From assembly GCA_014380365.1 (NCBI GenBank), contig JACMJZ010000024.1:124001-188000 (forward strand): a DNA stretch of 64,000 bases. The letters are read 5' to 3'. The notes below the pieces were generated by a model. The model was not told the origin of the DNA. It made no database searches and saw nothing but the letters and a program-made list of their open reading frames with translations. Every line of letters starts with the position of its first letter. Position 1 is the stretch's first letter. Positions 1-64,000 of this stretch are shown here, piece by piece. The stretch is from Pyrinomonadaceae bacterium. GTDB lineage: Bacteria > Acidobacteriota > Blastocatellia > Pyrinomonadales > Pyrinomonadaceae. Both the position numbers and the translations under genes were made by a program.

Positions 1-183
1 TGTCAAGAAAGGCAAATTGGAAAGCCTGAAGATGTTGATACTAATACTATCGCTTACAATTGCGACAGTCCATCACGCGGACGAGAGCGGTCGGACATCT
101 GAAGTTGGCCGATCTGCATCAATGCTTGGTTGTGTTACGGTCCCGCGCTGGGCCATGCTGACAAGATTTAAAAGAGGTCCCAC

Positions 184-1515
184 ATGAAAAACTTATTCCA
201 TCAATCTAGACCAACGCTGCTGGTGGTCGCGATCGCGTTTGCCGGTTTGGTTCTGCCTGGCTCTCTCCGGTCTGTTTCAGCCCAGAGCGGGCTGGATACT
301 TTTGATCGCGAAAACGCGAAGGCGATGCTAAACGCAGCCAAGGAAGACATTAAAAAGAATTATTACGACCCCACTCTGCGAGGCCTGGACATTGAAGCAC
401 ACTTCAAGGAAGCCGAGGCAAAGCTCAAGCAAGCCACGACTCGCGATCAGCTTGTTCTAATCGTGGCCCAAACTGTGCTTGCATTAGACGATTCCCACAC
501 CTCATTCGTGCCCCCTGCTCGTGCTGCTGAGGTGCGGTATGGCTGGGAGATGAAGCTGGTGGGCGACCGGACGTTCATCCATGCGGTAAAGCCGAAGAGC
601 GACGCCGAAGCGACAGGCTTAAAGGTCGGAGATGAAGTTTTGGCGGTAGACGGCTTTCGCCCCACGCGTAACAACATCTGGAAGATGTACTATCGCTACT
701 ATGCCCTCTCGCCGGCGCGCAGTATTCGCCTGGTGGTCCAGAGCCCAAGTGACACTCAATCGCGCGAACTCAACGTACCTTCAAAGATTGTCCGCACCGC
801 AAACGTCACTGACTGGGGAAAACTCTTCGTGCAATACCTGCGCGAGCGAAGAGACATTACCGAGGACCGTTTTGCTGAAGTGGGCAAAGATCTTTTTATC
901 TGGCAGATGTCAACATTTTCAACTTCCGAATCTCACATCGACGAGATGATGGGGAAAGCCAGGAACTTCAAGAACCTGATTCTCGATCTCCGCGGAAATG
1001 GCGGCGGATATGTGAAGGCCATGGAGCGGCTTGCTGGATACTTTTTCGATCGCGAGGTGAAGATTTTCGATGAAAAGTTCCGCAAAGAGACGAAAACTTC
1101 TAAAGCGAAGTTCAGGGGGGCCGATCAGTTCAAAGGGAATCTCTTCGTGCTGGTTGATAGCGAATCAGCATCCGCGTCGGAGCTGTTTGCCCGCCTGATT
1201 CAGATCGAGAAACGAGGTCAGGTTATCGGCGACCGTTCTGCCGGTGCAGTAATGGTGTCGAGATTCTTCGACCATCAGTCGGGGGTGGGTAGTGTTCTTT
1301 ACTTCGGCACAAGCGTGACGGTGGCCGACGCGGTCATGACCGACGGCAAGAGCCTTGAAAAAGTTGGCGTTATTCCCGATGTCATCATGATTCCTGATGG
1401 TGCCGACTTGGCCGCTAAACGAGACCCGGTACTGTCTCACGCGGCAAAACTCGCTGGCATAACTCTCGATCCTGAGAAGGCTGGGAAGCTCTTCCCGAAA
1501 GAGTGGCGCGAGTAA
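184..1515 (+). CDS. Secreted S41-family peptidase with PDZ domain
   Basis: 443 aa. The N-terminal ~34 residues form a signal peptide (hydrophobic core about 11-25, then VSAQS), so the enzyme should act outside the cytoplasm. Residues ~112-195 resemble a PDZ domain (GLKVGDEVLAVDG). The S41 core follows: LILDLRGNGGG at ~265-275 and SASASELFA at 328-336, where Ser330 is the expected nucleophile. The downstream motif is GDRSAGAV, so the Lys of the CtpA-type Ser/Lys dyad is absent; the protein may belong to another S41 branch or be less active. The start is preceded by AGAGG with good spacing. It is followed by an Smr gene on the same strand. Family assignment is firm; the substrate is unknown. 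Confidence 0.88.
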   Translation: MKNLFHQSRPTLLVVAIAFAGLVLPGSLRSVSAQSGLDTFDRENAKAMLNAAKEDIKKNYYDPTLRGLDIEAHFKEAEAKLKQATTRDQLVLIVAQTVLALDDSHTSFVPPARAAEVRYGWEMKLVGDRTFIHAVKPKSDAEATGLKVGDEVLAVDGFRPTRNNIWKMYYRYYALSPARSIRLVVQSPSDTQSRELNVPSKIVRTANVTDWGKLFVQYLRERRDITEDRFAEVGKDLFIWQMSTFSTSESHIDEMMGKARNFKNLILDLRGNGGGYVKAMERLAGYFFDREVKIFDEKFRKETKTSKAKFRGADQFKGNLFVLVDSESASASELFARLIQIEKRGQVIGDRSAGAVMVSRFFDHQSGVGSVLYFGTSVTVADAVMTDGKSLEKVGVIPDVIMIPDGADLAAKRDPVLSHAAKLAGITLDPEKAGKLFPKEWRE

Positions 1516-1611
1516 AAAAGCGGCCATGTCACCTGGCGCGCGCCATCATACATGCGTTCCAGTCATGATTCCGGATTCGGGCTCTCGCCGGCTTAGGGAT
1601 GAGCAAATCCA

Positions 1612-1998
1612 ATGGGATTCCGTCACCTCCTCAAAAGTATTTTCTTCACGCCAACCGTGAAACAAGGCGAGTGCGCCGCCGGTGAGGTGGAGCGTCTTGA
1701 AGATGCGCTCCTGGACCCTTTTGATCCATTCCCTGAACCGGTTCGTATTCAGATCACTGACGTTTTCGATCTCCACACCATTTCGCCGCGCGACGTGAAG
1801 TTGGTAGTTGAGGAATACCTAAACGAAGCCAAGCGCGCGGGCTTTCGCAGCGTCAGGATCATTCATGGGAAAGGAATAGGCGTGCAGCGGGAAATGGTAA
1901 GGTCGATCCTCGCGCGCACATCGTTTGTTTTAGACTGGACTGACGCGCCGCCTGAGGCTGGCGGGTTGGGCGCCACCATTGTGCGATTGAAAGTGTAA
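1612..1998 (+). CDS. Stand-alone Smr-domain protein
   Basis: 128 aa. The C-terminal two thirds is an Smr (small MutS-related) domain: the DLH motif at 53-55 and HGKG at 85-88 are the hallmark pair, ending in the usual glycine-rich GGLGATIV strand. Smr domains bind branched nucleic acids or nick DNA/RNA. There is no MutS2 part; the first ~45 residues are a short extension with an acidic, proline-rich linker. It lies about 95 bp after the S41 gene on the same strand and converges with the receiver gene. The domain is clear; whether it acts on DNA or on RNA (as in ribosome rescue) cannot be told. Confidence 0.85.
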   Translation: MGFRHLLKSIFFTPTVKQGECAAGEVERLEDALLDPFDPFPEPVRIQITDVFDLHTISPRDVKLVVEEYLNEAKRAGFRSVRIIHGKGIGVQREMVRSILARTSFVLDWTDAPPEAGGLGATIVRLKV

Positions 1999-2022
1999 AA
2001 ACTTACGACGGCGTGCTTGCGA

Positions 2023-2409
2023 CTAGCTCGTGAGCAAACCCTTCATCAGTTCATCCAACGAATCGATATCTATCGGCTTGGTCACGTAAGCATCAAAGCC
2101 AGCGTCCTTCGCGCCTTCACGAAAATCTGTTCCCTGATGGGCGGTCACCGCGACGATCGGCACCTCGTTCATCCCCTCAGTGGCCCGAATTTTTTGCGTC
2201 GCCGTCAATCCGTCCATTATTGGCAGACTCAGATCCATGAGGATGATGGCAGGACGAACCCGCTCGGCGACTGCCAATGCTTTCTCGCCGTCTTCAGCTT
2301 CAAAAACGATGTACCCCAGTTGCTCCAGCGCCAGACGCATGAAAAGTCGTGCGTCCTCGGCGTCTTCAACTAGGAGAACGATTCGATCCCTGGAATCTCT
2401 TTCAATCAT
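2023..2409 (-). CDS. Single-domain response regulator (CheY-like receiver)
   Basis: 128 aa, only a receiver domain. The acidic patch is around residues 15-16 and 18-19, the phospho-acceptor Asp59 sits in ILMDLSLPIMDG, Thr89 in VAVTAHQG and Lys111 in VTKP, so all catalytic positions are present. No output domain and no kinase gene lies nearby, so it is an orphan that probably works by protein-protein contact in a phosphorelay. It converges with the Smr gene. The start ATG opens MIERD; about 500 bp of gene-free DNA lies upstream. Confidence 0.9.
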   Translation of the reverse strand: MIERDSRDRIVLLVEDAEDARLFMRLALEQLGYIVFEAEDGEKALAVAERVRPAIILMDLSLPIMDGLTATQKIRATEGMNEVPIVAVTAHQGTDFREGAKDAGFDAYVTKPIDIDSLDELMKGLLTS

Positions 2410-2906
2410 TGCTCGTCAAATCGGCCGCCGCCTATTCACTGAGAACACACTCAGGTTCGTAGACCTTCGTTCTTTGCCTGAGGGAAACCGCACTGCCCCA
2501 CCACCTCTAATCGTGTCAATTGACTCACCGATGGTGATTGACGCAGTCGTATTGTTCCTGAGTACGTCGAATACGCTAACTGCAAATTCCGAAATAATGC
2601 AAGGAGAACAAAAACCAATAAGGAAGTGTTTTTGCGATTTTTCATGTGTAAGAAATGAGTTAATTATCGGAGCACGTCGCTTCGATACCGGAATACAGGT
2701 CTGTGAGCGCTGCAATATATTGCTCTGGAATCCTGATTGTCAAAGCACCGAATTGCTTTCGTCTAAACTACTGACGAACGAGAGGTCTTGTACAACATAA
2801 ATAGTCACTTTTGCGGCCAGGTCTTTTTGAGATCGGATTGAACCTAAACGTTGCTTTCAGCGTTAAGGCATAGGAACACAAACTTCTTGAAAGGCCGGCA
2901 AATCAC
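2410..2906. other. Gene-free region between divergent receiver and DUF4097 genes
   Basis: About 500 bp, locally AT-richer (especially ~2560-2690) than the surroundings. Open frames of ~60-100 codons cross it on the minus strand but show no domain, signal peptide or ribosome site. It must hold the promoters of both divergent genes. An imperfect palindrome (AACGTTGCTTTCAGCGTT, around 2848-2865) lies ahead of the DUF4097 gene; no promoter can be assigned with confidence. Confidence 0.4.
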
Positions 2907-3758
2907 ATGAAGAGAATAATCCTGGTCGTACTTCTGGTCGGAATAGCAGGTATCGCGGGCATCGTCCGTTCGAATTCAAATCCAATGCGCCGCCTCAGCA
3001 GTTTGCCAAGTGTACTTCACGGCCATAAGCAGTCATCAGGCGAGGCGCGCGAAGAAATTCGCAAGAGCTACGAACTCGCGGCGGGCGCGAAAGTGGAGGT
3101 TTCCGGGATAAACGGCTGGGTAAAGGTTGAAACTGCCGACGTCAAGACAGCCGACGTTTTCATTGAACGCCTTGGCTCGGCCCAGGAAGTCCTGAATCGC
3201 CGCAAGATCACAATCGACGCCTCCCCCAATAGTCTCAGGATCCATGGCGAAAAGGGCGATGGGAATTTCCTGGGCCGCCTGTTTGGCTCATCGCCGACAG
3301 AACGTGTGACGCTACGACTGCCACGGCAGATTTCGCTTGTCGCTCAAGGAGTGAATGGCTCAGTAGTCGTGGGCGAGATCGACGGATCGGTCAAGGTCCA
3401 CGGAATTAACGGGAAAGTGGAAATCGCTCAAGCCGCAGGCTCGGCTGAATTTAACGGGATCAACGGCAACATTTCGGTGGGACTCAAACAGCTCGACACC
3501 GGACGGACCACCATCAACGGCATCAACGGAAATATCGAGCTCAAGCTTGACGCAAGCGTGAACGCCGATCTGGATGCGCACGGAATGAACGGTAACGTAA
3601 CTTCGGATTTACCCAACGTCGTCGTTCATAAAACGGAACGCGGACGATACACCGCGCAGATAGGCACCGGAGGAAACTCAATTTCCGCCAGCGGGATCAA
3701 TGGAAACATTCGCCTGACGCGGCTAAAGTCCGCTACATCGGGCGTTGAAGCAGGCTAA
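2907..3758 (+). CDS. Exported DUF4097-like beta-repeat protein
   Basis: 283 aa with an N-terminal hydrophobic export segment (~3-20). The body carries seven copies of a GxNG motif (SGINGWVKV, QGVNGSVVV, HGINGKVEI, NGINGNISV, NGINGNIEL, HGMNGNVTS, SGINGNIRL), most of them 20-30 residues apart, with alternating hydrophobic strands between. This is the repetitive right-handed beta pattern of DUF4097/putative adhesin proteins. No enzyme motif is visible. It is isolated: a 130-bp palindromic element follows the stop codon. Role inferred: surface or periplasmic structural protein, possibly linked to envelope-stress control as DUF4097 proteins often are. Confidence 0.72.
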   Translation: MKRIILVVLLVGIAGIAGIVRSNSNPMRRLSSLPSVLHGHKQSSGEAREEIRKSYELAAGAKVEVSGINGWVKVETADVKTADVFIERLGSAQEVLNRRKITIDASPNSLRIHGEKGDGNFLGRLFGSSPTERVTLRLPRQISLVAQGVNGSVVVGEIDGSVKVHGINGKVEIAQAAGSAEFNGINGNISVGLKQLDTGRTTINGINGNIELKLDASVNADLDAHGMNGNVTSDLPNVVVHKTERGRYTAQIGTGGNSISASGINGNIRLTRLKSATSGVEAG

Positions 3759-3779
3759 ATTAATAAGTTAGCAAACTTT

Positions 3780-3909
3780 GCGGGGGCAAGCCCGCCTTCC
3801 TAACCTGAGAGCTTAATCTCGTCGCACCACTGATCTGGAATTGAAAGCCTTTCAATCATCAGGACTCAACTTGAGTATCTCATGGTTAGGAAGGCGGGCT
3901 TGCCCTCGC
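3780..3909. repeat. 130-bp palindromic element, family A (copy 1)
   Basis: Terminal arms 3780-3805 and 3884-3909 are 26-nt inverted repeats with one mismatch, core GGGCAAGCCCGCCTTCC. The interior shares ACCTGAGAG and GAAAGCC-TTCAA with the copy at 15968-16098. It lies between convergent genes and could also stop transcription. Confidence 0.85.
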
Positions 3910-3926
3910 TAAAAGCCAAACACCAG

Positions 3927-4586
3927 CTACTTGATTTCTGAAAACTTGATGTTCAGGATCGGATACTCTTTCCAATCCTTGTAATCGTAGTGCCACCATT
4001 CGGGTTCGTAGACCGCAAAGCCTTCAGCCTCCATTGCGGTCCTTAGCAACTCGCGAAATCGTTTTGCCTCTGGCGTCGCGCATTCATAGTTGATGTGCGA
4101 GCGTTCCGTCATCTCGTCGTAATCGCCCGGCATCTTCACCAGTTCGCCCGTCTTCAAATCAAAAAGCGAAAGATCAACAGCGCAGCCGCGATTGTGACGT
4201 GAACCTCTAGCCGGGTCCGCGACGAAGATCTTCCTATCGGCTGGAGTCGCATCCCAGAAAACCTTCGTCACGGACCACGGGCGATAGCCGTCAAAAACCA
4301 CAAGGCCATACCCCTGCTTCCGCAGTGACTGATTAACTCGAACCAGCGCTTCAGCGGCCGGGCGCTGCAAAAACGCGCGACGCTGTTTGTAAACAGCCTT
4401 GCCGAGGAAATTGTTTTTGGTCGCGTAGCGAATGTCGAGTTTGATGGTTGGATCAAGCTTGACCAGCTCAACCAGTTCCGGCGCTCGAAAAGGACCTGTC
4501 TCAACCGGCGGCCCCTGCGCAAAGGCGGCGGTGCAAACCACCAGGAGACAAGCTAGTTGAGCGATCTTCCCAAACCGAACCATCAT
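3927..4586 (-). CDS. D-alanyl-D-alanine dipeptidase (peptidase M15D, VanX-like)
   Basis: 219 aa with a signal peptide (~1-23, ending AFAQ), so it acts in the periplasm. M15D zinc site: His131 and Asp138 in SRHNRGCAVD, His199 in EWWHY, with Glu196 as the expected catalytic base; DGYRPWS at 99-105 is also typical. The reaction is hydrolysis of D-Ala-D-Ala (or muropeptide-derived dipeptides). No van ligase or regulator genes lie nearby, so recycling or nutrient use is more likely than glycopeptide resistance. It follows the VWFA gene on the same strand with a ~58 bp gap. Confidence 0.9.
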   Translation of the reverse strand: MMVRFGKIAQLACLLVVCTAAFAQGPPVETGPFRAPELVELVKLDPTIKLDIRYATKNNFLGKAVYKQRRAFLQRPAAEALVRVNQSLRKQGYGLVVFDGYRPWSVTKVFWDATPADRKIFVADPARGSRHNRGCAVDLSLFDLKTGELVKMPGDYDEMTERSHINYECATPEAKRFRELLRTAMEAEGFAVYEPEWWHYDYKDWKEYPILNIKFSEIK

Positions 4587-4644
4587 CCCAACCTCGCAGA
4601 TTATCGCTGCACCCTAGTGCCTTCGTGGCCATTACAGTCGGCGA

Positions 4645-6783
4645 CTATTTAACGATCTCGAAATCGAGCCACTGATCCGAAACTTGCTTTCCAACCGCCG
4701 CTAACTTGTCAGTGACAATAACCTGGATGAAATATTCCCCAGCTGTCAGTCCCGTGCCCAGTCTCAAGTTTCCCTGCGCAACGATGCCACCGCTGCTCGA
4801 CTCCTGAGAAACATCCACGGAGCTGACCCTGCCCGTGAAAACTTCTGTATCCCCGCAGAATAAGCGTATCTGAGTCAACAAACTTGGCGGATCAGTCCTG
4901 CTGTTTCGCCGCGCGCCATAGATCAAGTAGGAGTATGTCAACAGATCACCAGCGTCGAATCGGCGTACTGCGAGTCCCCTGCGCGCCCCGTCACCGCCTG
5001 GTCCCTCGACGGAAGTCCGCTGCATTTCAGGTGCGTGTTGCAACCCAACCTCCGGCTCGATACGTTGCACCGCAAACCCGGACACAGTCAGGCGCGTCTT
5101 CTTAGCATCGGGAACCTCGACGAATTGGGAGTCGGAACCAAGCCGACCGGAAGTGCCGTCGCGCAGAGCTAGTCGGAGCTGGTATCCGCCAGGCGACTGA
5201 ATGGGGACCGTCATCGAATACACTACTCCGTCCCGCAGGAGGTGTTCATAAGCCGCGGACGGGACGCGCAGAGTTTGGGTACGCGCTACCTGCCTGACAG
5301 GCTTTCCATTATCGTCAAACGCGACCGCAACGATATCCAACGACCCGTTGTAAATATCATCGGCAGATTTAACGAACGCCAGGTCACGCGCGTCGACATG
5401 CAACAGAATCTTGACCTGCGATCCTCCAGTAAACAGACCGGTCATTTTCAGACGCACGCCCTCCGTCACAAACGGTGAAACGAGCGCCTCGCGCAACAAG
5501 TCGTCTTTCCCTTTAGGAGGGCCGTCCACTTCGCGCGTCAACTTTGTTCGGTGAAAAGCGTTGCGAGTCCGCACTTCAAGTCCCGGGCGATTCACTCGCA
5601 ACCGCACCTTAAACGTCCGTGCTCGTGCTGTCTCGTCGTCTAGATCATCGGGACGGTAGGCTAGCAGGTAATAACCTAGTTCGCCGTCGACGACTCTGCG
5701 AAGCGCATCAGTCAAATCATTATTACTGTGAACGAAGATACCCCCAGTTTGCGCGGCGAGATAATTTAAGCCGTCCGACTGGACATTAAACTTCAACCGG
5801 CGTTCGCGCGTTCGTGTGTTTATTTGATTTGCAGCCAGGTTATGTTGGCCATCATCGGCAGTAGGCCCGGGTTTCTGCATGCCGCGCGCATCAATCGTCG
5901 AAATGACAATTGAATGTTGATTTGCCTGCTCAATCAGTTTATCCAAAGCGCGCGTGACGCCGGCGGCCAGCGCTTCCCGGCTGGTAACCGGCAGGTTATC
6001 GGAAACTAGCACCAGCGATTTTCGCCCCGGAAAGCTCGACAAACCCTGAATGACAAAACCCAGTGCTCCGAGCGAGCCGCCAAAAAATTCTTTGCCGGAA
6101 AGATCAGCCGGCCGATTCGCGCTATAACCCTTTAACTCGATCCCGTCTTCGTTGTTATCAAGTGGGTTCCATGATTCGGTCGCTGACATTCTGCCGCGCC
6201 CCATCTGATACCAGGTGAGCCCCTTGATTGTGGCGAGAACCTGGGCGCGGTTGGAAGTAAACTGTTGCATCGCGCCTGGTCCGCCACTGGCGCGGATGAC
6301 AGCAATGAGATCCGTAGACTGCGTACGTTCCTGAACAAACCGCTCGAGCGCACTCCTGAGCCTGGCGGTGCTCTCAGCGGACAAGCCGACGTCGTCCACT
6401 ACTATCGCGATGGCTCGCCGCACAGTTTCTCGTCGGATCGCATGAAGCGTTCGCGGAGGTCCGCTCCGGTTGGCGGTGGTTTCACCTTTGCGTGCTATGG
6501 AGTTAGGCTCGCGGCCAGTGTCTTCCGGGCGAAGTGAGATGTATGAAAACTCAGTGATCGCCCGAAGCTGTGCGTTTTCGACGAGCTCAAAATCCGCCGC
6601 TGTGAGATTCGTCACCGGCCGGCCCTCTTTGTCCGTGACGACTGCATCCACCTGGACAAGATTGGTGGTGACTTTTATTACATCGTCGCCCTTTTCAGGT
6701 TGACGTTTATCCGGCGGCGTTTGCCCATTGGCGTGCGCGTCTGCCATCACCAGCAGCAGCAAAAGCGAGGCACAGTATTTCAT
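4645..6783 (-). CDS. Secreted VWFA-related Acidobacterial domain protein
   Basis: 712 aa from the ATG at 6783, chosen because GGAG lies 6 nt upstream and a signal peptide follows at once (MKYCASLLLLLVMADAHA). A GTG 39 nt further up (6822) is an alternative. The N-terminal domain has VTTNLVQVDAVVTDKEG and DFELVEN, the strand pattern before the VWA fold in this family; the VWA-like domain starts at AIAIVVDDVGLS, with an atypical metal site. A large C-terminal beta-rich part (~420-712) has no recognised enzyme motif. Function unknown; likely extracytoplasmic protein binding. Such genes are numerous in Acidobacteriota. Confidence 0.82.
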   Translation of the reverse strand: MKYCASLLLLLVMADAHANGQTPPDKRQPEKGDDVIKVTTNLVQVDAVVTDKEGRPVTNLTAADFELVENAQLRAITEFSYISLRPEDTGREPNSIARKGETTANRSGPPRTLHAIRRETVRRAIAIVVDDVGLSAESTARLRSALERFVQERTQSTDLIAVIRASGGPGAMQQFTSNRAQVLATIKGLTWYQMGRGRMSATESWNPLDNNEDGIELKGYSANRPADLSGKEFFGGSLGALGFVIQGLSSFPGRKSLVLVSDNLPVTSREALAAGVTRALDKLIEQANQHSIVISTIDARGMQKPGPTADDGQHNLAANQINTRTRERRLKFNVQSDGLNYLAAQTGGIFVHSNNDLTDALRRVVDGELGYYLLAYRPDDLDDETARARTFKVRLRVNRPGLEVRTRNAFHRTKLTREVDGPPKGKDDLLREALVSPFVTEGVRLKMTGLFTGGSQVKILLHVDARDLAFVKSADDIYNGSLDIVAVAFDDNGKPVRQVARTQTLRVPSAAYEHLLRDGVVYSMTVPIQSPGGYQLRLALRDGTSGRLGSDSQFVEVPDAKKTRLTVSGFAVQRIEPEVGLQHAPEMQRTSVEGPGGDGARRGLAVRRFDAGDLLTYSYLIYGARRNSRTDPPSLLTQIRLFCGDTEVFTGRVSSVDVSQESSSGGIVAQGNLRLGTGLTAGEYFIQVIVTDKLAAVGKQVSDQWLDFEIVK

Positions 6784-6890
6784 CAACTTCTCCATGACGA
6801 GTAGCCTCGACGACAGAGTCACCGCTTAACCGTTGCCATCCAGGTCTGCGTCCTTAGTGCCTTCTGGGGATTCATCCGTTGCCGCCGCCA

Positions 6891-9800
6891 TTAAAAATCA
6901 ATGGCATTGCGCGTGGTCAGCGTCGGGACATTCCAGCCTCGCAACTCTTCATTCCACAGCGGAATCGTGTCTTTGATGAATCGATTTGCTTCGCCCATGC
7001 GCTCGCGAAACTCCGGCTGTATCTCCTGGAAGTATTGACGCTGGTAAGAGGTGGGTGCCGCATTTGTGCCGTCCACTGAAAAGAACAGGTCTCCAATTCG
7101 GTTAGTCACCTGTGATTTCCCAGGGAAGCCTAACCCTTCCGAGCGTCGAACCAACCGGTCCTCCAGGGCCACGATCTGCTTCTTGTAATCCTCAAGGGCC
7201 TTCATGAGTTCCTTGTCCGGCTCCTTGTTGAGGTTCTTGACCGTGGTCTCCGTATGCTTGAGTTGTTCCTCGATGCTGTCGAGAAAACGCAGCGCGGTGT
7301 TGGTGGCAGACTGCATGTCGCGAAGTTTCATTTGCAGATCAAGTTGCGCCTGCAAGTCAGCCAGGGCAACGTTGATCGTCGGATCCAACCTTACGTCAAC
7401 CGCCTGGTCGAAGGTCTTATCGCCTACCGTCAGCCTGACGGTGTAGCTTCCGGGGAGCACCTGTGGACCACGGGGCGGGCCGCCGAAAGCCGTCTCCTCC
7501 GCTGACGGCGGCCGCCGCACTTCCGCTCCACCGTAGCGAAGATTCCAGGTCACCCGATTCAGCCCCTTCTCCCGCGACGGCCTATTCAGCTCCTGCACCA
7601 ACTTGCCACTCTCGTCGCGGATCTCAATCTTGAAGGTGGCCTTGTCATCGAGTTTGTCTTTCAAGTAGTAGGTTATTAACGCTCCGTAAGACGGATTTGG
7701 CCCGGTGAAAACCTTGTCTCCAATTCCGTAGCGAGTGAAGAATGAAGCGTAGCGCAGGCCTGGGCGAATCGGAAAGAGATGCGCGTTGCTATTCACGATT
7801 GCTGAAGTCATCCGCTGAATTGGGGTCACGTCGTCGAGTATCCAAACGCTACGACCGTGTGTGGCGACGATCAGATCGTTCTCGCGCGGATGTACGACAA
7901 TGTCGTGCACTGCAACGTTCGGCATGTTCTTCAGGTTGAGTGGAATCCACTCCTTGCCGCCGGTGTATGAAGCAAAGAGTCCAATTTCGGTTCCTGCGTA
8001 AAGCAGAGCAGGATTTTTGGGATCCTCACGGACCACCTGGACGTAAGCCTTTGCCGGAAGATTGCCCGCGATAGCCGACCAGCTCTTGCCACCGTCTGTG
8101 GTCTTGAAGATATAGGGCCGAAAGTCATCGAACATGTGGCGTTCAAAAGCAACGTAAGCCGTCTGAGGACTCACGCGCGAGGGCTCGACATGTGATACCG
8201 GCGAGTTTGCAGGTACGCCTTTAATGCTGGCGATAATATTGCTCCAGTTTTTTCCTCCGTCTGATGTCAACTGAAGATTTCCGTCGTCAGTACCTACCCA
8301 GAGCAGGCCCTTTTGTAGCGGCGACTCAGCGAGACTGATGATCGTCGTATGATATTCAGCGCTCGTATTTTCAACAGCGATGGGTCCGCCCGCATCCTTC
8401 TGTTTTTCCGGATTGTTGGTGGTGAGATCAGCGCTGATCTGTTCCCAACTCTTGCCGAAGTCAGTCGACTTGAAAACTACATTGCCGCCGAAGTAGACAG
8501 TATTCTTGTCGTGGGGCGAAAGCACGATAGGCGAGTTCCAGTTGAAACGATACTTCTCGCCTATGGCTGGGCCGTCGCCGCTTCCGCGCCCCCAGGGATT
8601 TACTTCCTGTTGTTCACGAGTGCTGAAGTCGGTGCGCAGAATGTTTCCGCCCTGAGACTCCGAGATGTAGAGTTCTGCGTCGTCGGCGTGGTTGATGACG
8701 TAAAAGCCGTCGCCAAAACTCACCATGCGCCAGTCGTCGTTCATGATCCCGGCCGGCTCGCGCGTACGGCTCGGGCCGGTCCAGGCGCCATTGTCCTGCA
8801 ATCCGCCCATCACGTAATAAAACGGCAAACGATTGTCGGCATGAATTTGGTAAAACTGTCCGAGCGGAATATTGTTTACGTATTCCCACGTTTCGCCGCC
8901 GTCGTAGGTGACGGCGATGCCGCCATCCTGTCCCTGCCACATTCGTTTCGGATTCTTCGGATCCATCCAAAGCGCGTGATAGTCAATATGCGTCTTGCCG
9001 GTGATTGAGCGAAACGTCTTGCCGCCGTCGATTGAAATGAATAGAGACGACGCTACTGCGAACACGCGATTTTCATCGTTGGGATCGACGCGCACTGTTG
9101 TGTAGTAGAAGCCGCGAGAGACGATGTTGGTCTGTTTTGAGACTTGTTTGAAGGTTTCGCCACGATCGTCGGAGCGATAGAGTGTTCCCTCTTTCGACTC
9201 GACGATGGCATAAACCACCTGAGGATTACTCGGCGCCGCGCGCACGCCGATTCTTCCAAGCAACTTCGGCAACCCGTTGCTTAGTTTGTTCCAGCTGCGA
9301 CCGCCGTCGATAGACTTGTACAACCCGCCTTTCTCGCTGCCGCTGCGATGCGTCCAGGGCTTGCGCTCAAAACTCCACATGCCCGCGTACAGAATGTTCG
9401 GATTTGTGAGATCAATATCCAGGTCGGAGACGCCATGTTCTCTGTCGATGTAAAGAGTCTTCGTCCAGGTCTTTCCGCCATCCGTGGTCATGAAGACGCC
9501 GCGCTCTTCGTTCGGACCAAAAGCGTGGCCCAACGCGCCGACATAAACGATATCCGGGTTCTGAGGGTGAATCGCAATCGCCGAGATGCGCTCAGTATTC
9601 CTGAGTCCCATGTGCTGCCAGTTCTTGCCGCCGTCGGTGGATTTATAAACGCCGTCGCCAAACGAAACGCTGTTGCGCACGTTTGACTCGCCCGTCCCAA
9701 CCCAAACCACTTCCGGATTGCTGGGCGCGAGGGCAATGTCGCCGATCGAGAGGGTGCCCTGACGTTCGAATATTGGTTTCCAGGTAACCCCGCCATTTAT

Positions 9801-10094
9801 AGTTTTGAACAAGCCACCGCTGGCAGTCGCTGTGTAGACCACATTTGCATTGCCAGGGACACCTTCAACGTCTGCGATGCGCCCGCCCATATTTGCCGGC
9901 CCGATGCTCCGCCACTCAAGCCGCTCAAACGCTCTTTCGAACGGCGACTTTGAGCTGTCGTCCTTGGTAGGCGCCGGACTCTCCTGAGGCGTCGGCGATG
10001 GGCTTGGGGTGGGTTCCTGAGCCGAAGCGGCGCTGCTCTGAGCTAAGAGGAAAACCAGCAGACCAAGGCTAAACAACGGTTTCGACAGAGACAT
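6891..10094 (-). CDS. Large secreted VPS10/sortilin-like Asp-box beta-propeller protein
   Basis: 1067 aa. The start at 10094 has GGGAG just upstream and gives a signal peptide (~1-25), then a Pro/Ser/Thr-rich linker (EPTPSPSPTP). Residues ~45-720 carry about nine Asp-box motifs of the S-x-D-x-G-x-T/S-W type (STDGGKNW, TTDGGKTW, SIDGGRSW, SIDGGKTF, TYDGGETW, STDFGKSW, TSDGGKNW, TTDGGKSW and others), the hallmark of BNR/sortilin multi-bladed propellers. A C-terminal Ig-like segment (~800-880) and a helical tail follow. Such proteins are often annotated as glycosyl hydrolases, but no catalytic residues can be assigned here. Probably extracellular. Confidence 0.85.
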   Translation of the reverse strand: MSLSKPLFSLGLLVFLLAQSSAASAQEPTPSPSPTPQESPAPTKDDSSKSPFERAFERLEWRSIGPANMGGRIADVEGVPGNANVVYTATASGGLFKTINGGVTWKPIFERQGTLSIGDIALAPSNPEVVWVGTGESNVRNSVSFGDGVYKSTDGGKNWQHMGLRNTERISAIAIHPQNPDIVYVGALGHAFGPNEERGVFMTTDGGKTWTKTLYIDREHGVSDLDIDLTNPNILYAGMWSFERKPWTHRSGSEKGGLYKSIDGGRSWNKLSNGLPKLLGRIGVRAAPSNPQVVYAIVESKEGTLYRSDDRGETFKQVSKQTNIVSRGFYYTTVRVDPNDENRVFAVASSLFISIDGGKTFRSITGKTHIDYHALWMDPKNPKRMWQGQDGGIAVTYDGGETWEYVNNIPLGQFYQIHADNRLPFYYVMGGLQDNGAWTGPSRTREPAGIMNDDWRMVSFGDGFYVINHADDAELYISESQGGNILRTDFSTREQQEVNPWGRGSGDGPAIGEKYRFNWNSPIVLSPHDKNTVYFGGNVVFKSTDFGKSWEQISADLTTNNPEKQKDAGGPIAVENTSAEYHTTIISLAESPLQKGLLWVGTDDGNLQLTSDGGKNWSNIIASIKGVPANSPVSHVEPSRVSPQTAYVAFERHMFDDFRPYIFKTTDGGKSWSAIAGNLPAKAYVQVVREDPKNPALLYAGTEIGLFASYTGGKEWIPLNLKNMPNVAVHDIVVHPRENDLIVATHGRSVWILDDVTPIQRMTSAIVNSNAHLFPIRPGLRYASFFTRYGIGDKVFTGPNPSYGALITYYLKDKLDDKATFKIEIRDESGKLVQELNRPSREKGLNRVTWNLRYGGAEVRRPPSAEETAFGGPPRGPQVLPGSYTVRLTVGDKTFDQAVDVRLDPTINVALADLQAQLDLQMKLRDMQSATNTALRFLDSIEEQLKHTETTVKNLNKEPDKELMKALEDYKKQIVALEDRLVRRSEGLGFPGKSQVTNRIGDLFFSVDGTNAAPTSYQRQYFQEIQPEFRERMGEANRFIKDTIPLWNEELRGWNVPTLTTRNAIDF

Positions 10095-10521
10095 CTTTTT
10101 CTCCCGAGTTAATTTTTCGTACGACCGTCCGACAAACTGAAGTTGCGGAAACAACCTGAAGAGCTAACAAGGCGGAGAGTTTATCATCTCAGCATTTAAT
10201 TGAAAGCGTTTCTCTTGAGCCCAGGAGAACTGATGCAATTTACTTTGCGACTCTTTGCGTCCACTTTGCGCGCTTTGCGGTTTGGCTGTTAGTTTTACCG
10301 CAAAGGACAGCCAAGAACCCGCAGAGAAGCGCTAAGAAAAGACACGCTCAACCCAGCAACCTGCACCATGGGCCGCGCCGCAAGGATCGAACCGTCTTCA
10401 GGCGGCTTTACGATGACAGGACATTTTCTTGTAAACCGAAAACACGTCTGTTCGATTGACCCGGTTCTGAATCGGGCTATAAAGTAGACGTTCCAGTCAA
10501 CCAACAGGAGAACCGAAACAC
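10095..10521. other. Intergenic region with a palindrome and the upstream zone of the FKBP gene
   Basis: About 430 bp between divergent genes. It holds the inverted repeat at 10243-10336. The rest must contain both promoters; no further gene is seen. Confidence 0.6.
10243..10336. repeat. Palindromic repeat, CTTTGCG family (copy 1)
   Basis: Left arm 10243-10281 repeats CTTTGCG four times; right arm 10297-10336 holds the complementary CGCAAAG-type units, imperfectly. The same design occurs at 22326-22423. Confidence 0.75.
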
Positions 10522-11052
10522 TTGCCGCAAAGTAGACATCGAAAAACTTCGAAGGCCAGGAAGCGTCCCAAGGCCGCGTATCCCGCCGGGAAAGCAAAAC
10601 CTCCTGCAGGGCGCAATCGTCAAGCTCGAGTGATTGCCATCATCGTGGTGCTCGTGATTGCAGCGAGCGCGATTGGTTACCTCATCAGCAAACGCGGAGG
10701 GACCAGCGGTGGCACTGAAATCACTACGGCTTCTGGCCTCAAATACATCGACACAGTCACAGGAACCGGGCCTTCGCCTCAAATCGGACAGACAGTCTCC
10801 GTAAACTATACCGGTACGCTGGTAAATGGGACGGTGTTTGACAGTTCAGCCAAACAGGGAAAGCCATATCAATTTCGCATCGGCACCGGAGCCGTGATCA
10901 AAGGATGGGACGAAGGTCTGATGACAATGAAGGTGGGTGGTAAGCGGAAGCTCACAATTCCAGCCAGCCTTGGTTACAAGGATCAGAGAAATGGCATGAT
11001 TCCACCTAATTCCACCCTACTATTTGATGTGGAACTCCTGGATGTGAAGTAA
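10522..11052 (+). CDS. Membrane-anchored FKBP-type peptidyl-prolyl isomerase
   Basis: 176 aa. A basic N-terminus (~1-36, many Lys/Arg) precedes one membrane helix (~37-57), so the catalytic part probably faces the periplasm. Residues ~70-176 are a complete FKBP domain: SGLKYIDTVTGTG, VSVNYTGTLVNGTVFDSS, VIKGWDEGL, IPASLGY and LLFDVELLDV. It catalyses cis-trans isomerisation of Xaa-Pro bonds. The start is a TTG preceded by AGGAGAA about 11 nt upstream; no ATG lies closer to the frame opening. It converges with a small membrane-protein gene. Confidence 0.9.
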   Translation: MPQSRHRKTSKARKRPKAAYPAGKAKPPAGRNRQARVIAIIVVLVIAASAIGYLISKRGGTSGGTEITTASGLKYIDTVTGTGPSPQIGQTVSVNYTGTLVNGTVFDSSAKQGKPYQFRIGTGAVIKGWDEGLMTMKVGGKRKLTIPASLGYKDQRNGMIPPNSTLLFDVELLDVK

Positions 11053-11069
11053 CGAGTCCCTAACAGCTA

Positions 11070-11471
11070 TTACGGCCGGTACAGCGCGGCGGTAATCAAA
11101 CCCAGCAGTATCTTGTCAACGCCTTCAAATAATATCTGCTTCACCATAAGAGTCATGGGCACGGGCTGCACCGCGTAAGCAATGCAAAAAGACGGCACCA
11201 CCAGAACTAACCACATCGCGAGACCAAACCGAATTCCCTGCATCATCCACGGTTTGTTCTCCACGCCTTTTGAGTAAATCCAAACCGAGCCAATCGCAAA
11301 CGCCAGGTAGGCCAGATTGATGAAGAGCATCTTCTCCTGCCCCTCTGGCCGGTAGTGTTCCTTGACGGCCATGTAATCCGGCACCAGCAGGACTGCATGA
11401 ATTAGAAAGCCGGCCAGGTTGGCAACGATAAACACAACGATAATCGTCAGGATCAGTTTCTTGGTGTTCAT
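11070..11471 (-). CDS. Small four-helix integral membrane protein
   Basis: 133 aa, mostly hydrophobic, with about four membrane helices (~7-30, 48-66, 78-103, 115-131). AAGGAG lies well placed before the ATG. No family is recognised and no charged catalytic motif is visible. It converges with the FKBP gene with only 17 bp between the stops. Its real-gene status rests on the ribosome site and membrane pattern. Confidence 0.7.
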   Translation of the reverse strand: MNTKKLILTIIVVFIVANLAGFLIHAVLLVPDYMAVKEHYRPEGQEKMLFINLAYLAFAIGSVWIYSKGVENKPWMMQGIRFGLAMWLVLVVPSFCIAYAVQPVPMTLMVKQILFEGVDKILLGLITAALYRP

Positions 11472-11616
11472 GGGGCGAACTCCTTTTAGCTAACTGGATA
11501 ATTAGATCGTGATGGACTTGGAAAGTGAAACTGCGCGCCGCCGATTGTAGCTCTTCAGCTGTCACAAGTGAACATTAATGAGTGCGATTCATCCCCCCAG
11601 TTAGTAATGTCTGAAT

Positions 11617-11717
11617 TTCTCTGTGCGATCTCAGTGTTCTCGTGTGTCTCTGTGGTGAACGTTTGCTAAGTAAGATTCACCACTGAGACACAGAGTCCAC
11701 AGAGTAAGCACAGAGAA
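11617..11717. repeat. Palindromic repeat, CTCTGTG family (copy 1)
   Basis: Left arm 11617-11659 (TTCTCTGTGCG...TCTCTGTGGTGAA) and right arm 11676-11717 (TTCACCACTGAGACACAGAG...CACAGAGAA) are near-complementary. The same family occurs at 34201-34298. Confidence 0.8.
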
Positions 11718-11815
11718 GCTTTCCAACGTAAGACACCATCCACCCGTTTGATTAGTTCCTCGCCCGAGAGTTAATCTTCATACATTCCGCAACGACAACC
11801 ATGAGCATTACCAGC

Positions 11816-11825
11816 AAGGAGGTGA
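11816..11825 (+). promoter_or_regulatory. Full-length Shine-Dalgarno sequence of citrate synthase
   Basis: AAGGAGGTGA complements the 16S rRNA 3' tail over 10 nt and ends 7 nt before the GTG start at 11833. It fixes this rare start codon and suggests strong initiation; other genes here have 4-6 nt matches. Confidence 0.8.
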
Positions 11826-11832
11826 CACGCCC

Positions 11833-13149
11833 GTGAGCGCGAACACTTTAACCATCACCGACAATCGCACTGGAAAACAGTATGACCTGCCCATCGATAA
11901 CGGGACGATCAAGGCTACAGACCTGCGCCAGATTAAGACCTCCGAAGACGACTTCGGCTTGATGACTTACGACCCGGCGTTCATGAACACTGCCTCCTGC
12001 AAGAGCCGGATCACTTTCATCGATGGCGATAAAGGGATTCTGGAGTATCGCGGCTATCCAATCGACCAGCTCGCCGAAAAGAGCACGTATCTCGAAGTCG
12101 CTTACTTACTCCTGAATGGTGAACTGCCGACAGCAGAAGAGTTGAAAGCCTGGACGCACAACATCACTCATCACACCTTCATCAATGAAAGTATCAAGAA
12201 GGTGATCGACGGATTCCACTACAACGCGCATCCGATGGGGATGTTTGAGGCGACGCTCGGCGCGCTCTCAACCTTCTATCCCGACGCCAAAGAAATCTTC
12301 GAAGTTGAATGCAGGAAAAAACAGATTCACCGTTTGATTGCGAAAGTCCCGACCATCGCCGCCTTCGCGTATCGTCACCGGATCGGAATGCGTTATGCCT
12401 ATCCGGACAACGACCTCAGCTACGAAGGCAACTTTCTCAACATGATGTTCAAGACTACCGAGTTGAGATATCAATCGAACCCAGTGCTTGAACGCGCGCT
12501 CAACGTCCTCTTCATTCTCCATGCCGATCATGAACAGAATTGCAGTACGAATGCGATGCGCAGTATCGGCAGCGCGCACACCGATCCGTTTTCGTCACTT
12601 GCCGGAGCAGCCGCCGCGCTCTATGGCCCGCTGCACGGCGGCGCAAACGAGATGGTGCTGCGCATGCTCAAGGAGATTGGTTCGATAGACAAAGTGCCGG
12701 ATTACATCAAGCGGGTAAAGGCCGGTGAGTTTCGGCTAATGGGATTCGGCCATCGCGTATACAAAAACTACGATCCGCGCGCGCGCATAATCAAACAGGT
12801 CGCAGATGAAGTCTTTGAAGTTACCGGCAAGGATCCAATGCTGAACATCGCGCTGGAACTCGAACGCATTGCTCTCGAAGACGAGTACTTTGTGAAGCGG
12901 AAACTTTATCCCAACGTCGACTTCTACTCGGGAATCATCTATCGGGCGATGCGCTTCCCGGTCGACATGTTCCCCGTGTTGTTTGCAATTCCACGCACGT
13001 CAGGCTGGCTGGCCCAGTGGGTTGAACTGCTGGAAGACCCCGACCAGAAGATCGCCCGACCGCGTCAGATTTATTTAGGACATCGCTCGCGTGATTATGT
13101 TCCGATTGATGAACGCAAGGTGGCGGCGACCGAGGCGGCTGGGGCGTAA
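11833..13149 (+). CDS. gltA: Citrate synthase
   Basis: 438 aa, full length for a type II (Gram-negative-like) citrate synthase. It condenses acetyl-CoA and oxaloacetate to citrate in the TCA cycle, in the cytoplasm. The catalytic triad is visible: His268 in LHGGAN, His307 in GFGHRVYK and Asp363 in NVDFYSG. Binding residues lie in ILHADHEQN (227-235) and AHTDPFSSLAGAAAALYGPLHG; PRTSGWLAQW near the C-terminus is also conserved. It starts with GTG behind a perfect ribosome site and has no metabolic neighbours, so it is probably monocistronic. Confidence 0.97.
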   Translation: MSANTLTITDNRTGKQYDLPIDNGTIKATDLRQIKTSEDDFGLMTYDPAFMNTASCKSRITFIDGDKGILEYRGYPIDQLAEKSTYLEVAYLLLNGELPTAEELKAWTHNITHHTFINESIKKVIDGFHYNAHPMGMFEATLGALSTFYPDAKEIFEVECRKKQIHRLIAKVPTIAAFAYRHRIGMRYAYPDNDLSYEGNFLNMMFKTTELRYQSNPVLERALNVLFILHADHEQNCSTNAMRSIGSAHTDPFSSLAGAAAALYGPLHGGANEMVLRMLKEIGSIDKVPDYIKRVKAGEFRLMGFGHRVYKNYDPRARIIKQVADEVFEVTGKDPMLNIALELERIALEDEYFVKRKLYPNVDFYSGIIYRAMRFPVDMFPVLFAIPRTSGWLAQWVELLEDPDQKIARPRQIYLGHRSRDYVPIDERKVAATEAAGA

Positions 13150-13226
13150 GCGAGTTGGCGGTTAAGCGATTTCAAGTCCAAGTTGCACCACACTTCGGTC
13201 GATCCTACAGGTGAACCTCTGGCGCC

Positions 13227-13802
13227 TCAGCGCTCAAACTTCTTGAGGGCTGTGAAGTCCTGCAAGAGACCAGCGGACTTCCAGTCAAAGCCCGGCACAA
13301 TAATAGGACATTCGAAGGCGAGCTTGGATCTGTACGAGCGGCCGGTGTTGGTTCGCACCGTAGCGTACATCTTGTTCCACTCCCCAAGGAAAGGCTCAAG
13401 GACGGAATCCTGAGGTATCTCGATAATAATTGAGGGATCACCCTCCTCTAGGGTTACGCCCTTCTCCAGCCAATTAGCCGACGAGTTTCGCCGTCCTGGC
13501 AGTTGCAGCCCAACATACGTGACATGAACCGGCCTGCGCCCTTTGTTTGTCACAATGATGTGCCCGAAACGCTGCTTTACAGGCGACCGCATTCCGTGCT
13601 CATGAATAATTTTGGCGTTCCATTGAAGCTCAACGTCTACGTCGTGGGAGTCCCGCCGGTAGTTTCTCCAATGAATAAACAGTGAGGTTCCGCTGATGAG
13701 CAAACTGATTATGGCAATAGCCGCGCTCACCAAGGCTACCGCAACAGGTGGAAGATCGTTAATCCACTGGGGTATGTCCATGCCAGGTACTTCTTCTGCC
13801 AC
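13227..13802 (-). CDS. Membrane-anchored protein of unknown function
   Basis: 191 aa. One membrane segment (~18-46, rich in Ala/Ile/Val) precedes a soluble domain with strands such as FGHIIVTNKGRRPVHVTYVGLQL and later LEPFLGEW. This immunoglobulin-like beta pattern occurs in short membrane proteins of unknown role. The first ATG is used. It lies 18 bp after the DUF2283 gene on the same strand and may be co-transcribed with it and with the tRNA-linked gene upstream. Confidence 0.6.
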   Translation of the reverse strand: MAEEVPGMDIPQWINDLPPVAVALVSAAIAIISLLISGTSLFIHWRNYRRDSHDVDVELQWNAKIIHEHGMRSPVKQRFGHIIVTNKGRRPVHVTYVGLQLPGRRNSSANWLEKGVTLEEGDPSIIIEIPQDSVLEPFLGEWNKMYATVRTNTGRSYRSKLAFECPIIVPGFDWKSAGLLQDFTALKKFER

Positions 13803-13820
13803 TCTGATACTGTTGATAGG

Positions 13821-14054
13821 TTATGAAGCACCAGCTCCAACCAGTTGAAGAGTTTTCGCCTGAACTGATTCCAATACCGTGTCCCGTAGAAAAGCGCTGG
13901 CCTTCAATATTTCGACACCGATCATCTCATTCTTATCGTTAAGCTCGACAGTAATGTTGGGGCTCAGCTCCACGCTCCTGCTTTCTGGTTCATCTGAAAT
14001 CACCAGATGCAAGACGTCCTCCTGCTCAAAGTACTTAAGACGAGTTTCATTCAT
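13821..14054 (-). CDS. DUF2283 protein (antitoxin-like small protein)
   Basis: 77 aa. The pattern YFEQEDVLHLVISDEPESRSVELSPNITVELNDKNEMIGVEIL matches DUF2283, a small beta-rich family usually encoded beside DUF4258/RelE-fold genes. Here it overlaps the preceding gene by 8 bp, which indicates translational coupling. Inference: the labile partner of a toxin-antitoxin-like pair; no DNA-binding motif is visible. Confidence 0.75.
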   Translation of the reverse strand: MNETRLKYFEQEDVLHLVISDEPESRSVELSPNITVELNDKNEMIGVEILKASAFLRDTVLESVQAKTLQLVGAGAS

Positions 14055-14319
14055 GAGTAAATCTCCCAGTTCGCAGCCGAAATCGAATCAGCTGCCGTGT
14101 TGTTGCATGAACAGTAACCGGCGTTACCAGGTCTTCTTTAATTTCATAAGGAATCATGACCAGTTGTAGGCCGTGTCGTCCGACGACGACCGCCCGTTCA
14201 GTTTCAGTGTCGAAGTAACGTTCATCGGAATGCCGGATGATGTTCTCAAGCTTTGTTAAATCAAATCCTCTTAGCGCCGCCCGGTACTTCAAATAATCTG
14301 TCCATTGAATCGAGGGCAT
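14047..14319 (-). CDS. DUF4258/BrnT-like small protein, candidate toxin partner
   Basis: 90 aa from the ATG at 14319; a TTG at 14328 is the alternative. A helix (LTKLENIIRHSDERYFD) is followed by a beta-sheet containing RAVVVGRHGLQLVMIPYE and the tail TVHATTRQLIRFRLRTGRF, the outline of RelE-fold DUF4258-type proteins. It overlaps the DUF2283 gene. Its ATG lies only 14 nt after the CCA of tRNA-Arg(UCG), with no good ribosome site between, so it seems to be transcribed through the tRNA. Toxin activity is inferred, not shown. Confidence 0.6.
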   Translation of the reverse strand: MPSIQWTDYLKYRAALRGFDLTKLENIIRHSDERYFDTETERAVVVGRHGLQLVMIPYEIKEDLVTPVTVHATTRQLIRFRLRTGRFTHE

Positions 14320-14333
14320 AGAAGTCAAAGATT

Positions 14334-14410
14334 TGGTGCACCCGGCAGGACTCGAACCTGCGACCTTCTGATTCGAAGTCAGACACTCTATCCAGCTGAG
14401 CTACGGGTGC
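14334..14410 (-). tRNA. tRNA-Arg (anticodon UCG)
   Basis: Complete 77-nt cloverleaf with encoded CCA. The acceptor stem is GCACCCG/CGGGTGC, the anticodon stem TCTGA/TCAGA encloses loop CTTCGAA (anticodon TCG), and the T-stem GCAGG/CCTGC encloses TTCGAGT. D-loop G18G19 and T-loop C56 are canonical. It reads CGA. Confidence 0.97.
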
Positions 14411-14420
14411 ACGAAAGGCG

Positions 14421-14493
14421 GTAAATAGTAAATGGTGAATGGTAAATCGCAAAAACCTGACTGCTGTCTGCCGTCTGGCGTCTGCCGTCTGAC
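14421..14493. repeat. Short direct-repeat tract upstream of tRNA-Arg(UCG)
   Basis: GGTAAATAGTAAATGGTGAATGGTAAAT (14421-14448) is followed by a CTGCCGTCTG-type tandem tract (14457-14493) reaching the stop codon of the cytochrome gene. The first part recurs upstream of the other tRNA-Arg at 25041. Confidence 0.75.
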
Positions 14494-14909
14494 TAGTGGC
14501 CACTGCTCTGGATCACCTTACGGATGAATCGCACCAGATCGTTCATCTCTTCCGGCGACAGTTTATCCTTGAACGCCGGCATGCCGTCGCCGCCGTTCGT
14601 AATCTGTTTGACGAAGTCTTCGTCCTTATGGGTAAGCGCGTGACCTTCATGGAAGCTGGGCACTTTTAACTTCTTACCATCCACGGTCTTCACGCCCCCC
14701 ATGCCATCTTCTCCGTGACACCCCACACAGTTCTTCTGAAAAGTTGCGCGGGCAAGGGCAAACTCGTCTGGCGGAGTAGTCGCTTTGGTGACGGGCGACG
14801 CAGCGACAATCGGCGCGGATTGATTAGTCGTCACCGTGCTGGGTTGAGTACACGCGCTCGCCAGCAGAATTGCAGCGGCCATTAAGAGTGTCTGCGTAAC
14901 CAACTTCAT
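14493..14909 (-). CDS. Lipoprotein c-type cytochrome (monoheme)
   Basis: 138 aa. A lipoprotein signal (~1-20, LLASAC with Cys20) anchors it to a membrane on the outside. Heme attachment is CVGCH at 61-65, and GGDGMPAF near residue 114 supplies the likely axial Met; the C-terminal helix SPEEMNDLVRFIRKV closes a class I cytochrome c fold. A Thr/Pro-rich spacer (~21-47) separates anchor and heme domain. It is an electron carrier; its partner oxidase or dehydrogenase is not in the window. It is transcribed toward tRNA-Arg(UCG). Confidence 0.9.
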   Translation of the reverse strand: MKLVTQTLLMAAAILLASACTQPSTVTTNQSAPIVAASPVTKATTPPDEFALARATFQKNCVGCHGEDGMGGVKTVDGKKLKVPSFHEGHALTHKDEDFVKQITNGGDGMPAFKDKLSPEEMNDLVRFIRKVIQSSGH

Positions 14910-15191
14910 TCGGAAAGCCCTCCCGTTAATATCGTCAAGTCAAGGTGTTGCTAAGAGAAACAGGATAACACGACCAGCGGCGCGGAACAGAAATGCCCTC
15001 GTAGCAGAACTGGTACGGAACGGTTCCCGCGCCGAGAGCCGGAGAAGTGATGACACCTAAGTGCACGACTCGGTTTTCCTGTCCGGTTGCAATCACACCT
15101 GAGACTAGGCAGAATATCTGGGCGCGTCAAAACATTCATCACTTATTGACTCAGTCGATAATTCCTCCACATTAAAGAGGTCACATGCAAC

Positions 15192-15959
15192 ATGAGCACT
15201 GACAAGGAAGGCAACGCAACGAGAGGGTCGCTTCGCCTCGCCCCGAATTGCGTTGAACTCGAGGAGGAGAAAGCGAAGCTGCCGAGACAGTTCGTCAACT
15301 TCACCTTCTATCACGCCCTCCCGCAGTGGCGCATGCTGGCCGAAGACGAACAGCAGCGATGCAAAGAGGAGTTTATCAAGACGGTGGACGGGTTTCGGGG
15401 TCCACTTTTGATTAACAGCTATTCCACGATCGGCTTGCGCACGAATGTAGACTTCATGATCTGGCGGATCGGATACGAACTTGATCCGATTCAGGAGATG
15501 ACTTCACGGCTCAACCATACCCAGATGGCAAAATACCTGGAGCCCTCGCAGTCGTTTCTGTCGATGACGAAGCGTTCGATGTACATCGACAAAGACAATC
15601 CCGACCACGTTGAAGATCGGCTGCACATCATCCCCGGCAAGTCGGACTATCTTTTCGTCTATCCCTTTGTGAAAACCCGCGAGTGGTATTCGCGCACCGC
15701 CGACCAGCGTCAGGAAATGATGGACGAACACATTCGCATCGGCACGAAATATCGCCAGGTCAAACTTCATACGACTTACTCCTTCGGCCTGGACGATCAG
15801 GAGTTTGTGGTCGCGTTTGAGACGGACAACCCGGCAGACTTTCTCGATTTGGTGCAGGAGTTGCGCGAAACTAAAGCGAGTTCATACACCTTGAGAGATA
15901 CGCCCATGTTCACCTGTAGACAGCGTAGCTTGGCTGAATGCCTTGATGCGTTAGGATAG
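15192..15959 (+). CDS. hemQ: Chlorite-dismutase family, HemQ-like (coproheme decarboxylase) protein
   Basis: 255 aa, cytoplasmic. The second half matches the HemQ/Cld family: Tyr157 in VYPFVKTREWY aligns with the catalytic Tyr of coproheme decarboxylases, His180 in MMDEHIRIG with the proximal heme ligand, and TTYSFGLDDQEFVVAFE with the conserved strand. HemQ converts coproheme to heme b in the coproporphyrin-dependent pathway. Other members act as peroxidases or chlorite dismutases; the Cld distal Arg cannot be placed from sequence alone. AGAGG precedes the ATG. No heme genes lie nearby. Confidence 0.8.
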   Translation: MSTDKEGNATRGSLRLAPNCVELEEEKAKLPRQFVNFTFYHALPQWRMLAEDEQQRCKEEFIKTVDGFRGPLLINSYSTIGLRTNVDFMIWRIGYELDPIQEMTSRLNHTQMAKYLEPSQSFLSMTKRSMYIDKDNPDHVEDRLHIIPGKSDYLFVYPFVKTREWYSRTADQRQEMMDEHIRIGTKYRQVKLHTTYSFGLDDQEFVVAFETDNPADFLDLVQELRETKASSYTLRDTPMFTCRQRSLAECLDALG

Positions 15960-15967
15960 AAAAACCG

Positions 15968-16098
15968 GCGGGGGCAAGCCCACCTTCCCAACCTGAGAGA
16001 TTAACCTGCTCGGAGGACTAACCTCGGAAAGCCCTTCAAGCAAGTATTAGAACTCGATCTCGATCAGCTCGTGGTCAGGAAGGCGGGCTTGCCCCCGC
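15968..16098. repeat. 131-bp palindromic element, family A (copy 2)
   Basis: Arms begin at 15968 (GCGGGGGCAAGCCCACC...) and end at 16098 (...GGGCTTGCCCCCGC). Terminal arms and internal blocks match the element at 3780-3909, with nearly the same length. It separates the HemQ-like gene from the next + strand gene. Confidence 0.85.
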
Positions 16099-16144
16099 TC
16101 TTTCTTTGGTCACCGATCACTTGAAGTCTTCAATTTCCAGCCGC

Positions 16145-19063
16145 ATGAGAACTGAACTTCGCAACATATTCATCGTAACGCTTCTCTTGTCCTTCGTTTG
16201 TTTCCTCCCAACAATTTGCTCCGCACAAACAGAGGCCGGCCAGCGTACAGCGCATGAGTACCTCTGGTACGAGGCTGAAAACATGCGCGGCTTCGCGACC
16301 AAGCCTACGGGAGTACCAATCCAGAATCCGTCATGGGTCGGTTTGCCGCGCGCAAAAGCACCGGGCTGGGGAATAAATGGACCCGGCGTCTCCGCGGAAT
16401 GGTCGCAGGGAGGCGAGAGCGAATGGAACTCAGCCGTGGCGAGCGCGGATGAACCACGCGCGACGCTCTATCAGGATGTTGAGATCCCGCGCGACGGAAA
16501 CTACAAGGTTTGGATTCGCTATGCCGACTGGGCCAACCGCTCCGAGAACTTTGTCGTACGAATCATGCAGGACTCGGACGCGGTGACACGGAGAAGCGGT
16601 GAGACGGCGAGTCTGGTCTCCGAATCTCCGAGTCGCCGCGTCTCCCTGTCTCGCGAGGTGTTCCGCCATGAGTTTGGCGCCAACGCTCGAATCGATCCAC
16701 ACGATGAAGTCAGCATGTATTGGGGGTGGGCCTTCACCTGGGATGGTTCCCCAGCGACCCTGACTAAAGGTCCGGCGCGAATCTCCATTGAGATTGAAAA
16801 GACCTCGGAAGCTCTACGACAAGTCGATTGCTTCCTGGTGACCAACGATCTGGCCTACGTTCCAGACGGACGCCGCAAGCCTGACTTTGCCGCTTCCCGG
16901 TACCTACGCGAGTGGTCGACGAGACGTGCGCCGCTAACTTCGCTCATTAATCCACCTTCAACGAATGCGGTGCCCACTGCCTGGAAACAACCGAAGATCG
17001 CCGGTCGAGACTTTCTAATGCCCTGGAATATTTCGACGGAGTTTTGGAAGGGCTACGACCAGCCGGCTGCAGAGCGTTCGTTGTATCCATTCAACGCCGA
17101 GCCGATTGAAGAGTTTATAAAGAAATACAAAGGGGCGCGCGACGTCCCACTCTTCAGCTCGAAGCTGGTAGCGCCGGTCATCTATATACCCAACCTGCCG
17201 GAGTATTTGAAGGACGGCAGTCCGTTTCGACGTTACTTAAGCGAAACGAAGGCGCCGTTTGCGATCCTGATCAACTATGGCTCGGCAGAAATGCCCGAGG
17301 CAGAAGGGCAGGCTGCCTGGAAACTCCTGAATGGAGAACTGAAGGATCAGTTTCTCGGTTGGATCTCGGGGGAGAGTGTCGGCTACGTTTGGGAATTAGC
17401 GCCCACCGAGCTCAAGGTCTCTCCTTCAATGTCGCGTCGAGAGTTGCTCGAGGCGCATCGCGTTTTTTACGACCAGGCCATCGCCCGGAAGTGGGCGGGG
17501 ATTTTCCACACTGAGACAGGCGCAATGTGGGACAAGTTGATTCCCGCGCAATCGACCTCCAGCACTTCGTTTGCCCACGCACTCACCGACTGGGGCGTGC
17601 AAACTCTCGGCGTTGAAACGGCGGCCGTGCAGCCGATGCTGGCGATGCGCGTAGCTTTCACCCGAGGCGCCGCGCGGCAGAATGGCGTTAACTTCCTTTA
17701 CTATCACGCGCCAAACTTCGGCGACTCCGCCACCACTTTTACCAAAGCGCAAAACTTTGCCGGTCCCGACAATTTTTTTCATTCGCGCTATGGGGCCACG
17801 ATGGGCCCATCGCTCTCCTGGTATCGCAAGAGTTACTACTTCTATTACATGTCGGGAGCCGCGGCGATTTACCTTGAGCAGGGTGGCGATCAGTTTTTCA
17901 AGCCAGGCCCCGGCGAGCATGAGTTTCAATTGAATCCGCTGGGCAGGATTACCGAAGAGTTTATGCGTTTCGCCGAGAAGCACCCCGACCGCGGCGTGCC
18001 GTATACGCCCGTGGCGTTCCTGCTTGATCCCGCGCACGGTTGGGACATGACTGACTATCCGCAGTGGCCTTTTGAGGTCTCGCAGATCAGCCGCGGGGAT
18101 CGCGCTCTGCGCGAGTTATTTGGCGCAGCATATTATCCGGGATTGGTTAACGAAGGAGAGCCGGCCACCGCAGATCGCCAGGTGTTCGTTAATGGAATCT
18201 TTGGCGACATCTTCGACGTGCTGGTCGCCTCGGACGGTTCTAAACCAAAGTCCAATGTCCAAAGTCCAATGTCCAAAGTGCAAAGTCGTGCCAACGCTGG
18301 GAACGCAGGCGCGAACAAAAGTACTTCGGTTCGCACGCCAGTCGATCTGAATCCTTATCGCGCGATCGTTGTGGGCGGCCACATCGACTGGTCCCCGCAG
18401 TGGGTTCAACGGCTAACCACATACGTAACGTCGGGCGGCACGGTCGTGCTCAATGCCGCACAGATCAAAGGCCTTCCTGCCGACTTACTCGGCCTGCGGC
18501 CCTCAAGCGCAACGGGAGAAGCACATAACGCTCGCTGCCTGTCACCGGGCGAAGCGGCGGAAGACTTAAAGGGCCAAATATTTCGCTATGAAAAAGTAGA
18601 ACTGAAGGGCGCGCAACCGCTAATTACTACCAACAGCGGCGAGCCCCTCGTCACGATTAACAGAGTCGGCAAGGGCAGCATAATTTTCTCTACCGTTCCG
18701 GATTGGCTCGGCGAGGACGAGCGTCTGACACCGTTTGCGGCCCACATGCTCGCGCACGTTTTCTCCGAGGCTACTCCAATCAAAGTGAGCGGCAACGTTG
18801 AGTATCTTATCAACCAAACTGACAGTGGCTGGATCGTCACCCTCTTTAACAACGAAGGCGTCCTCAAACCGCAACAGGGTCTGGCCCAGGTTGACCGCAC
18901 TAAGGTCGTCACTGCAAATATTGGTTGGGGGCGAGCCGGTATCTCGCGGGCTCAGGAATGGATTTCAGAGAGTGGTCTGCAAATAAAGAAACAAGCAGGC
19001 ACGCCTGACAGCGTTTCGGTAAACATCGCTCCCGGCGCTATTGCAATCGTCGAACTACGGTAG
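16145..19063 (+). CDS. Large secreted protein with carbohydrate-binding-like N-domain and probable glycosidase-type barrel
   Basis: 972 aa from the ATG at 16145, which puts a signal peptide (~1-28, FLPTICSAQ) at the N-terminus; a GTG-initiated 13-residue extension is possible. Residues ~37-250 look like a carbohydrate-binding beta-sandwich (YEAENMRGF, DGNYKVWIRYADW). The middle (~300-640) has the Trp/Tyr-rich helix-strand pattern of a TIM barrel; GISGES- and HTE-type acidic residues could be catalytic but cannot be assigned. The C-terminal part (~680-840) resembles the glutamine-amidotransferase-like fold seen in beta-galactosidases (YRAIVVGGHIDW). Two repeat-derived segments interrupt it (residues ~146-170 and ~700-722). 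Confidence 0.65.
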   Translation: MRTELRNIFIVTLLLSFVCFLPTICSAQTEAGQRTAHEYLWYEAENMRGFATKPTGVPIQNPSWVGLPRAKAPGWGINGPGVSAEWSQGGESEWNSAVASADEPRATLYQDVEIPRDGNYKVWIRYADWANRSENFVVRIMQDSDAVTRRSGETASLVSESPSRRVSLSREVFRHEFGANARIDPHDEVSMYWGWAFTWDGSPATLTKGPARISIEIEKTSEALRQVDCFLVTNDLAYVPDGRRKPDFAASRYLREWSTRRAPLTSLINPPSTNAVPTAWKQPKIAGRDFLMPWNISTEFWKGYDQPAAERSLYPFNAEPIEEFIKKYKGARDVPLFSSKLVAPVIYIPNLPEYLKDGSPFRRYLSETKAPFAILINYGSAEMPEAEGQAAWKLLNGELKDQFLGWISGESVGYVWELAPTELKVSPSMSRRELLEAHRVFYDQAIARKWAGIFHTETGAMWDKLIPAQSTSSTSFAHALTDWGVQTLGVETAAVQPMLAMRVAFTRGAARQNGVNFLYYHAPNFGDSATTFTKAQNFAGPDNFFHSRYGATMGPSLSWYRKSYYFYYMSGAAAIYLEQGGDQFFKPGPGEHEFQLNPLGRITEEFMRFAEKHPDRGVPYTPVAFLLDPAHGWDMTDYPQWPFEVSQISRGDRALRELFGAAYYPGLVNEGEPATADRQVFVNGIFGDIFDVLVASDGSKPKSNVQSPMSKVQSRANAGNAGANKSTSVRTPVDLNPYRAIVVGGHIDWSPQWVQRLTTYVTSGGTVVLNAAQIKGLPADLLGLRPSSATGEAHNARCLSPGEAAEDLKGQIFRYEKVELKGAQPLITTNSGEPLVTINRVGKGSIIFSTVPDWLGEDERLTPFAAHMLAHVFSEATPIKVSGNVEYLINQTDSGWIVTLFNNEGVLKPQQGLAQVDRTKVVTANIGWGRAGISRAQEWISESGLQIKKQAGTPDSVSVNIAPGAIAIVELR
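16580..16654. repeat. Inverted repeat of the GACACGGAG family inside coding sequence
   Basis: The arms GCGGTGACACGGAGAAGCGG (from 16580) and CGCCGCGTCTCCCTGTCTCGC (to 16654) pair imperfectly around a ~13-nt loop. They stay in frame and encode the Arg/Ser-rich stretch DAVTRRSGETASL...SRRVSL. The same family lies inside the permease at 38497-38572. Confidence 0.75.
18244..18310. repeat. AAAGTCCAATGTCC direct-repeat tract inside coding sequence
   Basis: CCAAAGTCCAATGT units repeat from 18244 to about 18287, followed by a GCTGGGAACGCAGGCGCG hairpin-like unit to 18310. The tract is in frame and encodes PKSNVQSPMSKVQ, a low-complexity loop between two structured parts. Confidence 0.8.
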
Positions 19064-19074
19064 AGATCATTCTT

Positions 19075-19151
19075 GTAACGCAAACTGTTAGTTTGCGTCT
19101 GCTCCACCTCGCTCTGCGCCAACCAGCACGCAAGCTAACAGTTTGCGCTAC
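19075..19151. repeat. Palindromic repeat (GCAAACTGTTAGTTTGC family)
   Basis: Left arm 19075-19098 and right arm 19128-19151 are inverted repeats (GTAACGCAAACTGTTAG.../...CTAACAGTTTGCGCTAC). It lies between convergent genes, so a terminator role is possible. Confidence 0.8.
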
Positions 19152-19166
19152 ATCACTCTCTTTACT

Positions 19167-22100
19167 TCAACTGCGACCTTCCAGACGCCGCCGCGCCGCG
19201 GCGTTGGCAACTTCTTCCTGACCGTTGAGCGTCAGTAATCTGACTGCTGCAATGCGCACATAGACGTTTTCGTGAACCTCAATTGCGCGTACCAGGGGCG
19301 CCACTTCCCCGGTCTTCGCCATCGTAAGCAAAAGACACAACGCGCTGTAAGTTTCCTCGCGACTCTCGCCGCCAAGCATATCAATCAGCTCGGCCGCCAG
19401 GCCTGACGTAGAAATTGCACTCCCGATATTCCCACGTCGCTCCGGCGAGGCTTCTTCCAGTGCGCGAGTGAACGACTCGACCATTCGTGGCGGATCCAGC
19501 TCGCGGAGTTCCCTGGCGGCGGCTTTGCGAACATCGGGTGAAGGATCGTCGAAGCGCGCGGTAATGCGGCTGAATTCATCCTGCTCACTGACGGGCGCAG
19601 GGGCGAGGGCCGAAGCCGCAGCGAAACCGGTCTCCGGCGCATCCCGCTTCAGCTCATCGGCGCTATTGGTTGCGTGATAGCTGGAGACACTCTCCGGCGC
19701 GCGCGCTGTTGAAGCGGCGGCCGCAAGCGGCGACGCAAAAGATGGAGGGGCCGGAAGAATGGTTTGGGCTTGAGGCTGAAGTTGGGGTTGAATTGGCCGC
19801 TTGGAAGGTCGCAGATTCTCCGCTGGATCGTCGTGCCATTCACCTGCATCTTCCGCCGCCACAGGTTGCTGTCGATCAATCAGCCGGTCGAATTGTTCTG
19901 CAGCGCGAAGTCGCGCCTCTTCCTCCGAATGCAAACGGGCCTTCTCCTGCTGCAACCGCAACTCAGCTTCGGCCCGGCTACGAGCCGCCTCTTCGATGCG
20001 ATGTCTCTGCGCTTCTTCAAACCTACGCAGTTGTTCAGTCTCTTCCTTAATGCGCTTTTCCTGTTCCGCTGCTGACTGCATTGCGACAGCGACATTGCGC
20101 CTGACTTCCTCCAGCTTCGCCAGGGTTTGTTGTTCTGCTATCTCACCCTTACGAGCCTCCGCTTCGACTCGCTGCGTCTTTTCCGCCACCAGCCGGTAGC
20201 TTTCTTCGGCTGTGCGACGACGGGTTTCCGCATCCTCGATCCGTTTGCGCGCCTGCGTATCGGCAATGCGGAGACTCTCAATCTGACTACTGATCTGCCG
20301 CTCTTTCTCAGCGCGTTGCTGCGCCTCTGTCTCGATCCGCTGCCGAAACTCAGCCAGTTGCGAGAGTCTCTGTTCCTGTTCTGCCGCGCGATACCGCTCC
20401 CCCGCCTCAAGACGTTGCTTCTCTTCCTCGGCTTTAAGCCGCACCTCATCGAGCAAGCGACGCTCTGTTTCAGCCTTCTGAATCAGTTCTGCTTCAACGC
20501 GTGAGCGCTCCGCCTCGGCCTGTTGACGCGCCTCATCCGCGGCCTTCATGCGTGCCTGCGCTTCGACGAGTTGCTCCGCTTCCGCGACCGCCTTTTCGCG
20601 TGCGGCCTCCACCTCGGCGCGACGAGCCGCTACCTCCTCGGCTATGCGACGCATCGCCCCCACTTGTTGAACCAACTCTTCCTGCTCAGCGCGGGACTTC
20701 TCCTCTGCTTCGCGCAGGCGTTCTGCTTCGACCAGTCGCGCCGCTTCAGCGACAGCCAGTTGCTCCCTCTCCTCGGCCAGTCGCAATGTTTCCTGGTTTG
20801 CTTCATGACGGGCGGTTTCTACTTCGGCTCGGCGCAAAGCAGTTTCCGCCAGAGCGCTGCCCAGCGACTCTTCCTCGCGACGAAGCCTCTCCATCTCCGC
20901 CTTGTGCGCAGCTTCGGCCAGCTGGCGCGTGCGCTCGGTTTCAGCGAGGCGTACGCGTTCGGCCGCCACCCGACGCTCGGTGTGCAATTCCGCTCTGGTC
21001 CGCGCAATCTCTTCCGCTGCCAGCCGGAGTTTGCTAACTTCGAGACGCAACCTCGCGTCTTCCTGTGCGAAACGCTGCGCCTCTTCCTCAGCCTTTATCC
21101 TGGCCACGTGTGCGGCGGCCAACTTCTCTTCTTCTTCACGCCTGCGTTGAGCGGCTTCATCCTCAGCGCGCCGCCGCAATTCCTCCTCCTCACGCCGCCG
21201 CGTTGCAGCTTCGGCGCTGATTCTGGCCTCGCTCTCCAGCCGCTGTTCAGCTTCTCTCTGCAACCTCATTCGCGAATTTGCCGCGTCGTCCAGGCGATGC
21301 TGAAGATCCTCCAGCTCCTTCCTGGCTGCAGCTTCGTCCAGAAGTAACTTCGCTTCGTCATTCGGGACACTCTCATCACTGGCCGCGACACTACTCACTA
21401 TGGCTTCTGTGAGGCCGATCTCAGGCTGCTCTTCTGCCGCAGACGCGATCTCGACTACCGCAGGCGCAATCTCGACGAGTTCCGGTTTGGCTAACGGCGC
21501 GGTTGAGCCGACGTTCTCAGGTGGGACCATCGACGCGTCAGTTGCGGTGGAGGCGCCGAGCTCAGCGAGTGCTGCGGTCGCAGCGTCGCGCACTTCCTGC
21601 GCGTCATCAAAGAGCGCGGCGATCAGGTGTACATTGCCGAGTCGGTTGCCCACACTTCCAATGATACGAGCGGAAGCGACACGCTCGCTCGGTGAAGTTG
21701 CACTCCGCAGACTTTCTATCGCCTCATCGAAATAACCCTGATCCACGAACAGTTGGCGCGCACGGTCCCGCTCAGCTTGATCAGCTTTCGCGGCTTGTTC
21801 ACTGCCCGTGTTCATCTGGTAGTCGTTGGTGGCCTTGTTGGTAGGGTGTTCCTCGTTGCCGTTGCCGGAGGGCCCGGCATTTGATGGACTTGTAGCAGCT
21901 ATTGATTTGGAACCAATCACGGACAGTAGTTCCTCCGCCACCGCGCGGCGGGTGTCCTTCTCTGCGGGGTCAATCTTGCTTACTTCCGGAGTGCGTCCCG
22001 CAAGAAAGTCCCTGACCTCGCGCGCAGCCACATCCGGTCGCGCTTCAACCGCGCGCCGTTCTGCCGAATTCGAGCCGGACATCGAGCCGCCGTTGTCTTG

Positions 22101-22268
22101 ACCTGCCGGCGATCCCTCGGCCTCAAGCTCACCGCGCGGAGACGACTCAGGTTCTGAATGAGTTTGAGGCAATTGAGAGTCAGACCTCTTCTGTCTAAGG
22201 CGGAACAATCCGTTAGCCACCCTTTCGATTTCAGACTTCGTTTGGCGCAAAGCATAGCCTATCTGCAC
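19167..22268 (-). CDS. Giant coiled-coil protein with HEAT-like repeats
   Basis: 1033 aa. Residues ~1-150 are low-complexity and polar. Residues ~165-245 have a HEAT-like helical pair (AERDRARQLFVDQGYFDEAIESL, DAQEVRDAATAALAEL). From ~305 to ~790 the sequence is almost pure Ala/Glu/Arg/Gln/Leu heptads (RREEEELRRRAEDEAAQRR and many similar), a single predicted coiled coil of roughly 480 residues. A Pro/Ala linker follows, then C-terminal HEAT repeats (~895-1033: DPSPDVRKAAARELREL, HENVYVRIAAVRLL). No signal peptide. Likely a cytoplasmic scaffold or filament-forming protein; there is no ATPase motif, so it is not SMC. It converges with the 972-aa secreted-protein gene. Confidence 0.75.
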   Translation of the reverse strand: MQIGYALRQTKSEIERVANGLFRLRQKRSDSQLPQTHSEPESSPRGELEAEGSPAGQDNGGSMSGSNSAERRAVEARPDVAAREVRDFLAGRTPEVSKIDPAEKDTRRAVAEELLSVIGSKSIAATSPSNAGPSGNGNEEHPTNKATNDYQMNTGSEQAAKADQAERDRARQLFVDQGYFDEAIESLRSATSPSERVASARIIGSVGNRLGNVHLIAALFDDAQEVRDAATAALAELGASTATDASMVPPENVGSTAPLAKPELVEIAPAVVEIASAAEEQPEIGLTEAIVSSVAASDESVPNDEAKLLLDEAAARKELEDLQHRLDDAANSRMRLQREAEQRLESEARISAEAATRRREEEELRRRAEDEAAQRRREEEEKLAAAHVARIKAEEEAQRFAQEDARLRLEVSKLRLAAEEIARTRAELHTERRVAAERVRLAETERTRQLAEAAHKAEMERLRREEESLGSALAETALRRAEVETARHEANQETLRLAEEREQLAVAEAARLVEAERLREAEEKSRAEQEELVQQVGAMRRIAEEVAARRAEVEAAREKAVAEAEQLVEAQARMKAADEARQQAEAERSRVEAELIQKAETERRLLDEVRLKAEEEKQRLEAGERYRAAEQEQRLSQLAEFRQRIETEAQQRAEKERQISSQIESLRIADTQARKRIEDAETRRRTAEESYRLVAEKTQRVEAEARKGEIAEQQTLAKLEEVRRNVAVAMQSAAEQEKRIKEETEQLRRFEEAQRHRIEEAARSRAEAELRLQQEKARLHSEEEARLRAAEQFDRLIDRQQPVAAEDAGEWHDDPAENLRPSKRPIQPQLQPQAQTILPAPPSFASPLAAAASTARAPESVSSYHATNSADELKRDAPETGFAAASALAPAPVSEQDEFSRITARFDDPSPDVRKAAARELRELDPPRMVESFTRALEEASPERRGNIGSAISTSGLAAELIDMLGGESREETYSALCLLLTMAKTGEVAPLVRAIEVHENVYVRIAAVRLLTLNGQEEVANAAARRRLEGRS

Positions 22269-22325
22269 CTATTTTCTATAGGGCAGATCTGCATACTTGC
22301 GGTTTTCAACCCGAGACGCGCTGAC

Positions 22326-22423
22326 TCTTTGCGTAACTTTGCGTCTTTCCTTCGCGTACTTTGCGGTCCTTCTTATACGTTCACCGCAAAGGTCGCAAAG
22401 AATTCGCAAAGGGCCGCAAGGCA
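22326..22423. repeat. Palindromic repeat, CTTTGCG family (copy 2)
   Basis: Left arm 22326-22367 (CTTTGCGTAACTTTGCG...) and right arm 22383-22423 (ACCGCAAAGGTCGCAAAG...) are inverted, matching the design at 10243-10336. It lies between divergent genes. Confidence 0.8.
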
Positions 22424-22522
22424 AACAACACCAGCACTAATCAGTGCGGACTGTCCATCAGTTGAGTTGATCCGCTACAATCCGATGCTCCCAGTTGCTT
22501 TCGTTCGAGAAGGCTTTCAGAC

Positions 22523-22945
22523 ATGAGCCAGCGCCCGCGAAAGATTTGTTTATTTTCCGTCATCATAACTTTGCTGTGCGCTTTTTCATCCATGGCCAAG
22601 CCTAGGTACGTGCGGCATCTCCCCACTGGCATCTGGGGCGGTCAACATGTCCGGATCGACGTCGCCGGGAATACAGCCAGTATCGAATACGACTGTGCCA
22701 ACGGAACCATAGCTGGTCCGCTAACCATCAACAGCAGAGGCAAATTCACGTGGATTGGCTCCCACAGCCGGGAGCGAGGCGGGCCAGTCCGGCTTGAACA
22801 GCCGAACCAGAGTCCGGCGGTCTACAGCGGTTGGGTCAACGGAGACGCCATGAGCTTAACGGTTAGGCTCGCCGAGACTGGGGAAGAATTGGGCACGTTT
22901 ACCCTCCGCCGTGGTTCGAGAGGAAGAGTTTTTAAATGTCGATGA
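22523..22945 (+). CDS. Small exported protein of unknown function
   Basis: 140 aa with an N-terminal export signal (~8-25, ICLFSVIITLLCAFSSMAK). The rest is beta-rich: GIWGGQHVRIDVAGNTASIEYDCANGTI, then WVNGDAMSLTVRL and TFTLRRGSRGRVFKCR. The two cysteines (about 59 and 139) could form a disulfide. No family is recognised. It is followed after 24 bp by acylphosphatase on the same strand. Confidence 0.7.
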   Translation: MSQRPRKICLFSVIITLLCAFSSMAKPRYVRHLPTGIWGGQHVRIDVAGNTASIEYDCANGTIAGPLTINSRGKFTWIGSHSRERGGPVRLEQPNQSPAVYSGWVNGDAMSLTVRLAETGEELGTFTLRRGSRGRVFKCR

Positions 22946-22969
22946 GATGTTCGATAAAACGTTGAAACG

Positions 22970-23248
22970 ATGTCGAAGGTCGCGCGAAAGTTCTTGATCA
23001 GCGGGAACGTGCAAGGGGTGGGCTACAGATTCTTTGCCCAGCGTGCCGCCGCGCGTCATCAAGTTGTCGGTTATGTGCGCAATCGTTCGGACGGAAGCGT
23101 CGAAGCTCTGGCCGAGGGCCCCGCGAAGGACGTGGAAGAGTTTAGAAACGATCTCGCCGCCGGCCCGCAATGGGCCGCGGTGGACAATGTTGAAGAAATC
23201 AATCTTGATCCTACGGGCCACTACTCGTCGTTTAGAATAGAACGATGA
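22970..23248 (+). CDS. acyP: Acylphosphatase
   Basis: 92 aa, the full usual length. SGNVQGVGYRFF at 11-22 is the phosphate-binding loop with catalytic Arg20, and Asn38 in YVRNRSDGSVE is the second catalytic residue; the C-terminal FRIER strand is present. It hydrolyses acyl phosphates such as carbamoyl or acetyl phosphate in the cytoplasm. It starts 24 bp after the exported-protein gene and is separated from apt by a repeat. Confidence 0.95.
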   Translation: MSKVARKFLISGNVQGVGYRFFAQRAAARHQVVGYVRNRSDGSVEALAEGPAKDVEEFRNDLAAGPQWAAVDNVEEINLDPTGHYSSFRIER

Positions 23249-23251
23249 GAG

Positions 23252-23369
23252 CAGTGGTCGGTGGTCCGTGGCCAGTGGTCGGGGGCCAGTGGTTCGTTAT
23301 AAGAGCTGACAGGCGATCGACCTAATGGCCACTGACCACCGACCACCGACCACTGACCACCGACCACTG
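23252..23369. repeat. GTGGTC/GACCAC palindromic tandem tract
   Basis: Left arm 23252-23293 has CAGTGGTCGGTGGTC-type units; right arm 23327-23369 has the complementary CCACTGACCACCGACC units. It fills nearly the whole gap between acyP and apt, ending 9 nt before the apt ATG. Confidence 0.85.
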
Positions 23370-23378
23370 AACATAACT

Positions 23379-23900
23379 ATGAATGAACTCAAAAACATGA
23401 TTCGCGAAGTGCCCGACTTTCCCAAGCCGGGCATCAACTTTTACGACATCACGACCCTTCTGAAGCATCCCGACGGTTTGCGAAAGACCGTCGATGCCCT
23501 GGCGGCTGAGTATGAAGGCGAAAAGGTTGACACCGTCATCGGCGTCGAAGCGCGGGGTTTCATCTTCGCTCCGGCGCTTGCCTATCACCTGAGCGCGGGC
23601 TTTGTTCCGGTGCGTAAACCAAAGAAGCTGCCGTCGGAATGCGTCTCCATCTCCTACGACCTCGAGTATGGCCAGGACACGCTTGAGATCCATCGCGACG
23701 CAGTGGGCAACGGCCATCGCGTGATTATCGCCGACGATCTACTGGCGACCGGCGGCACCGCGAAAGCGGTCTGCAACCTGGTCGAAGGGCTCGGCGGCAC
23801 AGTCGTCGGCTTGGTATTCGTTGTCGAACTTGAGTTCCTGCCCGGCCGCGCGAAGCTTGAAGGCTACGACGTGCGGTCGTTGATCAAGTACCAGTCTTGA
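23379..23900 (+). CDS. apt: Adenine phosphoribosyltransferase
   Basis: 173 aa, the normal size, starting at the ATG at 23379; a longer frame from 23325 would translate the upstream repeat and is rejected. The PRPP-binding motif [14 protein letters not shown] and the N-terminal [17 protein letters not shown] are diagnostic, as is [15 protein letters not shown]. It salvages adenine to AMP with PRPP, in the cytoplasm. No clear ribosome site is seen because the repeat reaches almost to the start codon. Confidence 0.96.
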
Positions 23901-23975
23901 GGACTTGATCTTCTTGTCTGCTGCATTTAAGCTGTGGTCAAATTAAATGCAAATTTATCTACGATCGGTGTAGCC

Positions 23976-24269
23976 ATGAAACTTGCGCGAGACATAATGA
24001 GCCTGTCAACGTTCAAACGCGATAGCAACAAGGTCATGCGTCAGATGAAGAAGACCAAAGAGCCGGTAGTCTTGACTATCAATGGCAAAGCAGCCGTTGT
24101 TGTGCAAGATGCCGAGGGCTACCAAAGTCTGCTCGATCTCAAAGAGCGGGTTGAAACAATTGAGGTTCTTCGCCAGCGCCTGGCTTCGCACGGCCGCAGG
24201 AAAGGCCGAACAGCGGATGAGTTTTTCGCCGAGTTCCATCCGGAGAACCGGATCCCCACTGAAGACTGA
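23976..24269 (+). CDS. Phd/YefM-family antitoxin
   Basis: 97 aa from the ATG at 23976; a GTG at 23934 would add 14 residues. MSLSTFKRDSNKVMRQMKKTKEPVVLTINGKAAVVVQDAEGYQSLL is the Phd/YefM DNA-binding fold, and the C-terminal ~40 residues would wrap the toxin. Its TGA overlaps the toxin ATG by one base (TGATG), the usual coupled arrangement. Expected to repress its own promoter with the toxin as co-repressor. Confidence 0.9.
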   Translation: MKLARDIMSLSTFKRDSNKVMRQMKKTKEPVVLTINGKAAVVVQDAEGYQSLLDLKERVETIEVLRQRLASHGRRKGRTADEFFAEFHPENRIPTED

Positions 24270-24565
24270 TGAAAAAGTACTCGGTTACCTTCCACCCAGA
24301 TGCGGAAACCGACATCAGTTCGTGCTATCAATGGGGTCGCCGAGCTTGGGGCGCCGCTCAAGCCAATGCTTGGATACGAGAGCTGCACCAGGCGATTAAG
24401 TTACGCTTGACTTCACTGCCGTTGAGTTGTCCGCTTGCACCCGAAAGCGAGGACCTAGCCGTCGCTGTGCGGCAACTAATTGTGCAGCGCTATCGCATAC
24501 TTTTCATTGTCGAGAAAACCTCAGTCACCATTCTCCACGTTAGAGGCCCCTACACAGCGGAATGA
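24269..24565 (+). CDS. RelE/ParE-family toxin
   Basis: 98 aa. FHPDAETDISSCYQWGRRAWGAAQANAWIREL matches the two N-terminal helices of ParE/RelE proteins, and VRQLIVQRYRILFIVEKTSVTILHVRGPY the C-terminal sheet with the conserved Arg-Tyr-Arg. Coupled to the Phd-type antitoxin by a one-base overlap. Whether it cleaves mRNA or inhibits gyrase cannot be told; the sheet motif looks more ParE-like. Confidence 0.88.
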   Translation: MKKYSVTFHPDAETDISSCYQWGRRAWGAAQANAWIRELHQAIKLRLTSLPLSCPLAPESEDLAVAVRQLIVQRYRILFIVEKTSVTILHVRGPYTAE

Positions 24566-24597
24566 TATCTTGGCGCGGCACAAGCTGGAACGCATCA

Positions 24598-24915
24598 TCA
24601 TTTCTGCACGAGCCCTGAAATAAGAATAATCAAAGCAAGTAGCGCCAGCGCCTTGAACCAAGCCATCGAGATAAACAAGACAACGGCACCGACAACCACC
24701 GCAACAAAACAGATCAGAATCAACAAACTTAGCCCAGTGGGTGAACTGAACAGAGCACCTCTTTTGCCTGCTCTTGCCCTGCGCCAAAACAGATTTCCCA
24801 GAAAAACCAGAAGGCTGCTGATGACGATCCAGGCAAGATCCTTTTTATTAGTTATCCGATAGAACGAAGAAAGCCCTTTGCTACCGTTTTCGTTCACGGT
24901 TGACCATTTGCCCAC
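24598..24915 (-). CDS. Small membrane protein of unknown function
   Basis: 105 aa with about three hydrophobic segments (~27-45, 59-82, 85-103) after a polar N-terminus. No family is recognised. It begins 38 nt downstream of the CCA end of tRNA-Arg(CCU) on the same strand, so it may be read from the tRNA transcript. It converges with the toxin gene. Confidence 0.55.
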   Translation of the reverse strand: MGKWSTVNENGSKGLSSFYRITNKKDLAWIVISSLLVFLGNLFWRRARAGKRGALFSSPTGLSLLILICFVAVVVGAVVLFISMAWFKALALLALIILISGLVQK

Positions 24916-24953
24916 AGGCCTCGGACACCCGATACTACAAGTTATGGCAAATG

Positions 24954-25030
24954 TGGTGCCCCCGGCGCGATTCCAACGCGCGACCTTCCGCTTAGGAGGC
25001 GGACGCTCTATGCAACTGAGCTACGGGAGC
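24954..25030 (-). tRNA. tRNA-Arg (anticodon CCU) with reversed 19-56 pair
   Basis: 77 nt with encoded CCA. The acceptor stem is GCTCCCG/CGGGGGC (one U-G), the anticodon stem TCCGC/GCGGA encloses CTCCTAA (anticodon CCT, reads AGG), and the T-stem GCGCG/CGCGC encloses TTGGAAT. The D-loop is AGTTGCATA. Position 19 is C and position 56 is G, the reverse of the near-universal G19-C56; all stems are intact, which argues against decay. Confidence 0.95.
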
Positions 25031-25040
25031 AGGAAAGACT

Positions 25041-25074
25041 GGTAAATAGTAAATGGTGAATAGTGAATGGTAAA
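25041..25074. repeat. Short direct-repeat tract upstream of tRNA-Arg(CCU)
   Basis: GGTAAATAGTAAATGGTGAA, then TAGTGAATGGTAAA, starts 10 nt from the tRNA 5' end. The same tract lies 10 nt upstream of tRNA-Arg(UCG) at 14421. Confidence 0.75.
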
Positions 25075-25085
25075 GCGGCGCAGTT

Positions 25086-26405
25086 TCATCGTTTGTGATG
25101 AGCGGCCGGTTTTGCCAGCGGTTGATAATCGAAAACAATATTGGCGAACGCCTTGATGCCGACGTCGAGGCGGCTGTCGTCGATGTAAAAGTCGGGCGTG
25201 TGGTGCGGGGCGGCGTCTTTGCGGTTTTTTCCAGCCGGCATTCCGCCGACCTGGAAAAAGAAAGCCGGAGCCTTCGTGCGATAATACGAAAAATCCTCGG
25301 CGCCGGTGATCCAATTCGTTTCCAACAAATTCTCTTTGCCAGATGCTTTTTCGAGTGACGCCAGCGTCGCTCGAACCAACTCCGGCGTGTTGTAGGTGAC
25401 TGGAGTCTTCACATCGATCTTGACTTCAACTGTTGCGCCCATACTCTCGGCAATCTTCTCCGCTGTGATTTTTATTTTCTCGTGAACGACTTTTTGCATC
25501 TCCTCGTCTAGCGTGCGAATCGTTCCGGACATCGTCATTTCCTCGGGAATGATGTTTTCGCGCACGCCGCCGTTGATTCTGCCCACTGTGATGACGACCG
25601 GCGCCTTCGTTAGTTCCGATTGACGCGAAACGATTGTTTGCAATCCGTTGATAATTTGAGCCGAGACTGCAATCGGGTCGACGCCGGTCCATGGTGTCGA
25701 GCCGTGCGTCTGCTTGCCTTTGACTTTGATTGTGAACCAATCTGACGCCGCCATAAACGAGCCGGCCCGGTATTTGATTTTTCCAATCTCCGTCAGCGCA
25801 TCAATGTGAATTCCGAAAATCGCATCGATCTTCGGATTGTCCATCACGCCCTCTTTAACCATCAACGGTGCGCCGCCTTCTTCACCGGCAGGCGGCCCTT
25901 CCTCGGCTGGTTGAAAAATAAACACCACCGTGCCAGGAACTCTGTCTTTCATCTTCGAGAGCACCGCCGCCGTCCCCAAAAGCATCGCCACGTGTGAATC
26001 GTGTCCGCACGCGTGCATCACGCCCACCGGCTGTCCGTTGTATTCGGCCTTTTCTTTGGAAGCAAACGGCAGATTAACTCGTTCGGTGACCGGCAGGCCG
26101 TCCATATCCGCGCGTAGCCCGATCGTGGCACCGGGTTGACCGCCCTTCAAAATTCCCACCACGCCCGTTTTCGCTACTTTGGTGCGAACCTCCAGGCCAA
26201 GTTGGCGCAGATACTTTTCAATGAATTCGGCGGTCTTGAATTCACGATTGCCGAGTTCAGGATATTGATGGAGATGCCGGCGCCATTCGATAACTTGCGG
26301 CAACACTTTGCTGGTTTCGGCGTTGATCGCCGCACTCATATCAACCGCGAAAAGGTTGATCGTCGCAAGCGAAAGGATAAACAGCGCGGACAGTAGTTTT
26401 TTCAT
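25086..26405 (-). CDS. Exported M20-family amidohydrolase (N-acyl amino acid / IAA-amino acid hydrolase type)
   Basis: 439 aa from the ATG at 26405, preceded by GAGG and followed by a signal peptide (~1-22); an ORF extension upstream lacks support. M20D features: RHLHQYPELG at 43-52, RADMDGLP at 98-105, the metal-binding MHACGHDSH at 130-138 and QPAEEG at 165-170, with a dimerisation domain between (~195-320). It hydrolyses N-acyl or aminoacyl amides using two metal ions; export suggests a role in peptide or amide scavenging outside the cytoplasm. tRNA-Arg(CCU) lies downstream on the same strand. Confidence 0.9.
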   Translation of the reverse strand: MKKLLSALFILSLATINLFAVDMSAAINAETSKVLPQVIEWRRHLHQYPELGNREFKTAEFIEKYLRQLGLEVRTKVAKTGVVGILKGGQPGATIGLRADMDGLPVTERVNLPFASKEKAEYNGQPVGVMHACGHDSHVAMLLGTAAVLSKMKDRVPGTVVFIFQPAEEGPPAGEEGGAPLMVKEGVMDNPKIDAIFGIHIDALTEIGKIKYRAGSFMAASDWFTIKVKGKQTHGSTPWTGVDPIAVSAQIINGLQTIVSRQSELTKAPVVITVGRINGGVRENIIPEEMTMSGTIRTLDEEMQKVVHEKIKITAEKIAESMGATVEVKIDVKTPVTYNTPELVRATLASLEKASGKENLLETNWITGAEDFSYYRTKAPAFFFQVGGMPAGKNRKDAAPHHTPDFYIDDSRLDVGIKAFANIVFDYQPLAKPAAHHKR

Positions 26406-26910
26406 TTGCTTTGCCTCTAGTTCGAACTGGCGATCTGCTGCGGTACTCGGCTGCTCGTGTACTGGTTGATAACCAGGGCGAATAGTAAATGCTGAAGCGG
26501 CTAACAGCAAACTAATCGGCGGACGGGCAGCTCAGGTTGTGTGATTCGTTTGAGTTGTTCGCGCCATGGGCGCTCATTGCAGGCAGGATGCCTGCGCTCC
26601 CAGCGACCATTGAAGGGTTGTCTGCGCAACACGGCACGTGCAATGCAGTGACTACATCGAACCGCCGCCGAGGTAGGCGATGAGCGTTGGATAGTGGCGA
26701 AGGGGACCATCGCGTGGGCATTTCGCCTCTGAGTTCTGCCCCAGTTGACCTCGGATAGACCCTCGCCCGGTCGACCGAACTTCAGATTTTCAAACAGCAA
26801 GAGTAAACGGCAGACGGCGTCTCAGGCGCTGAAGTTAGAAGTGTGTCCGCTGAACGCTCGCCCCAGGAACCTCGACCAAATCAATTACAGAACGAAATCA
26901 GGGGCGAAGA
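26406..26910. other. Gene-free region between divergent M20 and matrixin genes
   Basis: About 500 bp. It contains a hairpin-type dispersed repeat (26563-26608) and a short GAATAGTAAATG tract near 26480. Open frames on the minus strand have no ribosome site or domain. The matrixin ribosome site (AGGGGCGAAG) lies at its right end. Confidence 0.5.
26563..26608. repeat. Dispersed GCAGGCAGGATGCCTGCGC hairpin repeat
   Basis: TGCAGGCAGGATGCCTGCGCTCCCAGCGACC is a short perfect-core hairpin (GCAGGCA/TGCCTGC) with flanks of the GCTGGGAACGCAGGC type also seen at ~18295-18310. Confidence 0.6.
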
Positions 26911-27603
26911 ATGTTTTTTAGAATCCTGGCGTTAGCCTTTCTCCTAATCACCTGCTGTCTCTCAGTGAATAATTCCACGGCAGTGGCCTATGAAGAGTTG
27001 AACGAAGGCTCGGCGAAGAAGAGCCGCTCGGCTTCCTGTGTCGTCGGACGCACGGCGCCGCCGATCGGTTTTTGGACCTGGCCCGCGAACGCCAGTGTCA
27101 ACATCTACCTCCGTGAACCGGATTTTTCAACCAGCGATGTCTCCGCCGTCAAAGTGGCCGTGGAAAACTGGGACGCGACTGCAACCGAGACTGGCTCCAA
27201 CGTGCGTTTCGTTTTCCACGGGCTCACGCGTGAACTGAGGAACGCCCAGGGGGAAATGACGATCCTTCGCCAAGCAGTCTTCAACAAAACGCAGCGACAC
27301 CGGGCTCTGCTCGAAGCCCATAGTCGACAACAAGATCAGTTTATCGATTACGCTCTGATGCTCGTGGATCCAAGCGTGAGAGATCCGGGAATGCTCACGA
27401 ACGTGGTGGCCCATGAAATTGGCCATAGCCTCGGGCTATTGGACTGTTATAAGTGCGACAGCCGCAGCACCGCAATGGGGTTGCTCAAAGCCGGAGACGA
27501 GTCAAACGGGATGGAAGGTCCAACGTTCTGTGACAGGCTCGAGGTAATGGCGGCATATCAGGGGTTAAAACCCCGCTCACCGTTAATCGCGGCCGCTAAA
27601 TAA
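26911..27603 (+). CDS. Secreted matrixin-like zinc metalloprotease
   Basis: 230 aa with a signal peptide (~1-26). The metzincin site is HEIGHSLGLLD at 168-178, i.e. HExxHxxGxxD, with Asp178 in place of the usual third His; STAMGLL further on is a plausible Met-turn. The N-terminal part (GFWTWPANASVNIYL, WDATATETGSNVRFVFHG) matches the first strand and helix of the M10 catalytic domain. Four cysteines (two at 177-185) may form disulfides. It is predicted to act outside the cell; the target is unknown. Confidence 0.8.
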   Translation: MFFRILALAFLLITCCLSVNNSTAVAYEELNEGSAKKSRSASCVVGRTAPPIGFWTWPANASVNIYLREPDFSTSDVSAVKVAVENWDATATETGSNVRFVFHGLTRELRNAQGEMTILRQAVFNKTQRHRALLEAHSRQQDQFIDYALMLVDPSVRDPGMLTNVVAHEIGHSLGLLDCYKCDSRSTAMGLLKAGDESNGMEGPTFCDRLEVMAAYQGLKPRSPLIAAAK

Positions 27604-27610
27604 CGCGGCC

Positions 27611-28846
27611 CTAAAGTTTCTGCAATGAAAAATTATCCAACCAGAGCCGGCCGAAGATGGGACAGGGCGCGCCGCATGCTCCACGCTGAAGCTTGATCTG
27701 AATCGCCTCGGTGCTGTCCGCAGTAGTGAAGTCTGTTTGATAGTCGCGCCAACCACCGCTGGTTTGAGGCAGAGCGCCCGACTGACCCAGCACTTGTCCG
27801 GTGCCGGCGTCGGCCACCACCACGCCCGGTAAGCCTCCGGACACGATCTCCTGAGTACGAGCAGCAAAGCGAAGTTGATAACGCGTTTGTGGCGCCGCCA
27901 TCACGAGTTGTGAAACTACTGGTTGCGCCGGGTCCGAATTACCGTTGAATAATACCTGCAGACTGAAGCGCCCGCCGCCGGGATCCACCGGATCGAGAGT
28001 TAGTTGAACCTCGTCGGCTTTGTTTCCGGCGCGCCAACCAAATCCGGGTTCGTCCAGATCGCTCTCCTCTTCAAATCCCGGATCAAACATAGTCGGGCCG
28101 TCTGGGTATGGCGGATGTGGAATGGCCCACAACGAAAACGCGTCTTTGAATTGTTTTGCGGCGAGGAGTTCTGCCAGATACGCGCGCCGCTCCTCCTTAA
28201 TCGCGTTTGCCGTCTCATTGCCGGCCGCCCCGAACATCACGATGGCTTCAGCCGTCTTGCCGCGTTTTCTAAAGTAGTCGGCCAGCGCTTTATAGGTTTC
28301 GGGAGAACCAGGCTCAACCGCACGAAACACAGACTGAACGTTTCCGTTCGAAAGCTGCCATGCCAAATCGATAAGAGCCGGCAAGAGCGCTGGACTACTC
28401 GCGCCCGCGAGGCGCAACTCGCTGAAGCCTCCTTCAACTCTTCCGGCTCGCACCAGGAGATTCCCCAACTGCCAGTGCGGTTTTGCATAGTGTGGGGCGA
28501 GGCCCACCGCTTGAGTCGCAGCGGTTATGGCGCCTTCTTTATCACCGTTCAATTCGCGCGCGTGGGCCAGTGTGAGCCAGAGGGTGTAGTCGTCGGGGCG
28601 AAGTGAGACGGCTCGCGAATATTCCACTACGGCGCTGGCGAGATCACCCTTCGCCTGGAGGACGCCTCCGCGTATCAAATGGTTTTGCGCATCCTGTGGA
28701 CTGAGACTTACGGCTGCATCCGCAGCGTTAAGCTCACTGGAACGTGCTGCGTAAGCGGAGAGGAGACTCGCAAAGCCCGCGCGGCCGGCGCTCGAAATTA
28801 AGAAGAGCAGGATCAGAACCAGCGCCGTGCCTCGGACTATGCGCAA
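27611..28846 (-). CDS. TPR protein with C-terminal carbohydrate-binding-like domain
   Basis: 411 aa with an N-terminal membrane/export segment (~7-27). Residues ~30-240 are tetratricopeptide repeats (NHLIRGGVLQAKGDLASAVVEYSRAVSLRPDDYTLWLTLAHAREL and similar). Residues ~255-411 form a beta-sandwich resembling carbohydrate-binding modules (FSLQVLFNGN, RYQLRFAARTQ, IFGRLWLDNFSLQ). It is the last of three minus-strand genes after the O-antigen-ligase-like and FecR-like genes, an arrangement typical of exopolysaccharide loci. Confidence 0.75.
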   Translation of the reverse strand: MRIVRGTALVLILLFLISSAGRAGFASLLSAYAARSSELNAADAAVSLSPQDAQNHLIRGGVLQAKGDLASAVVEYSRAVSLRPDDYTLWLTLAHARELNGDKEGAITAATQAVGLAPHYAKPHWQLGNLLVRAGRVEGGFSELRLAGASSPALLPALIDLAWQLSNGNVQSVFRAVEPGSPETYKALADYFRKRGKTAEAIVMFGAAGNETANAIKEERRAYLAELLAAKQFKDAFSLWAIPHPPYPDGPTMFDPGFEEESDLDEPGFGWRAGNKADEVQLTLDPVDPGGGRFSLQVLFNGNSDPAQPVVSQLVMAAPQTRYQLRFAARTQEIVSGGLPGVVVADAGTGQVLGQSGALPQTSGGWRDYQTDFTTADSTEAIQIKLQRGACGAPCPIFGRLWLDNFSLQKL

Positions 28847-28999
28847 GGTTGACCTCCACCAGTGTTTTTCTCGACTGAACTGACGTTGTCCATCTATCTT
28901 CGAACCAGTCTCGACTATCTACGCGGCTATCTAATAGGGCAAAGGCGTGCTCTCCATTCGTGGATGCACGCCTTGAACTCTGGATCGTTTCGCCAGTGA

Positions 29000-29620
29000 C
29001 TATGTTGGATTCGAGTTACTGGGATTATTCCCCGGCGTTATGACGGGGATAATTGCGGCAGCCGGTCCACCGATGATCGCCAGCATCGCCAGCTTACCTA
29101 ATCCGCCAGCTGCTGCCGTCGCGGCCGCGAGCTTCACCGAATCAGGATGGCAAACCCTCAGCACGCCATCTGTCTTCGGGTCTGTTCTGCTGATCGCATC
29201 CTTCGACGTTTCGATCTCACCCGTGATGCCCTTATTGGCCCGCAGAGTCACGCAGCCCTGGAGCAATATCACCTTAATACTATTGAGTTGAAAATTTAGA
29301 GTTAGTTTTGCGTTTTGCTCAATCTCGACTGAACCAAGCTTGCCGAGGCTGACGGTTGCGCTAACTCCTTCGGGGGTTTCAATACTTGCACCGCTGAGAA
29401 CTGTCGCCCCAGTAATGGAAGCCGCACCATTGACGTTGATTGGTTTGTTGCCAACAGTCGTAAGTATGCCCGGCGAGTCTTGCTCCTGAGTCAGCGAAGT
29501 TTCTGCCAGCACGGGCGCAGGGTCAGGCGCAGCGAAACCCGCACTTACATAAATCTGAGATGTACAGAAGACTAGGAGTAACGCAACTATGCCTGCTATG
29601 CGCTGTGTCTTGGAATTCAT
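29000..29620 (-). CDS. Exported FecR-like domain protein
   Basis: 206 aa with a signal peptide (~1-31). ATVLSGASIETPEGVSATVSLGKLGSVEIEQNAKLTLNF at about 72-112 is the FecR-type beta pattern, and a Gly/Ala-rich hydrophobic segment (~165-195) precedes a PGNNPSNSN tail. No anti-sigma helix or sigma-factor gene is present, so it is probably an envelope or polysaccharide-associated protein and not a sigma regulator. It lies between the ligase-like and TPR genes on the same strand. Confidence 0.6.
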   Translation of the reverse strand: MNSKTQRIAGIVALLLVFCTSQIYVSAGFAAPDPAPVLAETSLTQEQDSPGILTTVGNKPINVNGAASITGATVLSGASIETPEGVSATVSLGKLGSVEIEQNAKLTLNFQLNSIKVILLQGCVTLRANKGITGEIETSKDAISRTDPKTDGVLRVCHPDSVKLAAATAAAGGLGKLAMLAIIGGPAAAIIPVITPGNNPSNSNPT

Positions 29621-29803
29621 GAAGTAAGTCGTCCTGGGCCTTCGTAACAGACGCTCGTAAGGATTCCGTCCTTACCGCGACCTTGAGTATAGGTGCGCAG
29701 TTGAAGGGGGTCAATCATTTCGTTCGCCTGGGTGGCCCAGCTACCTGCCACAAAGTGTCACCCAACTCAGTTTCTTAACTGGGAGCGTAAGTAAACTAGC
29801 TTG

Positions 29804-31180
29804 TTATGTCGCTGGGTTCGATTGTGTTCCCTGGCCTTCCTGTCCGCCGGCATCGACCAGGGCGATTGCCAGCAGTACAGTGAAGACAAAGGCGTTAATT
29901 GGAATGTGCAAACCAAAGTCAACGAGGCTGTGGATGCTAACTGTCAGGAGGCCGGCGAGCGCCCCGAGTCTTGCAGCACGCAGGTACCGAACATTACTCC
30001 AACGACTATCAGGCTCCACTTCGCTGCGCGCGGCCCTAAGAAAACTCACAACAAACCAGATGCAGATGATCAGCGCAATTAGACCGCCGCTGGCCAACAG
30101 TTCCAGGTAATCGTTGTGGGCTTCTTGGGGTGTAGTTTCCCCCGACGCCGGATGATATTTCGGAATGGCTGTCGCATAACCGCCGAAGCCAACGCCCGCG
30201 ATGGGATGGTCCTTAATCATCTCCCAGGTCGCGCGCCAGATGCTCTGCCGCAACGTCGACGCATCAGCGGCCTGCCGATCAAGTTCAAGAGGAACTGTCT
30301 CTAACCGCACCCCCAGTGGATCACCGCCGACGAAGACTAAAGTAGCAACAGCCCCGGCCAACAAAGCAACAATCAGTACTCCGCGTACTGCGACCATCCG
30401 GCTGGCACGAAAAAAGCGATTCTCCGACGCTCGTAACTCTCCTTTCTTTTTGCTCCCAGCGCCCAACAGCAACGCAAGGAATATCACCTGACAAAGGATG
30501 CTAAGAATCCCGCCACGCGAGTTTGCCAGGACCAGCGCAACCCACATTGGCACAGCCGCTCCGAGATAAATCGCCAAACGCTTCCCCGCGACGCCCTTGC
30601 AAACCACGATGCCAAGAACTAGTCCGAGCGCCATTTCCATCAGAAAAGCGAAGTGGTTGTAGTTAATAAACTGCGCGTAGCCCAACGCCGGGCGTAAGTA
30701 AGGAAGAACGAAACCGACCTCGCGCTGACTCGCCTGCCGCCAAATGCCAAACATCGCACTCACGACGCCAATCACGATAATTAAGTTGACCAGCAAACGA
30801 AGGCGGCGCTGGCTGTCTGTGTGGACGACCAGCATCCAACCCAACAGGACGAGGGCTGTCAGGTGAATGGCAAATAGCCAGGTTTGAAAGGCGTCGACAC
30901 TCAGGGTTCTTCCGACTCGCCCTAGTCCGGGCAGATTTGCCGTAGACCAGGGAATCGTCTGCACCACGGCGAAGGCAATCAACGCCAACACGGGCAGAAG
31001 TACACCGCGATTGAGCCGGTTCGTCACGCGGCGCGTTTCGCCGCGAAGCATTTGGCCAAAGAGCGACAATCCCGCGAGCGCAAAAATCAGACATTGGAAA
31101 ACGGCTTTCCACCATGGTTCAACCGATCCATACGGTATGGCCGCAAGGAAGATCACCCCAGCCAAGCCGTAAAAGACCAT
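29804..31180 (-). CDS. O-antigen ligase / Wzy-like polymerase family membrane protein
   Basis: 458 aa from the ATG at 31180. The frame is open upstream to 31405, but that part runs through a dispersed repeat (31321-31366) and encodes GGTHILRVVHGRDAHG, so it is unlikely to be native. About 11-12 membrane helices. The diagnostic periplasmic loop is GVGFGGYATAIPKYHP...HNDYLELLASGG, the Wzy_C/O-antigen ligase signature. It joins or polymerises polysaccharide repeat units at the inner membrane. GGAGGAG lies ~20 nt before the ATG, so a start slightly upstream is possible. Confidence 0.82.
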   Translation of the reverse strand: MVFYGLAGVIFLAAIPYGSVEPWWKAVFQCLIFALAGLSLFGQMLRGETRRVTNRLNRGVLLPVLALIAFAVVQTIPWSTANLPGLGRVGRTLSVDAFQTWLFAIHLTALVLLGWMLVVHTDSQRRLRLLVNLIIVIGVVSAMFGIWRQASQREVGFVLPYLRPALGYAQFINYNHFAFLMEMALGLVLGIVVCKGVAGKRLAIYLGAAVPMWVALVLANSRGGILSILCQVIFLALLLGAGSKKKGELRASENRFFRASRMVAVRGVLIVALLAGAVATLVFVGGDPLGVRLETVPLELDRQAADASTLRQSIWRATWEMIKDHPIAGVGFGGYATAIPKYHPASGETTPQEAHNDYLELLASGGLIALIICIWFVVSFLRAARSEVEPDSRWSNVRYLRAARLGALAGLLTVSIHSLVDFGLHIPINAFVFTVLLAIALVDAGGQEGQGTQSNPAT

Positions 31181-31320
31181 CACGTCGATGACAGACGCGA
31201 CTCCTCCGTTGCGGGATATCCCAATCGACTTCGACTGACTCGGAAGTTGTTCTTTCGTCGGCAAGCGGGCGAAATCTACTCGCCCGAGGAACACGCTGTC
31301 AATCGTTGTCTCAGATGTTC

Positions 31321-31366
31321 CATGGGCGTCCCGCCCGTGAACCACGCGCAAGATGTGCGTGCCACC
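31321..31366. repeat. GGGCGTCCCGCCCGTGAACCACGCGC repeat (copy 1)
   Basis: A double hairpin: GGGCG/CGCCC-type followed by CACGCGC/GTGCGTG-type. It is the same element as 54653-54701, which runs in the opposite direction. It lies in the 5' end of the open frame of the ligase gene. Confidence 0.8.
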
Positions 31367-31488
31367 ATCGAATTTGAACACGCAACTTCCGCTATGAGTT
31401 ATCATCTGAAAACATTCTTTGGTATTTTTACGTTTCTAAGACTACTAGATTGGGCCGACCATTCGCGGGAGCGATTTACAGAAGCAAA

Positions 31489-32577
31489 ATGTCTACAGCC
31501 GAAGCACCTCTGCAAGCAAACATTCAAGAATCGCGTGCAAATCTCGATGCCTGGGTTCGTGAGGTTGTCCAGTGGCACTTCGCTCCCGATACTGGCTGCC
31601 CGTTCTGGTTAAACTACGCCACCGAACTCGGCTGGGATCCTCGTAAAGAAATCCAAACTTATGACGATCTTTCCCGCCTGGGCCCGTTTCAGGATGAGTG
31701 GTTGCGGGGTGGGCCCGTGCGCCGCTGGGTGCCGAAGGGTTATCAGAATCGGCCCGTCTATACGTTTGAAACTGGCGGAAGCACCGGCGTTCCGAAGTCT
31801 CGGATCAATATCGAAGATTTCCGTCTCGACTACGAAGCGTTTAGCCCGACTCTGCCCGACGAATTTTTTCCTAAAGGCTCAGACTGGTTATCGCTTGGCC
31901 CAACCGGCCCCCGCCGTTTGCGACTGGCAGTCGAGCATCTGGCTCAGTTTCGCGCGGGGATCTGTTTCATGATTGATCTGGATCCGCGCTGGGTCATTAA
32001 GCTGCTCAAGATGGGGCAACCGAAGATGGCTGAACAGTACAAGCAACACGTCGTCGAACAGGGCTTAACCCTGCTGCGCGCCCACGACAACATTCGTTGC
32101 CTGTTTACCACCCCCAAACTCCTGGAAGCCCTCTGTGAAAAGGTCTCTCTCAAGAAGCTTGGCATCACCGGCGTTTTCTGCGGCGGTACGGAGATGACGC
32201 CGCAGTTTCATCGCTTCGCTGTGGAAGAATTACTGGAAGGCGCATACTTCGCGCCTACCTACGGGAACACGCTCATGGGTCTGGCGGTCCACAAACCACG
32301 GCGGGAAGAAGATAATTTCGCGGTCATCTATTATCCGCCGCTGCCACGCGCGATGATCGAAGTAGTTGATCCTGACAATCCTGACAGGGTTGTTGATTAC
32401 GGCGAGACGGGTCGCGTGCGCTTGACGACGTTGACGAAGGAATTCTTCATGCCGCGTTTTCTCGAGCGTGATGAAGCGGAGAGAGAGCCGCCCTGCGAGC
32501 TCTATCCATGGGACGGCGTGCGCAACGTCCGTCCATTCTCGAGATTGCAGGCCAATGTGGTTGAGGGAGTCTACTGA
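31489..32577 (+). CDS. AMP-forming acyl-adenylating ligase (EhpF/LuxE-like)
   Basis: 362 aa from the ATG at 31489; an upstream in-frame TTG lacks support. TGGSTGVPKS at 95-104 is the ATP-binding loop of adenylate-forming enzymes; GGTEMTP and TYGNTLMG match the later motifs, and DYGETGRVRLTTLTKEFFMPRFLERDEAE the hinge. It is short, without a normal C-terminal lid, as in the phenazine-type EhpF proteins and LuxE. Expected reaction: carboxylate + ATP to acyl-AMP, then transfer to a thiol. The next gene is the reductase that would use the product. First gene of a + strand cluster reaching the permease at 39970. Confidence 0.78.
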   Translation: MSTAEAPLQANIQESRANLDAWVREVVQWHFAPDTGCPFWLNYATELGWDPRKEIQTYDDLSRLGPFQDEWLRGGPVRRWVPKGYQNRPVYTFETGGSTGVPKSRINIEDFRLDYEAFSPTLPDEFFPKGSDWLSLGPTGPRRLRLAVEHLAQFRAGICFMIDLDPRWVIKLLKMGQPKMAEQYKQHVVEQGLTLLRAHDNIRCLFTTPKLLEALCEKVSLKKLGITGVFCGGTEMTPQFHRFAVEELLEGAYFAPTYGNTLMGLAVHKPRREEDNFAVIYYPPLPRAMIEVVDPDNPDRVVDYGETGRVRLTTLTKEFFMPRFLERDEAEREPPCELYPWDGVRNVRPFSRLQANVVEGVY

Positions 32578-32579
32578 GG

Positions 32580-32711
32580 AATTTCGGATTGCGAATTTCG
32601 GATTTCGGATTGCGTGCTATCAGTTGTTCGCAATTCGACATCGCACTTGAGATTTCGGATTCCACTGACAGATTCCAAATCCGAACTTCGCAATCCGAAA
32701 TCCGAAATTTA
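32580..32711. repeat. GAATTTCGGATTTCGGATTGCG palindrome
   Basis: Left arm 32580-32614 and right arm ~32675-32711 (CGCAATCCGAAATCCGAAATT) are inverted. It occupies the whole gap between the ligase and the aldehyde dehydrogenase, ending 2 nt before the ATG. Confidence 0.85.
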
Positions 32712-32713
32712 CC

Positions 32714-34141
32714 ATGATTCACATTCCTATACTTCGCCACGGCGAACCGTACAAGAGCTTAGACGTAGCGCGTGTGGCGCATCATCAAACGCGAGAACAG
32801 TTCGTTGAAATCAGCCAGGCCAACGCCGGTCTGATCAGACGCGATCTGCGTGACCAGAAAACGGGCCGGGAAAAACTTGCAGCGTTTTCCACCGCCGAAC
32901 TGATTCAGATTTGCAGTCGCGCCGCTGAGTACTTCCTCAACGACGCACTGCCGCTCGGCGACGACGCGCAAACGGCGGAAGACTACGTCCGCCAGATTTC
33001 GGCGACTACGGGCATGCCTCACGTTTTGGCGCGCCGGAATATGGGCAAGATTCATGGCGTACTCGCGGAAGCGGGCAGTGTGCTCAACGGGCTCACGAGG
33101 AACATTGATTGGGAAGTACTCGACCGCGGGTTCGGCGAGTTTGGCGGACAGTCGCTCAGTTTCTACCCTCGCGCCGAGTCGCTGGGCGTCGTGTTGCCGA
33201 ACAACTCACCCGGAGTGCACTCGCTCTGGATTCCCGCCGTGCCGCTGAAGATTCCGCTGGTGCTCAAACCCGGCAGCGCCGAGCCGTGGAGCCCGTACCG
33301 AATAATTCAGGCGTTCATAAAAGCCGGCGCGCCACCCGAGGCTTTTAGTTTCTATCCGACGGATCACCCCGGAGCGAGTGAGATTCTTCGAAACTGCGGG
33401 CGGGGCATGATCTTCGGCGATGCTTCGTCAACTTCTCTCTGGGCCAATGATCCACGCATCGAGATCCATGGTCCCGGTTACAGCAAGATTGTGATTGGCG
33501 AAGATTGCATTGACGACTGGAAAGATTATCTCGACGTGATGGTACGTTCCATTGCCGACAACGGCGGGCGCTCGTGCATCAACGCGTCGAGCGTCTGGGT
33601 TACTGCCCATGCAGAGGAGATTAGTGAAGCGCTGGCAGAACGGTTGGCAGCGATCACTCCGCGTGCAGCCGAAGACGAAGCTGCGCAGCTGGCGCCTTTC
33701 GCTGATCCAAACGTAGCCACACGAATTTCGCGTTTGATTGACCAGGGACTGACTGAGCCGGGCGCGCGCGAGGTCACAGCCGCGCATCGATCAAGCGAAC
33801 GGCTGGTAACCGACGGTGAGTGTTCTTATCTGCTACCAACCGTCGTTCTTTGCGAAAACGCCGAGCACCCGATGGCGAATAAGGAATTCATGTTTCCATT
33901 TGTGAGCGTTGTTAAGACCACGCCGGAGCAGATTCCGGCAGCGTTGGGTCCCAGCCTGGTGGTTACGGCAATCACTTCCGATCCGGAACTCATCAACAAA
34001 TTAGTTTCCTCCCCAAATGTCGATCGGCTGAACATCGGTGCGGTGCCCACGAGTGTGATCAGTTGGGACCAACCGCACGAAGGTAATCTCTTCGAACATC
34101 TCTACGCGCGCCGCGCTTTCCAAAGGGCAGTTGCCGTGTGA
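32714..34141 (+). CDS. Acylating aldehyde dehydrogenase / acyl reductase (EhpG/LuxC-like)
   Basis: 475 aa, ALDH superfamily. LVLKPGSAEPWSPY at 182-195 is the NAD(P)-binding loop and Cys288 in GGRSCINASSVWVT the catalytic thiol. The general-base Glu motif (ELGG) of ordinary ALDHs is replaced by HGPGYSKIVIG (~252-261), as expected in acylating enzymes that reduce thioesters to aldehydes. With the preceding adenylating gene it forms a two-gene carboxylate-reducing pair. The palindrome upstream leaves no visible ribosome site. The substrate is unknown. Confidence 0.8.
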   Translation: MIHIPILRHGEPYKSLDVARVAHHQTREQFVEISQANAGLIRRDLRDQKTGREKLAAFSTAELIQICSRAAEYFLNDALPLGDDAQTAEDYVRQISATTGMPHVLARRNMGKIHGVLAEAGSVLNGLTRNIDWEVLDRGFGEFGGQSLSFYPRAESLGVVLPNNSPGVHSLWIPAVPLKIPLVLKPGSAEPWSPYRIIQAFIKAGAPPEAFSFYPTDHPGASEILRNCGRGMIFGDASSTSLWANDPRIEIHGPGYSKIVIGEDCIDDWKDYLDVMVRSIADNGGRSCINASSVWVTAHAEEISEALAERLAAITPRAAEDEAAQLAPFADPNVATRISRLIDQGLTEPGAREVTAAHRSSERLVTDGECSYLLPTVVLCENAEHPMANKEFMFPFVSVVKTTPEQIPAALGPSLVVTAITSDPELINKLVSSPNVDRLNIGAVPTSVISWDQPHEGNLFEHLYARRAFQRAVAV

Positions 34142-34200
34142 CGTAGGACAGAGATTGCTGTCTGCTGGAGTAGGTATGTAGTCTCCCGGTTTGAACTAAT

Positions 34201-34298
34201 CTCTGTGCGTCCTCTGTGTTCTCTGTGTCTCTGTGGTGAGCGATAGTTAATAAAGATTTCACCACGGAGACAAAGGGAACGCAGAGGACGCACAGAGA
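34201..34298. repeat. Palindromic repeat, CTCTGTG family (copy 2)
   Basis: Left arm 34201-34238 (CTCTGTGCGTCCTCTGTG...CTGTGGTG) and right arm ~34261-34298 (CACCACGGAGACAAAGG...GCACAGAG) are inverted. It ends 8 nt before the glycosyltransferase ATG, so the arm itself supplies the only AGAG-like ribosome site. Same family as 11617-11717. Confidence 0.85.
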
Positions 34299-34306
34299 AA
34301 TGGGCT

Positions 34307-35704
34307 ATGAAGATTCTTTATCTCACAGGCGGCGCCGGGCAGATGTACTGCGGCAGTTGTCTGCGCGATAACGCTCTCGCTACCGAACTGATCTCACGCG
34401 GTCATGACGTAACTCTGCTCCCCGTCTACACGCCGACGTTGACCGACGAACCAAACGTCAGCGGTGACAAAGTTTTCTTTGGTGGCATCAGCGTTTACCT
34501 TGAGCAGTATGTGCCGCTCTTTCGCAAGTCGCCGCGCTGGCTCGATCGCTTGTGGGATTCGACCCCGATGCTGCAGCTCGCGTCGCGACGTTCAATTTCC
34601 ACCAGTCCGAAGATGCTGGGCGAACTAACGGTCTCAATGTTGAAAGGCGAAGCAGGTTTTCAACAGAAGGAGATCGCAAAACTCCTGGAGTGGCTCGCGC
34701 ACGAAGGAGCGCCGGATGTCATAAGTTTGCCGTACACGCTGCTGCTCGGATTGGCCAAGCCGATCAAGAAAGCGCTCGGCCGTCCCATCGCTTGCACGCT
34801 TCAGGGCGAGGACCTGTTTCTCGAGGGCTTGCATGAACCTTATCGAAGCGAAGCCAAGGATCTGATTCGCGCTAACGTGGAGCACGTCGATACTTTTATA
34901 GCCGTCAGTGAATACTACGCTGAGTTCATGCCCGGCTATCTTGGAATTCCGCCGGAAAAGATTCGCGTCGTCCCGCTGGGGATCAACCTGCAAGGCTACC
35001 AACGCGGTGAGCATCAAGGCTCCGAACCTTTCACCGTCGGATACTTCGCTCGCGTCGCCCCGGAAAAAGGTCTTCAGGTTCTGGCGGACTCCTATCGCAG
35101 GCTGCGACTCAAAGAGGACTTCAGCGATGGTTCCGGCGATCGCTCAAGAGGGGTGCGTCTCGAAATCGCCGGTTACCTTGCGCCCGAACACAAGGCTTAC
35201 CTCGGCGGTATTGAGCGTGCAATAAGGAACGCGGGTTTGGGCGAAGAGTTTCATTATCGCGGCGTGCTTGATCGTGAAGAGAAGATTTCTTTCCTGCAAA
35301 GCCTGGATGTCCTGTCTGTGCCGGCGACTTATGATGAGCCGAAGGGAATGTTTCTGCTGGAAGCGATGGCCTGCGGAATTCCGGTAGTCCAACCGAGGCG
35401 CGGAGCGTTCACGGAGATCGTAGAGAAGACGGGCGGTGGTTTGCTGGTGGAACCGGATGACCCGGAGAGTCTGGCGGAAGGCCTGTTGCAAATCTACCGC
35501 GACCCGTCGCTCGGGAAACGGTTGGGACAAAGCGGTTTTGAGAAAGTTCGCGTGCATTACAGCGTCGCCCGCATGGCGGATCGCGCGCTTGCGGTTTATG
35601 AAGACTTAGTAAGCCGCGGATTAACGCGGAGTGACGCGGATCAAGAGAACGAAATTACAAATAAGACACAAAGACACGAGGGAGTGAAACCGTCGACCAC
35701 TTAA
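34307..35704 (+). CDS. GT4-family glycosyltransferase
   Basis: 465 aa. GT-B fold: N-terminal Rossmann part starting KILYLTGGAGQMYCGSCLRDNALA, LQGEDLF near 165-171, and the donor-binding C-terminal part with SEYYAEFMPGYLGIPPEKIRVVPLG, ARVAPEKGL and EPKGMFLLEAMACGIPVV (the EX7E-type site). It probably transfers a sugar from a nucleotide donor to a lipid or metabolite on the cytoplasmic face. The last ~27 residues (from SRGLTRSDADQE) are encoded by repeats and look non-native. Between the aldehyde dehydrogenase and the ABC genes. Confidence 0.85.
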   Translation: MKILYLTGGAGQMYCGSCLRDNALATELISRGHDVTLLPVYTPTLTDEPNVSGDKVFFGGISVYLEQYVPLFRKSPRWLDRLWDSTPMLQLASRRSISTSPKMLGELTVSMLKGEAGFQQKEIAKLLEWLAHEGAPDVISLPYTLLLGLAKPIKKALGRPIACTLQGEDLFLEGLHEPYRSEAKDLIRANVEHVDTFIAVSEYYAEFMPGYLGIPPEKIRVVPLGINLQGYQRGEHQGSEPFTVGYFARVAPEKGLQVLADSYRRLRLKEDFSDGSGDRSRGVRLEIAGYLAPEHKAYLGGIERAIRNAGLGEEFHYRGVLDREEKISFLQSLDVLSVPATYDEPKGMFLLEAMACGIPVVQPRRGAFTEIVEKTGGGLLVEPDDPESLAEGLLQIYRDPSLGKRLGQSGFEKVRVHYSVARMADRALAVYEDLVSRGLTRSDADQENEITNKTQRHEGVKPSTT

Positions 35705-35764
35705 CCATCGGTTTCAGTGTTGGCGTCTTATCTTGCTAACTTTGTGTCTTCGTGCCTTAGTGGT
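35659..35764. repeat. Imperfect palindrome, AAGACACAAAGACACGAGG family
   Basis: Left arm from 35659 (AATAAGACACAAAGACACGAGGG) lies inside the end of the glycosyltransferase gene; right arm to 35764 (GCGTCTTATCTTG...TTTGTGTCTTCGTG) lies in the gap before the ABC gene. Confidence 0.75.
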
Positions 35765-35822
35765 TGATAGCTCTTAACCCGTGTTTCCGGTAATCCGCGG
35801 CCCAATGTTCTTCGGAGGTTCT

Positions 35823-36488
35823 GTGCTTCAAGTTGAGAATGTTTCCAAGGAATATCCAGCGCCAGGCGGGGCGCTGAAAATCATTTCCGACATCTCGCTG
35901 TCGCTTTCGCGCGGCGACGCGGTGTCGATTATGGGTCCGTCGGGAAGCGGCAAGAGCACACTGCTGTACATCATGGGGGCACTCGAACCGCCTACCAGCG
36001 GCACCGTCAGACTCGATGGGCAGAATCCGTTTCAACTCAAACCGAAAGAGCTGGCCGCCTTCCGAAATAAGGAGATCGGTTTCATTTTCCAGGACCACTG
36101 CCTGCTCCCGCAATGTTCAGTTCTCGAGAATGTACTGACGCCAACGCTGGTTTCCACGGCGAGTGGGGATCGCGGTGAGCGTGCGCGTGCGTTGCTCAAA
36201 CAAGTGGGGCTGGGTGACCGTCTCGATCATCGACCGGCAAAACTCTCCGGCGGTGAGAAGCAGCGCGTTTCGCTCGCCCGCGCCCTCATCACAAAACCGC
36301 AGCTCCTTCTCTGTGACGAACCGACCGGCAATCTCGATCACAAAGCCGCCAACGTGGTCGCTTCACTGCTGCTGGAGTTGCATCAGCAACAGGAAACGAT
36401 CCTGGTTGTGGTTACGCACAGCGCCGAACTAGCCGCACGATTTCCCCTGCGTTATGAGTTGACCGATCACGAGCTCCGGCAGGTGTAA
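35823..36488 (+). CDS. ABC transporter ATPase (LolD/MacB-type)
   Basis: 221 aa from the GTG at 35823, chosen because GGAGG lies 4 nt upstream and the protein then opens [11 protein letters not shown] like other LolD-type ATPases; an ATG 18 nt earlier (35805) is possible. Walker [10 protein letters not shown] at 38-46, signature LSGGEKQR, Walker [13 protein letters not shown] and H-loop VTHS are all intact. It powers the FtsX-type permease that follows with a TAATG overlap. LolD/MacB-type systems move lipoproteins, peptides or small molecules from the inner membrane by mechanotransmission. Confidence 0.93.
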
Positions 36489-39400
36489 TGCAAACTTCAC
36501 AACTCGTTAGACGAAATCTTACACACTATTGGCGCACCAATCTGGCCGTAGTTTTGGGTGTCGCGACGGCGGTGGCCGTCCTCGCCGGAGCGTTGCTGGT
36601 CGGTGATTCAGTACGCGCGAGTCTGCGCGATCTAGTCGTCCAGCGACTAGGACAGACAGACCATGCAATCACCGCCGCTGCTTTCTTCCGCGAACAGCTT
36701 TCCGATGACCTTCAGAAAGATGGTGCCTTTGCATCGCGGGGACTTTCAAGAAGCTGCCCACTGATTGAGTTGGCAGGAAGTGTTCGCCAGGAGACAAACG
36801 GAACACGCGCCGGTGATGTTAGCGTCTATGGCGTTGATGAAAGATTCTGGGAATTTCATGGTCGCGAAGTGTCGGCTCCGCAGAATCGCGAAGTGTTGGT
36901 CAGCGAGAGTCTGGCTCGTGAACTCAACAGCAAGCCGGGCGATTCACTGCTGGTTCAGATCGAAAAGCCTTCCGAAGTGCCCATTGAATCGCTGTATGGA
37001 CAGAAAGAGGACCTCGGCAGCACGCTGCGTCTAACCATAAGGGAGGCATTAACCGCGAATCAGCTCGGCGAGTTTTCCACCCGGCCTCAACAGGCTGCGG
37101 TGCGCGCTGTGTTTGTGCCTCTTCAGCTACTGCAAAAAGAACTGGACCAGCAGGACAAAGTCAACGTATTACTTGTTTCCAGATCGAAAGACACTGCCGG
37201 TCTCTCGGATGGTGAAAGGACGGCGGCGCTTGAAGACTTACTCAAAGATAGAGCTGAATTAGAGGACTACGGCATTGATTTGCGGCCGCTGGATGAAGAG
37301 CGAGGGATTTCGCTGGAGCGCACGAGCACGTTACTGGATGACAAGCTGGCTCAGACCGCACGCGCAACAGCCGGGGCCTTGCCCGCGCAAACGCTGCCCG
37401 TTCTGTCTTATCTCGCCAATAGCATCAGTTCTGGTGAGCGCTCAATTCCCTATTCGTTGGTGACAGCGCTCGATGAGAACAGATTTAAGAGCTTAATAAC
37501 CTCGAGGAAAGCTGGAGCGACTCCCAACCTTGATGACCCATCACTCCCGATCATTTTGAACGAATGGGCCGCCCGGGATCTCGGCGTGCGCGAGGGAGAT
37601 TCTGTTTCGCTCGAATACTATCTCTGGGGTGAAGGTGGTCGTTTAGAGACGAAGACGACGCCGTTTCAACTCGCGGCGGTCGTGCCGATGACTGGCATCG
37701 CGGCCGATAGGGATTTGGTCCCTGAATATCCGGGTATCACCGGATCGGAAGATCTTTCTGACTGGGATCCTCCTTTTCCAGTCGATCTAAAACGCATACG
37801 CAAACAGGATGAGGACTACTGGGACCAGTATCGCACTACTCCAAAGGCTTTCATTCCGCTCGCCAAAGGACAGGAACTTTGGCAGTCGCGCTTTGGCAAA
37901 CTGACTTCATTACGAATCTTTCCAGCGCCCGGCGCCTCGGTGGGGCAAACGCTCGACTTGTATCGGCAGAAACTAAGAGCCGCTCTGGATCCTACCACTA
38001 TGGGGTTGGCTATTATTCCTGTTCGCGCGCAAGGTCTGGAAGCTTCGCGCGGTGCGACTGACTTCGGCGAATATTTCCTCTACTTCAGTTTCTTCCTGGT
38101 CATCTCCGCGCTTCTATTAACTGCGCTCTTCTTCAAACTCGGAATCGAGCAGCGGTTGCGTGAAATCGGGGTGTTACAAGCCGTGGGATATCCGGCGTCG
38201 AAAATCCGTTCGCTCTTTCTCGCCGAAGGACTACTTCTCGCCGTTGCGGGAAGCATTATCGGGTTAGCCGGCGCGCTCGCTTACAGTGCGTTGATGATGC
38301 TGGGGCTGCGCACCTGGTGGGTCGATGCTGTCGGAACTACGATACTGAGGTTGCATGTGTCGCCGCTGTCGCTGGTGCTCGGCGCCGCAGGAGGAATTCT
38401 TGCGGCGCTGATCTGTGTCGCGTGGACACTCAGAAGTTTGAGAAAGCAATCCACGCGCAGTCTGCTGACGGGCACTCTCTCGCGTGACGAGGAAAAGGGA
38501 CGCGGCGACGCAGCGACACGGAGACCCGGCGAAGCAACCGCGCGTCGCCGCGTCGCCGTGTCGCCGCGCCTCCTGATTGCGAGTGTTATCGGTTTCATTG
38601 CGCTAATGCTCTTGATTGCATCGGCGCTGAATTTGATTGGGCAGACACCGGGATTCTTTGGTGGCGGGATGCTCTTGCTGGTAGCGGCGCTGTGCTTTCA
38701 GTCAGCCTGGCTGCGTCGCGACGGAGGAAAGACGATCGATGGCGCAGGTTGGTGGACGGTCGCGCGTCTGGGATTCAGGAATGCGACCTATCGTCCGGGC
38801 CGCAGCGTGGTGTGCATCGCGTTGATTGCTTCGGCGGCCTTCATCATCGTTTCGGTCGATGCCTTCCGGCGTGACATCACAACGACCCGCGATGCAGATT
38901 CAGGCAGCGGTGGTTTCCCACTCCTGGCTGAGTCGTTATTACCAATCGTCCATGATCCAAACACTCGCGAGGGACGAGAAGTTTTGAACCTCGATGCGCA
39001 AGACGCTTTATCTCCAACTGCCGCTGTGACCTTCGCGCGCTTTCGGGTGCGCCCGGGCGACGACGCCAGTTGTCTCAATCTCTATCAGCCGAAGAATCCT
39101 AAGATCATCGCACCCACCGACGACTTCGTTCGTCGCAAGCGCTTCGGCTTTCAGAGTTCTCTGGCCGCGAGCGATGAGGAGAAGGAAAATCCATGGCTGC
39201 TGCTGAATCGCGAATTTCCCGATGGGGCCGTACCGGTGATTGCTGATGCAAACTCAATGACCTATGTGCTGCACCTCAAGCTCGGTGAAGATCTGGTCTT
39301 ACCGCAGAGGAGCGACGGCCAGCCGATTCGTCTGCGTTTGGTGGCAGCTCTCTCTGACAGCATCTTCCAAAGCGAACTCGTGATGGCGGAGAAGAATTTC

Positions 39401-39970
39401 CTGCGTCTTTTTCCCGAGCAGGAAGGTTATCGTTTCTTTCTGATCGCCATGCCCGACAACACGTCAGCCACGCCGGGTTCTGAGTCCTCCAGCGCAGTCG
39501 CAGCTCTTCTCGAGGATCGACTTTCAGATTTCGGCTTCGACGTTATCTCCACCGAGGAACGGCTGGCAAGTTTTCATCGCGTGGAAAACACCTATCTCTC
39601 CACTTTCCAAATGCTCGGCGGCCTCGGCCTGCTCCTCGGCACGCTCGGTATGGCGGCCGTGTTGTTACGTAATGTGCTGGAGCGACGCCGCGAGCTCGCC
39701 CTGTTGCGGGCTGTCGGTTACAACTCGTCACACTTCACTTTGATGATCATCGCGGAAAACGCTTTCCTCCTTTGCTGTGGGCTGCTTACCGGAACGGTCT
39801 GCGCGCTACTGGCCATCGCGCCAGTCTTCTTTTCTCGACCAGCACACGTCGGCAGTTTTTCGCTGGGCTTGTTGTTGCTCGCGGTATTAATATCCGGGCT
39901 GACCGCCTCAATTGTCGCGACGTGGGCCGCGTTGCGCACGCCATTGCTGCCGGCGTTGCGCGCGGAATGA
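36488..39970 (+). CDS. Large double FtsX-type ABC permease
   Basis: 1160 aa. One N-terminal membrane helix (~20-42), a large periplasmic region (~45-520), a first FtsX domain (~525-650: [25 protein letters not shown]), a connector with helices (~695-735), another anchored helix (~765-790), a second periplasmic region, and a C-terminal FtsX domain (~1035-1150: [25 protein letters not shown]). Both halves of a MacB/LolCE-like dimer are thus fused. Translation is coupled to the ATPase (one-base overlap). Residues ~671-698 (an Arg-rich stretch) are encoded by an inverted repeat and lie between the first FtsX domain and the connector. Confidence 0.88.
38497..38572. repeat. Inverted repeat of the GACACGGAG family inside the permease gene
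   Basis: Left arm 38497-38534 (GGGACGCGGCGACGCAGCGACACGGAG...) and right arm 38539-38572 (CGCGCGTCGCCGCGTCGCCGTGTCGCCGCG) are inverted. It is in frame, encoding an Arg-rich cytoplasmic loop. Related to 16580-16654. Confidence 0.8.
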
Positions 39971-40000
39971 GAGATGGCTTTTGTAATCAATCACTGAGGA

Positions 40001-40020
40001 GCGAGGGCAAGCCCGCTCTT
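40001..40020. repeat. Half-element of family A
   Basis: GCGAGGGCAAGCCCGCTCTT matches the terminal arm of the elements at 3780 and 15968, without an opposite arm nearby. It lies 30 bp after the permease stop. Confidence 0.65.
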
Positions 40021-40050
40021 CAGAATCAGCAGTATTTGGGAGAGGCAACA

Positions 40051-41334
40051 ATGCAGCTCAAAGTTGAAGGGACAAGTATGCGTAAATTCATAGCCGGAAT
40101 ATTCGCTGTTGTAATGCTGTCAACCACAGTTGCTTCGGCGGAAAATTGGCCGCAGTGGCGCGGCCCCAGTTTGAATGGCGTCAGCGCGGAGAGGAATCTT
40201 CCGGTGAAGTGGACGGCTGACGAGAACATCGCCTGGAAACTGGCGATGCCCAGCTGGAGCGGTTCGACTCCGATCGTCTGGAACGATCGGGTTTTTCTAA
40301 ACGTCGCGGAGGGAGACGATCTTTATCTCTGGTGCGTGGAGCGTACGAAGGGCGCGCTCGTCTGGAAGAAGTTGCTTGGGGCGGGCAATGTCAAGATGCG
40401 AAAGCAGAATATGTCGTCGCCATCGCCCGTCACCGACGGCAAGGGCGTTTTCGTCATGACCGGTACCGGCATCCTCAAAGGCTTCGACTTCAACGGCAAG
40501 GAGATTTGGTCGCGGGATATTCAAAAGGACTACGGTGAGTTTGGACTTCAATGGGGCTACGCTTCGTCGCCGTTGTTGTTGGACAACGCACTTTACGTTC
40601 AGGTCTTGCACGGAATGAAGACCGACGAGCCTTCCTACGTTTTGCGTTTAGATAAAACGAGCGGCAAAACCATTTGGAAAGTTGAACGCCTCACCAGCGC
40701 GATTCGTGAATCGCCCGACGCCTACACAACGCCCGCGGTGCTTCGTTACGGAAAAACCGCTGAGTTGGTAGTAACCGGGGGAGATGTGGTGACGGGCCAC
40801 GACCTGGCAACCGGCAAAGAGCTTTGGCGCGCGAACGGTCTCAATCCTGAAAACCTTCCCTTCTATCGTATCGTGGCCTCGCCGGTAATCTTCAACGACA
40901 TCATCTATGCGCCGACACGTGTGAAGCCGCTACTCGCTCTGAAGGCCGGCGGGCGAGGAGACATCTCGACGTCGCACGTTCTCTGGTCCACGCCAAACGG
41001 ACCCGACGTGCCGACACCCGTCACCGACGGAAAATATTTCTACATCGTTAACGATAAGGGAATCATGTGGTGCCTTGATGCGAAGACTGGCGCGGAGATT
41101 TATGGACAGCAGCGCCTCAAGCCGGGAACCTACAGCGGTTCGCCGGTGCTGGCTGATGGAAAGATCTACGTGACGAACGAGGACGGACTAACATCGGTGG
41201 TGAAGGCTGGAGCCGTGTTTGAAGTCTTAGCTGAGAACCCGCTTAATGATTATTGTCTCAGTTCGCCCGCGATTTCCGGCGGGCAGATTTTCATACGCAC
41301 GTCGACAAACCTTTACTGCATCGGCAAGAAGTAA
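40051..41334 (+). CDS. Exported PQQ-type beta-propeller protein
   Basis: 427 aa from the ATG at 40051, which has GGGAGAGG upstream; a second ATG at 40078 also gives a signal peptide. The signal ends near [19 protein letters not shown] opens the mature protein, and repeated W-motifs ([38 protein letters not shown]) mark the eight-bladed PQQ/BamB-like propeller. It could be a quinoprotein or a scaffold; no dehydrogenase metal site is obvious. It follows the permease by 80 bp and may belong to the same transcript. Confidence 0.85.
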
Positions 41335-41373
41335 CGGGTTTTCACTGGGGCGTCCTGCCGCAACGCCATTGAG

Positions 41374-41544
41374 TTTTGCGGCTAAGCCGCCGCACAGTGC
41401 GGAAAGGCCACGCCTTTCCGGCGCGCGGAATTTGTTATTTCATGAGGCCAGGCCTCATGTAACCGAGGCGCAGCCTCCCGTAAGAATAGGGACCTCACGG
41501 TAAGGCTGAGCCTTACCGCACTGTGCTGCGGCGCAGCCGCAAAA
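41374..41544. repeat. Multi-hairpin array (GGC-NNN-GCC hairpins within a long outer stem)
   Basis: Outer arms 41374-41402 and 41516-41544 pair over 29 nt with three mismatches. Six small hairpins share the form stem-GGC-NNN-GCC-stem: 41378-41390, 41401-41419, 41441-41459, 41465-41477, 41498-41518 and 41528-41540. It fills the gap between the PQQ and TPR genes, ending ~22 nt before the TPR start. Confidence 0.85.
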
Positions 41545-41566
41545 GCACTACTAGAATGGAGGAGTT

Positions 41567-43285
41567 ATGATGCGGCCTTTTCGACCAGAGTGGACAAGAC
41601 AATTCCTACTGATTGCGTTGATCGTGGCACTGGCCGTTAGCGTCAGCGCGCAAACGTCGCAGCTCGGCAGCGTTAAGTTTCAGACCTCCGGGTCTGAAAA
41701 GGCGCAGGCAAGTTTTCTGCGCGGTTTAGCGGCGCTTCATTCCTTCTGGTATGAAGAGGCGCTCGAAGCCTTTCGCGAATCAACCAAAACTGAACCAGAC
41801 TTCATGATGGGCTACTGGGGTGAGGCGATGGCGCAAAACCATCCGCTGTGGTCCGAGCAGGACACGGTCGCCGCCCGCCAGGTCGTTGGCAAAATAAAGG
41901 ACAGCCCCCAACTGACGGCACGGGAACGCGCGTATCTCGACGCGGTGAAGGCGCTTTATGCCGAAGGCGCTGACAATAGTAAGCACGCGCGCGATGCCGC
42001 CTACTCAGCAGCGATGGAAAAGATCTATCGCGGCTACCCCGACGATCTCGACGCTGCTGCGTTCTACTCTCTTTCGCTTCTCGGTTTGGTAACGCAGGCC
42101 GACAAGAGCTATCGCAATCAAGCGCGGGCCGGGGCGATCGCTCTGGAAGTTTACGAAAAGAATCCTAACCATCCGGGCGCTGCGCACTACATCATTCATG
42201 CTTTCGACGATCCCGACCACGCCATCCTCGCGCTTCCCGCCGCGCGACGTTATGCGGGAATCGCTCCGGAAGCTCATCACGCGCGCCACATGCCGGCACA
42301 TATCTTTTTGCAACTGGGAATGTGGCCTGAGGCAGCGGCGTCGAATGAGTCGGCATGGGAAGCTTCCGACGCCTGGATGAAACGCAAGCAGCTCTTAACC
42401 AGCGTGCGCGACTACCATAGTCTCCATTGGCTGCTCTATGTTTACTTGCAGCAGGGTCGCTATCGAAGAGCCGAAGAATTGCTCACGTTGATGAAGAAAA
42501 CGATGTCCGAGTCAACTTACGAAAACAAACTGCGGCCCGGCTACTACGAAAACAACTACGCGAATATGGCCGCGGCTTTCGTTGTTGAAACGGAGCGTTG
42601 GAATCTGGGAGCGAACCTCTTCCCGGAATCAACCTCAGACGCAGCGAGTACTGCCGGCGATGGGGGCAGTGGCGGAGGTCACGGCTCGCACGGCAGTAAA
42701 CCGTCCGCCACGGCTGAACCAGTGGGCGCAATGACAGTCCGCGCTTCAAATCGCAGTCAGACGCTGCCTCTCTTCATCCGCGGCTTGTCATCGGCGCGCG
42801 GCGATGCGACGGAAGTGGAAAAGAGTTTGACCGGGCTGCGGGCGATAGCGGGTGATAGCAGTTACAGCGGTCTCGCTAAGGGCATTCTGGAAATCAGGGA
42901 ACTAGAGGTCGCGGCGGTGGCGGCTTCGATGAAACAGGATCACGCCAGAGCGCTTGAGCTCATGAAGCGTGCGACTGCCTTGGAGGAAGCGATGCCTCCA
43001 CCTTCCGGGCCGCCGGGACTTGTGAAGCCGTCGCATGAGTTGTTTGGCGAACTGCTCTTGAAAGCAGGGAAACCCGCTGAAGCCGCGGAACAATTCAAGG
43101 CGGCAATGCTGCGACAGCCAAATCGGGCGCGTTCTCTGCTGGGTTCAGCACGCGCGGCGGCTGCGATTGGCAACCGTGAAGGCGCCAGAGCCGCGTATGC
43201 AAAGCTGCTTGAGCAATGGAAACAGGCAGACGAAGGATTGCCGGAGCTGCGAGAGGCCCGAGATTATTTGAAGCAAGCACCCTAG
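41567..43285 (+). CDS. Exported TPR-repeat protein
   Basis: 572 aa with a signal peptide (~1-29, VSVSAQ) and GGAGGAG just before the ATG. Helical repeats with TPR spacing run through ~40-330 (SFWYEEALEAFRESTKTEPDFMMGYWGEAMAQNHPLW is characteristic) and ~390-570. A Gly/Ser/His-rich linker (GDGGSGGGHGSHGS, ~363-376) lies between. Likely periplasmic; no enzymatic motif. His-rich patches might bind metal, but this is speculative. Confidence 0.82.
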   Translation: MMRPFRPEWTRQFLLIALIVALAVSVSAQTSQLGSVKFQTSGSEKAQASFLRGLAALHSFWYEEALEAFRESTKTEPDFMMGYWGEAMAQNHPLWSEQDTVAARQVVGKIKDSPQLTARERAYLDAVKALYAEGADNSKHARDAAYSAAMEKIYRGYPDDLDAAAFYSLSLLGLVTQADKSYRNQARAGAIALEVYEKNPNHPGAAHYIIHAFDDPDHAILALPAARRYAGIAPEAHHARHMPAHIFLQLGMWPEAAASNESAWEASDAWMKRKQLLTSVRDYHSLHWLLYVYLQQGRYRRAEELLTLMKKTMSESTYENKLRPGYYENNYANMAAAFVVETERWNLGANLFPESTSDAASTAGDGGSGGGHGSHGSKPSATAEPVGAMTVRASNRSQTLPLFIRGLSSARGDATEVEKSLTGLRAIAGDSSYSGLAKGILEIRELEVAAVAASMKQDHARALELMKRATALEEAMPPPSGPPGLVKPSHELFGELLLKAGKPAEAAEQFKAAMLRQPNRARSLLGSARAAAAIGNREGARAAYAKLLEQWKQADEGLPELREARDYLKQAP

Positions 43286-43302
43286 CAGGTTGCTGAGCAA
43301 CA

Positions 43303-43404
43303 GATTTGGAGTGCTGCGGCAAGCGTGGCGCGACGCCGCTTTGGATTGTCGAGCCGTAAAACCCTAAAGAATCCAAAGCGGCGCCGTTGTCGCACACTCC
43401 AAAT
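43303..43404. repeat. ATTTGGAGTG...CGCCGCTTTGGATT palindrome
   Basis: Left arm 43303-43347 and right arm 43370-43404 (AATCCAAAGCGGCGCCG...CACTCCAAAT) are inverted repeats. It lies between the TPR and DUF3616 genes and ends ~38 nt before the ATG. Confidence 0.85.
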
Positions 43405-43442
43405 TCGGCGCCTCGATATCGCCCGCGTCTTTCCGTCAAATC

Positions 43443-44543
43443 ATGAATAAGATTGCGCATTCCGTTTCCTTGAAGTTTGATCCGCATCTTGATCAGATCG
43501 AGAAGGACAAGAAGCTGCGCGATGGGCTGTCGGCTGTGGTTCTCGTCGCAGACTCGCTCTGGGTCGCTGGCGACGAGACCGTGAGGCTTGAAAGGCTCTC
43601 GCGCGAAGGCGAAGGTGTCTATGGAGGGCACGTCGCGTTTCCGTTGAGCGACTACCTTACTCTGCCTGCCGGCGAAGAAGGCGAAGCTGACATCGAAGGC
43701 CTGGATGTGGCGGACGGTTATCTCTGGCTGGTAGGTTCACACAGCCTCAAGCGAATCAGCCCCAAGCCCGCGAAACCTGTCGCTGAGAATCGCAAGCGCC
43801 TAAGCTTAGTTGAGACCGACGGCAATCGCTTCTTACTAGGACGAATTCCACTAACCTCGAAAGGCGCGGTTGAGGTTTTGGAAAAAGAGGCAGAGGTGCT
43901 CGGTGCCAGGCGGGTTGCGGGCCAAGTGGCTGGTAATACTAAAGGTAACGACCTGACCGCGGCGCTCGCGAGGGACAAACATTTCAAAAATTTTCTCGGG
44001 ATTCCCGGCAAAGACAATGGTCTCGACATCGAGGGACTCGCCGTCGTTGGAGGGCGAGTCTTCGTGGGTCTGCGCGGCCCTGTCCTGCGGGGTTGGACGA
44101 CGCTTCTGGAAATGGCAGTCAGAGAGGGCGGAAAAGATGCTTCGACTCTTAAGCTCAAAAAAATCGGATTGAAGGGCCGTCTCTACCAGAAACACTTTCT
44201 TCAATTGGGTGGCCTGGGAGTTCGCGACCTCTGCCTCGACGGCGAAGACCTTTTGATTCTGGCAGGACCCACGATGGATCTCGACGGACCGGTAACTGTT
44301 TTCCGCTGGCCAGGCGGCGCTAATCCAAAAGAGGAAAGCCTGGTTTTCCGGGAGTCGTTGCAGAAAGTGATCGACGTGCCCTTTGGTAACGGTAGGGATC
44401 ATGCGGAAGGCATGACTCTACTGCCTCCGAACAAACAAGGCCGACGGTCTGTCCTGATCCTTTATGACGCGCCCTCCGAAGAGCGTAAGAAAAGCAAAAA
44501 GGGCGAGGCTGCATTGCGCGCAGATGTCTTTGAGTTGCCGTAA
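43443..44543 (+). CDS. DUF3616 family protein
   Basis: 366 aa, no signal peptide. The pattern LWVAGDETVRLERLSREGEGVYGGHVAFPLSDYLTLP followed by EADIEGLDVADGYLWLVGSHSLKR, then DIEGLAVVGGRVFVGLRGPVLRGW and GGLGVRDLCLDGEDLLILAGPTMD, matches DUF3616, a beta-propeller-like family of unknown function. It lies alone between a palindrome and a small zinc-ribbon gene, with 61 bp to the latter. Confidence 0.85.
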   Translation: MNKIAHSVSLKFDPHLDQIEKDKKLRDGLSAVVLVADSLWVAGDETVRLERLSREGEGVYGGHVAFPLSDYLTLPAGEEGEADIEGLDVADGYLWLVGSHSLKRISPKPAKPVAENRKRLSLVETDGNRFLLGRIPLTSKGAVEVLEKEAEVLGARRVAGQVAGNTKGNDLTAALARDKHFKNFLGIPGKDNGLDIEGLAVVGGRVFVGLRGPVLRGWTTLLEMAVREGGKDASTLKLKKIGLKGRLYQKHFLQLGGLGVRDLCLDGEDLLILAGPTMDLDGPVTVFRWPGGANPKEESLVFRESLQKVIDVPFGNGRDHAEGMTLLPPNKQGRRSVLILYDAPSEERKKSKKGEAALRADVFELP

Positions 44544-44604
44544 ACCGAATTCTGGCAACCTGCGCGGGTAGCGTACAACGGGGTGAACAGGAAGGGTGGA
44601 AAAT

Positions 44605-44925
44605 ATGAGTAGCAACTTAGTGCGCCCAGCTTGCGGAAGTACGGATGTCAAAAAACTCATCTACACATCGCAGGGCGGAATTCTCTGGACGCCGTTTCTC
44701 AACTTCATTAAGTGCCGCGCCTGCGGCGCTCGTTTCAGCGGCAAGACCGGCGAACTTGATCCTCAAGTCCCGAAAGGCATGCGCATCATTTCGGTGATCG
44801 TGATCCTGGGATTCATTGGCTTACTGGTTGGTTTTGCCTTAGCTCTTTCGTCAAATACACCAACTGAAAACTCTACACCGGCGAGAGTACCTACGGTGAA
44901 TGTTCCAACGCCATCGACGCGTTAG
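44605..44925 (+). CDS. Small zinc-ribbon-like protein with one membrane helix
   Basis: 106 aa from the ATG at 44605, preceded by GGAAGGGTGGAAA. Residues ~1-45 hold PACG and CRACG, a ribbon with three cysteines where the first expected Cys is Arg, so zinc binding may be weak. One membrane helix (~58-82) is followed by a Pro/Thr-rich exported tail. No function known. Confidence 0.65.
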   Translation: MSSNLVRPACGSTDVKKLIYTSQGGILWTPFLNFIKCRACGARFSGKTGELDPQVPKGMRIISVIVILGFIGLLVGFALALSSNTPTENSTPARVPTVNVPTPSTR

Positions 44926-45138
44926 CTTCAACTATTCCATCTCGAGGCCTTCACGCCAATTACCGAACTCAGCTAACTGGTGGTAGCGGCCGGTGAGAGT
45001 TGCCCCATCGCTACTTGATGACTCAATCAAGTCTAACTGAGTCACAACCCCGCCGACCTCATCCCGTGTCTGAATCCTTGGCGGTTCGGCTTCTGTTGAA
45101 AAGGGGCCATAGGTTCGACCTGGTCTGCGATAAACTAA

Positions 45139-45606
45139 AGGCCATTTCTCGCGGGCGACTGCGCAATCGCATCGATTGTCGGCCGGGCCGTTGACAGTCG
45201 CATTCTTGAGTTGAATGTTGTGCCCAGGCGCATAGGGATCGCCAGAACAGGCGATAGAGTGGTTAAGTCCGGCCGAACCAGCGGCGTCACTTATGGAATA
45301 GTAAGCAGAGTCGGCGTAACCGTTACGACTGACTACGGGGGTGACGTCGGCGAGGTACAAGTCGGTGGATTTGAAATCAAGCCCAACCCTAGTAAGCCGC
45401 CCGTTGAGGGAGAGATTACTGACGTGGGCGATTCTGGCAGCATTTGGATGGTGGATACAAACGGACCCGATAAGGACGTTGTGCTAGGACTGCATTTTGC
45501 CGGAGAGACAGAACCTGATCCGGCGGAAGAACACGCGGTAGCTTGCAATATTCACAGTGTCCTGCAAAAACTTCGGATCTCATTTATCAGGCCGCCGACA
45601 CCTTGA
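45139..45606 (+). pseudogene. C-terminal remnant of a trypsin-fold (Nal1-like) serine protease
   Basis: The open frame from 45139 contains DCAIAS (around 45157), then RTGDRVVKSGRTSGVTYG and DVGDSGSIWMVD; GDSGS carries the nucleophile Ser of the trypsin/Nal1-like fold. The His and most of the N-terminal barrel are missing: a stop at 45136 precedes the frame, and the DNA upstream reads as unrelated coding sequence on the other strand. A second frame continues after the stop at 45606. Probably a broken gene. Confidence 0.55.
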
Positions 45607-45735
45607 GAGACTGCGCGCCACAAACCGTATCGAACGCGAGACTTTTTCGATACTGAAGAGAGCACTTTCGTCGCTTATGGATGTTCTCGCTCTGAAACGC
45701 GCGTAAGTTCTTCGCAAAAGTTTTAGTTGCGAAGG

Positions 45736-47690
45736 TTACCTTCTGGCTACCGCTGCCGGTTCTGACTTCTTCGACGTCCAGTCTCTTCTCGATGAGTTCC
45801 TCTTGGGCCTTTCCCTGGGCCGTTGCGGTAGCGTTTGCCGCAAACAGACATCTGCCAAAGCCAGGATCGTCAGAGCGCGGTGAAACTTGTCAGTGAGAGC
45901 GCTGGATTGAGAGAGCGCACCGTCGAAGTCGATCTTCCCCATATCCCGAAATGCGCTTTCCGGATCGAGTCCCGGCATGTAAAACCGGATGATGAAACGG
46001 CCCGGGTTGCTCCTTCGCTTGATCTCTTTTACCAGAGTTTGATCGCCAACGGAAAAATCTGGAGACTCAAGACGGTTGATGCGACTGACAGCGTCCCCCA
46101 AAACTGAGATCGACCGACTGACGTCTATTTTCGCGTACAGATTCGACGCCGTCAGAAGCGTGCGCGCCGCAAAGATCGTCGTCCCAGCCTTGTTGGCTTC
46201 GGTTATAGCCGCGTCGAGAACCTCGCGCGCACGAGCCTGCGACTCGGGTCTGTTCAGCAGCGCCTTTGCGATCTCGGTGTGAAGAAAGGCGCGCTGATCG
46301 CGTCCTTCAATTTTAGACAAGAGCCTCTCGGCCTCGTCAAATCGCTTATTATTGGCGGCTTCTTTTGCGCGGCTAAAGTAGAACCACTCCAGTAAAGCCG
46401 CGCGAATGTTTGAATCGGTAATTTTTTCAATCGCATCAACCACGCCCGCCAGACTCTCTTTAGCGGATGCGTCGCTCAAAACTGCCATCGCAATGAGATC
46501 GTCACGGGTGTTTACGTTAGGCGTCTTCTCTGCCGTCTCTATCTGTTCCGCAAAAGTTTTCTCCGGTGGCTCAGAAACCTCAGTGCGGCCGGGTAGCCGA
46601 AATGCCTTTTGTGTTTCGACCGATAGCGAAACCAGGATTCTCTCTCTCTCCTGAACCACAGCCTCCAGGAGATCAGATAGACGTTCCCTTACGTGCGGCT
46701 CGATCCGCATCAATACCTGCAAAATGTGCGCTGTACCCGGAAGCTGATTGAAGTTGTCACCTTCATCAAAGGGACCTCCAATGCCTGTTGTGCGCGTCGC
46801 AGGAGGGTTTGGATAAACCTGCGCTGCAATGCATTGCTGGTCACGAACTTGACCGGCACTGTGTAGAATCCGAAGGTCGGCATGTCTCCGCCCTCGGGAA
46901 ACGCGAACGGATAGGCTTGTAAATAAAGAAACTCGCGCATGGGCCGGTCCGCGTAAACCACCAGAGCCTGGTCGTAGAACTGATCGGCTGCCTGCTGATT
47001 CACTTCGGCGACCTTATAGAGAAATCTGGTTATCTCGGAAGTGGCCGGGTAATTCAGGCTGTTTCTGGCAAGATCGAACGCTGCGTTGACGTCAGTGGCA
47101 AGCAGTTGATTTGCCGAATCAAGCAGCCTGTATGCTGTTAAGACTTCGCTGTACGAGTCTCTCGTTGATGCGTGCTCTGCAGTTTGACGATCCAGTTTTA
47201 GCATTTGCTGGATTAACTTTTTTGCCCATGCGGGATCGCGCCTGGCAACGGCCCGAATAACAACGTAGCGCTGATCCGCCACTTGCATGTCCAAAATCAA
47301 CGCACGAGGGCTGTTTTTCGAATGCTCCCTTTTCTCCTTTTCATTCTGTACGGCTAGTTCCAGGGCTTCAGTGAAAGCCGCGCGCGCATTTTCCTGTTGA
47401 AAAGGCCATAGCAGATCTCCCGCGCGCAGCAGAACCGTAATGCGGCGGATAGCATTGTCAAACGTCCGCGAGACTTCCATCTGTTGCCGGATGATCTCAA
47501 TCGCATTGTCGTGCGTACAAAGCGATGAGGCTCCAGCTCCAGCCGGTTTCGATTGAGCCAACGCTTGATGAGGCGTGACTCGCCCAAGGACACAGACCGA
47601 AACGAGAATTACGCATCGCAGAGCGAGACTAATCGCAAATTGTCGACTTCCGTATTCGGCGCAATTCCGACAAGGTAATGATTTGTGCAT
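45736..47690 (-). pseudogene. Frameshifted helical-repeat secreted protein gene
   Basis: Two open frames, 46710-47690 (326 codons, with signal peptide ending ALAQS) and 45736-46722 (328 codons), form one protein split by a frameshift around 46722-46800. The first frame stops after HSISFRVQRTFCRY-type nonsense, while the next frame reads GGPFDEGDNFNQLPGTAHILQVLMRIEP straight into the second part. The protein is alpha-helical with a TPR-like character (VTSNALQRRFIQTLLRRAQQ, FDEAERLLSKIEGRDQR). A second shift near 45860 is possible. It may be a true pseudogene or an assembly error. Confidence 0.7.
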
Positions 47691-47799
47691 AGTGTGAGCG
47701 CTCTAAGAGGTAACTTACGCCGATCGCTTAGCTCAGGCCGCATATTTTCAAGAGTCGCCCCTCATAACGCTTGAACGAAAGGAACGTTCCGCTAAGATC

Positions 47800-49446
47800 A
47801 TGGTGGTGATGAACAGGTCAGGCATGACGATTGGAAACATCGGTAACAGGCTCGGCATTCCTGGCCTCTTCGTCCTGCTGGCGATCGCTGCCTACTCCAC
47901 AATCCTTACTTCATTTTTTCTCTCAGACGACTTCGCTCAAATAGGTCGCGTACTTGAAGGCGACTTCTCCGTTACCTGGGGTCTTGAGCACGGTGGCTTT
48001 TTCCGCCCACTCTTCATCGTCAGTTATATAATCGACAGTACCATTTGGGGAACCGCACCGGTTGGCTACCACCTCACGAATGCTTTGCTGCACGGGCTCA
48101 ACTCCTACCTGGTTTTCATCCTGACCCGAAGGTGGACGCGGAATAGGAGCCTGGAGCCGTCAACCACGCTAAGGGTTTCGCTTTTTGCCGGCCTGATTTT
48201 CCTGCTCCTCCCTTCCCATACAGAAGCCGTCTCGTGGATCTCCGGCCGTGCTGATTTGCTAGCCACGTTATTTGCTTTGACAGCCCTTGTCACCTTTGAT
48301 TCTTACAAGCAAGCAGGACGCTTACGTTATCTGGCTTACACGCTCGTTCTCTTTGTGCTGGCGCTCATGGCGAAAGAGTCGGCCGTTTGCCTGCCGCTCA
48401 TTATCCTCGCTTTAGAGATCTCGTTCGTAATGAAACGAAGCAAGACTGGCGATCTCGTAGGGACAGCAAAGCTCGGTGCTTTATTGGGCGCCTCGGTTTC
48501 GCTGTATTTGCTGGTCCGCTACGTCTACCTCGGCACATTTGTCGGCGGTTATGGCGCGAGTCATCTGAATTTTAAACTATCGTTGCTCTGGGAACGCTTG
48601 CCCAAGTTTGCCGTTAGGGCCGTCTCGCCGCCCTTGCCCGATCAACTTTCCTCTGTGCTGATAAAGCCGTTTAAGTCTGGCGCGTTCATTCTGTTTGCGG
48701 CGGTCACGATTTTAGTGGTCTCAGCGCTCATCATTCACAGACGTAGATTGCTGTCACTCACAGTCCGAAAAGAGCAAAACGCATTTCTCATTGTGCTGCT
48801 TGCATCTTTCCTTTTTTCTTTGCTGCCCGTGCTCACACTGGGCATCAGTGTCTTTGACACGCTGGGTGAAAGATTCGTGTATCTACCGTCAGTATTCTCC
48901 TCGATTGCGATTGCATACATCTCTGTCGCGCTTGTCCCAAATTCTAAACGCTGGTTCGTCCTCGTCCTTTGTGTGTCGATTTTTTATTCAGTCGGTCTCT
49001 ACAGGAGCAATCAGAACTGGATTCGAGCTGCCGCGCTTTCTCAATCCGTCTTTCACGATCTCACCAGCTTATCGACCCACGACGATATTTTAATCCTCGA
49101 TGTCCCTGGTAGCTTGCGGGGCGTGCCTGTCTACCGGAATGGACTGGAGGAGGCGCTCAGAAGCTTTCAAAATAATAAACGAATAGGCCGGGTCCAGGTT
49201 GTCGCCCATCTGGACCTGCCGGCTGCGCTTGCTGAGATCGACGTGGTACGGAATTCGGAGAATGTTGAAATTCGTCTGTTGAGCGAGAAGTCGGAGTTTT
49301 CACAGGTCAACGATAGGCTGCCGTGCGTGGAGGTTGCAGAAAAGTCCAAGACGCTACTGAGGATGAAGCTCAATAATTGTCCCACCGGGCAGGATCGGTT
49401 TTTCTTTCAGCACGGCAGGATGATGCCGGTTTCTAACGGCCAATGA
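47800..49446 (+). CDS. GT-C membrane glycosyltransferase (PMT/TMTC-like)
   Basis: 548 aa with about 10-11 membrane helices. FLSDDFAQIGRVLEGDF in the first loop carries the acidic pair expected of GT-C catalysis; FFRPLFIVSYIIDSTIWG and LPSHTEAVSWISGRADLLATLFAL are typical of the dolichyl-phosphate-mannose O-mannosyltransferase/TMTC group. A C-terminal soluble region (~430-548) faces the periplasm. It probably transfers a polyprenyl-phosphate sugar to an exported acceptor. An ATG three codons downstream is an alternative start. It is divergent from the frameshifted gene. Confidence 0.78.
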   Translation: MVVMNRSGMTIGNIGNRLGIPGLFVLLAIAAYSTILTSFFLSDDFAQIGRVLEGDFSVTWGLEHGGFFRPLFIVSYIIDSTIWGTAPVGYHLTNALLHGLNSYLVFILTRRWTRNRSLEPSTTLRVSLFAGLIFLLLPSHTEAVSWISGRADLLATLFALTALVTFDSYKQAGRLRYLAYTLVLFVLALMAKESAVCLPLIILALEISFVMKRSKTGDLVGTAKLGALLGASVSLYLLVRYVYLGTFVGGYGASHLNFKLSLLWERLPKFAVRAVSPPLPDQLSSVLIKPFKSGAFILFAAVTILVVSALIIHRRRLLSLTVRKEQNAFLIVLLASFLFSLLPVLTLGISVFDTLGERFVYLPSVFSSIAIAYISVALVPNSKRWFVLVLCVSIFYSVGLYRSNQNWIRAAALSQSVFHDLTSLSTHDDILILDVPGSLRGVPVYRNGLEEALRSFQNNKRIGRVQVVAHLDLPAALAEIDVVRNSENVEIRLLSEKSEFSQVNDRLPCVEVAEKSKTLLRMKLNNCPTGQDRFFFQHGRMMPVSNGQ

Positions 49447-49458
49447 GTTCAAGCAGTT

Positions 49459-49514
49459 AGAGTACAAGCTTTAGCTTGCGCAGTCTCCAATACGCAAACC
49501 AAAGTTTGTACTCT
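49459..49514. repeat. AGAGTACAAGCTTTAGCTTGCG palindrome (copy 1)
   Basis: Arms 49459-49480 and 49493-49514 are inverted (ends AGAGTACAA / TTGTACTCT). It lies between convergent genes. Copy 2 is at 50889-50945. Confidence 0.85.
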
Positions 49515-49534
49515 GAAGCGCTAGAGTGAGCGAC

Positions 49535-50764
49535 CTACTTCTTCTCCCTTACATCGTAGGCGTAGATGGTGTCCTGATCGCGCAAGTAGAGCCGGCCACC
49601 AGCCACTACCGGGTGCGCCCAGGTTGGTAGATTGTCTTGCGGAATGCGGAAGCGTCCCTTTTCTTTGTAACCCTCCGGAGAGACTTCCACCAGGCCGACC
49701 ACTCCGTTTTCGCTCAGCGCGTAGAGATTGCCGTCGGCATAGACGATTGAACCCTTGCCGACGCTGCGGTCCTTCCAGGCGACTTCGCCCGTGTCGAAAC
49801 GCATGGACGTCAGGATGGGCCCCGAGAATCCGTAGAGGTGATCGCCGATCAGAATCGCACTGCTGTGATGGTTGCGCATGTCTTTGGTGAAATAGACTTC
49901 TTGCGCCTTGCCGTCGGCTGAGATCTCAACTACTCCGCCTCCGTTGCCGTAGTCGGAAGAAATGAACACGCGGTTGCCACGGACCACAGGCGTCGCCGCG
50001 TTGGCGACCTTGTTGGCGGCGCGCGGGTATTCCCACATGAGCTTCCCGTCTTTCAGGTCAAGCGCGAGCCCGCGCGTGTGCGTAAAGAACACCACCTGCG
50101 TCGTGTTTCCGACCTGAACCGGAATGGCCGAGGAGTAACCGGCGCGATCGCTCTGGCTCTTCCAGATTAGCGAGCCGTCCTTTTTATTGAGCGCCACGAT
50201 GGAGGCGCCCGGCCCACCGGGGTTGACGAGTAGCTTCTCGCCGATGACCAGCGGCGACTCGCTGATTCCCCAGGTAATATTCGAGCCGCCGAATTTCTGC
50301 AACACGTTCATCGTCCATAGCAGGCGACCCGTGCGCGCGTCAATGGAGGAGAGATCGCCATTTCCACCCAGGGAGTAGAGGTTTCCACCATCAACTGTGG
50401 GAGTGCCACGCGGGCCGTCGCCGCGATCATTGCGAAACGCGCCGCCATGCGCGGTGGCCCAAACCTCTTTCCCAGTTGCCACGTCAAAGGCGATGACAAA
50501 CTCGCGATCGCCGCGCAGTCCCATCGTATACAACCGCCCGTTTGAAATTGCGAAGGAGGAATAACCACCTCCAGCCCCGCTCGCCTTCCAAGCCAGCGGT
50601 GGACCATCGGCAGGCCACTGCTTCAGGAGGCCGGTCTCTTTGGAAATGCCGTCGCGATTTGAGCCGCGCCACTGCGGCCAGTTGCCACCGGTCTGGGCAA
50701 CGGTCGCAGCGGACAAGCACAAAACAAGAACTACCACGCTAAATTGGGTTTTGATGTTCTTCAT
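49535..50764 (-). CDS. Exported PQQ-type beta-propeller protein
   Basis: 409 aa from the ATG at 50764, with GAGGAGA upstream; the longer frame to 50896 is not needed. Signal peptide ~1-24 (AATVAQ), then NWPQWRGSNRDGIS. Blade motifs include GKEVWATAHG, GRLLWTMNVL, GSLIWKSQSD and GKLMWEYPRA. A paralogue of the protein at 40051. Possible redox or scaffold role in the periplasm; PQQ ligands cannot be assigned. Confidence 0.85.
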   Translation of the reverse strand: MKNIKTQFSVVVLVLCLSAATVAQTGGNWPQWRGSNRDGISKETGLLKQWPADGPPLAWKASGAGGGYSSFAISNGRLYTMGLRGDREFVIAFDVATGKEVWATAHGGAFRNDRGDGPRGTPTVDGGNLYSLGGNGDLSSIDARTGRLLWTMNVLQKFGGSNITWGISESPLVIGEKLLVNPGGPGASIVALNKKDGSLIWKSQSDRAGYSSAIPVQVGNTTQVVFFTHTRGLALDLKDGKLMWEYPRAANKVANAATPVVRGNRVFISSDYGNGGGVVEISADGKAQEVYFTKDMRNHHSSAILIGDHLYGFSGPILTSMRFDTGEVAWKDRSVGKGSIVYADGNLYALSENGVVGLVEVSPEGYKEKGRFRIPQDNLPTWAHPVVAGGRLYLRDQDTIYAYDVREKK

Positions 50765-50888
50765 GATCGGGTCTCCTCTAAAGTACGCGAGCAGAAACTC
50801 ATTTCCATTGGGGAGTATGTTGTGGAGTGAACGCAGGAGCGTTCCCTCCCGACGAAAACACAAATTCACGATGGTCAACAGGTGTACA

Positions 50889-50945
50889 GAATACAAGCTT
50901 TAGCTTGCGTGTTGGGCAGAGGACAACCTAAAGGTTGTACTCTAT
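50889..50945. repeat. AGAATACAAGCTTTAGCTTGCG palindrome (copy 2)
   Basis: Left arm 50889-50910 and right arm 50922-50945; the left arm is nearly identical to copy 1 at 49459. It lies between the EamA-like gene and the PQQ gene. Confidence 0.8.
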
Positions 50946-50966
50946 ACGCCTCTGTGTCACCTGCCG

Positions 50967-51416
50967 TTAAGCCTGCGGTTTGAAATACAACACGAGGCCC
51001 GCGCCGCTTGCGGCTAATAAAAATCCCACGTAGAGCAATGGATTGGGCGAAACCTTCGGCGGGTGGAGCCACATCGAAAACAGCACGTTCACGAGCGGCG
51101 CGCCGGCAAACACGAGCGGCATCACGTAAGTCGGGAGGCCGCCGTAACGGAACGCGAAGATGATGCACACCGCGCCCGCAGCCCCGAGCACACCTCCCAG
51201 CGTTGCCGCCAAAGAACCCTTCATGGTGAAGCTATGTAATTCTCCCTGATAGGAAAGCATGGCTACCGGAACCAAAACTCCGATTAGGAAGTAAGCAACT
51301 CCGACGCAGAGCAGCGCGCGCATCGGACTACCAAGCGCAACCTGCCCGCGATGCAATGCCGGGCCATAGAGCCCCCACGACAGCGCGGCACCCAAAGCGA
51401 AAAGTATCCAGAGCAT
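50967..51416 (-). CDS. EamA-like membrane protein (DMT superfamily, half-size)
   Basis: 149 aa with about five membrane helices; GGVLGAAGAVCIIFAFRYGGLPTYVMPLVFAGAPLVNVLFSMW is the EamA/DMT repeat pattern. Length fits a half-size transporter that would dimerise. Substrate unknown. It lies 34 bp after the minus-strand TonB receptor stop and may share its transcript. Confidence 0.72.
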   Translation of the reverse strand: MLWILFALGAALSWGLYGPALHRGQVALGSPMRALLCVGVAYFLIGVLVPVAMLSYQGELHSFTMKGSLAATLGGVLGAAGAVCIIFAFRYGGLPTYVMPLVFAGAPLVNVLFSMWLHPPKVSPNPLLYVGFLLAASGAGLVLYFKPQA

Positions 51417-51450
51417 AGGAGAGACCTCGGATTGGTTAACAATAAAATCG

Positions 51451-54732
<3,282 letters not shown>

Positions 54733-54983
54733 AGGTTATGCTCCGAACTTGATCATGCGGGTTGCCCACGTCTCATACGGCGTGTGTCAGCAATCAGTTT
54801 CACACATTGCCGAGTAAGACGCATCTCTGAGACGACTCGTTTGCCCGCTTTCTTTTATTATCGCAAATCGTTGCAGACTTTTCTTACATCGCTCTCGTAT
54901 TTCTGGTAATAATGAGCGAGCGGATAAATTCAGCCTGCGATTCTTCGCAACTAATTCCGAGATTTCGTAAGGGGATCAATTCC

Positions 54984-57900
54984 ATGTCAACTGCTGCAAA
55001 AACTCTCCTACTCATGTTCATTCTCTGCCTGTCGTCAACTGCCAGCGCGCAAACGCATCGCGGGTCAGTGCGCGGGACAATTACCGATCAGAATGGTGCG
55101 GTCATTCTCGGCGCGGAAGTTAAGCTGATCAATGCGGATACAAACGCGACTCGAATAATGGTTAGCAACGCCGAAGGCGAATACGCGATCTCCTCGTTAC
55201 CGCCGGGCCCCTGCCGACTGGAAGTGTTTGTCCAGGGCTTCGCCAGATTCGTGCGGGACATTACGCTGAATGTGAATCATGAACTACGTGTGAACGTAAC
55301 GATGGAGGTCGGCGGGATTCCCGGCTCTGAGCCCCAAACAATCATTTCATCACCTGATGACTTGAAGAAGGATTCGGCGTCACTGGGCACCGTTATTGAG
55401 AATCGGCAGGTACAAGGGCTACCTCTTGATGGACGAAACTTTTACGAGTTGACTTTGCTTGTGCCTGGAGCCGCTCCGGCAGCGCCGGGTTCTGCCGGAT
55501 CGGTGCGCGGTGATTTTGCTTTTAGCGTTAATGGCGCGCGCGAAGACGGCAACAACTTCCTGCTCGACGGCGTTTACAATATCGATCCAAAACTGAACAC
55601 CTTCGGCGTGCGTCCGCCCGTTGACGCCATCCGCGAGTTTGAAATGCTGACCAGCAGCTACGACGCTTCCTTTGGTCGCAACCCCGGCGCGCAAGTCAAT
55701 GTTGTCCTGAAGTCGGGCGGCAACGATGTTCACGGATCGCTCTTCGAGTTTCATCGCAACGCCGCTTTGGATGCGCGAAACTTTTTCGCGCCCGCCGGCG
55801 AGGCAAAACCAAAGTACATCCGAAATCAGTTTGGCGGCTCGATCGGTGGCCCAATTAAACGCGATCGCACATTTTTCTTCGGTGACTACGAAGGCACGCG
55901 TTCGCGCGAAGGCATTACGCGCGTGACCAACGTGCCGACGCTGCTTGAACGCGCTGGTGATTTCTCGCAGTCGATTGACGTTTTACGCCGCCCGGTCTTC
56001 GTGAGTAACCCTTTCCTGCCGAGAGACCCGATCACCGGCCAACCGCTTTTCGCCTGCAACGCCACTGACCAAACCGGATGCTTCCCCGGCAACCGCGTGC
56101 CGCTCGCGTTTCAACATCCAGTCGGCCGGGCTCTTGCCGCACTCTATCCGGCGCCGAATCGCGACGTCCCCTTTCAAAACTTCGTCTCGTCACCCACACA
56201 AATTGACGACAACAACAGCTTCGACGCGCGTCTCGATCATCGCCTAACTGAACGGACGGATTTGACGGTTCGATATAGCTTCGGCGACCGCAATCTGTTC
56301 GAGCCTTTTACGGGTCCAACCTTTTCACTCGTGCCCGGTTTTGGCGACCAGGTGAAGAGACGCAGCCAGAATGTCATGGCCGCGCTAAACATGGTGCTGA
56401 CGCCGGCTTTTGTAAATGAAACACGGGTAGCCTTGAGTCGGGTTGCTGCTTCGGTAACTCAGGAGGCCAGCCGGCTTAACCAGGACCTGGGCCTGCCGGT
56501 GGTTTCGCCCAATCCACGCGATGCCGGCCTGAGTTTCATCACCGTAGCCGGCTTTTCCCCGCTGGGAGATGAAGGCAATAACCCTCAAAACAGCGTCACG
56601 AATGTCTATCAGGTTCTGGACACGGCAAACTACGTCCGAGGCAGTCACTTGATTAAGTCTGGCTTGGACTTCCGCTTCGCGCAGCAAAACGCGTTTCGCG
56701 ACGTTGAGTCGCGCGGGCGCATCACGTTTTCACCGTTCGCGCAAATCTCCGGCAACGCGCTGGCGGATATGCTGTTGGGCTTCCCAATTTTCACGAGCGT
56801 GGCTCGGGTGGATAACCCGCAGCACCTGCGCACGCAGAGTTACAATTTCTTTGTCAACGACAGCTTCCGCGTTAGTCCGCGGCTGACGCTGACCGCGGGC
56901 TTGCGTTACGAATACAACACGCCGCCAGTTGACACCACGGACCGCGCGAATGTGTACGACGTGGCTACGGGGACGCTAGTGCAGGTAGGGACCAACGGCG
57001 TTCCTCGCGGCGGCTTTAAGCCCGACAGAAACAACTTCGCGCCGCGTGTAGGTTTCGCCTGGACGCTCGGCAAGGATCAGGCGACCGTAGTGCGCGCCGG
57101 CTACGGAATTTACTACGATCAGTCGGCGCTGGCGCCGGGTGAGGCGCTCTATTTCAATTCGCCTTATTTCGACAACAACATTTTCTTCTCGCTGCCTGGT
57201 TTGCCGTTGACCTTGAGCAATCCCTTTCCTTCATTCTTCCCATTCCCGCTGCCCGATTCGGCGCTGGCTATTCAACGCGACCTGCGCACGGCCTACATGC
57301 AGCATTGGAATTTCAATGTGCAGCATGAGGTGCGTCGCAATAGCGTATTGGAAGTTGGATACGTCGGCTCCAAGGGAACGAAGCTACTGACAGCCCGCGA
57401 CATAAACCAACCGCAACCAAGCGTGTTGCCGCCAGGATTGCCGTTCGTGCCCCGGCCGAACCCTCGGTTTGACGACATCAATTTGCTCGAGTCGCGGGCG
57501 AATTCGAATTACCACAGCCTTCAGGCGCGCTACCAACAGCGCTTCTCGAAAGGTCTCGCGGCGCTGGTGTCATACACCTGGTCGAAGTCGATTGACGACG
57601 CGTCAAACTTTTTTAGCAGCGCGGGCGATCCAAACTTTCCCCAGGATAGCAACAACGTCCGGGCCGAGCGCGGGCGTTCAAACTTCGACGTCAGACATCG
57701 CCTGTCTGCGAGCTATTCGTATGACCTTCCGTTCGGCAAGGGCAGCCGCCATCTGGCTGACTCCGGTTGGGTTTCCACTTTCCTGAGCGGTTGGCAGACC
57801 TTCGGCATTGTTACTCTGCAAACGGGCAGGCCATTCACCGTCGCGCTGCTGTCGGAAATCGACAACAGCGGAACCGGGCGGTCGATTCTCGGCTTCGGCG

Positions 57901-58244
57901 CCAATGACCGTCCAAATGTCGTCGGCAATCCGAGCCTGGCTAACCGTTCCGCCGGGCAGTGGTTCAACCAAAGCGCATTTGCTTTCCCGGCGCCAGGAAC
58001 TTTTGGCAACGCCGGCCGCAACATTCTCGAGGGGCCGGGCTACACCAACGTGAACGCATCGCTGGTGAAGAACACTGCGCTTTCAGAGCGGTTCAACCTG
58101 CAGTTACGCGCAGAGGCTTTCAATCTATTCAATCATCCAAACTTTAACTTGCCGGATAATTTCCTGGGCTCGCCGACGTTTGGTCAGATCACTTCGGCTC
58201 GCGATCCGCGTCACCTACAGTTTGGCGTAAAGCTGCTGTTTTAG
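54984..58244 (+). CDS. TonB-dependent receptor with carboxypeptidase-regulatory domain (Oar-like)
   Basis: 1086 aa from the ATG at 54984, preceded by AAGGGG and giving a signal peptide (~1-23, STASAQ). CarboxypepD_reg-like domain at ~26-115 ([29 protein letters not shown]), plug at ~135-250 ([33 protein letters not shown]), then the barrel, ending LQFGVKLLF with a terminal aromatic. It is paralogous to and divergent from the previous receptor, with ~250 bp between the starts. Sits in the outer membrane; substrate unknown. A truncated DedA fragment follows. Confidence 0.93.
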
Positions 58245-58265
58245 ATTTTGGAGTGGGAGGCGAAA

Positions 58266-58282
58266 GAGCGGGGGCAAGCCCG
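58266..58282. repeat. Half-element of family A at a gene breakpoint
   Basis: GAGCGGGGGCAAGCCCG matches the arms at 3780 and 15968. It directly precedes the first codons that resemble DedA. Confidence 0.65.
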
Positions 58283-58290
58283 GCCTGGCG

Positions 58291-58632
58291 GTGTTCATGT
58301 GTCGCCTCGTACCCGGAATACGCTCATTAATTTCAATCCCGGCCGGAATTGGCAAAATGAACCTGGCGCCATTCCTGGCTTACACGGCCATCGGCGCGAC
58401 GATCTGGACGGCGCAGCTGGCCTATCTGGGTTACTTGCTGGGGAGTAGTTTTCGGCAAGTCGGCGACTATCTCGATCCGGCCTCGTGGGTGGTGTCTAGC
58501 ATCATCGCGGTGATCTATGTGGTGCGCGTCATCCGGTTTAAAGGGCGGGCAAGTCTCCGCCCTGAAGGGCGAGACATAACTAACTCTTCAATTGGACGTC
58601 GAACATTTGCAACTGATGGAGACAAAGTATGA
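58291..58632 (+). pseudogene. C-terminal fragment of a DedA-family membrane protein
   Basis: From about 58284 the frame reads LAVFMCRLVPGIRSLISIPAGIGKMNLAPFLAYT, then a membrane helix and SFRQVGDYLDPASW, the conserved second half of DedA/SNARE-associated flippase-like proteins. The first half (re-entrant loop and about two helices) is absent; the frame is joined to a half-repeat at 58266-58282. The C-terminal ~30 residues (RASLRPEGRDITNSS) are out of family. A GTG at 58291 could start a 113-aa product, but it is most likely a relic. Confidence 0.7.
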
Positions 58633-59078
58633 CGAAGCTCACAACAATAGTCTTGCTTTTACTCGCCTGCCTGGCGGTGGCAAATGCGCAGAGCAAAGAA
58701 ACCTATCGAGATGAAAAAGTTGCGGCCGAGTTGATTGCGCTCGTACGTCAATGGGACGCCGCGATAGTCAAACATGACGCAGCCACGCTCGATAAACTGT
58801 TAGCTGCTGAGTTCACCCTCTCTGGTTTATCCAAAGCCGCATACCTGGCTCACGTCAAATCAGCTCGTAACGATGTGGTCTCCGCAATGAGCGGTGAGTT
58901 TGACGTGCGGGTATACGGTGATACAGCGGTCTTGATTGCAGTTGACGAAATCAAGTCGGGAAAAAACGGGGAGACTACTGAGTGGTACCGGTACATCGAC
59001 GTTTGGGTCAAACGCGACGGGCGTTGGCAGTGCGTCGTCACCGAGTCGTCGCAAGTCAAGAAGCCTCGAGCTGGCTAG
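58629..59078 (+). CDS. Exported SnoaL/DUF4440-like (NTF2 fold) protein
   Basis: 149 aa with a signal peptide (~1-21, VANAQ). ELIALVRQWDAAIVKHDAATLDKLLAAEFTLSG, then FDVRVYGDTAVLIAVDEIKS and WVKRDGRWQCVVTESSQV, match the cone-shaped NTF2-like/DUF4440 fold. These bind small ligands or act as isomerases; no catalytic His/Asp is evident. The ATG overlaps the end of the DedA relic by 4 bp (ATGA) on the same strand. Confidence 0.82.
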   Translation: MTKLTTIVLLLLACLAVANAQSKETYRDEKVAAELIALVRQWDAAIVKHDAATLDKLLAAEFTLSGLSKAAYLAHVKSARNDVVSAMSGEFDVRVYGDTAVLIAVDEIKSGKNGETTEWYRYIDVWVKRDGRWQCVVTESSQVKKPRAG

Positions 59079-59086
59079 GGCGCGCC

Positions 59087-59569
59087 TTACGACCGCTGCG
59101 TATCTCGCTCTTTGTAAACCGGTTCAAGTGTGCGAGTGGTGTGGTCGGTTACGCTTGCAACAGGCGCATGCGCCGCAGCAATTTGTGGCACTGCCGTCTC
59201 GGCCAGGGTCGGCCTTTGGGTCGGAGCGGGAACTGACAACTGAGGAATGCTGAGTACACGAGACAATTGACGGACGAGCAGCCCAACGATAGTCAGGATG
59301 ATCAGCAGCGAAACCAATATCAGAACCATGCCGCCCTCGGATACACTGAGTCCTCTTTCAATGAGCGTCATCACTACCGCAAAGACCATCCCGAAACCGC
59401 CAAGCGTAACCGCCGCGATAGCTACCGAAATAGCCCAGGCTGCACCAACTAATTTAGTAGGCGCCACGCCGGCCTGAGTCAGTGTTGACTTCAAATTAGC
59501 TCCGCATCGGTTGCAGTAGCTCAATTCTGGCGAAACTTCCGCACCGCAGGACTGGCAATACATATTCAT
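59087..59569 (-). CDS. Zinc-ribbon membrane protein
   Basis: 160 aa. CQSCGAE and CNRCGAN at ~5-25 form a CxxC-x(n)-CxxC zinc ribbon at the N-terminus. Two membrane helices follow (~43-68 and ~80-103), then a Pro/Thr-rich tail ending in a charged segment. No known function; such zinc-ribbon plus TM proteins are common and uncharacterised. It converges with the NTF2-like gene with an 8 bp gap. Confidence 0.75.
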   Translation of the reverse strand: MNMYCQSCGAEVSPELSYCNRCGANLKSTLTQAGVAPTKLVGAAWAISVAIAAVTLGGFGMVFAVVMTLIERGLSVSEGGMVLILVSLLIILTIVGLLVRQLSRVLSIPQLSVPAPTQRPTLAETAVPQIAAAHAPVASVTDHTTRTLEPVYKERDTQRS

Positions 59570-59713
59570 TTACCTCTGCCTGACTTACGACACCAAGCAC
59601 CAGCAAGTTCACGAACACTCGAGTAGTGTTGCCTGGTTCGTCATTTCGCGTTCTTTGTGGATCGTCTTATGGCGCCGATGACCGCGAGCTACAGTCGTCA
59701 CGCCCAGGGAGTC

Positions 59714-60208
59714 TCATCTGACCGTAGCCAGGCACTCTATTTCCACGCGAGCGTTCAGCGCCAGGCCGTTCACGCCGAATGCGCTACGGGCGGGCAACCG
59801 ATCCTTAGTGAAGTAGGTGGTATAAACCTCATTCATCGCGCCCCACTCACTCATGTCGGCCAGCATCACTGTACATTTCACCACCTCATTTAGTGACGAC
59901 CCATTTCGCTCGAGGGCGCCGCGGATGTTCTCCAACGTCTGCTTCGTCTCGGCCTTGATCCCGCCGGGGACAAGCCCGGAGCTGTCAGTTCCGAGCTTCC
60001 CTGAGAGGTAAAGCATGTGACCCACACGCACGGCTTCGGAAAAAGGCAGCGGACGCGGGCTGGCAGACGAAAGATACTCAACCTTCGGATAAGTGGCCGC
60101 GGATGGTCGCACCGGAGGCTTCGGCTTGCTCTTCTGCTGAGCTTCAGCGTTACAAGTGAAAGACAAACCGAGGCAAAGGATCGTGATGAGTCTGATGGTT
60201 GATTTCAT
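59714..60208 (-). CDS. Exported RidA/YjgF-family protein
   Basis: 164 aa from the ATG at 60208, behind AAAGGGAG. A signal peptide (~1-24, CNAEAQ) precedes the RidA domain (~35-164): GHMLYLSGKLGTDSSG, NIRGALERNGSSLNEVVKCTVMLADMSEW and the signature LPARSAFGVNGLALNARVEIECLA, whose Arg is the imine-binding residue. Cytosolic RidA deaminates reactive enamines; a secreted form implies another substrate or role outside the cytoplasm. It follows a small membrane gene on the same strand. Confidence 0.85.
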   Translation of the reverse strand: MKSTIRLITILCLGLSFTCNAEAQQKSKPKPPVRPSAATYPKVEYLSSASPRPLPFSEAVRVGHMLYLSGKLGTDSSGLVPGGIKAETKQTLENIRGALERNGSSLNEVVKCTVMLADMSEWGAMNEVYTTYFTKDRLPARSAFGVNGLALNARVEIECLATVR

Positions 60209-60241
60209 AATCCCAACTCCCTTTAACAAACGCCTATGAGT

Positions 60242-60646
60242 TTAGTTCCCGCGACTGAGCCAGAGCATCGCTGCGCCAAAGCAGGCACAGGACAAGCCGT
60301 CTACTGCGGTCCACCATGATGGCATTCCAGATGTGTAATCAATAACGAAGAATACAGGCCCGGCCAACACGAAGGAAATGCCGTTGAGCAAAACAAGCGC
60401 GCGGAAGCGTCGCACATCAGACGCAATTATCCAGAGCGAGATTCCATGCATCCCGTAAGCGTAGGATGCCTGACGGATCAGGAACATGAGGACTGACCCT
60501 TCCGGCATTGGACCCAGGCCGAGCCACGCGTGGGAAGCCTCCATCCACGCACGAGGCATGACCACCGCGATGAACGCGAGCATCTCAAGCAATCCCACGA
60601 GACGCAACAGCCAGGTGAGTAGGAGTTTTCGATCCTCTTCCTTCAT
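60242..60646 (-). CDS. Small four-helix membrane protein of unknown function
   Basis: 134 aa with four hydrophobic segments (~11-31, 51-74, 82-104, 110-131) and a GMHGISLWIIASD motif. No family recognised. It precedes the RidA gene on the same strand with a 33 bp gap, so the two are probably co-transcribed. Confidence 0.65.
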   Translation of the reverse strand: MKEEDRKLLLTWLLRLVGLLEMLAFIAVVMPRAWMEASHAWLGLGPMPEGSVLMFLIRQASYAYGMHGISLWIIASDVRRFRALVLLNGISFVLAGPVFFVIDYTSGMPSWWTAVDGLSCACFGAAMLWLSRGN

Positions 60647-60761
60647 TTTACCTGGCGCCCTTCAACGCCTCACGGCGGGTGTTGTTCTCATAGAATTTCG
60701 CACTAGCGTGAACGTAGGGGCGGACCTGTGTGGCCGGCCCTGCATGTTTCGTGCTCGTGAT

Positions 60762-61199
60762 TCAGGCAAGCCCGATTAGCCCGCTCAACACCTTGCTAAG
60801 AGATTCGGGCATCTTGTCAAACGTGATGACACGCTTCGCAAGATCGAGGCGTTTCAGCTTCGCGCACAGTATGACGAAGCCGACGACAGCGCCGGCGGCG
60901 ATTATCGTTAGAGGATCAAGCGCGCCCGCTTCCGCTCCTTCTCGGCTGTCTGCCAGCAACAGATCAATCTTCGGGTCGTCTGCTTGTTCGACGGCCTTGA
61001 TGACGTGACGGCTTAACTCAGTCCGCGTTTTGTCATCCATGCCGAAGTCGAGGTCGTCGATCGCGAGTCCCGCAGCCTTTGCCGCCGCTTGGGCTTCCTG
61101 ATTCAGGGCGTCACGATCGAGATCATTCTCAGCCGCCAGTGCCTGCACGAAATACTCAAGCGTTAGCTCCTCGACGGAGGCCGGTTGTCGTTTGCTCAT
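60762..61199 (-). CDS. Single-TM partner protein of the CHAT protease gene
   Basis: 145 aa. An acidic, helical N-terminal region (~1-90; EELTLEYFVQALAAENDLDRDAL) is followed by one hydrophobic helix (~97-113, TIIAAGAVVGFVILCA) and a basic C-terminal segment (KLKRLDLAKRV). It starts 18 bp after the CHAT gene on the same strand, so co-expression is near certain. No family is recognised. Inference: a membrane-acting effector or regulator linked to the CHAT protease. Confidence 0.6.
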   Translation of the reverse strand: MSKRQPASVEELTLEYFVQALAAENDLDRDALNQEAQAAAKAAGLAIDDLDFGMDDKTRTELSRHVIKAVEQADDPKIDLLLADSREGAEAGALDPLTIIAAGAVVGFVILCAKLKRLDLAKRVITFDKMPESLSKVLSGLIGLA

Positions 61200-61217
61200 T
61201 TGTCCTCCTTAACGGAT

Positions 61218-63422
61218 CTAATTGTAGGTTGACATGCCCACGCCTCTGAGACAAAACGCAGCCCAGTGATACGGGTTTGGATACTTGATCCGCAATTCTC
61301 GCATCGCCACCCGGAATGCGTCGGCATAGGTCTTCGCGCCGCCTTGCACGTAGTCGTACAACCTGCAAGCAAAGTAGTTTCCCGCGGGGAGATAGACCGG
61401 CCAAAGCGATGCGACATGACTGCGCACGCCGGAGCGATACAAGGCACGAGACAGGCCCATCCCCTCACCGATCCCCCGCTGCCGTTCCAATCCAACCACA
61501 CAGGCGTTCAAAACTAAGAAATCTGTTTCCAGGCTGAAGTCCCCCAAGGCCGCTGCCGTCAGATTCGGGCGGACCGGCGCCGGCAGCTTCCCATCGTTTG
61601 CCAGATAAAGTCCCGACTCTGACCCGCGCTCTCGATTGAACACCGCATGCGCGGTTACAAAGCCCACTTGAGCTTGCGCGAGCTGCTGCTGGAACGCTTG
61701 TATGCTGGCAGCTTCCCAGCAAAGGTTGTCAGCGACGGTCACGGCGCCTTCGGCTTCAAGATGGTCTCCAACCTTGTGAAACGCTGCCAGCGCCTGCGGG
61801 TTATCTTTTCGCCGCAGGTAATCAGCTTGCGTTCCAGTGCCGAGGCAGGTGTAACGTTTTGTGGGCTTTCCGCGCAACGAAGCAAGACCGATGAGCGCCA
61901 TCGCCGAGGGGACCACGCTGGCCGAGCAATACTCAAGTAGTGAATTCTCGCCAATCGCCGCCGACAGCACGGGCAGCCGGTTGAGCCACGGATCCAATAC
62001 CAGATAAAGATGCTCTCCCGAGGCGCCGTCAGAGAGAAGGTAGGCGGCAAGCTTCTCGCCGGCCTCGCGCCAGCGTTCGGGAAAATCCGAGTGCTTCAGG
62101 TAGTCCTGAGGACGCGCTGGATTGCCGCTTCGCGAGATGGGCGCATACGTGTCCGCAAGACTGCGCCAGAGGCTCGCCCACTCGTCGCGCTTGACGCCGA
62201 GAGGCGCGCAAGGACTAATTTGGCCGTCACCCTTGATCTGGAAAAGATGAGTACCGTGCTGATCGGCGAACAGATAGCAAAACCGTGCCTTGCGCCCGCT
62301 AGCTTTTTGGAATCGCTCGAGCACTTCCACAAGGGCGCTCCCTGCCGGTGATATTTTGTGCTTCGCGATCAAGAAACGAGAAAGTTCGGAGTTGTTGGCC
62401 CAGTCCAGCGAACTAACCAATTCGACACGGAGTTTTTGTTTTAGCTCTAGGTCGTCGCTTTCGTGAAGCAAACCCAGCTTAGCCGAAGCGAGTCCGCGAA
62501 TTACGGAGCCAACCTGATCGCCGAATAGAATCCGATCTCCGGCCTCGCCCAAACCGTCGGATACGGACGACGCTGTCGCATAGGCCTCCTCGAAAGCGTC
62601 GCGCGCTTCCTCAAAACGCCCTGCCTCGAGATAAGCCTGCCCCAACGACGAAAGCGCCTGGCCACGTTTCAGAGAACCTTCAAACGTTGCCTTCACGGCC
62701 TCTTCGAGGAAGTTCACGGTGGCTTCCTCGTTTCCTGCGAGTTTTTCCAGCAGCCCACTCATCTTTAGCGCATGACCGCGCAGGTCCCCTAGTTCAACTG
62801 GGTATTGATCGATCAGTTGCAAAGCTTCATCGAGGTCGCTTTGGGCCGTCGCACCTTCGTCCTTCACACTGTCAAGATGGAACAGGATGGGAACGCGATC
62901 AACCGCCGAAGCGACAAACACAAACCTTCCCAGCGCCTCGCCAAGAAACTCGCGGCTCTTGTTGTGTGCCTCCTTCGCCTGTTGCAATACCTGCCGAAAC
63001 TGAGCGGCGGGCGTCATGATTCCGTCAATGCTCAGGCCCTGCGCGGCGTTGTAACCAATAGCCAGGGTCATCCACCAGCCCGCGTACAAAATGAGCAGTG
63101 GGTCGCTGGACTGGTCGGCAAATTCCTGATAACTCAGCAGGTGGTCTACTGCCTCCTGAACTCGCCCAAGTTCCAGCCCAATACTACCCAACGACCGGTG
63201 AAGCTCTGCGCGCTGCCGTGGCGGACTGCGGTCGAATGCGAGCGCTTCGAGACCGATCTGATAAGCCTGAACTGGTTTATGCTCCGCGAGTTGGCTCATC
63301 TGTTTGAGGGCCATCAGCACTTTCCCAAAGTGTTCTACTTCCTGCTGGTCAACAGGTGTGCCGGCGGGCTTATAGTCCTCAAATCTCTTCCGGGCCTGCT
63401 TGATTTCTTCGCTTTGATCCAT
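61218..63422 (-). CDS. CHAT-domain (caspase-like) protease with helical repeats
   Basis: 734 aa from the ATG at 63422, behind AAGGAA; a 14-codon extension is possible. Residues ~1-330 are TPR-like helical repeats (RGQALSSLGQAYLEAGRFEEARDAFEEAYATAS). The C-terminal ~200 residues are a CHAT domain: His592 in VTAHAVF and Cys641 in LVLNACVVG are the catalytic dyad, followed by GMGLSRALYRSGVRSHVASLWPV and the ending YHWAAFCLRG. CHAT proteases cleave partner proteins, often in death or defence pathways. A small membrane gene follows directly. Confidence 0.88.
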   Translation of the reverse strand: MDQSEEIKQARKRFEDYKPAGTPVDQQEVEHFGKVLMALKQMSQLAEHKPVQAYQIGLEALAFDRSPPRQRAELHRSLGSIGLELGRVQEAVDHLLSYQEFADQSSDPLLILYAGWWMTLAIGYNAAQGLSIDGIMTPAAQFRQVLQQAKEAHNKSREFLGEALGRFVFVASAVDRVPILFHLDSVKDEGATAQSDLDEALQLIDQYPVELGDLRGHALKMSGLLEKLAGNEEATVNFLEEAVKATFEGSLKRGQALSSLGQAYLEAGRFEEARDAFEEAYATASSVSDGLGEAGDRILFGDQVGSVIRGLASAKLGLLHESDDLELKQKLRVELVSSLDWANNSELSRFLIAKHKISPAGSALVEVLERFQKASGRKARFCYLFADQHGTHLFQIKGDGQISPCAPLGVKRDEWASLWRSLADTYAPISRSGNPARPQDYLKHSDFPERWREAGEKLAAYLLSDGASGEHLYLVLDPWLNRLPVLSAAIGENSLLEYCSASVVPSAMALIGLASLRGKPTKRYTCLGTGTQADYLRRKDNPQALAAFHKVGDHLEAEGAVTVADNLCWEAASIQAFQQQLAQAQVGFVTAHAVFNRERGSESGLYLANDGKLPAPVRPNLTAAALGDFSLETDFLVLNACVVGLERQRGIGEGMGLSRALYRSGVRSHVASLWPVYLPAGNYFACRLYDYVQGGAKTYADAFRVAMRELRIKYPNPYHWAAFCLRGVGMSTYN

Positions 63423-63694
63423 TGGCCTGTTCCTTCCCCGATCCTCTCGAGTGAAGTGCAACATATGAGCCGGCGAGGCAAATTTCAGGACTGCCCAAAG
63501 ACTGGCTACGTACGCGGCATTACACTATCAAGGCCGGTACAGATTGGCCAAGTTTTTGATGGGGGTATGAGCGTTGAGGATTCAGTAGCGGCTTGAATAA
63601 GCTGACTCTGACACTGGAATTAGCTACGTACTGTTCCGCGGATCTGCGGTGCAAGTTAGGAGTAATGAGTACTGAGTGATGATGGAGAACTGCG

Positions 63695-64000
63695 CTAGTT
63701 GGCGGCGATGTTGTAGGCGGCCATTTGCGTCGCGTTGCGCACCAGCAACTTGCCGCCGGCAATCGCGGGATAGTTCCAGGTCTTGCCTTCGAGAGCGGCG
63801 AAACGCGCGACTTCGGAATACTGATCCGGTGAGGCTTTCACGAGGGCCAGTTCACCTGAGTCACTCGAGACGATCAGGTGCCCGCTGGCGAGGATCACCT
63901 GGCCGTAGCCATAGCGGCCGCCCTTCCACTTGCGCGCTCCGGTATTCACATCCAGGCAAGTCAGGATTCCTTCATCCAGTCCGTAGACATGTCCCTCATG
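63695..64000 (-). CDS. PQQ-type beta-propeller protein, C-terminal part (runs off the window)
   Basis: The frame is open to the window edge and reads HEGHVYGLDEGILTCLDV before GARKWKGGRYGYGQVILASGHLIV, typical PQQ/BamB propeller blades. Only the last ~101 residues are seen. Third PQQ-type gene in the window. The codons match the paralogues at 40051 and 49535 in style but the protein is distinct. Confidence 0.85.
   Translation of the reverse strand, partial: HEGHVYGLDEGILTCLDVNTGARKWKGGRYGYGQVILASGHLIVSSDSGELALVKASPDQYSEVARFAALEGKTWNYPAIAGGKLLVRNATQMAAYNIAAN

Follow-up and report, generated by a model that had tools for sequence, protein, structure and literature searches.

A co-inherited gene island with a predicted aryl-acid reduction and export core and secreted PQQ-like propellers

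Introduction

EhpF and EhpG are encoded in the operon for D-alanylgriseoluteic acid, a phenazine, in Pantoea/Enterobacter agglomerans, and the bmp pathway of marine bacteria contains the chorismate lyase Bmp6 and the halogenase Bmp5. In grixazone biosynthesis, two proteins, GriC and GriD, reduce the aryl acid 3-amino-4-hydroxybenzoate to the aldehyde (PMC10179220). Among ABC machines, Escherichia coli YbbAP extracts hydrophobic compounds (PMC12646458).

The locus compared here with these systems lies in a 64,000-nucleotide stretch of DNA (the window) from a Pyrinomonadaceae bacterium. A preliminary description had recognized no described system with its set of genes, and a literature search, with most subscription journals lying outside it, likewise turned up no publication on a system of this kind. 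The best explanation of the locus, and one that we hold to be probable, is that it carries the aryl-acid reduction and export core of a co-inherited island that works with secreted propellers.

Organization of the locus

Five open reading frames, all on the plus strand, occupy positions 31489–39970. In order, they encode an EhpF-type adenylating ligase, an atypical ANL enzyme in which the C-terminal domain is absent (31489–32577, 362 amino acids); an EhpG-type acylating aldehyde dehydrogenase (ALDH; 32714–34141, 475 amino acids; Aldedh, E 8e-16); a GT4 glycosyltransferase (34307–35704, 465 amino acids; Glycos_transf_1, E 7e-25); a LolD/YbbA-type ABC ATPase (35805–36488, with an alternative GTG start at 35781); and a single-chain, YbbP-like permease with two FtsX domains (36488–39970, 1160 amino acids). 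Genes were called with a codon-usage ORF caller. The gaps from ligase to permease measure 136, 165, 100 and −1 bp, making the ATPase and permease genes the sole overlapping pair. The single strand, the coupled ATPase/permease pair and the GT4 assignment of the preliminary description are all borne out.

The five genes are present as described, but the extent of five was wrong, as the set also includes a secreted PQQ-like β-propeller, a small EamA-like protein and an iron alcohol dehydrogenase (Fe-ADH). The propeller gene (40048–41334, plus strand; PQQ_2, E 5e-27) starts 77 bp downstream of the permease end. More members lie at 49.5–51.4 kb and past the end of the window. The EamA-like gene, which encodes a membrane protein of about 149 amino acids (50967–51416, minus strand) and is assigned by its co-occurrence with the ligase, adjoins a gene for a second secreted PQQ-like propeller (49535–50869, minus strand; PQQ_2, E 3e-34). 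Promoter and terminator scans gave no signal above shuffled sequence.

The ligase and aldehyde dehydrogenase pair

Residues 20–362 of the 362-residue ligase align to residues 21–366 of EhpF (E 1e-42; 3l2k/3hgu), with no ANL C-terminal domain, and the ATP-binding P-loop motif E[TS]GG[ST]TGxPK is found in 99 of 99 ligase homologues. In the ALDH, the catalytic cysteine is kept, with N[GS]GRxC in 66 of 66 sequences, while GPGYSK stands where the general-base motif ELGG is expected, in agreement with the earlier reading that ELGG is absent. The two genes are in tandem in the window and in many other loci, and in plasmid records, too, EhpF-type ligases are paired in tandem with an EhpG-type ALDH. 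The preliminary description had likened the ligase to EhpF and LuxE and the ALDH to EhpG and LuxC. The Ehp half of each comparison is supported, by the full-length alignment for the ligase and by the tandem arrangement for the ALDH. The Lux half is not supported, as neither LuxE (PF04443) nor LuxC (PF05893) was matched in a Pfam scan at E 0.001.

In comparison to EhpF/EhpG, the window pair has the same tandem arrangement, full-length homology, the same catalytic motifs and the same lack of a C-terminal ANL domain. However, identity is about 30% to EhpF, about 22% to EhpG and 22–26% to EhpG-type ALDHs, and a GT4 enzyme, a type VII transporter, an Fe-ADH and propellers are added here. No phz families were found among the window neighbors scanned, whereas phz genes are present in the plasmid loci of Pantoea and E. 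coli. GriC/GriD, likened by description rather than by sequence comparison, are similar as a two-protein route from aryl acid to aldehyde, but they belong to an actinomycete pigment pathway, and an exporter and propellers are not known for grixazone. The proposed conversion of an acid to an aldehyde finds support in the kinship with EhpF/EhpG and in GriC/GriD as a precedent, and the proposed alcohol step in the co-inherited Fe-ADH. Judged from sequence, the ligase and ALDH most likely reduce an aryl carboxylic acid to an aldehyde, which would take acid reduction of the EhpF/EhpG type beyond antibiotic operons and into a conserved system.

Co-inheritance and conserved gene order

Presence/absence tables were compiled for 97 related genomes, with ligase-negative control genomes from the window's own class only. 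The ligase occurs in 35 of these relatives, and all six partners follow it, with p values from 1e-14 to 7e-24 (1e-19 or lower for core genes) in Fisher tests that treat related genomes as independent. Counted as genomes with both genes, ligase only, partner only and neither, the figures are 34/1/1/61 for the ALDH, 33/2/1/61 for the GT4 gene (present in 34 of the 97), 33/2/3/59 for the FtsX permease (p 4e-20), 34/1/2/60 for the EamA-like gene (present in 36; p 1e-22), 28/7/3/59 for the propeller at 40048–41334, and 28/7/2/60 for the Fe-ADH, which shares the pattern from outside the window, at about position 75755 in window coordinates. The upstream neighbor, an O-antigen-ligase-like gene (29804–31405), served as a control; it showed no link to the ligase (p 0.16) and was rejected as a member. 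Five genera hold both carriers and non-carriers, and the genes travel together inside those genera.

The order ligase–ALDH–GT4–LolD–FtsX is conserved in 24 loci from about 20 genomes, and each of 20 ligase-bearing genomes of other lineages has one best FtsX homologue, mostly of full length. At least about nine genes are gained or lost as a unit in several bacterial phyla, and the five genes of the window form the predicted reductase-and-export core of this island. The link between all five, previously proposed from order and strand, gains strong support from the co-occurrence tables and the conserved order, and the genes do occur together in other genomes, contrary to the observation that would have refuted the link. 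It is extremely improbable that an aryl reductase pair has come by chance to lie next to a glycosyltransferase and a lipoprotein transporter that have nothing to do with it. Such a reading would fit the gaps of 100–165 bp outside the ATPase/permease overlap and the genomes in which the ligase is on a separate contig from the other set genes, but it is contradicted by the joint presence and absence of the genes, even when unlinked, and by their conserved order.

The ligases of the set cluster closely together, and the branch leading to them is long. The ligase sequence is kept at 66–90% across Acidobacteriota, Planctomycetota, Verrucomicrobia, Poribacteria and Calditrichia. Together with inheritance as a unit in several soil and sponge phyla that are abundant and poorly cultured, this conservation suggests a widespread, seemingly undescribed molecule. 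The complete genome of Sulfidibacter corallicola M133 carries the set, and this named carrier strain makes the system testable.

Additional partners in other phyla

In other phyla, the set additionally includes a chorismate-lyase-fold protein, a 4HBT thioesterase (whose gene adjoins EamA-like homologues), a PaaK ligase, a WxWxIP flavin enzyme and a HemN-like radical SAM enzyme. The HemN-like enzyme was found in 20 of 20 ligase-bearing genomes of other lineages, and within the window's class in 9 of 15 ligase-positive compared to 0 of 15 ligase-negative genomes; the window's own genome has no match for the orthologue. The chorismate-lyase-like protein is connected to its relatives by fold only (DUF98 2nwi, Z 17.9, rmsd 2.0 over 144 residues; chorismate lyase 1g81, Z 12.8), as sequence searches of Pfam and profile searches of the PDB gave no match. 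Based on this structural similarity, it is probably a source of 4-hydroxybenzoate in those phyla. Among the flavin enzymes that carry GxGxxG, WxWxIP or WxWxLP is present in 22 of 24; a fixed-spacing pattern for Fx.Px.Sx.G matched none, although its spacing assumption does not make it a fair test. Relatives of the flavin enzyme include the maturases QhpG, LodB and GoxB.

The bmp pathway is similar in that the chorismate-lyase-fold gene of the other phyla adjoins a flavin halogenase-type gene. Bmp5, however, is without WxWxIP (PMC8407142), unlike the flavin enzymes of the set, and the bmp pathway as reviewed has no acid reductase (PMC7918430), whereas the set does. Additionally, no match for the chorismate-lyase-like protein was found in the window's genome.

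In many genomes, the HemN/flavin pair has genes for an SSF symporter and a DUF3311 protein next to it, and on a haloarchaeal plasmid an SSF gene lies ahead of the ligase and ALDH genes. These positions would suit a reductive processing of imported aromatic acids, for detoxification or use, in which the symporter imports the acid and the ABC machine removes the product. This is very unlikely, given that other phyla devote a chorismate-lyase-fold gene to the set, which speaks for biosynthesis, and that the GT4 enzyme and propellers would be left unexplained. A type II polyketide or aryl polyene pathway was also considered and rejected, as what had been taken for an ACP and a ketosynthase next to the flavin enzyme of locus L094 are DUF3311 and an SSF symporter.

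Glycosyltransferase, transporter and proposed pathway

The best matches of the ATPase are LolD (186 bits) and then YbbA (173 bits). The permease carries two FtsX domains and a MacB_PCD match in Pfam, and the best fold match of its AF2 model (pLDDT 78.8) is YbbP (9ge6; Z 24.5, 725 residues, rmsd 6.7, 14% identity), placing it nearer to YbbP than to LolC/LolE or MacB. The LolD/MacB-type ATPase and double-FtsX permease named in the preliminary description were therefore correct as families, with the permease closer to YbbP than to MacB. With its LolD/YbbA-like ATPase and single-chain, double-FtsX permease of YbbP fold, the pair qualifies as a YbbAP-type (type VII) transporter. In comparison to E. 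coli YbbAP–TesA, the permease is longer (1160 versus 804 amino acids), and no TesA-type gene was found among the scanned neighbors. LolCDE and MacB share the ATPase family, FtsX domains and periplasmic core domain, but LolC and LolE are two chains where the window has one, and the ATPase of MacB is fused, while that of the window is separate from the double permease. The GT4 enzyme has no PDB relative at E 1e-15.

A GT4 enzyme and a type VII transporter would also fit an amphipathic lipid, and YbbAP deals with hydrophobic compounds (PMC12646458). The ligase, ALDH and ADH might then reduce a fatty or other lipid acid, yielding a glycosylated fatty alcohol, a glycolipid, that is extracted toward the outer membrane. 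This appears distinctly unlikely, since the nearest characterized relatives use aromatic acids, the LuxE and LuxC models are not matched, the partners in other phyla are of aryl type (chorismate lyase fold, 4HBT, PaaK), and the recurrent partners scanned include neither an acyltransferase nor an ACP.

The preferred reading, aryl-acid reduction and export, draws its chemistry from the EhpF/EhpG homology, the GriC/GriD precedent, the DUF98/chorismate lyase fold, the 4HBT thioesterase, PaaK and the WxWxIP flavin enzymes, and its proposed export step from the YbbP fold and the extraction of hydrophobic compounds by YbbAP. Most likely, an aryl acid is converted to an aldehyde and an alcohol, probably glycosylated, and leaves through the YbbAP-type machine. 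The ligase would adenylate the acid, the ALDH would convert the acyl-adenylate to the aldehyde, and the Fe-ADH would reduce this to the alcohol. The GT4 enzyme would probably add a sugar to the product or to its carrier, though its substrate may be something else. Driven by ATP, the ATPase and permease would next lift the amphipathic product from the inner membrane, and the exported product would meet the secreted propellers in the periplasm. The acid used by Planctomycetota and related lineages would probably derive from 4-hydroxybenzoate, made by the dedicated chorismate-lyase-type enzyme and altered as a CoA ester. Through such a pathway, YbbAP-type transporters gain a candidate role in the handling of a small molecule.

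Secreted propellers

Propeller genes are the commonest neighbors of the set across phyla. Close orthologues of the propeller at 40048–41334 occur only in genomes with core set genes, 28 of 31 having the ligase. In a comparison of 20 carriers with 20 non-carriers, the median number of PQQ-like propellers per genome is 12 versus 1 (p 6e-8), and the excess is also seen inside genera. The set thereby offers a first handle on the role of many PQQ-like propellers in the carrier phyla.

There is a precedent for finding a cofactor through its clients in mycofactocin, discovered via its client dehydrogenases. In a similar way, the pathway could supply the secreted propellers with an aromatic prosthetic group of quinone-like nature, which they would incorporate after its export, a reading that is possible though rather unlikely. 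It is consistent with the propeller numbers and neighborhoods, with the co-inheritance of the Fe-ADH, and with the QhpG, LodB and GoxB maturases among the flavin-enzyme relatives. However, propellers occur also in genomes without the set, and such a group has no need for glycosylation or a thioesterase. The propeller relatives score 35–88 bits, far under the PQQ-dependent dehydrogenase and empty-quinoprotein models, where the cut-offs are 480 and 650 (TIGR03075, TIGR04528), and the window propeller likewise falls far short; by score they are not PQQ-dependent dehydrogenases, and cofactor binding is hypothetical. More specifically, the product of the island might be a novel aromatic redox cofactor or prosthetic group, exported for use by the large family of secreted propellers of Acidobacteriota, Planctomycetota and Poribacteria, an idea to be regarded as doubtful. 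If true, those propellers would be quinoproteins that use something other than PQQ as cofactor.

The window also encodes a TonB-dependent-receptor-like outer-membrane protein (51451–54732, minus strand; OMP_b-brl_4, E 2e-177), whose membership in the set is unsure. In G043 and G017, a homologue of this protein is encoded inside the island, where a propeller gene also lies beside an EamA-like gene.

Gene Content and Co-Inheritance

Between 31489 and 39970, five tandem ORFs of the + strand encode an EhpF-type ligase (362 aa), an aldehyde dehydrogenase (ALDH; 475 aa), a GT4 glycosyltransferase (465 aa), a LolD/YbbA-type ATPase and a permease of 1160 aa with two FtsX domains. They are separated by 136, 165, 100 and -1 bp, and a gene for a secreted PQQ-like beta-propeller protein starts 77 bp downstream of the permease. 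The families, single direction and coupled ATPase/permease of the preliminary description are therefore upheld. The ligase matches EhpF over its full length (E 1e-42), and the likeness to LuxE and LuxC is withdrawn, as neither model matched the ligase or ALDH in a Pfam scan. The ALDH keeps its catalytic Cys and carries GPGYSK at the site of ELGG, the motif of true dehydrogenases, in agreement with the reported lack of that general base.

Among 97 related genomes, the ligase is present in 35, the FtsX permease in 36, the ALDH in 35 and GT4 in 34. Ligase and permease occur together in 33, ligase only in two, permease only in three and neither in 59 (p 4e-20); the same categories hold 33, 2, 1 and 61 genomes for GT4 (p 2e-22) and 34, 1, 1 and 61 for the ALDH (p 7e-24), all p-values being too small because kin genomes were counted as independent. 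The effect is close to all-or-none, and the exceptions are mostly fragmented assemblies; in one relative (G068, 96% complete), ligase and FtsX are present, with GT4 and ALDH not found at the thresholds used. The genes also move jointly within the five genera that mix carriers and non-carriers. This shared presence and absence, with the recurrent order, strongly supports the linkage proposed for all five. The Wzy_C-type upstream neighbor (29804-31405) shows no association with the ligase in these relatives (p 0.16) and was ruled out as a member.

The order ligase-ALDH-GT4-LolD-FtsX was found at 24 loci, which represent about 20 genomes because some genomes are counted twice. At least 569 ligase relatives turned up when 84,980 species genomes were scanned. 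Identity is 66-90% for the 80 retained, which represent Acidobacteriota (Pyrinomonadaceae, Bryobacterales, Vicinamibacteria, Sulfidibacter), Planctomycetota, Verrucomicrobia, Poribacteria, KSB1 and Calditrichia. In each of 20 ligase-bearing genomes beyond the window's relatives, a single best FtsX homologue is present, in most cases at full length; identity is 37-45%, and it often lies on another contig. These ligases form a compact group with a long branch to phenazine-type EhpF, in a tree that places the long-branched outgroups with little certainty. One genome titled Cyanobacteria (L070) has the complete order and a ligase grouping inside Acidobacteriota, and is probably a mislabelled bin. 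Four f2 genomes, whose main cluster has no ALDH of its own, carry a second, diverged ligase/ALDH pair (L031:12295-14910, L033:6098-8706, L035:8117-10678, L037:7492-10353; ligase 63-66%, ALDH 45-46% identical).

Further Members and Propellers

The set exceeds five genes. Of the 97 relatives, 36 encode the small EamA-like membrane protein found here at 50967-51416, and 34 of these also have the ligase (p 1e-22). The propeller at 40048-41334 has counterparts in 31 relatives, of which 28 are ligase carriers. Beyond the window end, the same contig encodes propellers of 733 and 445 aa, an iron alcohol dehydrogenase (Fe-ADH) and one more propeller. Of the 30 relatives with an Fe-ADH orthologue, 28 have the ligase and two the permease only; the 59 relatives with neither ligase nor permease have none. 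In two relatives (G043, G017), about 30 kb holds propellers, a HemN-like enzyme, a flavin enzyme, an outer-membrane protein, permease, ATPase, GT4, ALDH, ligase and the EamA-like gene. Two large TonB-receptor-like outer-membrane proteins are encoded at 51451-54732 (-) and 55014-58244 (+); since related genomes have homologues inside this island, uptake or release of the product may be the role of one of them.

At E 1e-15 or better, each of 20 complete ligase-positive genomes has 5-19 PQQ_2 matches (median 12), against 0-5 (median 1) in 20 ligase-negative ones (p 6e-8), an excess that holds per megabase and within genera. Two propeller genes, of about 740 and 470 aa in several loci, lie directly upstream of the ligase in Planctomycetota, Verrucomicrobia, Poribacteria and some Acidobacteriota; the larger protein has a signal peptide and, on our reading of its sequence, a C-terminal lectin-like part. 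There is a chance that the set is a cofactor system serving propellers; the system is more likely one of aryl-acid-reducing biosynthesis with export. Every part is of a known family. In the literature searched, which covered few subscription journals, no description of this combination or its co-inheritance across phyla was found, in line with the initial view that no described system has this set.

Partners in Other Phyla

Recurrent neighbors elsewhere are a PaaK-type ligase, Fe-ADH, a HemN-like radical SAM enzyme, a flavin enzyme, a 4HBT-type thioesterase, the EamA-like protein, DUF3311 with an SSF symporter, and a protein of 158-200 aa with no Pfam match. The model of the last (pLDDT 85.6) has a DUF98/chorismate lyase fold (Z 17.9 over 144 residues to 2nwi; Z 12.8 to chorismate lyase 1g81). 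Among ligase-positive genomes from other lineages it occurs in 15 of 20, and in the window genome's class in 0/30. HemN-like orthologues (E 1e-90 or better; general HemN/HemW relatives, 1e-60 to 1e-40) occur in 20/20 genomes of other lineages and, in this class, in 9/15 ligase-positive versus 0/15 ligase-negative genomes. Neither gene was found in the window's genome. The flavin enzymes contain WxWxIP, a mark of flavin-dependent halogenases (PMC8407142), and are candidates for that activity. In some genomes, the gene immediately before the ligase encodes a Vut_1 transporter (putative vitamin uptake; L038:8661-9413, L042:8843-9526 and L043:8602-9336, among others). In Poribacteria (L111-L133), genes beside ligase and ALDH repeatedly encode a sulfatase, a membrane dipeptidase (M19) and a Vgb-lyase-like protein.

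Predicted Chemistry and Transport

In the ehp operon, EhpF to EhpO, minus the exporter EhpJ, transform phenazine-1,6-dicarboxylate further (PMC3175449), and GriC/GriD convert 3-amino-4-hydroxybenzoate to its aldehyde (PMC10179220). Because the catalytic motifs of ligase and ALDH are those of the EhpF/EhpG-type precedents, the pair most likely reduces an aryl acid to an aldehyde, which Fe-ADH would convert to an alcohol. The acid-to-aldehyde/alcohol route proposed earlier is supported by this likeness to EhpF/EhpG, the GriC/GriD precedent and co-inherited Fe-ADH; the aryl partners in other phyla also argue for aryl-acid reduction. For the permease model (pLDDT 78.8), the closest fold match is YbbP (Z 24.5, 725 residues). 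The Escherichia coli ABC system YbbAP reportedly extracts hydrophobic molecules from the inner membrane (PMC12646458); export of an amphipathic aromatic product by ATPase and permease is therefore the best reading. The presence of GT4 suggests that the product may be glycosylated.

EhpF-type ligases also occur in other settings. A plasmid of the haloarchaeon Halalkalicoccus jeotgali encodes an SSF symporter, EhpF-type ligase and EhpG-type ALDH consecutively, with no phenazine context (L053:7956-10572). In Streptomyces angustmyceticus (L052:10001-12313), an EhpF-type gene annotated as arylcarboxylate reductase has mqnE as its direct neighbor and mqnC close by, which may point to a connection with the futalosine menaquinone genes.
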